Part shown: piece by piece, positions 1 through 64,000 of the stretch
Numbering within the stretch: the stretch's first letter is position 1
Layout: every line of letters begins with the position of its first letter
Origin: Pycnococcus provasolii
Taxonomy: Eukaryota; Chlorophyta; Pseudoscourfieldiophyceae; Pseudoscourfieldiales; Pycnococcaceae
Reading direction: 5' to 3'
NCBI GenBank assembly: GCA_938743325.2
Contig: OW568863.1
Span: forward strand, 372,001-436,000
Length of the DNA: 64,000 bases
Program-made: the position numbers and the translations under genes
Notes under the pieces: model-generated
What the model saw: only the letters and a program-made list of their open reading frames with translations
Told to the model about the DNA's origin: nothing
Databases searched by the model: none

Positions 1-297
1 GGCTGACACGCGTCGGAACGTAACCCTAACCCTAACCCTAACAGGAGGTTAGGTTAGGGGTTTGGTGAGGGGTTTAGGTTGTTCGGGGTTTTGGTAAGTA
101 CTAGGGTTTAGAATTCCTTTTGTCCTTGATTTGATTTGGCGCGTACCTTTAAAGAGCCGCGTAGTTGGTACGTGGTACAGAACCCGGGTAGGATTCCCCT
201 CGCGCACTCCGCATGTCACGCTGAAGAACTTCTTACAGTTCTGTTGCGTCTCACTTGTAAGTCATCACCACACGTGTCGTTGTGTGCTCTTGAAAAT
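1..297. other. 5' flank with short telomere-like array
   Basis: Positions 21-42 hold three CCCTAA units. They are followed to about 115 by degenerate G/T-rich copies with TTAGG and GGGTTTAGG-like words. The array ends 256 bp before the ATG of the first gene. It is too short, and the first 20 bases are non-repetitive, so this is read as an interstitial array and not a chromosome end. No gene is seen before 298. Confidence 0.6.
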
Positions 298-2100
298 ATG
301 GCCACCACAGGCACTGGCAGGCTCTCCGCGTGCGGCAGCTTTACTTTCAAGTGGTCGCGAGAAGAGTACACGCCGAGAATGGCGCTCTTAAGTGGACGCG
401 CTTACGACACGGCCAACCGTGAATGTGCCGTCGTTTGCGCGTACCTGCTTAAACGCCCACCGCGCTGGTTGGCCGACGGCAGTGAATCGATCTTCGTCGA
501 TTTAGACGAAGTAACGGAAGAAGGCGATCTGGTAAGCGTACTCTTCGCCGACAGCCACGGCGGCGTGCCTGTGCCGGCGCTAGCGTCGCGACCCAAGTGG
601 AGCAAGAGCGCGGCGAGCGGGGGACTCGTCGTCATCACCGAGGTCAAAGTGCAATCGACGCACCGCGGCCGCGGCATCGGCATCGAACTCATCGACGACC
701 TGCTCGAGCGGGAGCTTCACAAACTTCACCAACCTGCGCCGTTCTTAGGAATCACGCTTCCGGCGACGATGCGGTACGAGTGGAGTCTGGCAGCACTCCG
801 GCCAATGCCTCTGACACGGGAGGAGGATAGCAGCCGAGGTGCCGACCCTAATCGACTGCGGCGTTACTACGCGCGAGCCGGATTTTGGCCGGCGGGAGTG
901 AGACATGCAACGTCTCTCCACGGCTTTTGGTGCGCCGTGCGTGAGACGCGTGAGAAGCTCTCAAAAGAGGCGGCAGACGCGCTCGAACTTCCGCCTGACT
1001 TGCAGCCGCTTTCGGAGGCGGACGAGGAATTCGGCAGGTACTTCCTTCCCCGCTTCGTTCAAGGGTCGAAGCGCGGTCCGCCGAGCGAGGCGCAAGCGCG
1101 AGACTTGATCGCGCAAGGGGCTGACCTCGCACGCGTGAAGCCCTTGCACGGATGCATCCAAATGGGATGGAACATGGAATATATCGAAATGTTTCTTCGC
1201 TTGGGTGCAGACGTCAACGTGCAGGACGAGGAGACTGGCGAGACGGTCATGCACGTCGTCGCGAGGCATGGCCCCTACCTTTCCGCGGAAGAAGTGAACA
1301 GACGAATTGACACCGCACGCAAACTGTTGGAGCACGGTGCGAGCCGTGACATCTTGGACGATAGGGGCATGACTGCGGCCGCCGTCATATCGAACTCTCT
1401 GGAGAAGTTCTTTACGAAGTATGGCTACACTATCCCAGACTCTAGCCTTAAGCAATGCATCGATTTGTTCGAAATGTTGCTACCTCCCGAGCAACGCGCG
1501 ATGCTTGTCAACGGATGCATTTCACCACGCATGCAATACCGCTTGAAGGTGGCCACGGAAGTGGCCCCTGACATTTGCCGCGACTCAGTTCCTCAGTACG
1601 CACGAGGCGAGCGGCTCGAGCCGGACGAGATTGATGACGTTTGGCTTATCGAGAGCGTTCCCGTCGAGGTTCGCGCTGGCGATATCTACCCGAGTTTTGT
1701 GAAAGGCTGGCTTCATGCCCTCGAGGCTGTGCGGGATACGTTTGCTGCAGGTGAGGCGCTAACGGTGTCTAATGTGCGGAGGCGCTTTCAAGGCATGTAT
1801 GCGTCACATTTTGAGGGCAGGGGCGGTTCCGTCGCGCATGCCATTGACGCCGTGCTCTATCGCTCACAAGTAGAGAGTGAGGTTCACGGGGACGGGAGCT
1901 TCTTCGATTGCGATGAGTTTGAGGCTGAACACGACGCGCTCGTTCGCATCGATGCGCTGGACAACAACTACGCGTACGTGCGGCTCAAGTTTGCTGAACT
2001 GAACGGCGCACCCTTGCCATATACGACGGAGCGCAAGCGCATGCGCGTGGAGGACTACATGCACGAGGCCATGGACAGCTCGTCGGACGACGACGAGTAA
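298..2100 (+). CDS. GNAT-like acetyltransferase domain fused to ankyrin repeats
   Basis: A 600-residue protein counted from the first in-frame ATG at 298; an open frame upstream lacks an ATG. Residues about 110-150 contain a hydrophobic strand followed by HRGRGIGIELIDDLLE, which fits the acetyl-CoA binding motif A (R/Q-x-x-G-x-G/A) of GNAT N-acetyltransferases. Residues about 270-370 resemble ankyrin repeats (LRLGADVNVQDEETGET, LLEHGASRDILDDRG). The C-terminus is acidic (SSDDDE). The acetyl acceptor is unknown; ankyrin repeats usually bind protein partners, so substrate recruitment is a reasonable inference. ATG 380 is an alternative start. The domain assignments rest on motifs only. Confidence 0.7.
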   Translation: MATTGTGRLSACGSFTFKWSREEYTPRMALLSGRAYDTANRECAVVCAYLLKRPPRWLADGSESIFVDLDEVTEEGDLVSVLFADSHGGVPVPALASRPKWSKSAASGGLVVITEVKVQSTHRGRGIGIELIDDLLERELHKLHQPAPFLGITLPATMRYEWSLAALRPMPLTREEDSSRGADPNRLRRYYARAGFWPAGVRHATSLHGFWCAVRETREKLSKEAADALELPPDLQPLSEADEEFGRYFLPRFVQGSKRGPPSEAQARDLIAQGADLARVKPLHGCIQMGWNMEYIEMFLRLGADVNVQDEETGETVMHVVARHGPYLSAEEVNRRIDTARKLLEHGASRDILDDRGMTAAAVISNSLEKFFTKYGYTIPDSSLKQCIDLFEMLLPPEQRAMLVNGCISPRMQYRLKVATEVAPDICRDSVPQYARGERLEPDEIDDVWLIESVPVEVRAGDIYPSFVKGWLHALEAVRDTFAAGEALTVSNVRRRFQGMYASHFEGRGGSVAHAIDAVLYRSQVESEVHGDGSFFDCDEFEAEHDALVRIDALDNNYAYVRLKFAELNGAPLPYTTERKRMRVEDYMHEAMDSSSDDDE

Positions 2101-2208
2101 AGCAATATTACTATTCAAAGTCCTCTGAGGATTGGAGCTCCCCTGGTGGCACCAGGTGGTGGGGCGTGACACAAAATCCGCGGTAGGCTTGGGAGGGGGG
2201 GGGAGTGG

Positions 2209-2226
2209 ATTAGGGTTAGGGTTAGC
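2209..2226. repeat. TTAGGG telomere-like repeat in FKBP upstream region
   Basis: Two to three TTAGGG units lie 117 bp upstream of the FKBP ATG at 2343. This is one of several such arrays placed close to gene starts in the window. Confidence 0.6.
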
Positions 2227-2342
2227 GCCGCCGCCGGGAGAGGTGTTGTTCCTCCCGCTTGTGCCGCCGCCAGTACTCTCCTCCCGCTTGTGTTCCTCTC
2301 TGTGATTATTCGCAAGTTCCTCTTGTTTTTTGGTTAAATAGA

Positions 2343-2774
2343 ATGGATCAGTGCGACATGGATGGCGCGTCGATGGGCATGCACAACACGTTCTGGGGCG
2401 TCGTGGCCACCTCCTCTCGACCTGTCGCGTTCATCCCACCCGACGACGACACGCGGCTGCACATCTCACAAGCGACGCTCGGACCTGAGGCGAAGAAAGG
2501 GGAACGCGTCCTGCTCTACGTCAAAACGTCTGAAGAAGATCAACACGAATACGGTGCCGAGGTCGAGGGAACGCTCAACGAAGCACACAAGGGTAACGGA
2601 GTCATCGTGTGCTCCTTGCGAGAAGGACAAAACGAATCTGTCGCCCTTGACATCTTACTCGACCAGTACGCGGAATTCTCAGTCAAGGGAACAGGTAGCG
2701 TGCACCTCGTTGGATACTACCTCCCCGCAGAGGAACTGCCCTCTGAGGATGGCATGTTAGACTACGACAGCGAG

Positions 2775-2806
<32 letters not shown>

Positions 2807-3614
2807 CGACGACGACGACGACGCAGGAAGGCGCATCACGTACGGACAGAATATCTTCGTGCCGGTGAATGAGGAAGATGACGACTCCTCTGACGACGAC
2901 TCAGAGGACGACGAGGAAGACTCAGAGGAAGACTCAGAGGACGACGAGGAAACACAGCGCGGTGGGAAGAAGAGCCACGTGCAGATTAAGGAAATCACCT
3001 CGGACGGACGAGAGGTGCCGCTGAATAGCACGGTGGGAGCTTCAGACAAAAAGACGCCGCAAAAGCGCGCTGCCGAGGCTGAGCCGGCGGCAACGCCATC
3101 GAAGCGCGCAACACCCGCGAAGAAGGAGGAGAAGACGCCCGCAGCTTCGTCGTCGAAGAAGGGGGAGGCGAAGGGCAAGGAGCCTGAGTCTGCGAAGAAG
3201 GATAAGGGAAAGGCGGCAGCGGGCGCGGGCGCGGGCGCAGGTGCCTCGGCATCTCCGGCAAACAAGCGCAACGTCAAGACATTCGACAACGGCTTTATAA
3301 TCGAGGAGGTGCACAAGGCTTCCGGCGCTGGCAAGGTTGCGGTTGGCGGTAAGAAGGTTTCGATGAAGTACGTCGGCAAGCTTACGAATGGAAAGGTGTT
3401 CGACCAGACGAAGGGCAATGCGACGTTCACGTTCCGTCTTGGAATTGGCGAGGTCATTAAAGGCTGGGATTTGGGAGTGAAGGGCATGCGTGTGGGTGAC
3501 AAGCGACGCCTCACCATCCCGCCGCAGCTCGCATACGGCTCTAGCGGAATACGCGGTGCGATTCCACCGAATGCAACTCTCGTGTTCGACGTCGAGTTGG
3601 TGGACGTGAAGTAA
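2343..3614 (+). CDS. Nucleoplasmin-like FKBP-type peptidyl-prolyl isomerase (FPR3/4, FKBP39/53 type)
   Basis: A 423-residue protein from the ATG at 2343. Residues 1 to about 115 match the nucleoplasmin-like N-terminal domain of nuclear FKBPs (for example FWGVVATSSRPVAF). Two acidic tracts follow at about 145-160 and 185-215, then a Lys/Ala-rich basic linker. The last 90 residues are a complete FKBP domain with the VIKGWDLGVKGM, GDKRRLTIPP and LAYGSSG motifs. Members of this family are nucleolar or chromatin histone chaperones with proline isomerase activity. The (GAC)n tract coding for the acidic run around 2773-2822 is a likely length-polymorphic site. The gene is convergent with RAMP4 300 bp downstream. 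Confidence 0.93.
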
Positions 3615-3914
3615 GTAAGTCAGAATTCTGACAGAGTAACAAAAGACGATTGTATTGGTGGTCTGTAATTATGAAGGGAGGTGTGCCTGTGTGTTGTGTG
3701 TGTGTGTGTGCAACAACGACAACAAGTGTGCAAGCGCTGCCTGAGCAGCGCCATGGACTGGACTGGTTGGTGAATGGGACGACTGCCCGTTGGACAAAAG
3801 TGACTCACGTTTTCCATTACTGAATTTGCGATCTTAGATTCACGTGAAATCACATCAAGAAGCCGTTCGTTTCACAGCCGACGAAGCCAAAAAGCAAGAA
3901 AACAAGGATGACAT
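3615..3914. other. Convergent 3' intergenic region
   Basis: This 300-bp region separates the FKBP and RAMP4 stop codons. It contains a short GT microsatellite near 3690-3710 and no supported gene. Confidence 0.5.
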
Positions 3915-4127
3915 TTAGTGCGGCATTCCCGTCGTCGCGGTTTTGATGATCTGCAGTAGTGCTGATCCGACGACGACGAACACGAAGAATCCGAGCACGA
4001 CAGGACCGACGGGATACTTTTCCTTCGGCCTGAGCGATCCTTCCGGAACCATCCCCCTTTTGTGGACATTGCCGTGGAACTTCTCGTTCTTGGCGTTGTG
4101 GTACCGTTTCGACAATGTTTTCGACAT
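3915..4127 (-). CDS. SERP1: RAMP4/SERP1 family ribosome-associated ER membrane protein
   Basis: A 70-residue protein from an ATG at 4127 (minus strand). The N-terminal half is basic and hydrophilic (HGNVHKRG). It is followed by VGPVVLGFFVFVVVGSALLQ, a single transmembrane segment that matches the family's conserved VGP...FVVCGSA.FQII pattern. Length and layout are those of the 65-70 residue SERP1/RAMP4 family. These tail-anchored proteins sit beside the Sec61 translocon and stabilise nascent membrane proteins under stress. Sec61-beta is encoded elsewhere in the same window at 39899-40571. Confidence 0.9.
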   Translation of the reverse strand: MSKTLSKRYHNAKNEKFHGNVHKRGMVPEGSLRPKEKYPVGPVVLGFFVFVVVGSALLQIIKTATTGMPH

Positions 4128-4892
4128 ACTTTTTTATTTCTATGTAGAATGACGATGACCACAGAGCGACGGTGGGGTGGGCAGGATCGGGACAACAACA
4201 GCACAGACACAGTAGGAAGGGAGGAAGCGGAAGGAAGGGGAAGGGGGGCGCAACAACAGCAAACAACAACAACACCCTGTACCCGTCGGCCCCGCGGATT
4301 CTCCCAATTGGACAGGGGGTGCAACTCTGGATCCCGAGCACCGAGCACTGGACTGGACTGGACTACTTCCTACTGGCCCTGGGGTCGGGACTCGGGACAA
4401 GGGAATCCGCGGCGTCGCCACCGAGGGCGGGCTGGCCCTTTGCCTGACTGCCTGGCCCCCCTCCCTTGCAGTTCAGTCAGGTAGGTTAGGGTTTCACAGG
4501 GTTTACCTTAGACTAACCTTAGGGTTATCGTAGGGTTAGCAGGTTAGGGCTCTAGGGTTAGCAGGTTAACCTTAGGGCTCTAGGGTTAGCAGGTTAGGGT
4601 TAGGGTTAGCAGGTTAACCTTAGGGCTCTAGGGTTAGCAGGTTAGGGTTAGGGTTAGCAGGTTGGGACAACTCCCCTTGCACAGACACAACGGTTTGGCA
4701 TCTCCTTAAGGGGGCACAGCAGTGGATGGCAAGATGAGTTGCTCGCTTGATGAGCGACGCCTTGCACCATGGTCAGGTGAGAAGCGTAGCGCACCAGTCA
4801 CCACAGAACCCTCCCCAGGGCCTCCTCCTCTCTCCCCCTCCTGTCCTTGCCGCGCGCCCTCTCCCTTCCGGGAGCACTTTCTATCACCAAAG
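4128..4892. other. Divergent intergenic region with compound telomere-like repeats
   Basis: The region between the divergent RAMP4 and GYP-rich genes is non-coding as far as I can see. Its distal half carries the repeat array listed separately (4488-4662), so it probably contains both promoters. Confidence 0.5.
4488..4662. repeat. Degenerate TTAGGG array with a 48-bp higher-order unit
   Basis: Positions 4563-4610 and 4611-4658 are two identical 48-bp units. Each is built of AGGTTAACCTTAGGG, CTCTAGGGTTAGC and AGGTTAGGGTTAGGGTTAGC modules. Degenerate partial copies extend back to about 4490. The array ends about 230 bp before the ATG of the downstream gene. Confidence 0.75.
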
Positions 4893-5585
4893 ATGGCGCA
4901 ACCCCCGCCCGTCGCCGCGCCCGTCGCCGTGCCCGTCGCCGCGCCCGTCGTGGCCGCGGGCCAACCGATGCCAACCGCCATGCCTGTCGGACAGCCGATG
5001 CCGCAGGGGGGTGACGCCACGAAGGCAGGATACTATCCGCCACCTGGTGCACCGGGAATGCCTCCACCCATGATGCAGGGAGGAATGCCACCACCCATGA
5101 TGCAAGGTGGCTACCCGCCACAGCCGGGTTACGGAGCGCCAGGTGGCTACCCACCACAGCCGGGTTACGGAGCGCCAGGTGGCTACCCACCACAGCCGGG
5201 TTACGGAGCGCCAGGTGGCTACCCTCCACAAGGTGGCTACCCACCACAGCCGGGTTACGGAGCGCCAGGCGGCTACCCGCCGCAGCAGGGTTACGGAGGG
5301 TACCCGCAAGGTGGCCGCCCACCGCCGCAGCAGAATAACGACGCGATGGCCGCGGCGGGTATTGCCGCGCTCTGCTGTCTCTGCTGTGCCATGGGTGGAG
5401 ACGACGACGTAAGTTTCTTGCTCTCTACCATGTTTGGCTGCACAACTCACTGTGTACTCTGGACTTACGTACTCACGACACGCCCACAACAAAAACCACC
5501 CCAAAAAACCAAACACTTAAAAAAAAGTAGTAGCTTCACTTCCTCGCTGAGGGTATTTATGGAGGGGAGTGTTGGTACGGAGTAA
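4893..5585 (+). CDS. GYP-rich protein with Cys-rich (CYSTM-like) tail
   Basis: From the ATG at 4893, the protein has a Pro/Val/Ala-rich start, then PPMMQGG units. About five imperfect [12 protein letters not shown] repeats follow, then [20 protein letters not shown]. Gly-Tyr-Pro repeats followed by a short hydrophobic Cys-rich end are typical of CYSTM-type membrane-associated stress proteins. The GDDD codons are immediately followed by GTAAGT at 5409-5414, a consensus 5' splice site. Splicing to the AG at 5529-5530 would give an immediate TAG stop at 5531. The unspliced frame instead runs to 5585 through sequence unlike the family. The 3' end is therefore uncertain and the spliced form is preferred. 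Confidence 0.65.
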
Positions 5586-5615
5586 CAAAACAAGTATAAC
5601 ACCGCACGCGCTGAA

Positions 5616-6602
5616 CTATGACTGATACGCACGCACGTACTCGTCCACCAGCGCAGCGTACAACTCTGGACTTGGTGACGCTTGCGACCTGGAAGATCCC
5701 TTCGCACGCGCCGTGACAATGGCGTCGCGTGCAGCTTGATCTACGTGCGCGCCATCTGCAGAAGCAGTTACGCCAAGCATGTCGGCGTGGCCAGCGTGCA
5801 CCAAGTGAACCTCGACGTCGTCTGCAGTCATCATAGAACGCGAAACCTCCGCGCGTACGAGCCAGTCGCTTCCTCCCGTAACGTAGAGCATTGGGCATGG
5901 CACGTGCCTTGGTCTTGGAGGGCAGAACGGATCGCACCTTGTAGGGTGCAGAGCCACGACGGCGGAGACTCCCGCCGTCGTGCGTCCGCAGCAGACAGCT
6001 GCCGCGCCTCCAAGAGAATGGCCCGCAACAAAAATATCGCACTCCCGATGGAAAGAAAGCGGCTCGCCCGAGGAGGCATCCTGCAACGCACCCGCACGAG
6101 CGCACGCGACCAACGCGCGCGTTGCCTCGTACAGCGCTGGTACGCGCCACAGCGGCGGTGGTGCAATCACCGCCGGCCAGACGTCTAGCGCGACGACGAC
6201 ATATCCTCTCTCCGCTAGTTTACTGAGAGTCACGCAATATCGGCTCGCCGACGGATCCGTTGGTGATGGAGGAGGCGTGAGCGTTGACATTGCGAGAATG
6301 TCATTCCCAGCTGCCATTGCAGTCGCTAGCAACGGCGCCGCAAAGATGACGAGGGGCATGCGTGTGGTGCCGTGTACAGAGTTCGTCCCAAGCTCGAGAG
6401 TTGCAGGACGGTAGGCAACGACATCGCACCGACGTCCACCAGCGCGAGTGATTCGCGAGTGAAGCGCAGAAGCGAAAGGGGGGGAGAGAGAGACACGACA
6501 CCGATGACAGACACCGGTAGAGGATGATGATGCTGACGAGGATGCTGACGCCGACGACACGTGTGCACGAGTACCTATACGAGGCCGACGCGAAGCAGAC
6601 AT
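5616..6602 (-). CDS. Alpha/beta-hydrolase (chlorophyllase/dienelactone-hydrolase-like)
   Basis: A 328-residue protein from the ATG at 6602. The nucleophile elbow FVAGHSLGGAAAV places the catalytic Ser near residue 196. The acid is probably in GGSDWLV (about 245) and the base in HAGHADM (about 270), a complete Ser-Asp-His set. The spacing and the ALHPTRCDPF strand recall chlorophyllase-like and PET-hydrolase-like lipases, but the substrate cannot be read from the sequence. The Ser/Arg-rich first 50 residues could be a targeting presequence. It is divergent from the RCC1-repeat gene (126-bp gap) and convergent with the GYP-rich gene. Confidence 0.75.
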   Translation of the reverse strand: MSASRRPRIGTRAHVSSASASSSASSSSTGVCHRCRVSLSPPFASALHSRITRAGGRRCDVVAYRPATLELGTNSVHGTTRMPLVIFAAPLLATAMAAGNDILAMSTLTPPPSPTDPSASRYCVTLSKLAERGYVVVALDVWPAVIAPPPLWRVPALYEATRALVACARAGALQDASSGEPLSFHRECDIFVAGHSLGGAAAVCCGRTTAGVSAVVALHPTRCDPFCPPRPRHVPCPMLYVTGGSDWLVRAEVSRSMMTADDVEVHLVHAGHADMLGVTASADGAHVDQAARDAIVTARAKGSSRSQASPSPELYAALVDEYVRAYQS

Positions 6603-6728
6603 TGTGAGATATTTTTCTTGTGTGACGGGGCAGGGGAAGGGGAAAGACAACGACAAAAACCGACCGTCCCTTCCTTCCCCCTGGCAGCCGTGAATGTCCC
6701 CTTTCTCATTTTCCAAACGGAAATTGCC
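6603..6728. promoter_or_regulatory. Short bidirectional promoter region
   Basis: Only 126 bp separate the divergent ATGs of the hydrolase (6602, minus) and the RCC1-repeat gene (6729, plus). Both promoters must lie here or inside the genes. No TATA-like motif is obvious. Confidence 0.4.
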
Positions 6729-7478
6729 ATGTCAGCGTCCCTGGACCTCGGCGACTTGGCGTACGAAGCGCTGCGCCTCGCGTTCTTTCCGTACCAGCGC
6801 GAACGTCGCATTGCCAAAGAGCGTGAGCGAGTCCATGCCGCGCGATTCGCGTCGAGAGTGCTTGCTGCGGGTATGTGTCACTCGCTCGCGCTTCGACGCG
6901 ACAGTAACATCGCGTGCTGGGGACTCAACGCCGACGGCCAGGCGCCTCCCGGCGGCGTCGACGGTGACTTCGTCGCAATCGCTGCGGGGGGCTATCACTC
7001 GCTCGCGCTTGGACGCGACGGAAGGATCGCGTGCTGGGGAGACAACAACCACGGCCAGGCGCCTCCCGCCGGCGTCGACGGTGATTTCGTCGCAGTTGCC
7101 GCGGGTAATCGTCACTCGCTGGCGCTTCGACGCGACGGAAGGATCGCGTGCTGGGGACGCAACGGCTGGGGCCAAGCGCCTCCCGACGGCGTCGACGGTG
7201 ATTTCGTCGCGATTGCCGGAGGACTCTTGCACGCGCTCGCGCTTCGACGCAACGGCAATATCGCGTGCTGGGGAGACAACGACAACGGCGAGGCGCCTCC
7301 CGACGGCATACAAGGTGACTTCGTCGCGATCGCCGCGGGTTACGCTCACTCGCTGGCGCTTCGACGCAACGGAAATGTCGCGTGCTGGGGAAACAGCCAC
7401 TCCGGCCAAGCGCCTCCCGAAGGTGTCGCTGGTCCATTTAGAACGCAAGAGTTGGCTGATGAGAACCAAGTTGTTTAG
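6729..7478 (+). CDS. RCC1-like repeat protein
   Basis: A 249-residue protein. A short helical N-terminus precedes five tandem ~39-residue units of the form AAG-HSLALRRDG-IACWG-N--GQAPP-GVDGDFVAI, the signature of RCC1/BNR-type beta-propeller blades. The units are about 117 bp and very similar at the DNA level, implying recent duplication. Five blades plus ends is less than the seven of a closed RCC1 propeller, so it may be incomplete or may oligomerise. No catalytic domain is present; a protein-interaction role is inferred. The 3' end is 63 bp from the convergent DEG15-like gene. Confidence 0.8.
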   Translation: MSASLDLGDLAYEALRLAFFPYQRERRIAKERERVHAARFASRVLAAGMCHSLALRRDSNIACWGLNADGQAPPGGVDGDFVAIAAGGYHSLALGRDGRIACWGDNNHGQAPPAGVDGDFVAVAAGNRHSLALRRDGRIACWGRNGWGQAPPDGVDGDFVAIAGGLLHALALRRNGNIACWGDNDNGEAPPDGIQGDFVAIAAGYAHSLALRRNGNVACWGNSHSGQAPPEGVAGPFRTQELADENQVV

Positions 7479-7541
7479 TTTCATGGACTAAGGTTAGTTG
7501 TAAAATGTTTGTAAGTTTGATTGAAAACACACAAAAACAGG

Positions 7542-9986
7542 TTACATCTTACTTGTACTACCGCCGCCGCCGCCGCCGCCGCCGCCATTAGGCCTCTTCG
7601 CGGCACGACTCAGAAACTCGCGCAGGCGCGCACCACCGGGTGCGGCGTCCGAAACGCCGTCGCGACGGCTCCTCACGCCGCCAGGCAAAAGCGCGTGCCA
7701 CGCGCGGCGCGCAAGGCGCGACGAATCGCCGCACGACAGAATGCGCAGAGCTTCGTCGACGCCACGCACGTCCCTGTCGCGGTTCGAGGATCCAACGTCC
7801 CAAATTGGGCGCAGAAGAGGCTGCACGGGGATCGCAAAGTTTAGGTGAGGGAGCGTGCCTCCGCGTGTGTGCGTGGCATTCGAAGTAATCAGCGCGACGA
7901 GATTTCCCGAGGAGTCCACGACTGCGCCGCCGCTACTTCCCGCGTGCACGGCGGCGGAAGTCTGCAGCATCGCGGGAACACCGTCGACGGGGATTGTGCG
8001 GCTCACCACGCCAATGCTCACGCATGGCGACAGCGACAGGCTTGGTCCAAACAGCGGGTGGCCAATCACCGCCACTGGCATGCCCGCGCAAACTTCATCC
8101 GTGCGTGGTGCGAGTTCTCGTGCTGCCACGGGAGCAGGCTTCTGCAGGATGAGAACGGCAACGTCCAACGGCGCCATGCCATCATCCGCGTCCTGGTTTG
8201 TGCCTCCTCCGAGAGGCCAGCCTGCGACGTAGATGGCGCGCGCGGTGGACCACGAGCCGTCCACGAAGCGGACTGAGACAGACGGCAGCTGCGTGTCAGA
8301 ATGCGCACGTCGCACATCGCCGCTGAAGGTGGACGCCGCGCGTGGGGGTGTGGGGAATAGGTGGCTCACAGTCAGCACGCACCCGCCGCCGATGCAGATA
8401 CCAGACGCCCAAGCACCGCTGGAATGCTGACAGAGTACGATGGCGGCGCATGCCGCTTCCACCACGGGTGCCGTGACTGGCAGGATCGCGGAGCCGGTTG
8501 CCAGATCCGAATAATTCGGGGGAAGTTCGAACGCCGCGTTGGCGTCGTCGCTGCTGTTCACGTCGAGCAGAGGCCCAAGCACAGCCGCGAGCATTCCAAT
8601 CAGGCTTCCGGAGCGCACGGCGAGAGGGATCTCCGCGCTGCCGTCGCGGAGTCGAAGCGGCGGTGCAAGCACGCCGAGCAGAGCACCATCGTCGTCGCAG
8701 ATTGGAGCCCCCTCCATTCCTGGCAGCGCGCGCATGTCAACCAGAAGCATGGTATCCGCCTCACCAAACGAAGCGCTTACCACGCCGCTGACAATGCCGT
8801 GCGCAAAGTGCTGAGGAGACACTGTGCCAAAGGGCGAACCTGCGGCATGCACGCGCGTTCCCGAGGCCCACGACGTCACCGCCGAGGTTGACGGGTACGG
8901 CGAGGCGGAGTCTGGCGTTGCAAGCTCCGCCTCGTGCCCTATGAGTCCACGGCGCCATGCGTGCACCGCCAACGCGAGACGAATCGTGTCCTCCTCGACG
9001 CTATCCGCGACAGAGGTCGCATGATCGTCGGAGCGTAAATCCAAACCTGCGGCACGCGCCACGTCCTCGCGCCGACGCCGCGTCGACGTCGCCTCCATCA
9101 AGCCCGTCGCCTCCGCCGTCGCAAGGAGGGCGCGTGGCCCGGCGGTGGAGTCAGGCTGCGGCGGCGGCGCGACGAGCAGCACCGCATACTGTCCCACGCG
9201 GCGTGGATCAGCACCGTCGTCCACCGCGCTCTGATGCTGCGTGGCTGCCTGCGTCGTCGTCGCCGCCGCCGCTGTCCTCGGCAAGCGTTCCGGGAGCTGT
9301 CTCAGGCGAAGTCGCGCGCGCGAGTCGAGGACGTCTTGCAGCGTGGTGGGTCCACCCGCCGAGGATGGCGGCAACGAATCTGCCGCACTGTCACCTGCTG
9401 GTCCACCGTCGCCCCCTCTCGCTCGATGAGTCGATGTGGCTGCCCAACCCACCACCCACGGGTTTCCGCTCGCGTTGCGGCTTCCGACGAGCGCGCTCGT
9501 CGCGCGTCCTACGGGAGGCGCGTCGATGAGCCCGACGAGTGTGCACGGCCTGGGCGCCGCGACGCGCTTCGTGTCGTTCTGACGCAGAGGTCCCAACAAC
9601 GCCTCGACGCGTGTGCCAGGAAGCAACGCACCCGCCTCTGTGAGAAACGGCGTGACTGCGGATGCGGGAACGAGGACGTGCATGAGCGGCAAAGCGTGTC
9701 CTTCCGTTTGCCCCCCTCTTGTCGCCGCACTTCCCTGCGCCGTGAAGAGCACGCCGCGCCTCTCGAAGAGCGACGTCCCTCTCGGCGTGGGTGGCAGCAG
9801 CACGCCCGTCGTGCTGAACGACGTCACGCCGTCGGCAGCGGTGTAGAACGGCCTGCGCGACGCCTTGAGTAGTCGCGGGTCGGGTCCTGAGCACGTGACC
9901 ATGCACGATAATGCGAGTGAGACGGGAACGCCGCGTGGAAGCGAGCCGCCATGAGGAGCAGGAGGAGTGTTATCAGGAGCGCGCAT
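7542..9986 (-). CDS. DEG15: Peroxisomal DEG15/TYSND1-type serine protease
   Basis: An 814-residue protein from the ATG at 9986. The C-terminal trypsin-like domain has His in CVLTVSHLF (about 538), Asp in PLDVAVLIL (about 606) and Ser in HAGSSGGAVVDSSG (about 685). An upstream protease-like half includes DMRALPGMEGAPI. The protein ends in a poly-Gly tract followed by STSKM; SKM is a plausible PTS1-type peroxisomal signal, like the SKL of plant DEG15. DEG15/TYSND1 removes PTS2 presequences and processes other peroxisomal proteins. Length and domain order fit that family. The (CCG)n tract near 7561-7586 encodes the poly-Gly. Confidence 0.85.
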   Translation of the reverse strand: MRAPDNTPPAPHGGSLPRGVPVSLALSCMVTCSGPDPRLLKASRRPFYTAADGVTSFSTTGVLLPPTPRGTSLFERRGVLFTAQGSAATRGGQTEGHALPLMHVLVPASAVTPFLTEAGALLPGTRVEALLGPLRQNDTKRVAAPRPCTLVGLIDAPPVGRATSALVGSRNASGNPWVVGWAATSTHRARGGDGGPAGDSAADSLPPSSAGGPTTLQDVLDSRARLRLRQLPERLPRTAAAATTTQAATQHQSAVDDGADPRRVGQYAVLLVAPPPQPDSTAGPRALLATAEATGLMEATSTRRRREDVARAAGLDLRSDDHATSVADSVEEDTIRLALAVHAWRRGLIGHEAELATPDSASPYPSTSAVTSWASGTRVHAAGSPFGTVSPQHFAHGIVSGVVSASFGEADTMLLVDMRALPGMEGAPICDDDGALLGVLAPPLRLRDGSAEIPLAVRSGSLIGMLAAVLGPLLDVNSSDDANAAFELPPNYSDLATGSAILPVTAPVVEAACAAIVLCQHSSGAWASGICIGGGCVLTVSHLFPTPPRAASTFSGDVRRAHSDTQLPSVSVRFVDGSWSTARAIYVAGWPLGGGTNQDADDGMAPLDVAVLILQKPAPVAARELAPRTDEVCAGMPVAVIGHPLFGPSLSLSPCVSIGVVSRTIPVDGVPAMLQTSAAVHAGSSGGAVVDSSGNLVALITSNATHTRGGTLPHLNFAIPVQPLLRPIWDVGSSNRDRDVRGVDEALRILSCGDSSRLARRAWHALLPGGVRSRRDGVSDAAPGGARLREFLSRAAKRPNGGGGGGGGGSTSKM

Positions 9987-10335
9987 GGAGTGGGATGACT
10001 GCAACAAGAGCCTCGAGGACAGGAATGACGGCACCAATGACAGACAAATATCAAATATCTCCCCTAGGGCAAATGGCTGAAGAGTGCAGTGCGCCCTTGG
10101 GTTCGGGTTCGGGTTCGGGTTCGGGTTCGGGTTCGGGTTCGGGTTCGGGTTCGGGTTCGGGTTTAGGGTTTAGGGTTCGGGTTCGGGTTTCGGGTTTGGG
10201 CGCCATGGTGTTTTTTGGGATTACCATTTCCACGGTCAAGGTGGCATAGTTTGTATCTACCATAGCCATAGGTATGCATAATATGGGTCGTGCTTAGTCT
10301 GTGTCTGTGGTTTTTCGGTGGTTGGGTTCTGCTTG
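9987..10335. other. Intergenic region with GGGTTC array
   Basis: This is the region upstream of the DEG15-like gene (minus strand). It is dominated by the GGGTTC array at 10099-10200. No other feature is supported. Confidence 0.5.
10099..10200. repeat. GGGTTC tandem array with TTTAGGG-type tail
   Basis: Ten perfect GGGTTC hexamers occupy 10099-10158. They are followed by GGGTTTA, GGGTTTA, GGGTTC and GGGTTTC variants to 10200. The mixture of TTAGGG-like, plant-type TTTAGGG-like and GGGTTC units suggests degeneration of a telomere-like array. It lies 113 bp upstream of the DEG15-like start. Confidence 0.85.
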
Positions 10336-11241
10336 TTACTTGTGTGTCTGATGTTGAAGCCACAACCAACCACTCGCGTACACCGCCATAAACACAACCA
10401 AAAACACAAAACCAGGCAACAGCCAGCGCCCGACGAGCCGGCCGGCGTAGTACCCAGCAGGAGGAGCACGCGCGCGCTCACGACGAACCAGCTTGTCAGC
10501 CGCGTCGACGGGCGGCTCGCCATTCATAGGATGTTGCTCCTCAGCGAGCGTCGTCATAGACGTCGACGTCGACGCGGCGGCGGCGGCGGCGGCGGCGGCG
10601 GTAGCAAGCGCCACGGCAGCGGTCGGCTCAGAGGTACGCTTAGCACTGAGATAAGGCGGAAGAGCGCCCATGCGGTGTGGTCTCTCCAGTTGGCGTAGCT
10701 GGTCGCGCAGCTCATCCACCTCCTTCACCTTCTCGCGATACGCTAGCTGCAACCCTTTCAGCTCTGCCATGTACGTCGCATTCTCGCGTGCCATGGACTT
10801 CTCGCGTCTACTCGACTGCCGAAGCGCGTGCTCGAGGGACTCCAACTTCTTCGTGAGCTCTGCATTATTGTGTCGCAGCTCGTTGGTAATCCCTCGATCC
10901 GTTCGGTACGTCTGAAATGTCTTCGTGACGTTTGCGTTGTCCAAGCTGCCATTTTTTCCCCTGCGCCTCGGAGCACTGTCGTGGGACCTCCCGCTCGAGC
11001 CTGCGCCTGTCCCTTCCGCTCTTCTTCTTGCGAGGTTGTCCTTATCGTCGGGGGGCAGGGCACTCCTTAACGTCTGTTCTGTCGCTGACGCGGTGAGCGC
11101 GTGGCTTAAGACGAACGGGTTCTGTCCAAGCGCGTATTGCGCGGCGGCTTGAAGTTCGCGCGCGCCAATGCCGACCTCCTGGTCGGTCATGCGCGCCGCC
11201 TCTCCTTTGCTCGAGACCGTGCCGGCACTAAAGGTATCCAT
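10336..11241 (-). CDS. Tail-anchored coiled-coil membrane protein
   Basis: A 301-residue protein from the ATG at 11241. A basic, Ser/Gly-rich stretch is followed by a heptad-rich helical region (about residues 110-205, e.g. ELRHNNAELTKKLESLEHAL). A poly-Ala/Ser-Thr linker and one hydrophobic segment near the C-terminus (LLPGFVFLVVFMAVYASGWL) complete it, with only a few residues after. This layout is that of a tail-anchored golgin or tether on the secretory pathway or another organelle, but no family is recognised. Function is unknown. Confidence 0.65.
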   Translation of the reverse strand: MDTFSAGTVSSKGEAARMTDQEVGIGARELQAAAQYALGQNPFVLSHALTASATEQTLRSALPPDDKDNLARRRAEGTGAGSSGRSHDSAPRRRGKNGSLDNANVTKTFQTYRTDRGITNELRHNNAELTKKLESLEHALRQSSRREKSMARENATYMAELKGLQLAYREKVKEVDELRDQLRQLERPHRMGALPPYLSAKRTSEPTAAVALATAAAAAAAAASTSTSMTTLAEEQHPMNGEPPVDAADKLVRRERARAPPAGYYAGRLVGRWLLPGFVFLVVFMAVYASGWLWLQHQTHK

Positions 11242-12397
11242 AGGTATAGGTATGCACCAAAGACGCACTTCTTATGTATCCACAAGTTAACTGCGCACGG
11301 CACCTGTACTGGCACAGTTTACAAGCCGGAACGGGCGGAAAAGGGGAAGTTGTAAAAACGTAAAAACGTCCAAACGTCGTCGTCGTCGTCGTCGTGGGCA
11401 CAAGGGCACGTCGTCCGGCCGGCGGTCGGGACACCTGGTCGGGGAGAGGGAGAGGGTGATGCGGTGACTTGCAACTTGCAACTTGCAAGAAGTCCTCGAC
11501 TCAGAAAAGCGCACCGTAAAGTTTACGATAGTACACTCGTCCCGACGTGAAAAAGCGACGCGAAAAGAGGTTGGTAAGGTCAAAAGCGTTCACCAAAAGA
11601 CGTGGCCAAACTGCCAAAAAGCGTCAAAGCGAAGAAGCGCCGAAGGAGGTGAGACGATTTCGACTTGGCAGAGTGAGGCACACTGTCTGGCATCTGGTGA
11701 CAAGAGCGAACTTGAGCGAGCTTGTGACATCATGAATTGAAAGGAGAAGAAGGAAGAAGACTACCCGGTAGAAGTGGCTCAAGCAAGCAGAGCAAGGAGC
11801 ACTTCCCCTAGTCTATCGTAACCCTAACCCTAACTACTCGTCGCATGTACCTGTATGTGGTTGGTTTCAGACATCAGAGCGCATCTTCTTGCCGTAGGAA
11901 GTAGCTCAACTAAGGTAGTCTAAGGTAGCTTTCCCCTGCCAGCGCACCACGTGTGTGCTCGGCGTGTGATCGATCACTGAAGAAGAATCTACTGAATTGT
12001 AACCTGTCAAATGTAACCTGTAAAACTGAATGGGAAAGTGATGTAACCTTACAGTAGGTTGCCGATGGTGGTACAGTATGGTATGGTATGGTAGGAAGAT
12101 GGAAGGATCGTCCGGCGCATTGTTCACTTGGACTTCCTCTCACGCTGTTCTCCTCCTGTTCCTGTTCCTTTCATCAGCGGCCGGCCACCTAGCTAGGGCC
12201 CAATCGTCTTGAGCACAACCTTCAGCGGTGGCCATTCATTCATTCAACCGCACCGGCATCGTTGTGTGTGTGTGTGTGTGGTTTGTGGTGTTGTTTTTGC
12301 TCCTTCCTTTGCTCTTTTTGCTCCTTGTCTTGTCCTTGTCTTGCTCGGCTCCTTGGAATAAGGCTGGCCGCGGGATTGAGAGACAGCTGGCAGGAAG
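11242..12397. other. Gene-free stretch between divergent genes
   Basis: No convincing coding region is seen; small open frames have no family resemblance and no good start. It holds a two-unit CCCTAA array at 11819-11834, a GGTAT microsatellite near 12077-12092 and a GT run near 12263-12280. Confidence 0.5.
11819..11834. repeat. CCCTAA telomere-like repeat
   Basis: Two CCCTAA units lie 564 bp upstream of the ATG at 12398. Confidence 0.5.
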
Positions 12398-14224
12398 ATG
12401 AAGATGTCGACAACAAACGCCAATCCCTCACGAGCCGCCGCTTACAGAAGAAAGTGCCTCAACTTTGTCATTCTGGGTCTCGTGGCGTCAAGCACAACGC
12501 GAGCGGTGAGCGCACAGATCGGGAACCCGAACCTTAACCCGTTCCCGGTGTTTACGCACACCAACGGATCGGCGGTCGTCGACACGGACGGTAAGTCGCT
12601 CAGCGTCAAGGCGAGTAAGGACGTGGAACTGAACGCAACGCAGGTGTTTATACACCACGGAAATGTCAAGGTGAACGGCGCGAGAGCGCTTAACATGGCG
12701 GAGTGCGTGCCCATCCCACCCATGTGCATGCCACCAGGTGGAGACAGGCTCGCCTGGACGTGTCCGGGTTATGGCTCGCCTTGTATGTGGACGTGCAAGT
12801 GCAAACCTGGCTATGGTGGATTCTCGTGCGAGAACGTTGCGCCGAGCCCTCCGCCCATGATGCCGACAGGGGCAGGAAGCGGAGCGGGCAACAGCTCCTC
12901 CGCTTCACCACCGCCGCCGCCACCGCCTAATCTTCCTCCGCCGCCGAGCTCGCCTCTGCCACCGCCAGCTACGGCGCCTCCGCCGCCATCTTCGCCGAGA
13001 CCGAGCACGGAGGTTGCACACTTCAAGACGTGGCCAAGCTCGTACGGAACCGCACTTCAAGCGGGTGAGTCAGTTTCGGCGAGCGGAAATGGTGAATATG
13101 TAGTCGTCGGTCTCCCGTCGGCTACATTTAAAAATTGGGAGAAGCACGGCATGGCGTCCGTGTACAAGAGAAAGGCTGACAGGTCAGGGTATGACCTCGT
13201 GAATCATCTTGAGGTTGGTTCGCCGTACGCCTACGACTACTTTGGATATTCCACGGCGATCAGCAGTGACGGTAGGACGGTCGTTGTGGGTGCGCCAACC
13301 GAGGACTCGTACGGGATTATGGCCGGTGCGGCGTACGTCTTCACGCGTAACGGCGAGTACGACAAGTACGTCCAGGCGAACAAATTGCTGCAGGCACGGG
13401 ATGCGGCTGAATCTTCCGATCAGTTCGGAAGGACGGTGACTATGGATGCGAGTGGTCAAATCATGGCAGTGGCTGCCAACTACAAAAAAGTCGACGGCAA
13501 ACGCTCCGGAGTGGTTTTCGTGCTTGAGGCGAATAATCAAGGCTCCTGGAGCACTACTTCCCAAGTCTTGACTGTGAAGAATGCCGCTGAAACACCAAAT
13601 GATTGGGACATGTTCGGCACGAATATGGACATGTCCTCTGACGGCAGGATTCTCATAGTTTGCTCGGACCGCATGGACCAAGCCAAGGGTGCCTGCTTCG
13701 CGTTCAAGCGCGTCAGCAAAGATAATTGGAGCTTCGTTCAAAAACTCGTCGAGACGTCGTACAATTCTCAATATTTGTACTTTGGACGTGCGGTGGCAAC
13801 GAACTCGGATGGCAGCCGCATTGTGGTTGGCGCTAGCCTGTACGGCTTCGTGTCCATTTTTGACCTCGATGGAACTTCGTCCGGACAGTACGTGCAGAAG
13901 AAGACGGTGCGTCGAAACGGGTCCAACAGATTTGGCGAGTCGCTCAGCATGAGCGACGATGGCAAGCGCTTTGTGGCGGGCGAGCCGCAAGTGAATCAGG
14001 TTGTTGGCACGTCAACCGTAAGTAGGGTCGGCGCAGTGACGCTCGTGGAGATGGACGGCGACGGATCAACGGCTAGGGTTGTGAAGACGCTGCGTCCGAC
14101 GTCTCCTTCAGCGAATATGATGATGGGCGAGAGCGTCGCGTTGAGCAAAGATGGTTCGACGGTGATTGCGGGCGCACCTGAGACGGTAACGAACGGAAAA
14201 GGCTCGGCACTGGTGTTCCTCTAG
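12398..14224 (+). CDS. Secreted EGF-like / proline-rich / FG-GAP beta-propeller protein
   Basis: A 608-residue protein from the ATG at 12398; ATG 12404 is also possible. A hydrophobic signal segment (FVILGLVASSTTRAVSAQ) ends near residue 40. A Cys-rich EGF-like unit lies at about 120-146 (CMWTCKCKPGYGGFSCEN). A poly-Pro/Ser linker at about 150-205 resembles hydroxyproline-rich linkers of green-algal wall glycoproteins. From about 210 to the end run repeated blades of the type FG-S-A-S-DG--VVVGAP, the FG-GAP/integrin-alpha propeller pattern. A cell-surface or extracellular-matrix adhesion role is inferred. Confidence 0.75.
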   Translation: MKMSTTNANPSRAAAYRRKCLNFVILGLVASSTTRAVSAQIGNPNLNPFPVFTHTNGSAVVDTDGKSLSVKASKDVELNATQVFIHHGNVKVNGARALNMAECVPIPPMCMPPGGDRLAWTCPGYGSPCMWTCKCKPGYGGFSCENVAPSPPPMMPTGAGSGAGNSSSASPPPPPPPNLPPPPSSPLPPPATAPPPPSSPRPSTEVAHFKTWPSSYGTALQAGESVSASGNGEYVVVGLPSATFKNWEKHGMASVYKRKADRSGYDLVNHLEVGSPYAYDYFGYSTAISSDGRTVVVGAPTEDSYGIMAGAAYVFTRNGEYDKYVQANKLLQARDAAESSDQFGRTVTMDASGQIMAVAANYKKVDGKRSGVVFVLEANNQGSWSTTSQVLTVKNAAETPNDWDMFGTNMDMSSDGRILIVCSDRMDQAKGACFAFKRVSKDNWSFVQKLVETSYNSQYLYFGRAVATNSDGSRIVVGASLYGFVSIFDLDGTSSGQYVQKKTVRRNGSNRFGESLSMSDDGKRFVAGEPQVNQVVGTSTVSRVGAVTLVEMDGDGSTARVVKTLRPTSPSANMMMGESVALSKDGSTVIAGAPETVTNGKGSALVFL

Positions 14225-14648
14225 TACTAGTAAATTACAGTTATGCTATCGTAGGCACTACCAACATATCCATTACTATCTGTATGTACATGGTATCCTG
14301 TACTGTACATGGTAACCACCACAACTTAAGTAGTACAGTACTTATCTGAATCTTAAAGTTTACAAAACGGATCTGCATGTGAAGACAACCCGAACCGAAC
14401 CCGAACCCGAACCCGAACGAACGCGGCCCAGACTCCGTTTCGAACACCCAACGGGTCCCAAGTCCCAACCAGGTCCCCCAACCACAACGGGTGCCATCCC
14501 CCAACCTCCCACCAGTCACGACAGTGGCAGCACCCAGTACCGGGTACAGTCAATGTGGTTCAGTTAGGCCTCTCCCACCGGCAACCGGACAACCTCTCAC
14601 GTTGCAAGTTCATGTTCATCGACGACCAAGCTTCGAATTCGGAATTCC
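14225..14648. other. Intergenic region left of the transposon nest
   Basis: No gene is seen. Four GAACCC-type units occur at 14397-14418. The TA at 14649-14650 is the left target duplication of the outermost transposon. Confidence 0.5.
14397..14418. repeat. GAACCC variant repeat
   Basis: About four GAACCC units form the complement of the GGGTTC array at 10099. Unlike most arrays here it is not just upstream of a recognised gene. Confidence 0.5.
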
Positions 14649-14650
14649 TA

Positions 14651-14860
14651 GTTCTATCCCGAGAAAAACTCTGGAATACACAAGGTTTGCACAGGTGAAC
14701 GGCGGCCTTAACGACGTCAGTTCGGTGTTCTGAGACTTGCAAATGAAAGCCCTAACTAAACTACACATGCAACTCTTTTTCGAATTCACCAACGAACACC
14801 CACCCGGTCCACAGGCATCCCCCATGACGTTCACAATTTTCACCCATTTTTTTCAAATCA
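14651..14860 (+). repeat. TE-A left terminal inverted repeat (210 bp)
   Basis: It starts GTTCTATCCCGAGAAAAACT and ends CACCCATTTTTTTCAAATCA. Its last base is the A of the transposase ATG. Confidence 0.9.
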
Positions 14861-16656
14861 TGCCCTTCGTCAAGGGGGATGCGAACAATCCATCTGTGGT
14901 GCGGCAGAGCGCCAAGAAGCGCCAACGTGAGGATAGACTCAAGCAATACGCCCAGCGTAATGCCAAGAAGCGCAAAGAAGTTGCTGAGCGCCGCGCGTTG
15001 CCAACATCACCCCCAGTAATGGACCGCAAGGGCGTCACGAACCTTAACGACCGTCACATAAAGCAGATGAACGAGATGTTGAAGCGCCATCAAGAGCTCG
15101 ACCAGTGGGACCTTGCCATCGCGTTTGGCATCGGTCAGGCCACGGTCTCTAGGCGCCTTAACGGCGATAGCAGGTTGACGGGAGGTCACGTCGGCCGACC
15201 GTACGGCTTGACCCCGGCCCACGTGGAAATAATCTGTGACGCGAAACGCGTGGACCCTCGGTCAAGGCACAAGGACTTGTCGAAACGCCTCCGGCGTATG
15301 GGTGTTCCACTAGGACGGGGATGGCGCGGCACACAGCTCATCGGCCGCGTACTCCGCGAACATGGGTTCACGATTCGAGGGACGAACCGGTACTGCTATT
15401 TCGAGAAACGACTTTGGTACACACACATGGGATGGAGGGATGGCATGCTGTACATGCTCGGTTGGCATCCAAAGCAAAAAAGGAGATTGGCCTTTCGCAT
15501 CGAGTACAAGCACTTGTATTACACGGACCAGACGCCATTATACTACGGCTTGGCGGCAGACGTCGTCTACAACGATAGGGAGACGTTCATGGAGGAGGCG
15601 CATAAGAAGGGTGCGGGATACCTCAACTTACACGCGACGATTGGATGCCGTGGGTGTGTGAAAGTGGCAGTGTTCCCGTCGTCGACGACGGACGCCGAAG
15701 TCGTGGCGTACACGACAGGCACCCAAGCCGTCACGCACCGCCATATCGGCGGCGGCCCGCTCGTGGATCGCTTACCGGCTGGAACCGTGCACTTGTGGGA
15801 CCGACTTGGACGCTCAGGTAGAGCTTGGAACCCAAAGAAGATGCATTACAATCCGCAAGTGCGCGCGGCGTTTCTGGAACGCGGCATCGGCGTCGACCTA
15901 CTACCTGCCAAGGGAGCCGAGTTCAATCCGATTGAACTATTCAACGGATGGATGCAACGATATTTGCTCCGTTGGACGCCACGAGGGCGGCCGAAAGACG
16001 CGTACGGGCAGGTTATCCACGGCGTGCGCACGCGCGAAGAGGCACTCGTCGCGCTCGACCAAGCCCTCCACGAGCTTCAATCGCGCCCGAAGAAGACTGC
16101 GCGGTTATTCCGCCATTGGTATCACCGACGAGTCTGCGGATCCGACGCGTTACGACGGTGGCTCTCTTCACCGGTGGGTGAGAAAATGCTGAAGACACGC
16201 CAACGACTTGGTGAGTCCGCGCCGATGCCAAACATCCTTCAGCGCGCGTTTTCCCGCGTGCTGTACAACGTGCATGCTCCGCCACCACCAGCACCGAGCG
16301 ACGTTGCCGGAACGACCACCACTCAGCTTCAACCGCCGCCGCCGCCGCCAAGCAGTGTGCCGCCAAGCAGTGTGCCAAGCAGTGTGCCGCCAAGCAGTGT
16401 GCCACCACCTCCGCCGCCGCCTCAGCCTCAGCCGCCGCCGCCTCCTCCGCCGCCTCCTCCGCCGCCTCCTCCGCCGCCGTCATCAGCGCCGCATGATGCG
16501 CGCTTGAGTGCGGAAGAACGCGAGGCGCTTATGACGCTGACGCCGGACGTAAGCGACGACGAGGCTGAAGAAGGTGCGGCTGCTATGCTCGCGTTTCTGG
16601 ACGAGTCATATGACACCGAAGAAAACGATTTCTTCATTGGTGATGACGACGAGTGA
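14860..16656 (+). CDS. TE-A transposase, Tc1/mariner (IS630)-like DDE family
   Basis: A 598-residue protein from the ATG at 14860. A basic N-terminus is followed by helix-turn-helix-like segments (DLAIAFGIGQATVSRRL, then RHKDLSKRLRRMG). The DDE core shows LYYTDQTPLYYG (first Asp), VHLWDRLGRSG (second Asp) and LLPAKGAEFNPIELFNGW. The last matches the family's SPDLNPIENLW motif with the final Glu. Between the second Asp and that Glu I count 44 residues, longer than the usual 34-41. The C-terminal tail has poly-Pro and VPPSS repeats and an acidic end. The stop TGA at 16654-16656 is the first three bases of the right inverted repeat, so the gene fills the whole space between the repeats. An in-frame ATG at 14743 inside the repeat could extend the N-terminus. 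Confidence 0.88.
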   Translation: MPFVKGDANNPSVVRQSAKKRQREDRLKQYAQRNAKKRKEVAERRALPTSPPVMDRKGVTNLNDRHIKQMNEMLKRHQELDQWDLAIAFGIGQATVSRRLNGDSRLTGGHVGRPYGLTPAHVEIICDAKRVDPRSRHKDLSKRLRRMGVPLGRGWRGTQLIGRVLREHGFTIRGTNRYCYFEKRLWYTHMGWRDGMLYMLGWHPKQKRRLAFRIEYKHLYYTDQTPLYYGLAADVVYNDRETFMEEAHKKGAGYLNLHATIGCRGCVKVAVFPSSTTDAEVVAYTTGTQAVTHRHIGGGPLVDRLPAGTVHLWDRLGRSGRAWNPKKMHYNPQVRAAFLERGIGVDLLPAKGAEFNPIELFNGWMQRYLLRWTPRGRPKDAYGQVIHGVRTREEALVALDQALHELQSRPKKTARLFRHWYHRRVCGSDALRRWLSSPVGEKMLKTRQRLGESAPMPNILQRAFSRVLYNVHAPPPPAPSDVAGTTTTQLQPPPPPPSSVPPSSVPSSVPPSSVPPPPPPPQPQPPPPPPPPPPPPPPPPSSAPHDARLSAEEREALMTLTPDVSDDEAEEGAAAMLAFLDESYDTEENDFFIGDDDE

Positions 16657-16753
16657 TTTGAAAAAAATGGGTGAAAATTGTGAACGTCATGGGGGATGCC
16701 TGTGGACCGGGTGGGTGTTCGTTGGTGAATTCGAAAAAGAGTTGCATGTGTAG
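16654..16753 (-). repeat. TE-A right inverted repeat, inner 100 bp
   Basis: This is the inner part of the right repeat. It ends at the duplication TGTGTAG (16747-16753) made by TE-C; the remaining 110 bp lie at 26539-26648. Confidence 0.9.
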
Positions 16754-16935
16754 CAAGGGCATATTAACGTATGGGCCGGTCACTCCTACCAAGGGTTGAA
16801 GCAAGGGGTTATTACAATGGGGTAGCGACTCCGGGGCATCCTGAAAACTGAACTGTCCGGTAGGGGTTAGCCGTGCTCGAGCGAGTTTAGGGGATAGAGA
16901 AACCCAAAGCCAAAAAAGCAAAAAAAAATAACAAC

Positions 16936-19377
16936 ATGTTAACATCACGTTCAACAACATGTTCACATCACGTTCGTTCCCGTTCCCGTTCCTGTTCCGT
17001 TCCACACCAAATCTCGCCTCATATTCTCGCCACGTTGTCGTCCACGAGGTCCACGAGGTCGTCCACTCTCGCCACGATGTTGAACGACATCACAAACAAG
17101 CCGTCTCTTCACGGAAAGCCACTGACAACGAAACAGAAGAGAGTGAAGCGAGCAGTTGCAGGGGCTCAGGCGCGTTGGGGAGTGAACAAGAGCCCACGTG
17201 TAGAGGGCGTTGCATGTGCGCCGACGCCGATGCTGACGGGTGATGGAGGCGCTGCGGATGAGCCGATGCCGAGGCTGACGGGTGACGGATGCGCAGCGGA
17301 TGAGCCGACGCCGATGTTCCGTTCAACAGTCGTGTCTACTTGCTGCGGGTATACAGCTGAGTCCTTCACGACGAACACATTCAAGGCTTACGTCGCCTAC
17401 CTGATGAGGAAATTTGCAGACCAAGTCGAACAAGGTGAAGGTTCCGACACGGTCGTTCCGACGTGCGTTGGAAAGAGCGGGAGCACCGAATTACACATAG
17501 AGCAGCGTGGAGGAAAGAATGTGTATGTGGTTCGATCAGCAGATTGTACCACGTGCTCAGAATCTTCGCGGCTGTGTACGGCTTGTTCGTCGATGCGTCC
17601 GAGACGTCACGCGGAGCGGGTTAAGCAAAGCGCAGAGTGCATTGCGACGAACGCAGTGCCTTTCTCGGAGGAACGGGCGGTCCACGTCGGCGTTGGGCCT
17701 CTACGCCTCCGCGCTGTGACCACGCAACGTGATCTACTTCGTCAGAAGCTCGTTCGTGCTGAGAAGCGAAGATTCAAGGAGGGGATTCTCGTTTCTGGGA
17801 CTTCTAAGAGGAACGTGCATAAGCTATTCGATGCCGTCGATAGTGAAGCTGCTAAAGCCACGTCAACTGACCCGGTGCTACAAGCCTTGTGGCAAGCACA
17901 GACTAGCCACAGGCACAAACGCGGATCCCAGAAGAAGGGCATTAGGTATGCGCCGGAGGTATTGGCATTTGCGTTGTCATTGCTGAGTCGGACGAGCGCG
18001 AAAACCTACGACAATCTGCGCATGGCTTTTGGGTTGCCAGCACTAAGTACAGTTCGCAAGGCACGAGGGCGCGCTGTACAGGAGAAGGACGGTGTATCGT
18101 TCACAGCGTTGGCCACCTGGTCAAAGAAACGAGAGCAAAGTCCCTCGCTAACTGAAGCCTACAAGGACGGCATCCTTTCGTTCGATTCGATGAAGACGCA
18201 GGCGAAAATTCTGTATGACGCACACAACAGAAAAGTAATCGGCCTACAAGACAACGACTTGGAGGTGTCAGCTGCACTCAACGCATTGAGAAAATTGGCA
18301 GAGGAGCCATCAGCACCCCCCGTGGTGCGTCACACAGAGCATCACCTCGTGTTCTTTTGGACGTGTCTGCGGCAACAGATTTCTTCCCAATTCATCGCCG
18401 CCCGCTACAACGTAGCCAGTTTGGGAGCCGACATGATCATACGCGAGTTGCATAAGATTATTCGCGAGCTTCACAGACATGGATTTGGCGTCCGTGCCGT
18501 CGTGTCCGACGGTGCTACTGAAAATAGAGCGGCCTTTGATGCTATCTGCGAGCGTGGCGAGGACGGCGTGCTCTCCTTCAGGCATGCGTCGACCGACGAA
18601 TCTATCATCGTTTTGGCAGATATGCCACACGTGGTGAAGAGGATGAGGAATGCACTGGAGTCATCGTCATCAACACGCTCGTCTCGCAATCTTTTGCTTG
18701 ATAACCAGAAGATAAGCCTTGAGAATCTAGAATTAGCTTGGTTGCGCACTGGAGGGAAGCGCATGTCGCAACTTACATTGGGCGGTGCGCAGGGAAGGTG
18801 CAAACTAACCTAGGCGCATTTCCGACTTGACGCGTTTTCCAGGATGCGTGTTCCATTGGCAGTGCAGGTGTTCGGTCGCGGGGCTCAATGGGTCCTAGAG
18901 CAGTATGGCATCGGTGGGAGACGTGCGCAGATCGAGATGATGGAGCATGTTGACAACATGGTGGACATATGCAATGGTCGTCTTGACAAATGCGAGTTCG
19001 ACGCGTTGAGACGTTGCATGGAGTTCTTCGACCGTTGGGAGAGGCAAACTCTTGACAAGCCATGCAACGGCCTCCCTCGAGAGTTGTTCGCTGACATTCG
19101 GACCCTCTGCGCCGGACTAACGGAGTTGAAACGTAGAGTTCCAGACATCGTGTTAGCAAGGACAAGTCAAGACTGCGTCGAGAATCATTTTAATGTGCTC
19201 AGGCATAGTGCAGGTGGATCGCAGAGCATTAGCGCGCGCGAAGCAAACGTCGGAGATGGGATATCAACAGCGGTGCGTTCGACGATGCCGACGATGAATG
19301 GAAACTCGTCGAAGAGCCCGTTTCGAGTCGCAACAAATCCTTCACTGGTAGTCCAACATTTGTTTGGAAACAAGTGA
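16936..19377 (+). pseudogene. TE-B transposase, P/THAP9-like, with one in-frame TAG
   Basis: The reading frame is continuous from ATG 16936 (or ATG 17077) to 19377 except for a TAG at 18811-18813. P-type motifs are APEVLAFALSLLSRTSAKTY, ILSFDSM, VVSDGATENRAAF, LADMPHVVKRMRNALE and TSQDCVENHFNVLR. The stop falls inside the conserved KLT-x-AHF...RMRV-LA block, which aligns with KLSPECFEL...RLRVDLA in TE-C. A nonsense mutation (or readthrough) therefore explains it better than an intron. A CX2CX6CX2C cluster (CTTCSESSRLCTAC) lies in the N-terminal half; no THAP finger was recognised. The end is 12 bp from the convergent companion gene. Confidence 0.8.
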
Positions 19378-19389
19378 TTGGCTTGTAAT

Positions 19390-20836
19390 TTACACTTCCC
19401 CCTCATGTGAAGACTGTGATGACGACGACGCCATTAGGTCTTCAAATGCCTCTGTAATATCCTGTGACAATTTCGCATCGTCGACTGCGATGATCGCCTT
19501 CGCACGTTCACTGGCGTGGCGCGCGAGCACCATCAACTCTGACCGCGTAGAAGCCATTTTCTTCGATACGAACTTGCGACAAAAATCCTTCCCCCGCATC
19601 TGCGAGTATTTCGTCACAAGCTCCTTGAGCAAACTACACGGCGCCTCATTAGTGAATGCTGTCATTAATAATGTTCTCACTATAGGATCATTAATGATCG
19701 CCTGTTCGATAGCTGTGGTTAGCTCGCCTCCATAGCTGACTAATTGTTCCGTCGAAAGATTCGCCGTGTAGAACGACTCAAATCGACAAATGAGACGGAA
19801 CGCATCCTTCGTCACGCAGTGTAGTCCATCCTTCTGATGCTCGCGAGCTACTATCAGATCGATAGGAAGCTGCGAGAGCCGCGCTGTCTCTACGTCGATG
19901 ATGCCTCCACTGAGAATGCCGGAGGTATTGAGGTCGTGCCTACCGCGAGCGCTCTTTTTGCACGCGTGCAGTAACCACCCGCTGATGTAGTAGAGCAATG
20001 AATTCAGTGCTAGAACAAGCATTTCCGACGAGCCCACGGTGTCGTTCGTCTCGCTCGTGTCGCCTGCGAAGCCACCCCCGCCGTCGTCGTGTTCTCGTGG
20101 TATTATTATTCGTCGCTGAGGCGCCAACGCCTTGGTAAACGAGTCTTGAATGTGATCAAAAAAGTCCACTGCACTCTCGCGACTGATTTGCGAGTGCGCG
20201 CAAGAGTCTGCAACATATGCGATCCGCAGTTGCCAAACTGATTGCTCAAATCTGATAAGTCTCTGCGCCTCCACGATGCCGGGAATCGTCAAGTTCTCTG
20301 CCAACACGTAGGCTAGAGAGATCAAAACTGACTCCACGTCTTGACACGTCCAGATGTTGGTACCCATAGCTTCGCTCAGCAGATCCTCCGACGACGGAAC
20401 AACACTAAAGACCCAGTCGACGACGTCTTCGAAGCCAGTGTCTTCGCTCAGACGCGGGCTTTTAGTAGCAGCCTTTAGGCCTTTCTTCTTCTTGTACTCG
20501 CCCAGCTGGTACGCTGCTTGCGTGTGTGTCATGTCATGCTTGAGTAGAAGTGCCTGAAACGCTGGGTTCTTGGCCGGACACCGCGACCCTGCAGCGACAC
20601 CCACGGCAGTGAAGAAGGCAAACAGGTCGTCGATTGCATCTTGCTTGATGCGTTTCCTCTTCTCACCTACGCGAAAAGAAATTTCTCAATCCACAACAAA
20701 ATTTCACATGTTTTGAGTGTGGAGTGTTTGAGGTAACAGTGTTAGTAAGAGGTTCTTAGCATTACTTTTGTGGACTTTAGCATTATTTGTACGTACCAGC
20801 TTGTGGCGTGACATCGTCGCGCGCAGACGACGCCAT
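19390..20836 (-). CDS. TE-B companion protein (YISGW family), spliced
   Basis: Exon 1 is 20836-20797 (ATG at 20836) and exon 2 is 20666-19390. The 130-bp intron starts GTACGT and ends CGTAG, and the join preserves the frame, giving 438 residues. The centre contains LNSLLYYISGWLLHACKK. The C-terminal part (KELVTKYSQMRGKDFCRKF) and the N-terminal domain (AIDDLFAFF...LLLKHDM) are both similar to the TE-C companion. No catalytic motif is seen. YISGW resembles the YIAGYV-type segment I recall after the RNase H core in P/THAP9 transposases, which the catalytic protein of this element lacks. I infer a transposase partner subunit. Confidence 0.72.
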
Positions 20837-21584
20837 GGTCGAGAGTCTCCGTTCAAAATGTTTTTAAAGGTTGGGGTTTGGCAAGGTCTTGTTCAATTTT
20901 GAAACCCCTACCGGACAGTTCAGTTTTCATCGGGCTACAACGGGAGTCGCTACCCCATTGTAATAACCCCTTGGTTGAAGCAAGGCCAGGGAACCGGGGT
21001 TTGCCCCATCTAATAAGGGTTATCGCAAGCAAGGGGAAACGCGAGCAGTTTCCTCCTATATTTTGTCCAGTTTTTGTCACGATTGCCCACTCTGGGAGCA
21101 CAGCTTGTCCCAGTATGTACAAGGGTGTTGGTTGGATCTGCCAAGCTTGCGAGCTGGTACAGTTTGCCAAACCTCCGACTGGGTTATTAACATTCCTGCT
21201 CCCAAGGCGGCAATCTTGTTTTTCAGGATGCCCACCCTACGAGCACACCTTGCCAGAAAAACTACAAGGGCATGGCTTGTTTTTGCCAAGCTAGAGAAGG
21301 TGGTACATTTTACCTAACCTCCGACTGGGTTAGGGCTAGGGCTAGAGGTTTGGCTTGTGTATTTCCCCTTGTTGCAAGCACCAAACAGGTGCATCCAAAC
21401 TGGTTCTGCGAGGGATCCCCTGCTACTGCCACTCAGGTCCAGGTGGACGGGTTCCCTTCGCTTTTTTGTCCGTTGTCACAGTTCCAGGTTCCAGCATGGC
21501 GTTCCAGGAGACACGCACCTTGCAGGCGCGTGTCCACCTTCCCCTCTGCAAGTTCCCTTACATCAGAAGGCCATACGTCCCATC
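20837..21584. other. TE-B/TE-C boundary and TE-C subterminal region
   Basis: Contains the TE-B right end (20903-20973), its duplication, the resumed TE-C inner inverted block (to 21001), and two degenerate copies of a roughly 95-bp direct repeat near 21091-21187 and 21236-21332. No gene is supported before 21585. Confidence 0.6.
21091..21332. repeat. Degenerate ~95-bp direct repeat in TE-C
   Basis: Both copies share the order gagcaca, tacaaggg, gccaagct, ggtaca and the closing block CTAACCTCCGACTGGGTTA (first copy CAAACCTCCGACTGGGTTA). This could be a subterminal transposase-binding region. Boundaries are approximate. Confidence 0.55.
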
Positions 21585-23324
21585 ATGGCGTACTCCAATC
21601 GTCAGAAGAAGCCGGCAATGTCACCCACGGCAAGGTCAGAGTTGGAAGGTTTCTTCGCCGGCCGGAACATGCTGCACGGGCAGAGGCCCCGAGAGGGCAC
21701 TGTGCCCGAACTCGACGCCATCATGGAGAAGCACGACTTGAACGGTGATCAGGTGTCGCGTTGTCTAAGAAATTGGCGTGACGCGCGCCAGCTTGCCACA
21801 TGCCCACGCGCACAAAAGCTGATAATCGATAGAGACAAACTGAGTCGCGACCTCAAGTCAACCACTGCGTGTCTTTATCAAACGGAACGGGTTAGGAAAT
21901 ACAGAGCTTGTGGAGACAACGCGCAATGGCCTGATACTCTATACGACGAACTGGCCAAGCACATCCGTGATCGGCTAGAACAAATCTGCGATATCACGTC
22001 GGAGTGCGCTGCAACATCTCTCCGTCAGATTAGCTCGTGTGCGCTGAGGAGAAATAAAAAAGTAGCAGATACTTTATTTCCGTTTCGTGAACGCGTTGTG
22101 GCTGCACTGGCTAAGGTTAAAGTTGCTAGGAGCGTCGCGCTTTTGATGGCCGTTCAGTTGGACCAACAGCTCAACTTTGAATGGAATAAGTTAGCGTTTC
22201 AGACAGACAATGTTGTTTACGACCTAGTCCCGGACGACTCGTTGTATCAAGAACTCCGCGCAGATAGTGTTCTATATTACATATCAGGCTGGCTTGTGTC
22301 GAAAGAACTAACACGTGCTCACAAAAACAACGATGCATTTGTGAGCGTCTGGGTTGTCCACAACACGTGCGTGCATGATGACGCGAAAGCTGCTGGCCTG
22401 CCTACGGGGGCCGTCCTCCGTCGGCAGCGCAGACACAACGCACTTATCTGCGCATCGGAACAACTTTTCGCGTTTATTCGACGCATAGAAGTCGTCGTGG
22501 AGCGGGCATTCAAAAGTTCAATCCTGGTCATAAGAACAAACGGGTTAAACGAGTTACGAGACAGCATTTTGAAGTCTACAACATTTTCTGAGTATTGGTC
22601 ATCTGTGGTCAAGACTACGGTCGAGCTAGGATTAGTCGACGGGAATGTGCTATTATCGTCGCTCAGAGAGTCTGCGGTGTTAATGGAAGAGAGAATCGTT
22701 ACAGCATTTCTCAAGTGTAGAGGCAATGACCTCGCGACTCAGCTTCGCGCCTTGTATAGGCGCAAAGACCAACAAGAGGCCCTGGCTACGCGTCAAAAAT
22801 TGGCGGCAGCTTCCACAAAGAGTAAGCGCGTGAGTGACAGCGCCCGTTCCCTCGTCGCGTCGCCATCGAATCCCGATCACAGGCCTCGATCCGCAGCACA
22901 TCGCACCCCTGCGAGAACGGATGCATCGGCGGCACCTCGCACTCTTGCGACATCTGCGGAACCAAACGCATCGGCGGCACCTCGCACTCTTGCGACATCT
23001 GCGGAACCAAACGCATCGGCGGCATCTCGCACTCTTGCGACATCTGCGGAACCAAACGCATCGGCGGCACCTCGCACTCTTGCGACATCTGCGGAACCAA
23101 ACGCATCGGCGGCACCTCGCACTCTTGCGACATCTGCGGAACCAAACGCATCGGCGGCACCTCGCACTCTTGCGACATCTGCGGAACCAAACGCATCGGC
23201 GGCACCTCGCACTCTTGCGACATCTGCGGAACCAAACGCATCTGAGGAGGACGCTCTTGACGGCTTCGAGAGCACATTCGAAGACCTTCTCGACGATGTC
23301 GACGATGAGGTTGCACTTCTAGAT

Positions 23325-23361
<37 letters not shown>

Positions 23362-23384
23362 GTGACGATGACGATGACGAGTGA
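21585..23384 (+). CDS. TE-C companion protein (YISGW family) with 15-residue repeats
   Basis: A 599-residue protein from the ATG at 21585, chosen because the similarity to the TE-B companion starts just after it. The N-terminal domain is ELEGFFAG...LDAIMEKHDLN, followed later by ADSVLYYISGWLVSKEL and a helical region. A low-complexity tail has seven 15-residue copies of ASAAPRTLATSAEPN (45-bp DNA repeats, about 22921-23240), then DALDGFESTFEDLLDDVDDE and a poly-Asp end. No enzyme motif is visible. Convergent with the transposase gene, stops 39 bp apart. Likely a transposition partner protein by its conserved pairing. Confidence 0.72.
22921..23240 (+). repeat. 45-bp in-frame tandem repeats
   Basis: About seven nearly identical copies encode ASAAPRTLATSAEPN; one copy has SAASR. 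High identity suggests recent expansion. Confidence 0.85.
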
Positions 23385-23423
23385 CGAGTGAGACGGCTGA
23401 TTGCAAGGCGCGTAGCAGATGGG

Positions 23424-26192
23424 CTACAAAGGTGGCGGTGGTGGTGGCAGCGGATCGACGAGCGACACCTCGCTTCGTTCACAGTTCCCACGTCGAGATG
23501 ATTCTTGTGAAGCAACTCTAATGGCATTCGCCACGACGGCTGAAGCATCCGCTTGCATCGTCGTTGGCGCGCTTCCGCCACCTGCCGACGACCCGTACCG
23601 GCAATTATTGAAATGGTTTTCAGCCACATCTTGATTGGTGATACGCCGCAGAGATATGGTTCGCCATTCATTCTCATCCAAATGCGTCAAACACATTACC
23701 ACTGAACCTAGAATGAGGTATTGCATGTCAGTCCAACACTCCACTGTGAGAAATTCGACAGCCTTGGAGGTGTCCTTCCAGTTCTTGAACCACACGAGTA
23801 TGCCAGCCAATTCTGATATTCTTGGATCGTACGGAGAATACATCGTTCCATATCTTGAATTGCATATGTCAACAAGACGATTCACAGTCCTAGACAGTTC
23901 TACGACACCTTGGAGACAAGCACATTCTGACTTTTGCGCGACCAAATCTGAACACATGTGAGAAACTGATTTTGATAGTACTCGCATTGCCAGATCCACA
24001 CGAAGCCTTGAGCTAGGAGTTAACTCAAAGCACTCGGGACTTAACTTATTCACTCGGAGAGTTGTAACTGAGCCTCCTCCTCCGTACATCTTCCATGCAG
24101 TTTCAATCGTCTTCAAAGTGACCGGGAATCCATTGAGCTTCATAGACCACTCACTAGTATCCGCGTCTGAACGTTCCATGTTATTTCTTATTTTTTTAAC
24201 CGCGTGGGGCATGTCTCCGATAAGAACTATAGGAGAATCCCATACTGGATGCCGAATGGCGACCTTCAACTTGGCGAACTGTTGGAGCTTAAGGCGGTGG
24301 ACTTCTTCAGGTGTGATGCACTCGTCCACTGTCATGGTTGCGAGCGCCTCCATAGTGGCGCGGTTGTCCGCTGACCCGTCCATGCATACTGAAGCCACGA
24401 CAAAGTTTCGTTCTGCCAACTTTATGATGATTTCCATGATTAAAGCGTATGTCAGATGAGCCTTGATCGACCCCCAATTGACTTTCGCGACGAGGTACTG
24501 AAGCTTTTCTCGCGCGTCAATTGTAGTGCAATATACGACGAAGTGCCTACTCGCGAGCTCCGGCTGAGTGCGATCGATAGACGGCGTGTCGTTCAATGCT
24601 GACTTGCAATGTTTTGCGAACATGCGCAACACAACGTCTGGCTCCCGGATTTCGTTGGCAAGGCCTACGAAGGCACCTGTGGATGTGAACTGAAAACTGC
24701 GTCTCGTTATCATGTCGTCGCCACACAGTGCCAAACGCCGTGTATGCCCGTTCACCTGCTTGGATCGAGTCGAATTCTCGCGGCTCGTTTGCTGTCGTGC
24801 CATCTCATCCAAAACTTCGTCAAGAACGCCTGACTTGCTTGCCTTCCCTGCGACTCGCGACTTATGACGCCGCAGCGTGCTTGGTGACGGCAATCCGGGC
24901 ATCAACAACCTGACGAGGTCGTAATGCTTATCGTGCGAGAGCAAGCAGGCATACTCAAGCACCGGACGGCTGTACCGGCGAACGTTTCCGGGTACCGATG
25001 TCATCTCCATAATTTCATTCCAAATGTCCATGAAATCATGGTTGTCACTGTGCTTTTTGATGAAGACTGGGTTCGCCGCGCGAAGAACCGCGACGATATT
25101 CGCGTCGTCAGATACTTCGACTCCAGTGTCCTTTCGATGTTGTGCGATGAGCGCTCGACGGTGCTGTTGCAATAATGTTTTTCTATGAGTAGCTTGCTCG
25201 TTAAGAGCTGCTTCGGCGAGCAATGGTTCCCGTGCTATCACTTTCTTAGACGCATTACTTGGTGCACCGTTTCGCAGATGTTCTTCGCGCGAGGCGACTG
25301 CTTTCCACACCCGACTGCGATGAGCATTGCAGGCCTCACACCGCTTGGCGTTATGTTGAACAAGTCCCAGTCCGCCACACGCGTGTAAGGCTGTGACACC
25401 CGAAGCGCTTGACACGCGCATGCCAAGCGCCTCGTCGAGCACAGGCGTTTGACCACCTTCTTCGACAAAGTCTGAAATGTTCGCGCGTAAAGAATCGACA
25501 ACGACGCTTCTCCATGCTCTCCTCTTTTCAGGTTGTACATCATTCTCTGTGAACCCTGAGCACGACGACTTCCTTTTTTTGCGTTGTGCCATGGATGACA
25601 CCCGTGCTTCTTCTGGTAAGTGCGACGTTCTCGAAGCCTCAACTGCGGCCGCTTCCTTCCCTGTTAAGGCTGCCCTCGCTTTTGCGCAGGTATTTGCCAC
25701 CCTTGTACGTTTCATGCCTTTTTTTTCCTGTGCAAATTTATGAAACGGTTGAAGTACTTTGGACGAATGTAAGGGCGATAATACATCACCGGTACGAGAG
25801 TAGAGGTGGCCTGTGGCGGGTTCGCCGCGAGCGGCAGTCTGCGAGGCCATGTCGGCGTCCTTTGAAAGGCTATTTGGCAAGTTCGATGTCTCCTTTGTGC
25901 TAACGGTTGGTACTTTTTGCTGGCCTGTGGCGGGTTCGCCGCGAGCGGCAGTCTGCGAGGCCATGTCGGCGTCCTTTGAAAGGCTATTTGGCAAGTTCGA
26001 TGTCTCCTTTGTGCTAACGGTTGGTACTTTTTGCTGGCCTGTGGCGGGTTCGCCGCGAGCGGCAGTCTGCGAGGCCATGTCGGCGTCCTTTGAAAGGCTA
26101 TTTGGCAAGTTCGATGTCTCCTTTGTGCTAACAGTTGGTACTTTTTGCTGGCCTGTGGCGGGTTCGCCGCGAGCGGCAGTCTGCGAGGCCAT
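23424..26192 (-). CDS. TE-C transposase, P/THAP9-like
   Basis: 922 residues from the ATG at 26192. The first about 130 residues are three full and one partial copy of a 39-residue repeat beginning MASQTAARGEPATG, so each copy offers an in-frame Met and the true start is uncertain. The core has SRPVLEYACLLSHDKHYDLV, CGDDMITRRSF, VCMDGSADNRATM, VLIGDMPHAVKKIRNNMERS and ITNQDVAENHFNNCR, in the order of P-element/THAP9 RNase H-fold transposases. A Cys pair, RCEACNAHR, lies upstream. The protein ends shortly after the NQD..ENHF block and lacks a YIAGYV-type segment. No premature stop. Confidence 0.82.
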   Translation of the reverse strand: MASQTAARGEPATGQQKVPTVSTKETSNLPNSLSKDADMASQTAARGEPATGQQKVPTVSTKETSNLPNSLSKDADMASQTAARGEPATGQQKVPTVSTKETSNLPNSLSKDADMASQTAARGEPATGHLYSRTGDVLSPLHSSKVLQPFHKFAQEKKGMKRTRVANTCAKARAALTGKEAAAVEASRTSHLPEEARVSSMAQRKKRKSSCSGFTENDVQPEKRRAWRSVVVDSLRANISDFVEEGGQTPVLDEALGMRVSSASGVTALHACGGLGLVQHNAKRCEACNAHRSRVWKAVASREEHLRNGAPSNASKKVIAREPLLAEAALNEQATHRKTLLQQHRRALIAQHRKDTGVEVSDDANIVAVLRAANPVFIKKHSDNHDFMDIWNEIMEMTSVPGNVRRYSRPVLEYACLLSHDKHYDLVRLLMPGLPSPSTLRRHKSRVAGKASKSGVLDEVLDEMARQQTSRENSTRSKQVNGHTRRLALCGDDMITRRSFQFTSTGAFVGLANEIREPDVVLRMFAKHCKSALNDTPSIDRTQPELASRHFVVYCTTIDAREKLQYLVAKVNWGSIKAHLTYALIMEIIIKLAERNFVVASVCMDGSADNRATMEALATMTVDECITPEEVHRLKLQQFAKLKVAIRHPVWDSPIVLIGDMPHAVKKIRNNMERSDADTSEWSMKLNGFPVTLKTIETAWKMYGGGGSVTTLRVNKLSPECFELTPSSRLRVDLAMRVLSKSVSHMCSDLVAQKSECACLQGVVELSRTVNRLVDICNSRYGTMYSPYDPRISELAGILVWFKNWKDTSKAVEFLTVECWTDMQYLILGSVVMCLTHLDENEWRTISLRRITNQDVAENHFNNCRYGSSAGGGSAPTTMQADASAVVANAIRVASQESSRRGNCERSEVSLVDPLPPPPPPL
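25809..26192. repeat. 117-bp tandem repeats (3.3 copies)
   Basis: Units start near GGCCTGTGGCGGGTTCGCCG on the plus strand and are almost identical. They encode the N-terminal 39-residue repeats of the TE-C transposase. Confidence 0.88.
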
Positions 26193-26538
26193 GTCAAGGT
26201 TCTATGTGTAAGTTGTCGTGTGTGGATGAGTTTATGTTAGATCAAAAAAACAAAAACTCTATCTATAAACCCTGGCCCAAACTTTGCACGCGTGTTCAAC
26301 ACACAGGTACGGACATTTCTGATAGAACGGAATGTGATTTTCATAGGCAGATTGTTCACAACCCTGAGAAATGTAAGAGCCACGCACCTGTTGACCCGCC
26401 ATTGTCGGAGGAGAATGACGGGGCTGGCCAAACAGATTAGGGTACAAACAAAATCCGCTAACCCCGGTTCCCTGGCCTTGCTTCAACGGGGCCCAACGGG
26501 AGTGACCGGCCCATACGTTAATATGCCCTTGTGTGTAG

Positions 26539-26648
26539 TTTAGTTAGGGCTTTCATTTGCAAGTCTCAGAACACCGAACTGACGTCGTTAAGGCCGCCGT
26601 TCACCTGTGCAAACCTTGTGTATTCCAGAGTTTTTCTCGGGATAGAAC
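26539..26648 (-). repeat. TE-A right inverted repeat, outer 110 bp
   Basis: This is the exact reverse complement of 14651-14760. It is separated from its inner part by the TE-C insertion and followed by the TA duplication at 26649-26650. Confidence 0.9.
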
Positions 26649-26650
26649 TA

Positions 26651-26844
26651 TCGTAATGGAGTTCCTTCTCCATTCTCCAACCCCGCCCGCCCGTCCGTCC
26701 GGCATCCGGCATCCGGCCCGGCCCCTCTCAATATCCGTCTCAGGTGGTCTTGCACCTTGCAAACACCTTGCAAACACCTTGCAAACACGCGGCCGCGCCT
26801 TTTTTCTCCCTACCACTATTTGGTAACTTTAAGGCCTCTCGTGT

Positions 26845-26877
<33 letters not shown>

Positions 26878-27006
26878 CGTGTGTGTGAGTTGCGTGTTGC
26901 CTTGCACTTGCACTTACCTTGCACTTGCAATAGTCTTCGTTACTAGTGTCGTTTCAGCTTTTGTTCTCCACTTCTCGCTCGCGCTCACGCTCACTTCTCG
27001 CTCGCA
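26651..27006. other. Upstream region of IFT56
   Basis: C/T-rich sequence with a repeated CTTGCAAACAC motif near 26756-26790 and a GT microsatellite at about 26843-26888. It contains the IFT56 promoter; no gene is seen. Confidence 0.5.
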
Positions 27007-28665
27007 ATGATCATCTCCAAGACGCGGCAGTCAGCCTCCGCCAACAACGCCGCGAAGAAAAAAGATGCCGTCAAAGTGCCCGAGGTGGACGAGTTCCTCG
27101 CCTCGCGCGACTACTCAGGGGCCATCGCACTGCTCGAGTTCGAAGCGCAGTCCGCGAAGGCGAACGTGCAGACGAAGCTGTGGCTCGCGTACTGCTACTA
27201 CCACTACGGCATGCACGAGAACGCATACAACGTCTACATGGAGCTGCTCGGCTCGTCGTCAGCCAACCCCATCTGGCACACGTACGCCGCAGCGTGCCTC
27301 TTCTACATGGGACGATACGAGGACTCCATGGCCGCCGTCGAGCGCGGGCCGGACGACCCGCTCAAGAACCGGATTCTGTTTCACTGCGCACACCGGCTGA
27401 ACGACGAGGCAAAGCTCATGGAGTTCCACCAGAAGCTGACGGACAGCGTGGAGGATCAGCTGAGCCTGGCGAGCATCCACTACCTGCGCAGCCACTTTCA
27501 GGAGGCGACGGACATCTACAAGCGGCTTCTGCTCGTGCACCGTGACTACCTTGCTCTCAACGTCTACGTTGCGCTGTGCTACTGTAAGCTTGACTACTAC
27601 GACGTCAGTCTGGAGATTCTTGCCGTCTACCTGCAAGCGCACCCCGACAGCGCGCTGGCCATCAACCTGAAGAGCTGCAACCACTTCCGCCTGTACAACG
27701 GCAAGGCGGCGGAGACGGAGCTCAAGGTGCTGCAGGAGCACAGCTCAGGAGACTACCTCGACAACGACCTCGTGCGGCACAACCTCTGCGTATTCCGCAA
27801 CGGTGAGAATGCGCTGCAGGTGCTCCCCCCGCTGCTGGAAATGCCTGTCGAGGCGCGCCTGAACCTCGTCATCTACCACCTGCGCCATTCCGAGGTGGAT
27901 GAGGCGTTCGAGCTCATCAAGGACCTCGAGCCGAGCACGCCGCAGGAGTACATCTTGAAGGGTGTCGTGCACGCTTCCATCGGCCAGATGCAGGACAAGC
28001 CGGAGCACCTGAAGATGGCGCAGCAGTTCTTCCAGCTCGTCGGCGCCTCCGCGAGCGAGTGCGACACCATTCCAGGCAGACAGTGCATGGCATCATGCTT
28101 CTTCCTGCTCAAGCAATTCGACGACGTGCTCATCTACCTGCGCTCCATCAAGACGTACTTCTACAACGACGATGACTTCCAATGGAACTACTCCGTAGCG
28201 CGTGCGGCGACAGGCGAGTACAAGGAAGCGGAGGAGGGCCTTCTACTCATTCAGAACGAAAAGTTTAGGCAGGAGTACAGTTACATTTCATGGTTGTGCA
28301 GGTGCTACATCATGAATGCCAAACCTCGGCTTGCGTGGGAGATGTACCTACGCATGGAGACGTCGGACGACAGCTTCAACCTGCTGCAGCTCATCGCCAA
28401 TGACTGCTACCGCATGGGACACTTCTTCTACGCGGCAAAGGCGTTCGACGTTCTCGAGCGCCTCGATCCGAATCCTGAATTCTGGGAGGGGAAGCGTGGT
28501 GCATGCATTGGCCTGTTCCAGATGGTGATTGCGGGCAAGGAGCCTCGCGACACGCTCCGCGACGTTCTTGCGACGCTGCGTCAAACGAACAACCCGCAGT
28601 GTGAGTTTATCATTCGCATCATTCGAAAGTGGGCGAAGGAGAACGGCGTGACGCGTCTCGGCTAA
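27007..28665 (+). CDS. IFT56: Intraflagellar transport protein 56 (TTC26/DYF-13)
   Basis: A 552-residue protein, the normal full length. It is made of TPR-like helical pairs throughout. The C-terminal half matches the strongly conserved family blocks: [75 protein letters not shown] and [15 protein letters not shown]56 is a subunit of the IFT-B complex that carries motility-related cargo into cilia. The gene is intronless. Its presence implies a flagellate stage or a retained flagellar gene set. Confidence 0.96.
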
Positions 28666-29411
28666 AAACTTGTTACTACTATGACATTGACGACGATGAC
28701 ACACTCCACCCCCCCCCGCGTCGTGCGACGTTCGTTGTTCCAAGTCAATCATGCGCCCAAGTCGCCGCTTGTCGATGTAGATGGAGGGGTGAGAAATGTC
28801 AAAACAAAACGCTGCTTCGTCAACCACCTCCAAGAGGCCTCCTTCGCGCGTCATGCCGCATCGAAGACATGGCAAGCCGAGATTGTCGATCACCCGCGAC
28901 AAGATGGTTGCCCGTGTGGCGCACGCGACTTGACGGTGTTTGCCTCACGAAACGTGAAACTATCACCTCCTCGTGATTGACAGCGGTCGCGAAGAAATAC
29001 AGAAACTGCCAAACTGGTGGAGCCACTACTGTCAAGAGCAAGTAGCCGAACGCCTTCTCGACACCGGAGACGTGCGGATACGGGACATCTGAGGTTGGCG
29101 ATGATGTTGATAGTACGTATGTAACTGCACTCGTGGCTCGTACCCTCGAGCAAACGGCAATTCGGAACCGGAGGGGACGCCATTGATCTAAAGGTAACAA
29201 CCTTTCTTTTCTTCATGAGTGCAATTGTGCAGGAGCGGGATCCCCGGCGGCCCTCTTCTGTAGAGGAAAAACTACCTTAGTTCTACGACGGATCCCGAAG
29301 AACGAATCTGGCAAGAAAAACCCCGACTCAAAACCCGCCGCCACCCCTCAGGCCCCGCCCCTTTGTCGTCCCATTCTCGTTCCCCTTCATCGAACGAGCG
29401 AGCCTTGTGAT
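28666..29411. other. Gene-free stretch
   Basis: Open frames on the minus strand (about 28348-28902 and 28820-29200) have no ATG-supported, family-like product. The sequence just before 29412 probably holds the promoter of the Cgr1-like gene. Confidence 0.45.
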
Positions 29412-30014
29412 ATGGCGTCCACCGTTGGCGGGTCACGCACGTACTGGCTCGACGACGATGCCGCGGCAGAACCGCCTCAGTTTGACCGCAACTACAAGGG
29501 CACCGCGGACCTACGCGCATCACTCAGCCGACGCTCCTCCAGAAACATTGACCGTCTCTCGTCCCAAGCAGCACCCGCGTCATCAAAGAGAAAGAGAACA
29601 TCAACGGAGGACGACAATGAGGAGATGGAGACTGACGCAGATGCTGCGCCAGCCTCTGCCAAGCTGCAGCGCACCACGCAGACGGTTGGCAAAGTAAGCG
29701 GGAGGCCGTGGCGCCAGTTTCAGGCGGCGCCCGCACGAGCTAGCAGTCAAAAGTCAAAGCAGACAACGGCGTTGACGTGGGAGCAGCGCATGGAGCAAAA
29801 GGCGTCGAAGAAGATGTTCCAGGAGCGCAGAAAAGAAATCGAGGATGCGAGGCGGTCCGTCAAGCGTGCGGCGAAGGAGCAGCGCGAGTCGGCGCGCGAG
29901 CGCAAGGAGGAGAACGAGCGCCGCAGCCGCGTTGTGCAGGTGGTGACGAATCCCGCGAGTCTGAAGCGCCTTATGGGCAACAAGAAGCTTAAGAAGAAGC
30001 TCGTCAAGGTGTAA
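29412..30014 (+). CDS. Cgr1/CCDC86-like ribosome-biogenesis protein
   Basis: A 200-residue, highly basic protein. After a low-complexity, acidic N-terminal half comes SGRPWRQFQ, then LTWEQRMEQKASKKMFQERR, a charged single helix rich in Arg/Lys/Glu, and the basic end NPASLKRLMGNKKLKKKL. This order (GR-W-K, EKRM, charged coil, KLKR..KK) is that of the Cgr1/CCDC86 family, which functions in nucleolar processing of pre-60S rRNA. Assignment rests on the C-terminal half. Confidence 0.8.
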   Translation: MASTVGGSRTYWLDDDAAAEPPQFDRNYKGTADLRASLSRRSSRNIDRLSSQAAPASSKRKRTSTEDDNEEMETDADAAPASAKLQRTTQTVGKVSGRPWRQFQAAPARASSQKSKQTTALTWEQRMEQKASKKMFQERRKEIEDARRSVKRAAKEQRESARERKEENERRSRVVQVVTNPASLKRLMGNKKLKKKLVKV

Positions 30015-30641
30015 GCCTTGTCATGGCTCATTCCGTTGTCTGATAGAAACAAATTTCCACACAATTCAAATACCACCACACAAACCAAATACACTTACTT
30101 ACGGTACCTTACAGCATAGTATCACTATCGTGTAGTAGTAGTCGTCCACGGCTCATTCCTTCATTCCCTCCCTCGTGGTGAATCATAAAATAACGCGTTT
30201 CCATCATCTTTTTCATCATGATGCTCATGAGCCCCCTAGCCTCATCGAACCCTAACCCTAACCCTAACCCTAACCCTAACCCTAACCCTAACCCTAACTG
30301 AAACCCCTATCGTAACCTTCCCCTTGTTCTTTCGAACAACGCACCGCCGACCGTGTGCAGTACACCTCCCCCCGAACTTCGAAGAAGGCGTATTATTGAG
30401 AGCCCTTGAGTGTTTCTTGCCAGCTTGCTTGCTTTCTTTCGGCCTCTCCTCCCTTTTCATTGGAAGAAGAACATCTTTTGGGAGAAGAACATCAACGCCT
30501 CGGGAAGGCATCCATCAAGGCGGCCGTTCCGATTTCTCTCTCTCTGGTCTTTTTTAAAAAAGAAGTCATTTGTCTCTCATCATCGGAATCCACATCGGCC
30601 GCTTAAGGCGCTTAACGGCCGCCACTATAGTAGTCGCAAGA
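30015..30641. other. Intergenic region with telomere-like array
   Basis: No gene is supported. It contains the eight-unit CCCTAA array (30250-30297) and the upstream region of the GT32 gene. Confidence 0.5.
30250..30297. repeat. Perfect (CCCTAA)8 interstitial telomeric repeat
   Basis: Eight perfect CCCTAA units, the longest perfect TTAGGG-type array in the window. It lies 345 bp upstream of the GT32 start codon. Confidence 0.95.
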
Positions 30642-32156
30642 ATGACAGAGCTGCTGCCTCTACGCTCCTCTTTTGGGGTGAAACGCAAACGCCGTTTCGC
30701 CGTCGGCTCGGTTTTCTACGTTTCGATCGTCTGCACGCTACTCTTGATATTCGGGCACGTGAGCTGGTGGTCTTCCGGAGCACACGCCGCCGCCGACAAA
30801 AAGCTCAGAGGGAATCAGCCCGCGATCCCACCAGCTCAACCCGGGCCGTGGGACAAAACTTCGCCGATACCCAACGTCATCCACCAGACCGCAAAGCACG
30901 CCACGCTCAGGCCAACGCGCGCACAGGAGAGCTGGGTTCTGCAAAACCCGTTCGCGAGGTACGACTTCTACGACGACGAGAGAATAGAATCATTCGTCAG
31001 CACGCACTTCCCGGAGTACGTGGATGCGTTTAACGGCTTACCAAGCAAAGTGACGAGAAGCGACTTCTTTCGTTACCTCGTGCTTCTGCAGTTTGGTGGC
31101 GTGTACAGTGACATGGACACGCTCTGCATCAAGCCGCTTAAGTTCTTTCCTACCGACAGACTTGTCGTTGGGCAAGAGTCGTACTTCAGCTCCGCGGCGA
31201 TCGCGAAGAAGCGCACCTACGCGCGACCGAAGCAGTATTTGCAGTGGACCATAGCCTCCGTTCCTGGACATCCGGCGCTTCGCGAGGTTGCCGATACCAT
31301 TGCAGAGAGCGTTTTGTCAGGCAAATTTGACACGTACGTGAAAAAGTACGGCAAGAACCGCGCCGTTTTGGAGCTGACAGGTCCTGGCGTATGGACGGAC
31401 ACCGTGCGCAGGTACATGGAGATGCACGACGACCACGGAGTGCGCATCCTTCCGGTGCAGGAGTGGGGCGACATCACGCCGATGCAAGAGCTGGACCGGT
31501 ATGCGAGGGAAGCGGTTGTAGTCAAGCACGAGTTTCAGGGTAGCTGGAAGTACGAAGATGGCGAAGAGCCGAGCGACGGTGAGACGAATCCGTTCACTGG
31601 GGTGGAAGACCCCAAATGCCGCTCGGCGGATGGCTGCAAAAAGGTGCTGGCGATGCGATTCAAGCTCGTCAAGATGGAAAATCCTAACACAAAGAAGGAG
31701 GACGTCGAGCGCGTGATACAAGAAGCGATCAGCGCCAGGATGGGCTTCATGATGGAGAACTTGGTCATTGACGAACGCCTTTCCAAGATTACGTTCGACG
31801 TCATTCCCACAACGCTACTGCCGCTAGACGCCGGTGGTGTCGGTGAATGGATTTCGGAGCACGGCGAGGCGACAATCGAGTCTGTGCAGGGCAGTGGGAG
31901 GGCCGAGCAGCATGTGAAGCTTGCGCAAGTGGACTATTCGATTGACACGCGATACGGGTTTGCTCGACCGGGAGACAAGGATGCCGTCCAGCAGCAATCT
32001 TTTGGAGGTCGTTTGCAGGAGTACTCGCATCTTTGGTGGATTCGTTCCATGTTCGTACTCTTCGTCTCGAGCATGTCTATTGTCATTTTGATACTGATCT
32101 GCGCATGCCGCCAGCAATCAAATTTGGGCAAGAAGGATAAGCGCAGGACGCGCTGA
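30642..32156 (+). CDS. GT32-family glycosyltransferase (OCH1-like), membrane-bound
   Basis: A 504-residue protein from the ATG at 30642. An N-terminal signal anchor (VGSVFYVSIVCTLLLIFGHV) is followed by the family entry motif IPNVIHQTAK, then SDFFRYLVLLQFGGVYSDMD. The last carries the DXD sugar-nucleotide/metal site. A second hydrophobic segment (FVLFVSSMSIVILILIC) lies near the C-terminus. GT32 enzymes include Och1 alpha-1,6-mannosyltransferases and sphingolipid mannosyltransferases of the Golgi; the donor and acceptor cannot be read here. The C-terminal half between the catalytic part and the last TM is not recognised. Confidence 0.87.
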   Translation: MTELLPLRSSFGVKRKRRFAVGSVFYVSIVCTLLLIFGHVSWWSSGAHAAADKKLRGNQPAIPPAQPGPWDKTSPIPNVIHQTAKHATLRPTRAQESWVLQNPFARYDFYDDERIESFVSTHFPEYVDAFNGLPSKVTRSDFFRYLVLLQFGGVYSDMDTLCIKPLKFFPTDRLVVGQESYFSSAAIAKKRTYARPKQYLQWTIASVPGHPALREVADTIAESVLSGKFDTYVKKYGKNRAVLELTGPGVWTDTVRRYMEMHDDHGVRILPVQEWGDITPMQELDRYAREAVVVKHEFQGSWKYEDGEEPSDGETNPFTGVEDPKCRSADGCKKVLAMRFKLVKMENPNTKKEDVERVIQEAISARMGFMMENLVIDERLSKITFDVIPTTLLPLDAGGVGEWISEHGEATIESVQGSGRAEQHVKLAQVDYSIDTRYGFARPGDKDAVQQQSFGGRLQEYSHLWWIRSMFVLFVSSMSIVILILICACRQQSNLGKKDKRRTR

Positions 32157-32358
32157 TTGATTGTATAGGTAGTATAGGTAATTAATAATCATTTTAATAG
32201 ACTATTGTATCGAACACATCGTTATCGAACACGTGAACGTGAACGTTGCAAACCCAGTGAACTTGACAAACCCAAGATCCGAAAAAGGAAGACACCACAC
32301 ACGATTGTCCCCCACTACTCACCCTGCGAACGGCTTTCCCCTGGCTAGCGAGACTCAT

Positions 32359-32649
32359 TCAAAGCAAAGCTCCGACGGTCTGCGACGTGATGACGAACCT
32401 CCAACACGCCGTCAACGCCATCGGCGTCAGAGCGGTTGTGCCGCTCTTGGCAGCGGCCTCGGGTTTTTTGACGGCGCAGTAGCACCAGTCGTCCATATTT
32501 ATCATGCACCACGACCCGAGCTTGTCGTTGTCGCAGTTCGCGCAGCCGTTCGTCACGCCGCAGCCGTCACCCTCGCTCGACCACGTCGTGTTGCACGTTC
32601 CCTCACTATTTAGGACCCGCGGGGGAAAGTGACCCTTTGCCCCTGTCAC
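32359..32649 (-). CDS. Possible exon of a Cys-rich protein (partial)
   Basis: An open frame without an ATG near its start encodes a compact Cys-rich segment (GCANCDNDKLGSWC, then DDWCYC) and ends with a stop at 32359-32361. Cys/Trp/Asn density is unlike random translation here, so it may be the last exon of a spliced secreted protein. The start is only the edge of the open frame. No family recognised. Confidence 0.25.
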   Translation of the reverse strand: MTGAKGHFPPRVLNSEGTCNTTWSSEGDGCGVTNGCANCDNDKLGSWCMINMDDWCYCAVKKPEAAAKSGTTALTPMALTACWRFVITSQTVGALL

Positions 32650-32725
32650 CTGTTGCCTGTGGTATCGTACGAGTACGCTAGTACGCTAGTATCGCGTAGT
32701 ACGCTCGGGACGGGCCATTCCACAG

Positions 32726-32739
32726 CCCTAACCCTAACC
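32726..32739. repeat. CCCTAA telomere-like repeat
   Basis: Two units, 77 bp beyond the 5' edge of the minus-strand Cys-rich frame and about 700 bp upstream of the ATG at 33436. Confidence 0.5.
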
Positions 32740-33435
32740 AAGTTCAGATTGGTGATAGATCTGAGGCCACTGAACCTGTTCTGCGGCGACGCTACCAGGT
32801 TTAGTGTTAAAATTTTGCGGCCTTTCCATCCGTTTTGTACCTTTGCGGCCACCAGATCCTCCTACATTTTCTTGCAAGTTGTGCAAACGACGAGCGTGCG
32901 CCTCTTTTTCCCACCTAGAGTATTTTCTATTTTTTACCACCAAGATGCACAGGATGTACAGTAGACTATGTACTAAAAAGATGTACGTTTTACTTTTTAC
33001 CATGTGTTTTAACCAGTTGCTTTTACCGCTGTTTCTTTTCCAGTTTGCTGAAATGATGAGCGCGCGCCCCAACTGACAACTTCTTGTTGTTTTTTTCAGT
33101 CTTTTATTTCGGTTGTTGACAAATGACAAGTCACCGGTGCCTCAAATCCCGGGGGACCCGTAATATCCTTCCACTAGTTCGCGCTCACTTTTGCTTTTTT
33201 CACACGCCTTAAGCAAGCAAGTGTGCTGTGCTGTGCGCGCGTCGCGGATTCGTTCGCGGAAAAGTTGTAACTACAGTGAGTCCGGTAGTAGGCAACGGGC
33301 CGGCCGCTTACGCTTACTGGCTTACTGCACGTGCAACAACACCTCCTGAAAGCTTGCCGTTGCCATTCACAATACAGTGTACTATCCACCTGACTATCCA
33401 TCTGTTGGTTTGACGGACGGCTCAAAACACTGGTC

Positions 33436-36400
33436 ATGTGGGCCAACGTGCACTTCCAGCACCCGTTCAACGCGGGCGACCTCACGCCGCGCTCGCCCGT
33501 GAGAAGCACGCACTCAAGCCACAGCTCCGCCGCGCCTGTCACGCCTCCGCCACCGACGACGCCGCGCGAATTTGCAAGCCACTCGGCTATGCGGGCAGCC
33601 ATAAGAGCGGGAACCGTCACGCCAGGGGAAGCCTCGCCAATTCCCATGTCAGGCGCGTCGACGCCGCGAACGCCACGGGCGCGAAGCCCGGAAAGAGGGA
33701 CCCTGACCCTGCCGCCGTCCATCGCGCGAAAGGTGACGACGGAGGATATCGTCGACATTCTGAGAGGCATCGCGGACCACATGCACACGCACAAAACGCG
33801 AACGCTCGACCTGTTCCGTACGTTCGACAAAGACAGAAGCGAGCGACTCAGCGTGCCGCAGCTTTGCCGACTGCTCCAGCACACGCTGAAGCGAGATGTG
33901 ACTCTCGAGCAGGCGAGAATTGTCATGGTCGTTTTCCACCAGCACCAGCCAAGTGCACCGCCTCTCAAGTTCACCGCGAAGGCGGGCGCGTCTGCAAAAT
34001 ACGAGGGCATCACGTTTCAGGAGTTTGTCACAGGACTGCGTGCGGTGGCACGCGACTTCCACTTCGTGTCCACACCAAGTCCTACAAAGATGACGCCAAA
34101 TGCACTGAGGACGATATCGCGCCTGAGCGAGCTGACGGGATCCGCCGGCGACTTGAGAGAGGCGCTACGCGCTCTCAAGCGTGCGGGCGGTAACGTGAGC
34201 CCGAAACTCCTGCAAAATCGTGAGGCAAATTGGACGCGCACGCTCATGGAGGAGTGGCACTTCGTGGCGATGGCGGAGCGGCAAGCACGGTTCCGTGCGA
34301 ATCGAGTTCATCAGGTGCTCACCACAAGTCGCCTCATGCGCATCGTGCGATCATGGCAAAGGCATGCCAGCACGTCCCGCACGCTCGACGCGGCATATCG
34401 CGGCCTCTTGCGATGGAGGAGAGAAAGAATGACCACGCGCGCCTTCCGACTCTGGCATACCGTGACAGTGCGACTGTATCGAATGCACGCAGTGGTTGCA
34501 TGGAGCACTAGGCTTGCGCGACGACAAGCCGATGCGAATGCACGAGTCCTGCTCTCGCACTGGATGGTGCAGGCCAGAGAAGGTAGAGCACAAAGGAAGT
34601 TGCGAGATTTGTCCTCAACCACGGAGATGCGCAAGGCACTTCTTGTTTGGGAAAGCACCGGTCAAGGTGCCGCGGCTCGTGTCGAGGTATCATTCCTGCG
34701 GTGGCTCGCAGGCTCACGTGCGGCGCGACGTGCAAGGGCCGAGCATTCGGCACAAGAAGTGACAGAGCTCAAGGTGCGAGCGCACACGCATCGAGAGGAG
34801 CACCGCATTGCACGGCTTCGTCTACGTCACGCAGAGCGGCGCGCCAGACGTGGACAAGCGTTCTTTTCCTGGCTGGCAGCTGCGCGTCGGAATCGTGTGA
34901 ATGTCGCCTCCTCATCCTCCGCAGCGGCAGCCGCGGACTGGGAGAGTGAGCGCGTAGAGCTCGCTGCATGTCTCAAGGAGGCTGAGGAAGAGCGTGAGAG
35001 TGCAATACGAGCGCTATCGTCGAAGCAAGACACGCAGACATCGCAGATTGCACGCCTCGGAGCTCAGCTCAAGGAGGCGGAGGCGCGGTATTCTGCGCTC
35101 GCGAAGGCGCAAGAGGAGGAGCGTGACGCTTTTGAAGCTACGATAGCCCGTCATGAGGCGCACGTCGCAGAGTCGGCTGCTAAGCTCGAGTCAGCAAGAG
35201 CAGAGCGAGACAGCCTCTCGGCTGACAAACACAGGCTCGAGCGGCGTGCTCGCGACGCTGCAGATGAGTCGGCAGTTGCGAGTGCCGCACAGGCGGCGGC
35301 AGACTCGGCGCACTCTGCCGAGCGAAGCGAGTTGCTTGCACAATTGGAGGAGCTGCGCAGCGATGCGGCGGCGCGTGAAGCCAAGCTTGCTGCGGCGGAG
35401 GCATCGCGCGACGCGATTACGAGACGAATGGATGACATCAAAGCTTCTTTGAGTCGCGCCGAGGCAACCACCGCGAGTGCGCGCGAGGCTCATGCTGCAG
35501 AAAAGGAGGACATGCAGGCGCACATTGATCACCTCGAACGCTCAGCCGAGGCGGCGGAGGCGGAGGCGCAGCGTCAGAAGCGTGCTCTTGAGACGAAACT
35601 AGAGCGTGAGAGGGAGGCGATGAATGCCAAACTTGATCGCGAAAGGGACGCACAAAATACGGAAAAAGATGCCCATGTGGCAAGTCTTGAGCAAGCGCAC
35701 GATACGACCGTCACACAAAAGGACGCTCTCTTGGCGAAGCTGCAGCGCGAGGTAGAAGCGATGGCTGCAAAGGCGGACCGCGAGAAAGATGCGTTGATCG
35801 CGGAAAAGGGTGCAGTAGAAGAGAAGCTGCAGCGCGAGGTAGAAGCGATGGCTGCAAAGGCGGACCGCGAGAAAGATGCGTTGATCGCGGAAAAGGGTGC
35901 AGTAGAAGAGAAGCTGCAGCGCGAGGTAGAAGCGATGGCTGCAAAGGCGGACCGCGAGAAAGACGCGTTGATCGCGGAAAAGGATGCAGTAGAAGAGAAG
36001 CTGCAGCGTGAGCTGGAGAGTATGAAGAATGTGCTGACAGGCGAGAAGAGCACGCTCGAGGAGAGGCTGCAGAGCGAGCTCGAGAGTGTCAGAGATGCAC
36101 TGACGAAGGAGAAAAATGAGGTCGAGGAGAGGCTGCAGCGGACAGGAAAGGATGCGGCAGATGCCGCAAATCTTGCAGCGCTAAGCCGCGAGGAGCTGCA
36201 GGGTGCGCTGCAGAAGGAGAATACTGTGTTAGCGCACCGAGTTCAGAAGCTCAATCGCCACAGACTTCTGTGCGGCTTCTGGGTGTGGAAGCAAGCGGCG
36301 CAGCAGTCGCGTGTTGCTGCGGAGCGTATCGAGAGACAGGAGCGCGAGTATGAGCTCGAGGAGGAGCATGACGAACGCATCGACTCCGTTGTGGCGAAAT

Positions 36401-36840
36401 TCGCACGTGTTCATAACATGCGCATGGCAATGATAATGCGCGTCTCGTTGATGCGCCTCTTCTACCGCTGGTCGAATATCGTTCACAGTAAGCGATGGTA
36501 TGTCGAATCGGAGTCCGCATCGAGCACTGCTGACTCGCTGCGCTGCACCGTGCAATTCACGCGTGTACTGCTACGGAGCACGGTGCTCGAACGCGATGCG
36601 CGGGTGGCTGAGGCACGCCTCATACGGTCGATGCTAGAATGGCGCATGATGGCGCAGTATCAACGGATGCATCGCGAGAAAATGTTCGCTAAAGACAAGG
36701 GCTATGCGGCAATGGCGGTGCAAAGCAAGGCGGTGGACGCCATCTCGCTGCGCGGATCCTTTATTGCGTGGCGTTTCGGCTCCATGTCGTCGACGTCGAA
36801 TTACAAGCTTGCGCGCCTGATGTCTCACGTAAAAGCCTGA
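33436..36840 (+). CDS. EF-hand / SFI1-like centrosomal or basal-body coiled-coil protein
   Basis: 1134 residues. A Pro/Ser/Thr-rich head (1-95) is followed by an EF-hand-like segment, FRTFDKDRSERLSVPQL (about 127). Residues about 260-480 contain Trp-bearing helical units (LLRWRRERMTTRAFRLWH, ARVLLSHWMV, FLRWLAGSR, FFSWLAAARR) like the centrin-binding repeats of Sfi1. A long coiled coil (about 480-950) follows, including three 29-residue repeats EKLQREVEAMAAKADREKD... (87-bp DNA repeats, about 35737-35997). More Trp-bearing units follow near the C-terminus (LCGFWVWKQA, LFYRWS). A structural role at the flagellar base or spindle pole is inferred; no named orthologue is claimed. Confidence 0.75.
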   Translation: MWANVHFQHPFNAGDLTPRSPVRSTHSSHSSAAPVTPPPPTTPREFASHSAMRAAIRAGTVTPGEASPIPMSGASTPRTPRARSPERGTLTLPPSIARKVTTEDIVDILRGIADHMHTHKTRTLDLFRTFDKDRSERLSVPQLCRLLQHTLKRDVTLEQARIVMVVFHQHQPSAPPLKFTAKAGASAKYEGITFQEFVTGLRAVARDFHFVSTPSPTKMTPNALRTISRLSELTGSAGDLREALRALKRAGGNVSPKLLQNREANWTRTLMEEWHFVAMAERQARFRANRVHQVLTTSRLMRIVRSWQRHASTSRTLDAAYRGLLRWRRERMTTRAFRLWHTVTVRLYRMHAVVAWSTRLARRQADANARVLLSHWMVQAREGRAQRKLRDLSSTTEMRKALLVWESTGQGAAARVEVSFLRWLAGSRAARRARAEHSAQEVTELKVRAHTHREEHRIARLRLRHAERRARRGQAFFSWLAAARRNRVNVASSSSAAAAADWESERVELAACLKEAEEERESAIRALSSKQDTQTSQIARLGAQLKEAEARYSALAKAQEEERDAFEATIARHEAHVAESAAKLESARAERDSLSADKHRLERRARDAADESAVASAAQAAADSAHSAERSELLAQLEELRSDAAAREAKLAAAEASRDAITRRMDDIKASLSRAEATTASAREAHAAEKEDMQAHIDHLERSAEAAEAEAQRQKRALETKLEREREAMNAKLDRERDAQNTEKDAHVASLEQAHDTTVTQKDALLAKLQREVEAMAAKADREKDALIAEKGAVEEKLQREVEAMAAKADREKDALIAEKGAVEEKLQREVEAMAAKADREKDALIAEKDAVEEKLQRELESMKNVLTGEKSTLEERLQSELESVRDALTKEKNEVEERLQRTGKDAADAANLAALSREELQGALQKENTVLAHRVQKLNRHRLLCGFWVWKQAAQQSRVAAERIERQEREYELEEEHDERIDSVVAKFARVHNMRMAMIMRVSLMRLFYRWSNIVHSKRWYVESESASSTADSLRCTVQFTRVLLRSTVLERDARVAEARLIRSMLEWRMMAQYQRMHREKMFAKDKGYAAMAVQSKAVDAISLRGSFIAWRFGSMSSTSNYKLARLMSHVKA
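35737..35997 (+). repeat. 87-bp in-frame coiled-coil repeats
   Basis: Three nearly identical 87-bp units, each coding for a 29-residue heptad-like segment of the coiled coil. Recent expansion; likely length-variable. Confidence 0.85.
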
Positions 36841-36900
36841 GAGTGGGAAAGTTGTTGTTACTGTTGCAAACTGTTGTATGTTTTCCTGTTTTTTCTTTTC

Positions 36901-37614
36901 TTAGAATATCGCCTCCACCACGCGCCACTGTCCGTACTCGCGGCGCAGCAAGATGGTGACAGTTGGCTCACCTTGTATGTTTGCGTCCGGTCCCTTTCGC
37001 CACTCTGAACCCCTCGCTCCAATCTGCATTCCCTTGTATCCTGGAACGTCCGGTCCGAAGTGCGCGTCGTATGTCAGCTTGACTGTCTCCTCGTGCGGGA
37101 ACGGAACTTCGCGATTTGGTGGAATTTCGATGGGCATGTCTTCCTGGGCTTTTGTAGCCTCCACAGCGGGCGGCTCCGCCTCGACAGTCTCTTCCGTTTC
37201 TGGCGCTGGTGCACCAGCCTGCTCCAGTTTTGCAGCTTCTTCCGCCTTCGCCTTCGCCTCCGCCTCCTCCTCGTACGCCGGCGCACCCTTTTTGTAGGTG
37301 TAGTACACGTCGTATTTGCGCACCTTATTTCTTCCCACGTACCACTGGTTCCCGTGGAACGGCCCCGACGTGTTTTCGTTCACGCGTCCTCCTGGCCACG
37401 CTCGGTTGATTGTCGCGAGCGTTGCGAGCCAGGTGTCCATGTCGTCGTTTCGCATGCTGTCGTAGAACGTGTTCGCCACCTCCTTGGCGGACATGTTTCT
37501 GGGAAGGATTTGCCTGACAGTCCATTGCGCGACGGGGTCGGCCGAAAGAGGGGGTATGTACGCGGGCGAGTTGGCGTGCCAGCGGTGGCAGACGGTAGAC
37601 GGGCGCAACGCCAT
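36901..37614 (-). CDS. Uncharacterised protein, possible organelle targeting
   Basis: 237 residues from the ATG at 37614; stop at 36901-36903, 60 bp from the convergent SFI1-like gene. The first 20 residues are basic/hydroxylated (MALRPSTVCHRWHANS) and could be an organellar presequence. Two conserved-looking parts (AKEVANTFYDSMRNDDMDTW and the C-terminal half ending YGQWRVVEAIF) flank an Ala/Glu-rich linker. The start of a helix with small-domain spacing and a final strand QWRVVEAIF could fit an NTF2/SnoaL-like fold, but this is a weak guess. I do not recognise the family. Confidence 0.6.
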   Translation of the reverse strand: MALRPSTVCHRWHANSPAYIPPLSADPVAQWTVRQILPRNMSAKEVANTFYDSMRNDDMDTWLATLATINRAWPGGRVNENTSGPFHGNQWYVGRNKVRKYDVYYTYKKGAPAYEEEAEAKAKAEEAAKLEQAGAPAPETEETVEAEPPAVEATKAQEDMPIEIPPNREVPFPHEETVKLTYDAHFGPDVPGYKGMQIGARGSEWRKGPDANIQGEPTVTILLRREYGQWRVVEAIF

Positions 37615-38468
37615 GGTTCGCAAGAAACAGGCCACAGGGCGAGAGCGAGAAGGAGGAAGGAGGCCTAGAAGGGCGGGCAGGGAGCTTGCAAGAGGGCTCT
37701 TGCAAGCGGCCGGTTTCGACTTTCGCGGCCGGTTTTATTCGCGAGGGGGAATGCATTCCACTCACGGAATGGGAATCCTCGACGCCTCAATGCGACCCTC
37801 ATCAATAGACTATCAAGTTACATAAAACGATTACAGTAGTCTAAGAAGGCCTAGGGTACCCGGTAAACGAACAGCAAAACGTTCGGCGGAATTGTGCAAA
37901 ATTAGTACTACAGTATTCCTTTTCCTGTGCTGGATTATCGTAGTACAGTACATATTTTTCCATGATGGGATGATGGGATGGTCCCGCGAACTTCGGCCGC
38001 GAACTCACTGGCACCTGGTGGAGTGGTGGTCCCTTTTTCGATGATCCGGATGAACGGTCTGGTCTGGTCGGTCTTCCTGAATGAATGATGGAAGGAAGGA
38101 AGGAAGGAAGGATTCATTTGTGAAAGTTTCTTCGGATGAAACCGGTCATTTTATCTTTGATCTTACATAGTCTACTTTTTAGGAGGGGGGAATCATGCCG
38201 ACCTATCATGCCGCTAGGGTGCTGCTAGCCCGCTACCTACCGTGGTCTATAAAGCTTTCCCGTATCCCCTAGTACCCGGTACTGAGGAAGGGTGAGGGAG
38301 AGCAGAGACACCTAACCTTACCTGACACCTCGCAGCTGCGCAATCACGCCGAATCAAAGCGACATTGCGTCAAGTCAAGTCAAGTCAAGGCCGCTAAAGG
38401 TAAGATTACTACCACACTGCATAATAACGTTACACGACGGGTGTCTGTGAACGCGCGCATCAATATCC
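37615..38468. other. Gene-free divergent intergenic region
   Basis: No coding region is supported. It holds a GGAA microsatellite at about 38090-38110 and short GTCAA repeats near 38369-38388. Promoters of the flanking divergent genes should lie here. Confidence 0.5.
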
Positions 38469-39605
38469 ATGGAGCGGTGGTTCGAGGAAGAGTTCGGATT
38501 CGCAGAGGCCAGCAACTGGGACGCCGTCACGAGCGCGTTCGACATGGGCACCGCGCCAACGCTTGATGCCGCCGCCGGCGGTCTCAAAGGTAACGCACAG
38601 GCGGCAACACTTACGCCGCGGGCGGGCCCGCGCGCGGGAGTGGCGCTGCACGTCGGAGTGTTCGAGATGCCCACGCTCGCGGACTTGCGAGAGGCGGTGG
38701 ACAACGAGGACAGCCCCAAGCCGTCGGAACTCGGCGGGGCGACATTCGAGAATGTCGCGGGACAAGTGCAGACCATCATCGCAGATCCCGCGAACGCAGG
38801 GGCCGTCTTCATGGTGGCGTCCCAGTTCAACTGCCTCGAAATGGTGGGTCCCGGCGAGACGCCCGAGAACGGAATCACGCAGTACTTCAGAGACCGCACG
38901 CAGGGCCCGGCGTGCGCAATGGCGTGCCCCGCAGGCACGCTCTTCCGCAACTACTTCGTGAATGGCCGCGGGCAGCGCGGCGGGAGCGCGCGGCAGCTGG
39001 ACAACAGCGGCCGGGTCGGTGCTCTGCTGCAGAATGAGGTAAAAGGATACTGGAAGATGCGCAACGGGTACCTGTTGCCGCCCACGCAGGACAAGATGCG
39101 CGAGCTTGCGGAGCGGCTGCGAGCGGAGCCACAGACTGCGGAGCATGCGCAGGGCGAGTTCGCAGTGGGAGTGCACTGGGAAACGCAGGTGAAGCGTCCT
39201 CGGAACGGGCGCGAGCCGCACCACGTGTGCCAGGTGTTCGCCTCTGCGCTTCCGCTGCAGTACGGGGGTGCCGGTCGTCGGGCGCAAGACTGGGAGCCAC
39301 TGGGACGCATGGTGCAGCATGCAGCGATGGAAAGCACGCTGCTTGTCGCGGCACTGCTCGCTTCCCGTCGGAAAGTGCGCGTCACGGTGTACCTCACTGC
39401 CCTCGGCTGCGGCGCATTCGGCAATCCCACGGACTGGTTCCTCGCCGCGTTGCACGCCTCGATGAAAAAGCTCGCGGCGCATCCGCTGGACGTGCGTTTG
39501 TTACACTACGGTTCGCTTCCTGCGGCGGGCAGCAGATGGACGGAGATGGAGACGACGTTACGCGCTCAGCAAGAGAGCATGAAACGAGTCCGTGCATCGT
39601 ACTGA
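38469..39605 (+). CDS. Macro-domain-like protein
   Basis: 378 residues from the ATG at 38469. The C-terminal part contains VTVYLTALGCGAFGNPTDWF (about 305-325), a Gly-rich loop plus helix start like the ADP-ribose-binding loop of macro domains. An earlier segment, VFMVASQFNCLEMVGPGE, could be the first strand and loop. Macro domains bind or hydrolyse ADP-ribose derivatives. The long insert between these parts is unusual for a plain macro domain of about 180 residues. Family placement is tentative; a role in ADP-ribose or NAD metabolism is only inferred. Confidence 0.6.
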   Translation: MERWFEEEFGFAEASNWDAVTSAFDMGTAPTLDAAAGGLKGNAQAATLTPRAGPRAGVALHVGVFEMPTLADLREAVDNEDSPKPSELGGATFENVAGQVQTIIADPANAGAVFMVASQFNCLEMVGPGETPENGITQYFRDRTQGPACAMACPAGTLFRNYFVNGRGQRGGSARQLDNSGRVGALLQNEVKGYWKMRNGYLLPPTQDKMRELAERLRAEPQTAEHAQGEFAVGVHWETQVKRPRNGREPHHVCQVFASALPLQYGGAGRRAQDWEPLGRMVQHAAMESTLLVAALLASRRKVRVTVYLTALGCGAFGNPTDWFLAALHASMKKLAAHPLDVRLLHYGSLPAAGSRWTEMETTLRAQQESMKRVRASY

Positions 39606-39898
39606 AAAACTGAAAAAATGTACCTTACTTTCCTTGTTAAACTTTACATACATAGACGACCTTACGTGACGTGACGTGAGTACGTGACGTGATGCGACGA
39701 AACCTAGGGTTAGGGTTAGGGTTCGAAGGGAATCCGTTGTTAAGTTAGTCTCCGGGATCTCCTCTAATATGGGGATAACTCTCCGATGGAGGGAAAACCC
39801 AAGGGGGGGCGAAACCCTCCCTTTGTTGTTTGTTCTCGCCCCTCCTCGACCCTAGCCGCCACAGAGCACGTTCATTCTCTCCATCGAACGGGATCGGG
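39606..39898. other. Upstream region of Sec61-beta with telomere-like repeat
   Basis: Contains GTGACGTGACGTGA-type repeats near 39662-39690 and the TTAGGG array at 39705-39724. No gene. Confidence 0.45.
39705..39724. repeat. TTAGGG telomere-like repeat
   Basis: Three TTAGGG units followed by TTC, 175 bp upstream of the Sec61-beta ATG. Confidence 0.7.
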
Positions 39899-40571
39899 AT
39901 GGGCAAGTCTGCTTCGCAAGCGTCGACGATCGTTCCGCGAGGAGGTGGTGGTGGTGGTGCTCCTGCCCCGCGACAGGCGGGGGGGCCGCCGCCCGGATCG
40001 CAAGGCGCACTCCGCCGACGAGCAGGGGGGGGACCAAGTACGTGGCGTTTTTTGGTTTGTGGGCGGGCTGCTTTTCGGTGCTTGTTCTTGTCTTTGGCTT
40101 GTGGTCGGTTGTGTTTCGTGTGCGGCTGTGTTTAGGCCGCAGCTTGATCTCGTTTAGGAACAGATAAAGTCGGTTTTCCGTGTTTGTGAACTATTTGCGT
40201 GTTTGGTGGTGTGTGGCGATCGTATCGTGTCGTCAGGATGATTGCACACGTGTCGCTGCGACACGTGTTGGTAAGAAAGGGGTCAACGGAACGTGGAAGG
40301 TGGCGATGACCACGTGAAACGCGCACCAGCTAACAACAATCACGCACCCACCTCCAAAACGCTAACGTTTACTGCAGCAACGCGATCGCAGAGTGGTGGT
40401 GGCGGTGGTGGGCAGATGAGCGGCGGCATGCTTCGCTTCTACACAGACGACGCGCCGGGTCTGAAGATCACGCCGCTCGTCGTGCTCGTGATGAGCCTCG
40501 GTTTCGTCGGTTTCGTCACGCTGCTGCACATTTGGGGCAAGCTGCGTGGCATGGGACGTAGCTCGAGCTAA
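39899..40571 (+). CDS. SEC61B: Sec61-beta, protein translocon subunit (one intron)
   Basis: Exon 1 is 39899-40037 and exon 2 is 40378-40571. The 340-bp intron has donor GTACGT, a GCTAAC branch-like motif at 40361-40366 and acceptor CTGCAG. The splice restores the frame and gives 110 residues. The N-terminus is Gly/Pro-rich with basic RRR. The C-terminus, [20 protein letters not shown] followed by [18 protein letters not shown], matches the family's FYTEDSPGLK...VLVMSL...LHIWGK pattern. Sec61-beta is the tail-anchored subunit of the ER translocon. The 3' end is 113 bp from the convergent DUF1997 gene. RAMP4, another translocon partner, is also in this window. Confidence 0.95.
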
Positions 40572-40684
40572 GATGCCTGCACGAGCAAAGTCGTTTGCGC
40601 AGAAACAAAACATAAAAAATTTGGTTTGCTTTTCCAGTAAATAAAAGAGAGAGTGTTTGCAAAAGTCATGAGGCACGTTACTTC

Positions 40685-41551
40685 TTAGCCTTTCTGATGT
40701 GTCGCACTTTCAAGTTTCTTTGCTGCAGCCTGTTGCTGTCTTTGCTGCGCCGCGGCGAAGCGACGGTAATCGCCCGCCACCTCGCGTATGAGCTGCTGCT
40801 GCAGCCTCTCCAGCACCGCCTCGAGTGCCTGCTCGGCCGCTTGCGCCATGCCTGGCACCATCTGTAGCATAGGTGGAACGTCTGCCCTGATGCTAAGTCT
40901 TGCCGTCCCGTCCAGGCTGCACGGCGCACTCGTCCCTGCGGCGGCTGTTGGCACGGTTGCGGTCAAGCCGCCCTCGAATACGAAGTTGACGTCGTCGTTG
41001 AGCGAGCGCAGTTCCGGCGGTAGACCGTCGATGCGGAATTGCTCGGAGCCCATGGTGAGGTTGGCGTGCGTGAGGTCCTCGTTTACCGTTGACGTCGCGC
41101 GCACGCCTACGACAGGTTCGAAGTTGAGGAAGAGGAACGCCTGCGGGAGCATGCGCACTTCGTACTTCGCGTCGTGCGGTTGCGAGTTATCGTCAACGCG
41201 CCGTCCTCTTCCCTGCGGAAAGCACAGTCCGACGACGCGGTCTGGCGTTGCGAGGTAGGTCGCCATGGGCGCGCTCGGTATTTGCTGGACGGATAGTCGC
41301 ATCGTCCGTTTCGCGGTGAACGTCTGCATGCCCATGCTAATTTTGTTCATCATCCGCCTTGGTGACATTTGTAACCTCCTCCTGGGCACATGTTTTCTGT
41401 ACGTGTTGTCCCTGTAAGAAGGAGGCGACATCACGCCATTATTAACCTCACGAAACGAAGAACCTTGAAGCAAAGGCGCCATGGAACGAATCTTCAACGA
41501 GAATGAAGTACTAATATTAGACGGGAAGAATGACGGGTTTTGAGGTTGCAT
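40685..41551 (-). CDS. DUF1997 family protein, probably plastid-targeted
   Basis: 288 residues from the ATG at 41551. The first about 75 residues are Ser/Arg/Lys-rich with few acidic residues (MQPQNPSFFPSNIST, later RRRLQMSPRRMM), consistent with a plastid transit peptide. The remainder follows the DUF1997 layout of plants and cyanobacteria: a beta-rich lipid-binding-like fold (FLFLNFEPVVGVRATSTV), then SIRADVPPMLQMVP and a final helix. Function of the family is not established. Its presence supports a photosynthetic host. Confidence 0.75.
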   Translation of the reverse strand: MQPQNPSFFPSNISTSFSLKIRSMAPLLQGSSFREVNNGVMSPPSYRDNTYRKHVPRRRLQMSPRRMMNKISMGMQTFTAKRTMRLSVQQIPSAPMATYLATPDRVVGLCFPQGRGRRVDDNSQPHDAKYEVRMLPQAFLFLNFEPVVGVRATSTVNEDLTHANLTMGSEQFRIDGLPPELRSLNDDVNFVFEGGLTATVPTAAAGTSAPCSLDGTARLSIRADVPPMLQMVPGMAQAAEQALEAVLERLQQQLIREVAGDYRRFAAAQQRQQQAAAKKLESATHQKG

Positions 41552-42005
41552 TTCAGGAGGGTCCCCTAGCTAGAAATCTCCTGAAAAGGGATTTGGGATT
41601 TGTTTCGGGGTGAGATGTTCCATTGGCAAGGAGGCTCAGGCAGTTGGCGCAGGCTCCCCCCAACCGAACCCCAACCCCATTCGGGTTTTGGGTTTCGGGT
41701 TTTGGGTTTCGGGTTTCGGGTTTCGGGTTTTGGGCACTGTACCCGTAAATTGGTTCAATATTGTTCATTCCGTGCGTGCGTGTTGTTGTTCTCCATCGTC
41801 CATCACGAGTACTGTGCTGTACCTGTACTTGCTTTTCTTTCGTCGTGTGTTGTCGTGTGTTGTGTTGTTCGCCAGCGTTCAAGTTCGCGTTCCCTCTCTT
41901 AACTACTGTTCGGTAGTTGTATCACGCACGCATTACGATTAGGCGACTACTGCGATTACATAAAATACGCGTCTCATTTTCATTTTTTCATAGTTCTCAT
42001 CAGGC
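41552..42005. other. Intergenic region with GGGTTT-type repeats
   Basis: Contains the GGGTTTC/GGGTTTT array at 41682-41735, upstream of the DUF1997 gene on its own strand. No gene is supported. Confidence 0.5.
41682..41735. repeat. GGGTTTC/GGGTTTT heptamer array
   Basis: About seven G3T3-4C units, alternating GGGTTTT and GGGTTTC. It starts 131 bp upstream of the DUF1997 ATG. Confidence 0.75.
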
Positions 42006-42134
42006 ATGGCCGTCGCAGCCTCTACCGCCGTGCGCATCTCTGTACTGTCCTTCTGCGTTGGCGTCGTGTGCGGAGGCGTGCTTTGGAACAAAACAAGGAA
42101 GGCTATCAAAAAGTGCGTGGAAAAGTACTTCTAA
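42006..42134 (+). CDS. Possible 42-residue single-pass membrane protein
   Basis: A small open frame with an ATG at 42006: hydrophobic segment ISVLSFCVGVVCGGVLW followed by a basic tail NKTRKAIKKCVEKYF and TAA. This is the shape of small subunits of organellar membrane complexes. TTCTCATCAG immediately before GCATGG could be a 3' splice site, so an upstream exon or 5'UTR intron is possible. No family recognised. Confidence 0.35.
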   Translation: MAVAASTAVRISVLSFCVGVVCGGVLWNKTRKAIKKCVEKYF

Positions 42135-42337
42135 ACGTTTGTCATTTACTGTAACCTGTTGTATCACACATTCATATCTCTTGAAAACCCGAGTCTCCAA
42201 TCCGCTTGGGGGATAACTGGATCAGTCCCTCTCATGCAGGTTGTGATGTCGGCACGGCCGCTTTCGTTTGCGTGAGCACGAGTCCCTCGCTTTCTATCCT
42301 ACTCGCACACAAGCACGTGGTTTGCACAAGCGCAAGC

Positions 42338-42865
42338 ATGACGTTTCGTCGGTTCCAACTATTGCTAAGCCTGCTATTCGTCTTCGTGGGTAGTGTGGAC
42401 TCGTACAAGACGACCACGAGGAGAAGCCGCACGAAGACGTTTCGTGCGACTTACGGCTCGTCGTCGTTGGTGGACGAAGCTCTTTTGGTGGCCCAAGGCG
42501 AAGATGGCGAAGGCGCACTACGGGCTAAACCGGTCTTGCTTACATCGACCGACGCACAGCAGCACACGGCCCTTAACTTGGCTGCGTTTCGAGGGAACTT
42601 GCGAGCGGTGCAAGCTCTCGTGAGAGCGGGCGCAGACGTCGAGCACGCGGACGAGGGACAACACCGACCGCTCCACCACGCGGTTCTTGGAAGCGCCAGT
42701 GACGCGGAGACTGCGGAGATGATTCGCGCGCTCAGCTCTGGCGCAACGACGCCGAACGCTCGAGCGAAGGACTACCGCGGGATCGACGCCTTGCAGTACG
42801 CATCCGGCGCACGCGGGCGCACGCCCAAGCCAAGGGCACGGTCGGCTTTGGATGCGCTCCTTTAA
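42338..42865 (+). CDS. Small secreted ankyrin-repeat protein
   Basis: 175 residues from the ATG at 42338. An N-terminal signal peptide (FQLLLSLLFVFVGSVDS) is followed by two to three ankyrin repeats (HTALNLAAFRGNLRAVQALV, GADVEHADEGQHRPLHHAV, DYRGIDALQYAS). Such proteins usually act in binding. Secreted ankyrin proteins are less common than cytosolic ones; entry to the ER is inferred from the signal only. Confidence 0.7.
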   Translation: MTFRRFQLLLSLLFVFVGSVDSYKTTTRRSRTKTFRATYGSSSLVDEALLVAQGEDGEGALRAKPVLLTSTDAQQHTALNLAAFRGNLRAVQALVRAGADVEHADEGQHRPLHHAVLGSASDAETAEMIRALSSGATTPNARAKDYRGIDALQYASGARGRTPKPRARSALDALL

Positions 42866-43210
42866 CGCAAAAACGAAAAAGGAACGAGAACGCGTTGTTT
42901 GTTTTTTAAAACACATCACATGCTTGACGAACTGTAGCACTACATACATCATACATCTCACTACATACCATACTATCCATAAATCAAGTCACGAAAGCCC
43001 TAAACTGCACGCGTGAAAGGGTCTAATAAACCCCTAAACTAAAGTTTTGTTGACGCTTGTCGACGGTTTGGATGGGCTCGGCATAAGTACAATTGGGAAC
43101 CCCAAGGATTGGATTGATACGAACCCTATACGCAGCCAGTCCCGGAGTCATTCTTGACGTTGAAGCTAGTCACCAACTGCGTGACGACAAGCTACGACCT
43201 GAAAACACCA
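42866..43210. other. Gene-free spacer
   Basis: No feature recognised except repeated ACATACAT words near 42942-42970. It separates the ankyrin gene from the retroelement relic. Confidence 0.4.
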
Positions 43211-44294
43211 TGCTTTTGCATGCCGCGACGGCTGCTGCTCGTGCCATTGACGATGCACCACCTCGCCGCGCCGCTGTCTTCCCTTCCATTCCAGTCGCTC
43301 CACCACCCGTCGCGCCGCTCAACTCTTCCCTATATCTTCCTCCTCCTGCCTCGTCGTCCGCCCGTTACCCGTCCAACTCCTGGGCTTCCTTCGTTCCTTC
43401 TGCTGTTGCTCGTCTTTCCCCTGTTCCTACTGCATCGTCGATTCTTACTCTTGCCGATCTTCAATGCCGTGATCGCCTCCGTGATGCGGCGCGCTTGCTT
43501 CCGCTGCTTCCTGATGAAGCCATCGCGCGCATGCTGGGCTCTTCCCTCGCTGAATGCTTTCGTGCTGATCCTGCTCACGTCGCCTACCTCGTCCTCCAAA
43601 TTCTTGTCCGCTTCGGCCCGTCTACGCTCGGACCTGTCGCTATGGACGCCTCGGGCGTGCGCCGCTGTCGCCACTCCGGGCAGCTATATCTTCTGGTGAG
43701 TGTCGCTACACTGAAGCGCTCGACGTCAGCCTTCGATACCTGCAAGAACTGCTGCCGACGCTGCCGCCGAAGGCGCACGTCTTCGTCGGAAACGAGGGAG
43801 AGGCTCGCGTCGTACGGATCTACGCTGACGCGTCGACGTCTTACGGCGTCGGAGGCGTGCTGCTTGTTGGGGAGCTGACATGGTACTTTTCGCTGGCAGT
43901 ACCAGAGCTGCTGCACTTACGGATCGAAGTACTCGAACTGCTTGCTGCGGCAGCAGCGTACTATACGTTCGCGCATCTGCTGCCGCCTGACCGCGTCATC
44001 GTCCACTTCATCGACTCGCAGGTGGCTTTCGCATGGGTAGCCAAAGGCTACGCCTCACAGCTTCACGTCGCGGACATTGTGAACCAACTGCATCTCGACC
44101 ACTTGCACAGACAAGTTTGGTTCGAGTGGTTGGACTCGGATGCAAACATCGCTGACATTCCGAGCAGAGGAGATCCGGAGGATCCTGCCCTGGCTGGAGA
44201 CTACGCCATACTGCGAGAACTAGGTGCGACGCGCATAACCGCGAAACTCCCACCCATCCCACCCTCTTACTACGCAGCCGCAGATACACCTTGA
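43211..44294 (+). mobile_element. Truncated, frame-broken retroelement with RNase H domain
   Basis: The 3' half (about 43700-44294) encodes GECRYTEALDVSLRYLQELL, VVRIYADASTSYGVGGVL, LRIEVLELLAAAAAYY, VIVHFIDSQVAFAWVAKG and DANIADIPSRGD. Together these supply the D-E-D-D residues of an RNase H fold as found at the end of reverse transcriptases (NIADIPSRG recalls DIRS-like elements). Upstream, a different frame (43211-43878) is open with LADLQCRDRLRDAARLLP and GSSLAECFRADPAHVAYLV, so a frame break lies near 43690. No reverse transcriptase motif or LTR was found. Probably a decayed 3' fragment. Confidence 0.6.
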
Positions 44295-44696
44295 GGTTCT
44301 CCCTCTCTGTGTCTGGCACGCTCGGCTTTGCCGTTCCTGCCAGGCATGGGGAAATGGAGAAGTCGACCGCGACGACAACCTCCTGCCAACGATTCGTTCG
44401 TCGTTGGGCGCCCCCACCTGTAATTACACATCTCGTGTAAGACTCGTTGCAGTTACTACTTTTCAAGTCGTCGCACAGTTGTACACAATCCAAAGGATGG
44501 GATTGGCAGGGGGGTTCCCGACGCATACTGTATGAATTATTTCCCTGATCGAATACCAACAAATCCCTGACAGCTGACAGCCACAAAAACAGGGTCGGAA
44601 CAGGGTCTGGCTGTCGGGAATTCGGGATCGTGTCACACTTCCCTTCATCCCAGTCCAGTCCAGTCATTCTTCGTCGTCGTCGTGGTGGTGGTGTGC
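44295..44696. other. Upstream region of the CRY-DASH gene
   Basis: No gene seen. CAGTC repeats (about 44651-44665) and GTC/GTG microsatellites lie just before the CRY-DASH ATG. Confidence 0.4.
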
Positions 44697-46529
44697 ATGA
44701 TCACCGCACGTGCTGGTACTCGTTTTCAAATCACGGCGCGCTCGTCTTCACGTTCCCTTCGAAACCCTATCATTATCAAAGCAGCCGCGTCGTCAGCCAT
44801 GACCGACGCACCGCTGCCCCCGTGCCGAAAACGAGCCATCGTGTGGTTTCGAAGCGACCTGAGAATACACGACAACCCAACGCTCAACGCTGCAATCGAC
44901 GCGAAGAAAAAAGGCATCGTTGACGAGGTGGTACCGCTCTACGTGCTTGATCCACAGCACTTCGCCATGTGCCGTGAGGTCAACGCGCCTCGTTGCCACG
45001 TGCACCGGTCCAGATTTCTGCTCGAGTGCCTGCACGACCTGCGTGCCTCTATGCGGTCGCTTGGCACAGAGCTCGTCGTCGCGCGAGGTGACACGACGTC
45101 CGTGCTTCGAAAGGTGGCAGGCGCGTCGTCCGCCGCGCAGGTGTTCGTGAGCGAGGAGGCGTGCGACGAGGAAGTCCTGTTGGAGTCGGGCGTGCAAAAC
45201 GCGCTCCTGGACGTCGGCATGGAGAAGGGTGGAGCGGCTAGGAGCGCTTTCGTGCTGAACCGCGTGTGGAACCACACTCTCATGCACGTCGAGGACATTC
45301 CGTACAACACCGGCGGTGGCCTGCGAGACCTACCCGACGGGTTCACGCCGTTTCGCAACAAGGTGGAGTCGCCAAACGTCGGCGGCCCGCGTGCGCCCGT
45401 TGCGACGCCCAAGGCTATCGACGCCGTGAGCCACGACGGTGGTGCGTCGGCTCTCGTCGCCGCGATGGGCGTGGACGTGGTCAAGGACGATGCGGCGCTC
45501 ACACTCGAGGCGCTGCCATTTCCAACGGACGAAGTCCGCAACGCCGTGCTGAGCCTCGCGGCAGCCGCACCGCCAAGGCTTGATGCAACGATGCCGCGCC
45601 TGCAGGGTGGTGAGACGGCTGCCCTCGCCCGAGTGAAGCACTACCTTTGGGATACAAAGTGCCTGAGCAAGTACTTCGAGACGCGCAATGGCATGCTGGG
45701 ACTGGACTACTCGAGCAAGTTCAGCGCGTACCTCGCGCACGGATGCCTGAGCCCTCGGTACATTGCGGACGAGGTGTACCGCTACGAGAACGAGAACGGG
45801 AGCAACAAGAGTACGTACTGGCTAATTTTCGAGCTTCTGTGGCGCGACTTTTACCGCTTCTTCTCCATGAAGCACGGTAAGCGCATCTTTTTCCCTGGCG
45901 GAGCGAAGAGCGTGCGTCGTCCGTGGCGTAACCCTTCGAAGGACAAGCAGGCTCGAGAGCTGTTCGACGCGTGGTGCAACGGCAGGACGGGCCGCCCCCT
46001 CGTGGATGCGAACATGCGCGAGCTACTGGCAACGGGATTCATGAGCAATCGCGGTCGTCAAAATGTCGCGTCGTACCTCGTGCTCGACCTGGGCATCGAC
46101 TGGAGGTACGGCGCGGAGTGGTTCGAGAGCCTGCTCATTGATCACGACGTGACTGCGAACTACGGCAACTGGAATGCCGCGGCAGGATTGACGGGTGGTC
46201 GTGTGAACAAGTTCAACATCCTCAAGCAGAGCAAGGACTACGACGCGAGTGCCACGTATGTGAAAACATGGTGTCCCGAGCTTGCAAAGCTGCCACCGAG
46301 CAAGGCGCACGATCCTCAGGGTGCAGCCTTTGACGAAGGGTATCCCGCGAAGCCGATTGATGCAGGGCTGGCTTTGGTGTACAACCCATTCGGCGGCGGC
46401 GGCGGCGGCGGCGGACGTGGCGGAGGAGGTGGGCGCGGCGGACGCGGCGGGGGTGGTGGACGAGGAGGGCGTCGCGGTGGTGATCGCAAGCAAGCGCGTC
46501 GTCAAAGCGAGTTTGAGATGTACGGGTAA
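44697..46529 (+). CDS. CRYD: CRY-DASH cryptochrome/photolyase with RGG tail
   Basis: 610 residues from the ATG at 44697. A Ser/Arg-rich presequence of about 35 residues precedes the photolyase N-domain (RAIVWFRSDLRIHDNPTL). The FAD-binding half contains TRNGMLGLDYSSKFSAYLA, FELLWRDFYRFFS, MSNRGRQNVASYLVLDLGID, YGAEWFESLLIDHDV and YGNWNAAAGLTGGR, which are CRY-DASH hallmarks. The C-terminus is a Gly/Arg-rich RGG tail (about 570-600), as in other CRY-DASH proteins. The family repairs UV lesions mainly in single-stranded DNA and may signal. The presequence suggests plastid and/or mitochondrion. The gene ends 80 bp from the convergent DJ-1-like gene. Confidence 0.93.
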   Translation: MITARAGTRFQITARSSSRSLRNPIIIKAAASSAMTDAPLPPCRKRAIVWFRSDLRIHDNPTLNAAIDAKKKGIVDEVVPLYVLDPQHFAMCREVNAPRCHVHRSRFLLECLHDLRASMRSLGTELVVARGDTTSVLRKVAGASSAAQVFVSEEACDEEVLLESGVQNALLDVGMEKGGAARSAFVLNRVWNHTLMHVEDIPYNTGGGLRDLPDGFTPFRNKVESPNVGGPRAPVATPKAIDAVSHDGGASALVAAMGVDVVKDDAALTLEALPFPTDEVRNAVLSLAAAAPPRLDATMPRLQGGETAALARVKHYLWDTKCLSKYFETRNGMLGLDYSSKFSAYLAHGCLSPRYIADEVYRYENENGSNKSTYWLIFELLWRDFYRFFSMKHGKRIFFPGGAKSVRRPWRNPSKDKQARELFDAWCNGRTGRPLVDANMRELLATGFMSNRGRQNVASYLVLDLGIDWRYGAEWFESLLIDHDVTANYGNWNAAAGLTGGRVNKFNILKQSKDYDASATYVKTWCPELAKLPPSKAHDPQGAAFDEGYPAKPIDAGLALVYNPFGGGGGGGGRGGGGGRGGRGGGGGRGGRRGGDRKQARRQSEFEMYG

Positions 46530-46609
46530 GAATTATTATTTGACTTGCTCATATAAACAATCAGCAGCGAAGCAAGCGTCAGGACATCAGGGGGTTAGGT
46601 GATTGCCGC

Positions 46610-47311
46610 TTACGCCAGGGCGGTGAGCATGGCCTGCGCCACCTGCTCGCTACTCTGCGGGTTCTGGCCAGTGATGAGCTTGCCAGCAGAGACGGCATTG
46701 CTGCTCCAATCCGCACCCGCTTGGAAGTTCCCGCCCAGCTCCGTGAACTTTTGCTGCAAAGAGAAAGGAAGGACATCGCACTTCACCGGATCGAGACCAA
46801 CCGCCTGCTCCTCGGTGTCGAGGAACCCGGTGACGTTGAGTCCACTCACGAGGGGCGTGCCATCAGCCTTCTTGCAGTTCACCAGGCCGACCGGTCCGTG
46901 ACAGTCTGCGGCGACCACCTTGCCTGCGTTGTAGAGGGTCTCAACAATCGCAATCAACTCCTTGTTGTCCGGAAAGTCGGTGTAGGTCGCGTGCCCTCCG
47001 GCTAGGTAGACGGCGTCAAACGTAGCTGCGTCCACATCTGAAAGCTTCGTGGATGAGCTGAGTACGGCGAGCGCGTCTGCATCCGCGTCAAACTTGCGCG
47101 TGTAGTCCGTCATGAACGCGTCGGCTTTTGATCCCGCGTCGATCGGGATGGGTCCGCCGAGCGGGGAGGCGATCACGACGGAGAGGCCGGCATCCTTGAA
47201 GACGTAGTACGGGCACGCGACTTCCTCGTACCACGCACCACTGTCCTTGTCCTGGTCTTTGCCCCACTTGCTGGCGGACGTGCACACCAACAAAACCTTC
47301 TTGCCGGACAT
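46610..47311 (-). CDS. DJ-1/PfpI (Hsp31-like) family protein
   Basis: 233 residues from the ATG at 47311 (MSGKKVLLVCTSASKW). The fold markers are ASPLGGPIPID, VYLAGGHATYTDFPDN and the nucleophile elbow VVAADCHGPVGLVN, with the reactive Cys near residue 136. It ends with LITGQNPQSSEQVAQAML. The layout with a conserved GGHATYTDFPDN matches the Hsp31/glyoxalase III-like class of the DJ-1/PfpI superfamily, which detoxifies methylglyoxal or acts as a stress chaperone or deglycase. A GGGTTT-type array lies 85 bp upstream. Confidence 0.88.
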   Translation of the reverse strand: MSGKKVLLVCTSASKWGKDQDKDSGAWYEEVACPYYVFKDAGLSVVIASPLGGPIPIDAGSKADAFMTDYTRKFDADADALAVLSSSTKLSDVDAATFDAVYLAGGHATYTDFPDNKELIAIVETLYNAGKVVAADCHGPVGLVNCKKADGTPLVSGLNVTGFLDTEEQAVGLDPVKCDVLPFSLQQKFTELGGNFQAGADWSSNAVSAGKLITGQNPQSSEQVAQAMLTALA

Positions 47312-48572
47312 GTTTGGATATTTTTTTGGAGACGGGTGACGTGGGTTGGAGGGGGCGGCTTCAGGTGTCAGGGGCGGCTGACGGTGGGTTGTGAGGTTCG
47401 GGTTTGGGTTTTGTTTGGGTTTTGGGAGGTGGTTTTGGGAGGTGGTTTTGGGAGTTACCTTTCGGGTTTTCGGGACATCGGTAAAACCTTTACCTTTCTT
47501 GGGAAACTGTGCAATCTCTGTGAGTGTGTGTGCTGCTGTGTGTGCTGTGTGCTGTGTGGGATCCACCGTGTGTCTGCCGTGTGTTGTGTTTGCAGTTTGC
47601 ACAACGCGTTTCGTTTCGTTCCCTTCCTTGCCTGTCCCTTTAGGGAAGGATCGCGATCGCCATCATCCATCGGCACAAGTAGTTCCTACTTCCTACTGCA
47701 GAGTGCAGACTGTGCCGTATCGTATCCCCTTCCCTTCATGAGACTCATCACAACACAAATCTCCTCCTCGATGGTATTATCTTCACACCTGAGGCTCGTC
47801 CTCGAAGACCTCCCGTATCGTCCGGCTTGGAATCTGTCTGTGTCCATACAAAAAGCCTATTTTTCCGCACGCAATCAAAAGGACCTGGCAAGGCCCCCTT
47901 GGCCCTTGGCCTTTCAAGCCGGCGTTGATTCGTGCGCGTTATTGCCATTTTACACCCCCTGGCACGACACCTCAACAACATTAGACAACCTCTACGTAAT
48001 TGACGTCTTCACTCGGCGGTCTTCGGCACCTTAATAGCACGCATTCTATTTTGACTTCGATAAACTTAAGTCCTACTCCTACAAGAGCAAAAAAAGGCGG
48101 CTGAATCCATATCTACACTGTATCAGGCAGGAAGGAGGTACAGTACCAGTTCACTTAAGGTAAGCAGCAAAGCAAAGGAGCAGACACAGAGGGGGACGAT
48201 TCCGCTACCCCCACTCACCAAAAACACAACCAGCACTCACGAAAACCACCACCACCACTCACCCAAAACAAACAGAACCACCGAAAGAAACACTGAAAGA
48301 ACCACCGAAAGAACGCGAACCGAAAAGACGAAAGGTCTATCTTCGTATCTAAACAACGCGAGAATAGGTCGGCCGATTGTTCCAAAAGAAGAAAAGGGAC
48401 CCCTGTCAGCCGGCGTGAAGATACCGTTTGTGCTGTGTTGTTGTGTTGTGAGCCGCATATTCTGTTCTGTTCCGTTTGGTTTGGTTTGGTCCACACTTTT
48501 CGATCTGAGGCTCGACCCCCTTGGTTTTTTTTTTTCTCGAATTTTCGTCTTTCTTTTCAATTACTCGTCAAT
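47312..48572. other. Long gene-free intergenic region
   Basis: Divergent region between the DJ-1-like and pyruvate kinase genes. It holds GGGTTT-type repeats (47396-47460), GT/TGCTG runs near 47521-47600 and ACCGAAAGAAC-type repeats near 48278-48316. Open frames here have no recognisable product. Confidence 0.5.
47396..47460. repeat. Degenerate GGGTTT/GGTTTTGGGAG repeats
   Basis: GGGTTTGGGTTTT words followed by GGAGGTGGTTTT repeats. The array starts 85 bp upstream of the DJ-1-like ATG. Confidence 0.6.
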
Positions 48573-50639
48573 ATGCGTTCGTCATTCTCATCTTCATCTT
48601 CATCTTCTGGCACATCATCTGGTGCATCCTCTGCTTCATCCTCAGTTCGCAGAAGAAGTAGGAGTACTCATAGGAGTCAGGTGACTGCTTCGTACCGCGC
48701 TTCCAATTTGTGTGTGCTCAAGCCTTCCAACCCTTTTGCTTCTCCATCTTCCTGCTCACATCATCGCCACCTCGTCGTCGTGTGCGAATCGTCAGCATCT
48801 GCACCAACACCAAACAGCAGCAGCAGCAGCAGCAGCAGCAGCTCGTCATCATCCAAGCCGTCGTCTTCGTCATTTATGCGTCGCTCGTGCTCAGCCACGC
48901 GCATACAGAACTCAGGTGCACCTCTTAAAAAGACACGCGCTGCAAAGAACGGAGACACGCCGGCTGCGACAACCACCGCTTCAGACTCCATGGACGTATC
49001 CGAAGGAGACCACCCGACGGCGCAAATGCCCGCTCCGTGCACTCTTGGCGAGCCGTGCATCGTCGACTGGGAGAACATGGACACGCCGGATGCCCCACCC
49101 AAGCTCCCGCAGGCTTTCACGAAGGGAACGCATATTGTCTGCACCCTCGGGCCGAGCACACGCTCCGTCGAAGAGTGCGAAGCCTTGCTCAACGCGGGCA
49201 TGTCCGTCGCGCGCTTTAACTTCAGCCACGGCTCACACGACTACCACCAGGAGACGCTCGACAACCTCAGGGCGGCGTGCAAGATTGTGGGACGCGTGTG
49301 CGGAATTCTGCTCGACACCAAAGGTCCTGAGGTGCGCACCGGCTACCTCGAAGAGTCTCTCGGAGGCAAGGTGACGTACGAGATGGGAAGCACAATAACG
49401 GTTAGCGCCGCAGACTACGAAAACGCGAAAGGAAACGCGTCGCTCATCGCTGTGAGCTACGAAAATGTTGCCGAGAGCGTACGCCCTGGGTCGAAGATTC
49501 TGCTCGCTGACGGATCACTGATGCTCGAGGTGAAGGAGTGTCATCCTGAGACCAAGTCGGTGACAGCCACATGCCTGAATACCGCCACTGTGGGCGAGAG
49601 GAAGAATTGCAATCTCCCCGGCGCAATCGTCGACCTTCCCGTGCTCACGGAGAAGGATCGTGGCGACCTGCTCAAGTTTGGGATCCCGAACGAGGTGGAT
49701 TTCATCGCCGCGAGCTTCGTGCGACGCGCATCTGACGTGCACGAGATTCGTGACTGCTTGGGCGAAGCGGGAAAGAACATCAAGATCATCTCGAAGATTG
49801 AGAATCAAGAGGGGCTCGACAATCTCGACGCCATCATTGAGGCGAGCGACGGCATCATGGTCGCTCGTGGCGATCTCGGCATGGAGATCCCGCTCGAGCG
49901 CATGTTCCACGTGCAGAAGGACATGATCCACAAGTGCAACGTCGCCGGCAAGCCCGTCGTCACCGCCACGCAGATGCTCGAGAGCATGATTAACAACCCT
50001 CGACCGACGCGCGCGGAGGCGACGGATGTTGCCAACTCCGTGCTCGATGGAACGGACTGCGTCATGCTGAGTGGCGAAACGGCAGCGGGTAAGTTCCCCG
50101 TGGAGGCGGTGAAGATTATGGCCAGCATCTGTGCCGAGGCGGAAGTTATCATCGACAATCGCGCGGTGGCGGCGGAGATGGAGGCTGCCGTGCTGGAGAT
50201 CTCGCAAGACGGTTACATGGATGAGCTTGAGTCCATTGCCTCGTCTGCAGCCTCCATGGCAACGAAGATTGGCGCCACCGCAGTTGTGTGCCTTGCTGCC
50301 ACGGGATATGCGGCACGTCTTGTGGCGAAGTATCGGCCTGGCGTGCCGATTGTGGTTGGCGTCGTGCCGCCCGGGCAAACGCGCGAAACCATCGGATTTC
50401 AGAGCGCGTATTCGGGAGACCAGGTTGCTCGTCAGCTGAAGCTCACCAGGCACATCATTCCCACCGTTCTTTCTTCGAAAAGTGATGCTGAAACGCCGGC
50501 AGAGGCTGCGACGAGTTGTGTCATCGAAGCATCCACTTGGGCGAAGGAGCAGGGAATATGCAAGCAGGGCGATCGTGTCGTGGCGCTATTCAACGTGGAT
50601 CGACGTGCTGCGGTTCTGCGCATCTTCAACGTTCCCTAG
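48573..50639 (+). CDS. PK: Pyruvate kinase with long N-terminal extension
   Basis: 688 residues from the ATG at 48573. About 180 N-terminal residues are Ser-rich, including an (AGC)n-coded poly-Ser, and may include an organelle transit peptide. The catalytic core starts at GTHIVCTLGPSTRS. It contains MSVARFNFSHGSHDYH, LLDTKGPEVRTG, IISKIENQEGLDNLD, IMVARGDLGMEIPLE, VVTATQMLESM and MLSGETAAGKFP, the metal, ADP and phosphoenolpyruvate sites of pyruvate kinase. All look intact. It catalyses phosphoenolpyruvate + ADP to pyruvate + ATP. Plastid location is inferred only from the extension. Convergent with the CFAP43-like gene. Confidence 0.95.
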   Translation: MRSSFSSSSSSSGTSSGASSASSSVRRRSRSTHRSQVTASYRASNLCVLKPSNPFASPSSCSHHRHLVVVCESSASAPTPNSSSSSSSSSSSSSKPSSSSFMRRSCSATRIQNSGAPLKKTRAAKNGDTPAATTTASDSMDVSEGDHPTAQMPAPCTLGEPCIVDWENMDTPDAPPKLPQAFTKGTHIVCTLGPSTRSVEECEALLNAGMSVARFNFSHGSHDYHQETLDNLRAACKIVGRVCGILLDTKGPEVRTGYLEESLGGKVTYEMGSTITVSAADYENAKGNASLIAVSYENVAESVRPGSKILLADGSLMLEVKECHPETKSVTATCLNTATVGERKNCNLPGAIVDLPVLTEKDRGDLLKFGIPNEVDFIAASFVRRASDVHEIRDCLGEAGKNIKIISKIENQEGLDNLDAIIEASDGIMVARGDLGMEIPLERMFHVQKDMIHKCNVAGKPVVTATQMLESMINNPRPTRAEATDVANSVLDGTDCVMLSGETAAGKFPVEAVKIMASICAEAEVIIDNRAVAAEMEAAVLEISQDGYMDELESIASSAASMATKIGATAVVCLAATGYAARLVAKYRPGVPIVVGVVPPGQTRETIGFQSAYSGDQVARQLKLTRHIIPTVLSSKSDAETPAEAATSCVIEASTWAKEQGICKQGDRVVALFNVDRRAAVLRIFNVP

Positions 50640-50914
50640 GCTGATCGTGTGAGAGGCGGGGGGCGGATGCAAGTCAAGTTGCCACGATGTATCCCTGTTG
50701 CTCGATACATGTCTGACTATTTCTTCCCACATTTTTTTTGTTTTGTGTGTTTCTTGTTTTTTTGTAAGTAAAGACTACATTAAGAGTGTTCTCGTTCATT
50801 CATGTGATTGCTTATTGGTTCTATCAGGGCGCGCTTTTCGTTGCCGTTGTAGGAAGACAAAAATAAAACAAAACAAAACAAAACAAGTTTTTGTTTTCTT
50901 TTGATTACTCTTAA

Positions 50915-53900
50915 TTATCGGGTGTCCACGGACGCTCTTGCTCTCGATGCAGATCTAGGTGCAAGGCTAAAGCTGGGGAAGCTTCGCTTCTGCAATCTGT
51001 CCAGCTCCGAGCGAAGAAGTACAAGTTCCATCTCCTGAGCCCGAGCGATTTCGCGAAGCTTGCGTGTGGCACTCACCTCGCGATGGCGACGTTGCAACGC
51101 GATTGCCTTCTCCGTCTCCTTGTCAATGAACTCGCCGCCTCCGTGCACAGCACCCGATGGCGCAGATTCTGGCGCATCGTAGCGAGGCGGAGCGCCATCC
51201 ATAGGAAGGCCTGCGGTAAGATCTGAGAAGGCGTGGCCACCACCGACAACGGCAGCATGACCACCGGCAGTACCAGCGCGCGAGGCGGGCGTCGACCCGA
51301 TGGACATCGCGGCCGTCGACGGGCGTGTTTCGTCGACGCTATGCAGAGATCCGTGTCCAACGCTTCCTGCGGATCCAAGCATGCCCACGGTGTTTGCGGC
51401 GGCAGCCATAGCCGCGGCATCACTCGCCGCCACGGAGCCGGCTCGGCTCGATAGTGTGCGCTCAACCACCTCACGACGCATTTCTACAACCTTGCTGACC
51501 ACAGTCATACGATCCATGAGGCCAATCGTGTCGCGGTTCATAGACTCGCAATGCCCGGAGTGCTTCTTCTCCGCCTTTCGAAGAGCCGCAATGCGCCTTG
51601 CATGAGAATTCGCGGAGAAGGTGATCTGCATGGAAACGATATCTTCCTCGGCGCTCGCGGTCTTTTCCTCGCTGCCGTCGGCGATCATCATGTTCATCAC
51701 ATCTCTGTTTAAGCGCAACAGCTGCAAGTCCTTCAGAAGCTCCTTAAGCATCTCCTCTCTCATATCCAGCTGGCGGCTCTCCCATGCCACGGAGTAGATG
51801 GATTTCTTCGCCGTGATGAGCTGGCGCATCACCTCCACCTTCTCCCCACCGCCCTGCAGCACTAGATGATTCAAGTCCTCGGTAACCGCACGGTCAATGA
51901 AACGCGCAGGACCGTAGTCGGTGGCCACAGCCGACTTCTCCACCTCGTCAATGCCCTGCTTCATATGTATCGCCACATCCAAATCAAAGAGGCGCCTTGC
52001 GAGTTCTTTGCCAAGGCCGTGAACTTCCTCTACGAGCGTGTTCACCTCGCTCGATACCGTGTCCACCGCAACGCGAGAACGCGTGAATTCAGCCTCAGCA
52101 TCATACCACAAGCTGTACGTCTCGCGAACGCGCTGTTCGAGGCTAGCCTTGTCCTCCCACATCGCGGTGAAGATTTCGTACACGGCGTCGTCACATTCCG
52201 CGGGTTTGGGTGGAGGCGGGCCGCGCACCCAAGGATCCTCATCCGGAGGCGGCAGCATCAAATAGATGTCGTCCGGGAGCGCCAGTGCGGTCACGGACGC
52301 TGTGGAGGAGGCACGCTTCCTTCCCCCCCGCGCTGCCGAGGCACCAGAGCCGACTGCACCGCCTAGAGCGGACATGGCGTCGTCCGCGGCACTCGTCTTC
52401 TTTTTGAAGTTGCGGAGCAGGATAGCCGCCGTTGACTCGTCCGAACCCTGCGCGAGAAGCTCCTTTTTCGCGTTGCGCTCGTACATCTGCTCCTCACCAA
52501 CAACCTCTTCGAACGACTTTGCGCAAGCATTGCGGCGAGAGCGCAGCGCTTCCTTCGTGGGCTGTATGGCATACAGCGTTGCCTGACGCTCCGCGAGCAT
52601 GCGCTTCAGCCTTTCGTACTCCACACGAGCTGCCGTGCGATCCGCATCCGTGGATGCTAGTCTTGCAGCAGTCATCTCGCACTGAGCAGCCCTATCGTCC
52701 GCCTCGGCGCGCAGCACACGAAGCTTTCTCAGTTCCACAACGTCGAACTTTTGAATCACCTCAGTGGCCTCCTCTCGCAGATTCCGCAATTCGCCCTCGA
52801 GCTGGCGGCGTATCTTCTCCTTCTCCTCCTCCTGTTCCTTGACGCGGTTCTCGTACTCCTTGTAAAGCTTCTTCTGCTCATCAGTCCAAGTGATCCTGTC
52901 TTCATCCATCCATTCTTCGCGCTTGATGTCCACAAATCCCTCCTTCTTCTTGATGAGCGTGCCGTGCATCATGTTATTAACTCCACGGCGGCCTATGTCG
53001 CTCCCGGCAGCCTGGCGGCGCTCCTCTTCCTCTTTCGCAAGTCGAATTTCCTCCTCACGTTTTTGCTCCGTGGACAGCACACGCCTCACCGTAACCTCGT
53101 CGCCCCGAACGTGAAGCACCGATTTCTTTGGGTCTTCCGTTGGACGATCCACCGGCACGGGTGGAATGCTCTGGTCGATCGCGTGGATTTGCTCACCCCC
53201 GATGATGTGCAGCTCCTCCACCGCTAGATGCGCCTTGTCGGCAATCTCCACAAGCCTGTCGCGCGCTTCGGCACGCCATTGGTCGCGAGCCTTAATCAAA
53301 GTTGCGTTGAACTCCGTGCGCGCGGCATGCGCATCGCTGAGAAGGAGAAGAGCCTGCGTTGTGCAGCGATGCGGCACGTACAGTTCGTACTCGTGGTACT
53401 TTGGAACAGTTCCGGACTCCAAAATAGCGGATACCCTCGCGCGAGCTGCATTCTGCGCGAGAATAAATGCATTATTAGGCAATGCATCCTCTGGAATAGG
53501 CACAGAGGGTGTGGTAATCAGCGAGTCGGTGCGATCCAAATTTTCTTTCGCCTTTGCTTCGGCATCCTTCGTCGCAGCTGCGTTCGATGGTGTCGTAGCA
53601 GCCCCGGCGGCGCCAGCTGTGGCTTGCCCACCGTTCGCGGTCCCAGTACCGTTCTCTGATTCGGCGCTATCCGCGTCAATCGAGGCGCGCTCCTCGGCCA
53701 TCGTTAAGGCAATTCCCAAGTCCACGGGCGGCCGTGCCGCCACCTCCATGCATTCCACCTGACGCAGAATGGACACAATCTGCAGATGACGCGCGTTGGG
53801 CACTTTCTTCTTAAGGACAGGGAAACTCCATACCGGCGGCGCAACGTTTGGCGTCTCGTCGAACAATGGGGAAATCTGGTAGCCTGGACCTTCGGCACAC

Positions 53901-56830
53901 GTGTCCCAGCATTGCCTTTGAATGCGCTCACGGAGCATCTCCGCTGTCGTGTCACGTAGTTTTACCTCATGGCGTAGGTTTTGAACCTCTTGCTCGCCTA
54001 GATCGGCCAGCTCTTTGTACAGCTTTTCATTGACAACGAGCTCAGACAAGTCCAGGCGCTCGCGCTCTCCCGCCACACTGTTCTTTTCAACGGCTCGATG
54101 CACCGATTCTCGGACCTCCACGAGACGTTCGTTGAACATGTTCAGCGTTCCTGCGTACTCCTCTCGCGAGACTTGAAGGTCCGTCGCATCAAGCGCAACG
54201 GTATCACCACCCTGGTCGCTTGGAACGTTGGATAGTGCACTCACTTCGCCATATGCAACCGGCATGGCCACAGGGTGCACATCGCCAAGTGAGATGCGCG
54301 GAGGTGACGTGGCTCCAGCACCCACTGGAAGAAGGTAAACGCTTCCATCGTGCGCAACAGACGCCACAAGTTCGGGGTGCACAAAGCAAACGCCCGCGAC
54401 GCCCGGGCTGCGTGGCGGAGGCGCAGGTACCCCCGCACTTGCCTTTACAGCGCCCTCACGTGCCACGGCATACGACCACGAGCGGAGGTGCGGTTGAACC
54501 TGTCTCTCCGGAGTGAGCTCGGGGGCACGGCAGACGTCGAGCGTCCCATCCACACGGCCAACGGCTATTAGTGTGTCTGCACGACCACCAACAGCAATCA
54601 TCGCCGCACCAAGGTGATGGCCATGAACGCACGCCTCTGTGTGCGAGCGTGCACCCTCGCCCTTCACGCCATGAGCACTCAGCGTCTGAGTCGGCTGCAG
54701 CATGTCGTCCGCACGGCGCGCGGGTCCAAGTCCCCCCGGTGCACAGGGGTCGCATTTCGAGAACGAATTCGCAGGGTACAGCAAAAGATCGCCATGCAAA
54801 CTCATGGCACTTAGCGTTGCCGTACCGTCGCGGCTCGTCGCAAGAGCCGACAAGGGCATAGCAAGTCGCCTCGCGCGGCGACGTAGCGGCGCCTCCTCGA
54901 AGGCTGCAACCGTTGACTCGTCAGGCACTGTCGTAAGACACGTTGGAGGAATGTCGAATTGCATGAGATCGCCCACGCCCAGGACCACCGCAAATGTCTT
55001 TTGCCCAAGCCACGTGCCGCACTTGAGGCGAGGCAACGCGGCCCTTGGCAGATTCTTGTCCGCCAAATTTAATCGCTTCGATGCTGCAGCTGGAGGCGTG
55101 GGAAAGGCGACAGATCCAGCGCAGGCTGCGCCGTCGATTGCAACAGGAATAAGGTACACGTGCCCATCCGCGCTTACGCACGCAAGGCACGTTCGCTCTC
55201 CATCCTTAGGGCCGGGGGCGAATGCGAGAGTTAGAATTTCACGGCCTGGAGAACTGGCACCTTCCGCCTCGTCAAATTCGGCGTCAAGCTTTCCGCGGAA
55301 TAGTGGCGAATCGCCAAGTGGATCTGCGATCGCATCTATGATCGTGACGAGGCCGTCGATACGCGCGACTGCAAGGAATCGTCCAGAGCTAGCCACGCGC
55401 GTCGTGCGCGGGGTGCCAGAAGGCACGGGTCCGCGGCGAAGGTCCAAGGATGCATTCAACGTTCCGCTTGCATCCACGGTTGTGACCGTGTAGTACGCAA
55501 GCGAACCATCAGCACCCGCGACGACAAATGCGGCTGTTGCTGATGTGGTGTGCACGGCAGCCACTCCAATCGGCTCACGAATCTGCTCGAACGCGAAAGC
55601 TGCAACTTCAGAGGGCAGCGGGGGAACGAGGTCCAAACGCTCGAGCTCCGCATTCAGCGCGTCGTCGCCTTCAAGTTGCCCGGTAGTTCCATCAGCCGAG
55701 ACGGCGGGCTGCTCTGACTCCAGCTCGCCGTCAAGTGCCGTGATAATCTGCAGTACGCCATCCTCCGCGCCAACCGCGAGCCGATGCATGCTCGGCGACA
55801 GCGCTGCACATCCAACGCCGGACGCGATGCGTGGGAGTGGCACGGTGCGAATTAGCGTATGGCTCGCGTCAAAGTCGGGAGTTGGTGCATTGCTGCTGTC
55901 GCTTATCCTGTGTGTCGAGTGCCTGCGCCAGTACTGCACGACCGTGGGGTGCACGGACGCAACGACATCGCCCTCCATGGCGGCGACGAACACGCACTTG
56001 TTTGGCGCGGCCGTGTCCATGGCATCAGCCGCCTCGTCGCCCACGAAGCTCTCGGCGACGAGCTGAGCCTCCGCAACGCCACCACCTGGTCGTGGTGCCC
56101 CCGCCGCAAAAGGGAGGATGTTCACCGAGCCCACGCTGTTCCCAAGCAGCAGCGCGTCTCCGTCCCACCACACGCTCGACGTATCTGCGCCCACCTGGGC
56201 GCTTTCCGGCGTGTCGACGTCGACGTACCACGCCGGGTGTGTTTCAAGTCCCTGGGGAAAGCGAAGAATGCGACACGTACGTGCTCCCGCGACGGCGACG
56301 AGATCGCTTCTCGTGGGGTGGAACGCCAGCACGCCGTGTGCGCCAGCGGCCACTCCTTCCGTGAGATCTGCAGAGCAGAGCGTCGCACCCGTTGCTGCGT
56401 CGAGGATGTGGCACTTGCACACCGGAGCTGCGCAGAGCGCGGCCAGGCGCTTACCATCAGCGCTGAAGGCGAGTGCCGTGGTCTCCGCGAGGTCCCCGCC
56501 TGGCGCAGGCACTTCCACAATCGTCGCGCCCGTTGCGAGCTTGGTAATGCACAGCATGGGTTCCTGGTATGCCGACACGGTTGCAAGCACGCGCTGCTTC
56601 CCTGTTGTGACTGCGAAAGCGCGCACCGCCTGTCCTGCTGTCGCCGATACCTCGTGCAAGTTCTGCTCTCCGGTGGTGACGTTGAGAATCGAAACGCAGT
56701 TTCCCACGGTGTACACGACGGAGTCGTCGTCGAGCCACACGACGGAAGGGGCGCGGGTGGAGGCATACCCGAGGAGCGTGCCCCGTTGCTGCGCCACGTT
56801 CCTCATTGAGACATTCCTGGCTGCGGCCAT
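50915..56830 (-). CDS. CFAP43: CFAP43/44-type WD-repeat flagellar protein (CFAP43 likely)
   Basis: 1971 residues from the ATG at 56830. The first about 900 residues form WD/beta-propeller blades (start: TLLGYASTRAPSVVWLDDDSVVY, cut at GNCVSILNV). The rest is alpha-helical coiled coil, with a segment REEWMDEDRITWTDEQKKLY typical of the mid-region of CFAP43/44. These two paralogues form the tether/tether-head complex of inner dynein arm I1 in motile axonemes. The opening blade with GYAS..SVVYTVGN fits CFAP43 better. Length is near that of known members (about 1650-1900). Intronless. With IFT56 it argues for a motile flagellum. Confidence 0.8.
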   Translation of the reverse strand: MAAARNVSMRNVAQQRGTLLGYASTRAPSVVWLDDDSVVYTVGNCVSILNVTTGEQNLHEVSATAGQAVRAFAVTTGKQRVLATVSAYQEPMLCITKLATGATIVEVPAPGGDLAETTALAFSADGKRLAALCAAPVCKCHILDAATGATLCSADLTEGVAAGAHGVLAFHPTRSDLVAVAGARTCRILRFPQGLETHPAWYVDVDTPESAQVGADTSSVWWDGDALLLGNSVGSVNILPFAAGAPRPGGGVAEAQLVAESFVGDEAADAMDTAAPNKCVFVAAMEGDVVASVHPTVVQYWRRHSTHRISDSSNAPTPDFDASHTLIRTVPLPRIASGVGCAALSPSMHRLAVGAEDGVLQIITALDGELESEQPAVSADGTTGQLEGDDALNAELERLDLVPPLPSEVAAFAFEQIREPIGVAAVHTTSATAAFVVAGADGSLAYYTVTTVDASGTLNASLDLRRGPVPSGTPRTTRVASSGRFLAVARIDGLVTIIDAIADPLGDSPLFRGKLDAEFDEAEGASSPGREILTLAFAPGPKDGERTCLACVSADGHVYLIPVAIDGAACAGSVAFPTPPAAASKRLNLADKNLPRAALPRLKCGTWLGQKTFAVVLGVGDLMQFDIPPTCLTTVPDESTVAAFEEAPLRRRARRLAMPLSALATSRDGTATLSAMSLHGDLLLYPANSFSKCDPCAPGGLGPARRADDMLQPTQTLSAHGVKGEGARSHTEACVHGHHLGAAMIAVGGRADTLIAVGRVDGTLDVCRAPELTPERQVQPHLRSWSYAVAREGAVKASAGVPAPPPRSPGVAGVCFVHPELVASVAHDGSVYLLPVGAGATSPPRISLGDVHPVAMPVAYGEVSALSNVPSDQGGDTVALDATDLQVSREEYAGTLNMFNERLVEVRESVHRAVEKNSVAGERERLDLSELVVNEKLYKELADLGEQEVQNLRHEVKLRDTTAEMLRERIQRQCWDTCAEGPGYQISPLFDETPNVAPPVWSFPVLKKKVPNARHLQIVSILRQVECMEVAARPPVDLGIALTMAEERASIDADSAESENGTGTANGGQATAGAAGAATTPSNAAATKDAEAKAKENLDRTDSLITTPSVPIPEDALPNNAFILAQNAARARVSAILESGTVPKYHEYELYVPHRCTTQALLLLSDAHAARTEFNATLIKARDQWRAEARDRLVEIADKAHLAVEELHIIGGEQIHAIDQSIPPVPVDRPTEDPKKSVLHVRGDEVTVRRVLSTEQKREEEIRLAKEEEERRQAAGSDIGRRGVNNMMHGTLIKKKEGFVDIKREEWMDEDRITWTDEQKKLYKEYENRVKEQEEEKEKIRRQLEGELRNLREEATEVIQKFDVVELRKLRVLRAEADDRAAQCEMTAARLASTDADRTAARVEYERLKRMLAERQATLYAIQPTKEALRSRRNACAKSFEEVVGEEQMYERNAKKELLAQGSDESTAAILLRNFKKKTSAADDAMSALGGAVGSGASAARGGRKRASSTASVTALALPDDIYLMLPPPDEDPWVRGPPPPKPAECDDAVYEIFTAMWEDKASLEQRVRETYSLWYDAEAEFTRSRVAVDTVSSEVNTLVEEVHGLGKELARRLFDLDVAIHMKQGIDEVEKSAVATDYGPARFIDRAVTEDLNHLVLQGGGEKVEVMRQLITAKKSIYSVAWESRQLDMREEMLKELLKDLQLLRLNRDVMNMMIADGSEEKTASAEEDIVSMQITFSANSHARRIAALRKAEKKHSGHCESMNRDTIGLMDRMTVVSKVVEMRREVVERTLSSRAGSVAASDAAAMAAAANTVGMLGSAGSVGHGSLHSVDETRPSTAAMSIGSTPASRAGTAGGHAAVVGGGHAFSDLTAGLPMDGAPPRYDAPESAPSGAVHGGGEFIDKETEKAIALQRRHREVSATRKLREIARAQEMELVLLRSELDRLQKRSFPSFSLAPRSASRARASVDTR

Positions 56831-58596
56831 GAGTCTTAAGAGGACCTGTGAGGAAATGGCCAGGGGGTTGCTCGGGGAGGCCGAAACGAGCGCTGACTTT
56901 TCCCGAGACGAGGAAACGAAACGGGGGGGAGGCGCTGACCGAATAATTAATAATTCCACGGAAGGAATTCCAGGGAAGGAATTCCACGGAAAGAATTCGT
57001 CATAACCTTAGGCGCGGTGGTGATGAAGAACCATTATTAATTAACCAAGTGAAGACCCAAGTGCATTGCCAATGAGTCCGTCCCCTTTCGACTGTCCGTC
57101 CCCGACCATCTGCAACCTGCAGTGCAACCTGCAATGCAATGCGCAATGGCCTGCCAATGGGGCTTTGACCAACCTCCTCCTCCGGCTCCTCCGGAATTAT
57201 GAGGGGAATTATGTAAGGGCTTGGTAATGTAGGCCCTTACTTAATTCAGCGGCCTCGGTGTTAGACTCGGTGTCGGATCGCTCGACTTTTCCAACTCGAC
57301 TCGACGACGATTTAGGATTGGACAATTGAGGATTCCAGCCTTCTGACGCGCATGCACGACTCGTGTTCCTGCACGGGGTCCCGGTCCTGCCGGTCGTCGT
57401 CGTCTAAAGTCGTTGTTGCCTCCCCCAGGAATGGGCCCCAGCCTTCTGCACTCTGACCTGCGCCGTACTTGTACTACTTTTTACAGTGCTCTGGAAAACT
57501 CGTCCAGCCTCCCTCCCTCGTTTGTTCCTTGGTTCTGGTCTTCTGGATAACCAGGCACAACTGCACAGCGTGATCCCTCCTCCCCTCCTCCCCTCCTGCT
57601 TTGTGGCTTGTGTTTTGCGGTGGTCAATAAAATAGTGCTACGGAAAGGTGCAAAGTGGTCAAACCCACTCCGCCACATGAATAAGGCTGGAATAAGGTGG
57701 TATAAGGGTGGTCGGTGGATGGGGTCTAACTCCGCGAAACACGACGACATCGAACGAGCCAAGAAATAAAATACTTCCTAGTTTAGCGAAGAAAAATCAA
57801 ACGCCTTCTCCCTTGGGAAAGCCCATGGGGAGCGAGCGAGACATTTGTTTCTCTCAAGAGCTTTGGTGGCATTCCCGTTATCCAAAGGCTAGGACGCTGA
57901 GAGGCTGCGAGGGCGAGCGGCACCGTTATTTTCAACTAGCTAACGAGAGAAAATTAGATTAGGTTGGCGCAGAAATGGGGAAACAGGTGCGACGAGATTG
58001 ATGAAGAAATAACACGAAAATGCGCGTAAGAAGCGAGAGTCGTGGGCGAGAGACTCTTGTGCGAGGAGAGGCGAGGAAATGTAGGTCACCTCGTTATTTC
58101 CAGCCGGTTGAACTGTTCGCGTCACCGAGACGGCGTGGAGACGTTCAAGAAACAAGCTGCACATCAACGCCAGGGAAAAAAACAACGACGTTTTCTCTGT
58201 CGTGAAAGGTGAAAGGACAAGGTGGAAGGCTGAGGGCCCACTGCACAATAACATGCAGTGATTGCGTTGCGTTGCGTTGCGTTGCGTCGTCCAACTCGTT
58301 CCCCTTTGCCTTTCTTTCTGCCTTTCTCTCCGAGGCTCAACTGTACAGTACTGTTCCGTGTTCCGTGCAACAAGTGCTCCGAGCACGGGTCCCTGTGCCG
58401 AGCAACAAGACGCCCTTGTCTCACGCCCTTGTTACAGGCCCTTGTGCCGAGCAACAAGACGCCATACTAATCATCCCACGTCTTCGTCTTCGTCTTCTCT
58501 TGTAAAAAGTGGCGGTGTCTTAAGCTGGCTCTTAAGTTTCCACGGGAGTAGTTAGGAACTTCTTCTTCTTTTGCAACTTACGTTTCGAAGCTTGCA
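56831..58596. other. Long gene-free divergent region
   Basis: No coding region is supported between the CFAP43-like and exchanger genes. It contains GGAATTCCACGGAA-type repeats (about 56950-56998), a GTTGC microsatellite (about 58262-58287) and two copies of GTGCCGAGCAACAAGACGCC about 48 bp apart near 58396 and 58444. Confidence 0.5.
58396..58464. repeat. Short direct repeat GTGCCGAGCAACAAGACGCC
   Basis: Two 20-bp copies separated by about 28 bp, upstream of the exchanger gene. Confidence 0.6.
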
Positions 58597-60543
58597 ATGG
58601 AAGACTGCGAGTATGCGGCACCGCGGTGTGCACCGGCGACGGCGAGAGGCGGCTGGGACATTGCAGGCGCGCGCAGGGGATACGGTGGTGGTGGTGGTGG
58701 TGGTGGTGGTGTGAGGACGGTGGGGGAACTTTATAGAGGTGTTGGCGGCGGTGGTGCACGCAAAGGCCGAGGCTTTCGCCGGCCTCTGCGCCGACTCGCA
58801 GCAGGAGGGCTCTTCTACACAGCGGTGCTCGCCTACGCTGGCTTTGCCGCCTGGCAAGCCTTCACCGGAACAGCCGAGTCAGAAGACGACAGCTTGCGTG
58901 TTGGCGGCCGTTCACTGCTCAGCGGAGGTGGAGCGTGCGGCTCCGCATATGACTTGTGGGGTGGCAAGAAGGCGATTGTCGACGACAAGTTCTACATCGC
59001 CTATCTCTTTGGCATTATCTACATGTTCGTCGGCATTGCCATCATCTGCGACGACTACTTCGTGGGCAGCCTCGAGGCTATCTGCGAAAAACTCGAGCTT
59101 CCTGAGGATGTCGCCGGTGCCACGTTCATGGCGGCGGGAAGTTCGGCGCCTGAGCTATTCACCAGTCTCATGAGCCTCATCACCAACGCAGGAAACGAAA
59201 TTGGTATCTCAGCCATTGTTGGCAGCGCTGTGTTCAACGTGCTCGTTATTATCGGCGGAACGGCGATGCTTGCCGGCCAAATTCTCGTATTGGACTGGCG
59301 ACCCGTCGTGCGCGACGTTCTCTTCTACCTCACCTCCATTGGCACTACGTTGCTTTTCCTATACGATGGCGAGGTGTTCTGGTGGGAAGGTCTTATTTCC
59401 ACAGCCCTATACGGTGTTTACATCTTCACCATGTACTACAACGAGCAGCTCATGGATTGGATGACGAACACGTTCGAAAAATCCAGCGCCACCGTGGCGC
59501 CTGCGCCCAGCGCAAAAGATGGTGCGTCCTTTGAAATCAACGCGCAAAGTCCGCCTCGCTCTCCCATCGTTTTGGTCCCTCCTCGCGAGCTGTCTGTGCA
59601 AGACTACGTCGATTCATCAATGGCCATATGGCATGCTCCCGGCGGCTCCAAGCCGCTGGTTGGCGCGGCGAAGGCGTTTGGGAGTGGTGTTTACGTTGTG
59701 ATGATGGCGAAGCGTTGGCGGCGCAAGGCACTTGACATGGCACTGCCAATCATGACGACTCACGGAACATCCTACCTACAATCTTCAGGCGAAGCGGACG
59801 GAAAGTTCAACGTGGAGAAAGCTCGAAGGAGCATTGACGAGGACAGCACAGAGAGCGGCGCGGACGACAAGGACGACGGCAGCGACAAGGCGAGCTCGAA
59901 GGGCTCGGATAGCGACGACGAGGAGGAGGAGAAGGGGTCGCCGTTCCAGCTGCCTGAGAGCTTGGCGGACGCGCCGATGTGGGCGCTGTGCTTGCCCTGG
60001 AACATCGTCTTCTACTGCACGGTGCCCGACTGCACGCGCAAGGGGTGGGAGGGCTTCTACCTGTTGTCCTTCCTCGGGTCCATCACCATGATCGGCGCCA
60101 TTTCGTACTGCATGGTTGAGTGGGCGAACCTCATCGGATGTGCCGTGGACGCGCCGCTTGCCATCATGGGAACGCAGGTGCTTGCCGCGGGCACCTCCAT
60201 CCCAGACGCGCTGAGCTCCGTTCTCGTTGCACGCCAGGGCATGGGTGACATGGCTGTGGCAAATGCCATCGGAAGCAATGTGTTCGACATCTGGCTTGGC
60301 CTTGGATTTCCGTGGATGATTATGCTCCCCTTCAGGAAGGGTGGCAAGGTTAAGCTCGACACGACGGAGCTTTACCCGAATATTGGCATTCTCGTTGGCG
60401 TTTTGGTCCTCTACTTCACGTCACTTAAATTCGCCAAGTTCAAGCTTGGTATGAAGCTCGGCGCGATGTACTGTGTCGCCTATCTCGGATTTACCATGTG
60501 GAATGTGATCGGCGTGTGGTACATGAGAGTTTACGATAAATGA
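58597..60543 (+). CDS. K+-dependent Na+/Ca2+ exchanger-like (NCKX/CaCA superfamily)
   Basis: 648 residues. A Gly-rich cytosolic head with (GGT)n precedes a first hydrophobic segment. The first exchanger half has alpha-1 repeat VAGATFMAAGSSAPELFTSL (about 173-192). A hydrophilic loop rich in Asp/Glu/Ser/Lys lies at about 300-455. The second half has alpha-2 repeat MGTQVLAAGTSIPDALSSVL followed by NAIGSNVFDIWLGLGFPW (about 524-572). The GSSAPE and GTSIPD motifs are the ion-binding repeats of the CaCA superfamily and are closest to NCKX/SLC24. It likely exports Ca2+ across the plasma membrane or an internal membrane. Only 95 bp separate it from the convergent next gene. Confidence 0.9.
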   Translation: MEDCEYAAPRCAPATARGGWDIAGARRGYGGGGGGGGGVRTVGELYRGVGGGGARKGRGFRRPLRRLAAGGLFYTAVLAYAGFAAWQAFTGTAESEDDSLRVGGRSLLSGGGACGSAYDLWGGKKAIVDDKFYIAYLFGIIYMFVGIAIICDDYFVGSLEAICEKLELPEDVAGATFMAAGSSAPELFTSLMSLITNAGNEIGISAIVGSAVFNVLVIIGGTAMLAGQILVLDWRPVVRDVLFYLTSIGTTLLFLYDGEVFWWEGLISTALYGVYIFTMYYNEQLMDWMTNTFEKSSATVAPAPSAKDGASFEINAQSPPRSPIVLVPPRELSVQDYVDSSMAIWHAPGGSKPLVGAAKAFGSGVYVVMMAKRWRRKALDMALPIMTTHGTSYLQSSGEADGKFNVEKARRSIDEDSTESGADDKDDGSDKASSKGSDSDDEEEEKGSPFQLPESLADAPMWALCLPWNIVFYCTVPDCTRKGWEGFYLLSFLGSITMIGAISYCMVEWANLIGCAVDAPLAIMGTQVLAAGTSIPDALSSVLVARQGMGDMAVANAIGSNVFDIWLGLGFPWMIMLPFRKGGKVKLDTTELYPNIGILVGVLVLYFTSLKFAKFKLGMKLGAMYCVAYLGFTMWNVIGVWYMRVYDK

Positions 60544-60638
60544 AGTTGAGAATTGTAGGCAAGCGAATCCTATCTGAAATGCGTAAGTACTGTAAGTACT
60601 GAAATGTTAATGTTTTCAAGTTCTTGAATGAATTCGTT

Positions 60639-62231
60639 TTACACCTGGTTTACCTGATTAGCGTTAACACCCGGAGATACGGACATCGTCGCCATCTCCG
60701 CATCGGCAGGCGACGTCAAATCTCCCTTCGAGGATGTTCTGCGTGTGTAGAGCATGGCCCCAATGAGCAGAATCGTAGTCCCGACGAGCTCAATCATAAC
60801 TGCAAGCGACACTCCGAACACGCCGGTCATGTAGTACGGCATCAGCACACCGACACCAATCAGAATGCCCAATGGGATGGCCCCGGGGCCACAAATGAAC
60901 ATCGACAGATACAGGCATGCTGCATTGAAGAGTTCATTAAGCCGCCGGCGCATGGCAGACTGCTGCGACGTGTCATCAGCTCCACCGTTCCCATCCCCGT
61001 TACCTCCTCCAGCGACATTCAGAGAGGGTTCCGCGGGTGCCAGTACTCTTCTGCCACTTCGCGTGATGACCACGATGTTGTCTGCCTTTCGTCGTGCCGC
61101 GAGGAGGAAGCGGGGCAGAGCGAATGTGCCGGCAAGGGCGAAAATGCCAACGATGCTGGCCAACGGCACGCACAGTGCCAGCGGCGGGCTGTAGTACTTC
61201 ATGGACGACGCTGAGCACAGGACCGTTTGACAGCTCGGATCGCCGCCTACCACCTTCGAGGCGTCCGCTGAATTTCCACACGCGCAGGCGCCTGAACCGA
61301 AAGACTCTTCTTTTCTATCGAAGGTGTAATCCCAAGTCGAACACTGCGCGTGCATCTGAAGCTCAGGGTTTTCACGTGGCTCAATGTGCGAGTCGACGCG
61401 ATCGGCGCGCCATGTCACGCTCGTGCAATTGTAGTGCATCGTTGGCGCGCTCGCCTCGCCGCATGTCCAGTGCTTGCAAAAGCGCCCCATGTCCGGGCGC
61501 CACGTCACGTTGCCAGCTTGCAGGCCGATCGCCTCCTCCGCTCGCGTCTTCAGCTCGTAGTGCTCCCAGCGCGTCGTCTCGTGCAGCGAAGTCACACTCA
61601 TACCTGGTCTCATGTCGTCTACGGCGTTTCCCTCCTGCACGCATCGACACTGCTCCGTCTCTTGGCTGTCGTCGAATGACTTGGCGTAAACTGCCTTCCC
61701 GTAGTACGCCGCCCTGCCGCATGTCCAGCTCCGGCAGTAAACCTCGTCGTCGCCGCTGTCCACCTTCTTGCCCGCCTTCATCGCGTCCTCGTCGCGGTGA
61801 TCGTCGCAGCGGCACACGCCGTGCCTAACTGGCCTGTCCGTGCCGTGAGAGCCTGTCGTCCAAAGCACGCAGTAGCTGTTCGCTCCTCCGACGCGGTACC
61901 GCACACATGACGTGTGCGTTTGCAGTACGCGCCAACGGAGACCCCACGTTCCGCCTAAGTACGGCCCGAGCGGAAACTTCTTGGTGTCGTCGTAGTGTCC
62001 CGCCTTACGAAGCGCCTTATCCCACGACATCACTTTCGGCATTGGTGCGGCAAAGATTGCCGATAGCGACGTCGTATTCCGCGCGTTCGTGCTCGCGACA
62101 AGTACATCGTCACCTGAGGACGACTTGCTGTCTGAGATTGGTAACTGCTGGCCAAGTACGGCGTGGCCCAAAGCTGCTGCTGCCAGCGTGAGGAGAAGCA
62201 GCCTTGGTGTCTTTCTCTTCGCTTTCGTCAT
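60639..62231 (-). CDS. Unknown Cys-rich membrane protein
   Basis: 530 residues from the ATG at 62231. A signal peptide (LLLLTLAAAALGHAVLG) is followed by an extracellular part (about 30-340) with Cys-rich units of the type CRCDDHRDED, CRSWTCGRAAYYGKA, FCKHWTCGEAS and CACGN. The repeated pattern (Cys-x-x-Trp-Thr-Cys-Gly) suggests duplicated domains. Hydrophobic segments lie at about 347-375 and two more at about 432-490; a short cytosolic tail follows. I do not recognise the family; a receptor-like or surface protein is the plain reading. Confidence 0.7.
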   Translation of the reverse strand: MTKAKRKTPRLLLLTLAAAALGHAVLGQQLPISDSKSSSGDDVLVASTNARNTTSLSAIFAAPMPKVMSWDKALRKAGHYDDTKKFPLGPYLGGTWGLRWRVLQTHTSCVRYRVGGANSYCVLWTTGSHGTDRPVRHGVCRCDDHRDEDAMKAGKKVDSGDDEVYCRSWTCGRAAYYGKAVYAKSFDDSQETEQCRCVQEGNAVDDMRPGMSVTSLHETTRWEHYELKTRAEEAIGLQAGNVTWRPDMGRFCKHWTCGEASAPTMHYNCTSVTWRADRVDSHIEPRENPELQMHAQCSTWDYTFDRKEESFGSGACACGNSADASKVVGGDPSCQTVLCSASSMKYYSPPLALCVPLASIVGIFALAGTFALPRFLLAARRKADNIVVITRSGRRVLAPAEPSLNVAGGGNGDGNGGADDTSQQSAMRRRLNELFNAACLYLSMFICGPGAIPLGILIGVGVLMPYYMTGVFGVSLAVMIELVGTTILLIGAMLYTRRTSSKGDLTSPADAEMATMSVSPGVNANQVNQV

Positions 62232-63310
62232 TCTTGAACGTTGTGATTTTCTTTTCAGTTTTGAAACGTTTTTTTTAAGACGTTGACTATGGATAGAAAA
62301 GAAAGAAAAGGAAGGAACTTGCGGCCAGCCGCAATCACAGCGTGGCTGGCCTTGCACCCACACGTCACGTGGCCTTGCCAACACACACACACACTGTGCC
62401 CTGTAATGCCCGCACAATATAGGTATGTCCCTGACGATTCACTCACGCACGTGTGGTTGATAGTGGTGCAGTGAGGAGGGCAAGATGGTCCAATCTGGTG
62501 TCGTCGTGCAATCACCGTTCCGTCGCGGCCGGGGTGGTGCAAACAAGCTCGGCCTTAAAGTTTAGGGTACGTAAAGTGAAAAAAACTTGACGGAGAAACT
62601 TCTTCCTTCCCAGTTGGCCAACTGCACTCTTGCCTTCGAAGTGCTTGTTTCTTTTCAGGTTTCGTTTTTAAACCTTTACTCGCAGCGGATTGCGTTTTTG
62701 ACGCGTCACGCGTTTCCCCTTTCCATTGTTCCCAAGTGTTTCTTGTCTTGGGGACCTGTCCTGTGTGGGCTACCTGTGTGGTAAAGTATGTAAAGGTTTC
62801 TCCCACGTTGCTTTTTGCAGTTCCATTGTACCTGTACCACCCTGTTGATCCGTTGATCGCGTTTGACTCGCTCCATGAATTCATTCATTCCGTGCGATAT
62901 CGAGAAACGGTTTTTGTGGTTGGGTTTGGCCATCTCTCTTTTAGTGGTATTGAGTATATTCCATCCACATTCGGCCTGTCCACCTAGTCGAACCGTCGCA
63001 AATCTCCTTCCCTAAGGCGACGCAAATGATCGACTCGCGAGCTTTCACGCGACGAGATTCGGGGTCGTTCGGGTCCGTGCCAGCTGGCACGGGCCACTTC
63101 ATATCCCCTATGACAAACGCCTTGTACATAAGGCTGTTGGCAAAGGCTCCACTGTCCCATAGTGCTCGAAGTGCTATGATAATAGACTAAGAAGTACCTT
63201 AGTTTTCGCCGCTTCAACAAACACCTTAACTGTGCTGCGACTACTGTAGTGATTAGTTGTTTTCAAGAAACGAATCAATCTGTTATTTATTATTTACATC
63301 GACAGTACAC
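62232..63310. other. Gene-free region
   Basis: No well-supported gene. A 62-codon minus-strand frame (62941-63129, MYKAFVIGDMKWPVP...) is open from an ATG but has no recognisable family; other frames lack support. Confidence 0.4.
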
Positions 63311-64000
63311 TCACAACACATTTGTCAGCTCGACTTCTGGAGCTGGTGCGGCATTCGCCTCAGATTCATTTGGCGACAGCTCCTTGAATTCCAATTCCGG
63401 TTTGGCACGCGTATCGACGAGTACGACACCAACCACTCCGCCGACAATCATTAACATGAAAGCGCCGTCTCTGAGTTCCCACGGATCATTGAAGATGAGG
63501 ACGGCAAGCACGACGCCAACGAGAGGCTGGATTGTCCCAAACAGCGCGACTGTGGTAGAGCTGGCCCGAGCGACACAGTAATTTTGACTGCTATGTGCCA
63601 CAAAGGAGACGAACACGCCTGCGTACACCGCTCCAAGCCATGCGAGTGGCGGTGCCGCCTTCATCCACTGAACTGTTGCATTTATGTCATTCAGGCAAAT
63701 GATCATATTAGCGAAAGCAATGACGACCCATCCAGAAAGCGTGGCAAAGACGAACGCGCGTAGGCTGACGTTCCCTCGGCCACGAAGTAGTCTTCCCATG
63801 CCGACGAGAAAAGTCGCATATGATGTCACCTGGGCTGCCAGCGCAAGGATTCCCGTGGCTGTTTCCTTTCCTCGATGGCTTGCACCCTCGTCGATATGCG
63901 TCAAGCCAAGAGCACCAAGCGTTGCTATGGAGACGGCTATGCACTTCGCCGCTGTGAACGATTCCACGCCAAGAAAAAACGAGAAGATGGCGCTCAGCAC
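63311..64000 (-). CDS. DMT/EamA-type transporter (C-terminal part, truncated by window end)
   Basis: 229 residues are visible; the 5' end lies beyond 64000. Several hydrophobic helices include ILALAAQVTSYATFLVGMG, LGAVYAGVFVSFVAHSSQNY, TVALFGTIQPLVGVVLAVLI and AFMLMIVGGVVGVVLV. The TIQPLVGVVLA..IF...W segment followed by a GG-VV last helix is the second EamA repeat of drug/metabolite transporters (plant WAT1-like layout). The tail is acidic. The substrate is unknown. Confidence 0.8.
   Translation of the reverse strand: MLSAIFSFFLGVESFTAAKCIAVSIATLGALGLTHIDEGASHRGKETATGILALAAQVTSYATFLVGMGRLLRGRGNVSLRAFVFATLSGWVVIAFANMIICLNDINATVQWMKAAPPLAWLGAVYAGVFVSFVAHSSQNYCVARASSTTVALFGTIQPLVGVVLAVLIFNDPWELRDGAFMLMIVGGVVGVVLVDTRAKPELEFKELSPNESEANAAPAPEVELTNVL

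Follow-up and report, generated by a model that had tools for sequence, protein, structure and literature searches.

A candidate split P-type transposase, with catalytic and CTD-like parts on two convergent genes, in nested elements of Pycnococcus provasolii

P elements are the standard textbook example of a eukaryotic transposon that works with a single protein, and the C-terminal domain (CTD) of the Drosophila protein lies between the RNase H domain and the GTP-binding domain of another subunit, contacting both transposon and target DNA. The elements described here resemble Drosophila P (PDB 6p5a and 6pe2) in their RNase H transposase with a GTP-binding insertion and in holding a CTD-like domain within the element; the 31-bp terminal inverted repeats (TIRs) of one of them, TE-B, are also as in Drosophila P (excerpt of PMC7776569). 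They differ in that the CTD-like domain is encoded by a separate, convergent gene together with an N-terminal domain of its own, in that no THAP was found, in having R for K400 and V for F443, and in target-site duplications (TSDs) of 7 rather than 8 bp. Galileo, another member of the P superfamily, shares mostly 7-bp TSDs (excerpt of PMC4168063), but its TIRs are long and internally repetitive (excerpt of PMC3573991), and the excerpts mention no companion gene. Zebrafish Pdre2/THAP9 is likewise a transposase of P type, whose domains include RNase H, GBD and CTD, but its single chain carries both THAP and CTD, and its TSD and TIR measure 8 and 13 bp, respectively (excerpt of PMC10983969).

By analogy, the plan of the present elements appears most like that of the convergent RAG1L/RAG2L pair or of the two-protein PIF/Harbinger elements. 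The convergent gene pair of MuDR is a further parallel, and the ProtoRAG transposase belongs to a different family from P. ProtoRAG similarly holds a catalytic and an accessory gene (RAG1L and RAG2L), convergent and within one TIR element, but has 5-bp TSDs and a kelch/PHD accessory protein (excerpt of PMC7204232). PIF/Harbinger elements also encode two proteins, one of them Myb-like, both of which are needed there, and they mobilise MITEs (excerpt of PMC2836001). Their transposase, unlike that described here, belongs to a different superfamily and gives a 3-bp TSD. We know of no CTD-like domain in PIF/Harbinger ORF1. Among the papers listed in searches of open-licence PMC, none was seen to report a two-gene P element.

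The window is a 64,000-nucleotide stretch of DNA, part of contig C3 in a 32.3-Mb, 46-contig genome. Chlorophyll-binding proteins have 51 matches in this genome, which points to an alga. At 14649–26650 it contains a three-level nest, TE-B in TE-C in TE-A, made up as follows.

14649–26650, strand not applicable: TE-A, the outer element and host of TE-C, with 212-bp inverted ends
16754–26531, strand not applicable: TE-C, a P-superfamily element sitting in the right TIR of TE-A
16754–16786, + strand: left TIR of TE-C, 33 bp
26499–26531, − strand: right TIR of TE-C, 33 bp
16802–20973, strand not applicable: TE-B, a P-superfamily element of 4172 bp within the left end of TE-C
16802–16832, + strand: left TIR of TE-B, 31 bp, starting CAAGGGGTTATTAC
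20943–20973, − strand: right TIR of TE-B, 31 bp

The two TIRs of TE-B are identical at 31 of 31 bases and its TSD is the 7-bp GTTGAAG, while those of TE-C are identical at 33 of 33 bases with the 7-bp TSD TGTGTAG. When TE-B and a single copy of its TSD are discounted, TE-C measures 5599 bp. The empty site of TE-B, without the insertion, is present in the copies of TE-C on contigs C31 and C42, and the TE-C join obtained by removing TE-B equals the C31 copy over all 78 bases compared. Removal of TE-C and one TSD copy likewise leaves the inverted ends of TE-A identical at 212 of 212 positions. The outermost two bases of TE-A are TA at each end, which we take as its target duplication, and it gives a weak DDE_3 match (E 0.0017, below the Pfam cut-off). 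Because TE-B lies inside TE-C, and TE-C inside a TIR of TE-A, the elements were inserted in the order A, C, B. The inverted repeats I1 and I4, considered as a possible fourth element, proved to be the 212-bp end of TE-A split by TE-C and the TIR of TE-C, respectively.

The genome itself was searched with both proteins of TE-B and TE-C and the loci were then read, the search counts being lower bounds. There are at least seven long transposase copies, in four lineages that are 28–40% identical to one another: TE-B; TE-C (C3, C31 and C42); C27/C20; and C40. The TE-C copies are 99.6–99.8% identical over their longest aligned blocks, and the C27 and C20 copies are 99.6% identical. All six insertions with both ends located (TE-B, three of TE-C, C27 and C20) have 7-bp TSDs, those outside the window being the following.

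C31 copy of TE-C: TSD ACCAAGC
C42 copy of TE-C: TSD GTTAGCG
C27 copy: TSD ATATACT
C20 copy: TSD ATCAAAG

The transposon ends are CAAGGG ends, and the combination of TIRs with 7- or 8-bp target duplications that marks the P superfamily is present; no element ends were found for C40 among the 5 of 19 inverted pairs listed. A 252-bp exact duplication (locus L041, 131–382 and 2279–2530) lies directly upstream of the C40 transposase, and a short element at L056, 3160–4172, has inverted 88-bp arms that match L041, 6821–6908, together with a 319-bp piece of the C40 transposase.

An earlier note on this DNA had described TE-B and TE-C as unlike in sequence and alike in a two-gene convergent plan, and the open reading frames confirm that plan in both elements.

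16936–19377, + strand: TE-B transposase, two ORFs split by an in-frame TAG at 18811–18813
16936–18813, + strand: TE-B transposase, first part, with HTH, N-terminal part of RNase H, and the D/D and DMPH motifs
18844–19377, + strand: TE-B transposase, second part, with QDCVENHF, ending 64 aa past the E; weak PF21789 match (E 0.066)
19390–20685 (ORF listed as 19390–20604), − strand: TE-B companion, with an N-terminal three-helix-like domain and the YISGW (CTD-like) domain
21585–23384 (ORF from 21357), + strand: TE-C companion, likely ATG (MAYSNRQ...), with the YISGW domain, 45-bp repeats and an acidic tail
23424–26192, − strand: TE-C transposase, RNase H with a GTP-binding insertion, QDVAENHF, ending 64 aa past the E

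The large protein had been called a P/THAP9-like RNase H transposase, and its P-type identity is borne out by both family and structure profiles. PF21787, the TNP-like RNase H N-domain, matches TE-B (E 4.2e-10), C27 (1.6e-7) and C40 (2.6e-6) above its cut-off; TE-C reaches E 2.5e-4 and 21.8–21.9 bits against a cut-off of 24.6, and 28 bits when scored with its neighbours in the whole-genome search, which matched six of the seven long copies, missing C40, and nowhere else. When a four-row transposase profile was compared with the PDB, the sole match at E ≤ 1 was 6p5a chain A, the Drosophila P transposase (E 2.6e-18), aligned over DmTNP 282–460. The motifs FD/DD, DGxxxNRA, DMPH and QDxxENHF occur in all four lineages, providing the P-superfamily signature of an RNase H fold with D, D, [C/D](2)H and E. 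The P-element HTH, PF12017, matches TE-B below its cut-off (E 5.4e-4). A GTP-binding insertion domain is recognisable by sequence from PF21788 and the 6p5a alignment, and GTP binding is predicted: PF21788 falls just below its cut-off in TE-C (E 4.1e-5, 24.4 bits against 24.8) and further below it in C40 (E 0.029), with no match listed for TE-B and C27. The GTP contacts of Drosophila P include K385, K400, V401, S409, F443, D444, N447 and D528 (excerpt of PMC7776569). The present transposases retain V401, D444 and N447 and have R for K400, V for F443 and either S or G for S409. K385, whose position borders a gap, is not retained by the profile consensus, and D528 lies beyond the alignment, the D of QDxxE having its spacing to the catalytic glutamate, which is E531 in Drosophila (excerpt of PMC8230255).

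Six of the seven long copies have an uninterrupted transposase frame, the exception being TE-B, where the in-frame TAG makes the copy probably defective. In the C27 copy the segment that holds the stop is open, with SKAHF where TE-B has T*AHF. An intron at 18798–18842, with GT...AG ends, was considered as an explanation and rejected; since the segment it would remove is one that the other lineages conserve, the stop is more likely to be a nonsense change. The N-terminus of the TE-C transposase is encoded by a 114-bp tandem repeat, in frame (25807–26206), and the repeat number varies between copies. Four cysteines are invariant in the N-terminal region of all four transposases (C197, C256, C268 and C271 in C27) and may perhaps form a zinc-binding domain in place of THAP. 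The C27 transposase (L039, 2081–2330) also gives a weak N-terminal Tudor match (PF21743, E 0.025, below cut-off), possibly a chromatin-targeting addition; none is listed for the other lineages.

The earlier note was also right that the transposase ends soon after the ENHF block: the distance from the E of QDxxENHF to the end of the chain is 64 residues in TE-B and TE-C, 69 in C40 and 74 in C27. The 6p5a entry is deposited as chain A (569 aa) with the CTD as a separate chain B (135 aa), and chain A ends 38 residues past E531, if it is numbered as the protein, as the profile alignment suggests. A disordered linker joins the chain A part of the Drosophila protein to its CTD (excerpt of PMC7776569), and all four transposases appear to stop at about the position of this linker. 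The in-chain CTD of the P/THAP9 architecture was not found, as neither the transposase profile (E 0.56) nor its tail (E 0.53) matched the CTD, and none of the four transposases gave a THAP zinc-finger match at E ≤ 1. Their transposase, TIRs and TSDs place the elements in the P superfamily, and the absence of THAP and of an in-chain CTD sets them apart from the P/THAP9 architecture.

The companion gene, convergent with the transposase, is present in seven of the seven long copies found in the genome, so that the survey for linkage proposed in the earlier note turned up no long copy without it. The YISGW motif and shared N-terminal domain that had been reported for TE-B and TE-C extend to all four lineages, with the motif as YY[IL]xGWL in 4/4 and with invariant YY..GWL, LP, R, L, F, R.E and RG.D positions. 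Companions of different lineages match each other (TE-B with C27/C20 at E 6.5e-15, TE-C with C40 at E 5.9e-30), which rules out chance for their similarity. The TE-B companion probably has a first exon with its ATG at 20836, and the 45-bp tandem repeats of the TE-C companion are in frame (22864–23292). No Pfam family reaches its cut-off in a scan of the companion, nor in one of its N-terminal domain in 4/4 members. The full companion profile matched no PDB chain at E ≤ 10, the 6p5a CTD chain included. The N-terminal domain profile gave four PDB matches at E ≤ 10, none significant: POU6F1 (0.053), tryptophanyl-tRNA synthetase (0.12), Pit-1 (0.62) and ADAM 33 (0.82). We take the matched regions of POU6F1 and Pit-1 to be their homeodomains, and the N-terminal domain is possibly a homeodomain-like DNA-binding domain. 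An AlphaFold model from a shallow, five-row alignment is all-helical, with a mean pLDDT of 57 and confident parts at 34–96 (three helices) and 254–398 (helical).

Central to the earlier note was the proposal that the CTD-type segment appears here as a separate gene. According to the note, a YIAGYV-type segment follows the catalytic block in the same chain of canonical proteins; the segment is present in the Drosophila CTD, the only canonical CTD compared (query identical to 6p5a chain B at 124/124 letters), and for Drosophila its place in the chain is supported by the excerpt of PMC7776569. In hhalign, the companion domain aligned with CTD residues 2–61 at E 0.0021 and a score of 26.0, and at E 0.0031 and 0.0022 with two other alignments, the hhalign probabilities being just 10–13%. 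The matched blocks pair Y[IL]xGW with YIAGY(V) at the start and continue with a GGL...F...LE.IF block. A further block, MRGKDF..KLR against KSFYFKIR, aligns in MAFFT and lies outside the hhalign match. The CTD score was reached by none of 250 and none of 350 shuffles (best 25.3), and by none of 144 and none of 232 translated open-frame segments of the same genome (best 22.6); the 144 are 148 segments less four belonging to the companions themselves, and the 232 are not all independent because their source loci partly overlap, many being frames rather than genes. A CTD with its halves swapped scored 25.6, so that it makes no difference to the score where in the chain the matched part lies; the reversed CTD scored 14.2. 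The N-part of the companion did not match the CTD (E 0.61).

Other methods gave a less clear picture. With the same profile in HMMER the CTD ranks 155th of 4784 scored sequences, nearly all of them shuffles, and in a simple profile alignment under three gap settings 7, 7 and 0 of 1000 shuffles scored at least as high as the CTD, so that membership of the CTD family is indicated by hhalign but weakly by HMMER and two of the three gap settings. The structure prediction called for in the earlier note delivered helical modules but no fold match: in a Foldseek search with the whole shallow companion model, the best of 121 matches at E ≤ 10 had an E-value of 0.88 and none reached 0.001, and 6p5a is absent from the best 50 of the 121. 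The YISGW domain is probably homologous to the P CTD, with support of modest sequence significance. Two outcomes had been named as fatal to the idea of a divided transposase, a companion unlike the P/THAP9 C-terminal region and many intact copies lacking it; neither was encountered, and the CTD likeness has support from sequence and none from fold.

Beyond the long copies, seven more loci (7.5–10 kb searched at each) hold short fragments, of the transposase in five, the companion in one and both in one, which are too short to test linkage. The relic L057, examined as a possible fused chain and rejected as one, consists of a TE-C end and, joined to it, a TE-C-like copy that has deletions and shifted frames. 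Collections of viral contigs and genome contigs yielded no confirmed relative. For transposase and companion alike, TE-B scores highest in pairwise comparison with C27, and TE-C with C40, as expected if the gene pair travelled together, although four lineages give this comparison little power.

We consider it rather probable that these are P-superfamily cut-and-paste transposons in which two convergent genes each encode one part of the transposase, a DNA-binding partner contributing the CTD in trans. A different role for the companion, as an accessory protein for end binding or nuclear targeting like PIF/Harbinger ORF1 or RAG2L, would make it necessary for transposition and yet no CTD homologue, the transposase having lost its CTD or never had one. 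The N-terminal three-helix module with its weak homeodomain-region match (E 0.053), the precedent that RAG1L/RAG2L and PIF/Harbinger set for a convergent or two-gene plan, and a CTD similarity that is modest and has no fold match are all consistent with such a role; we nevertheless regard it as unlikely, as the CTD match falls on the one domain for which it is expected, with none on three other profiles tried, and opens with Y[IL]xGW against YIAGY before the GL...F...LE.IF block.

Truncated P proteins repress transposition in Drosophila by forming mixed complexes, and the companion might similarly be a regulator or repressor, in which CTD-like interaction and DNA-binding domains without catalysis block transposition. 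Its possible DNA-binding plus CTD-like layout and the lack of a matched transposase family would suit this reading, but no lineage has a CTD on its catalytic partner, a lack that pure repression would leave unexplained, and the companion gene is kept in all long copies found, making a purely regulatory function quite improbable. Least credible is a passenger or host-derived cargo gene with no role in transposition: a protein with no Pfam family at cut-off could be such cargo, but it recurs in 4/4 lineages, its orientation never changing and its lineage pairing matching that of the transposase, and we disfavour this origin strongly.

On the preferred reading of a divided transposase, the large protein would provide the catalytic RNase H fold together with the HTH and the GTP-binding insertion, stopping within the part that forms a flexible linker in Drosophila P, and the companion would contain a homologue of the P CTD joined to an N-terminal DNA-binding domain of its own, possibly of homeodomain type. 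The companion would most likely dock in trans at the place of the CTD, between the RNase H domain and the GTP-binding domain of the partner, perhaps helping to recognise the transposon ends, and would complete the transpososome. Assembled on the CAAGGG ends, the two proteins would cut there and integrate the element with 7-bp-staggered duplications. DNA binding, the complex and the need for both proteins we infer, alongside the P-type enzyme, ends, TSDs, gene linkage and lineage pairing observed in the genome. We put forward more tentatively, and as slightly less than an even prospect, that this is an obligate two-subunit P-type transposase that arose by gene fission at the RNase H–CTD linker, the CTD now being a separate protein, supplied in trans, with an acquired homeodomain-like end-binding module, and the arrangement being old enough for four diverged lineages in one genome to have it in common.

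The 33-base TIR of TE-C has 22 matches in the genome, all exact despite three permitted mismatches (the reversed control gave 0), which comprise the three full copies, seven pairs spanning 248 bp each and two unpaired TIRs.

C2, C9, C13, C14, C28 and C31 (two): 248-bp pairs with exact TE-C TIRs
C13 and C25: unpaired TE-C TIRs

From their TIR spacing, the seven pairs look like MITEs mobilised by the TE-C proteins, and their exact TIRs suggest recent TE-C activity. If the transposase is indeed divided, elements that encode their CTD apart from the catalytic protein would reveal which interface of the P enzyme can be split, and would offer, in another superfamily, a counterpart to the convergent genes for RAG1L and RAG2L. 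Adding or withholding one protein would then separate the catalytic step from those contacts with target and transposon ends that depend on the CTD, and the MITE-like pairs may be a ready-made substrate for this.
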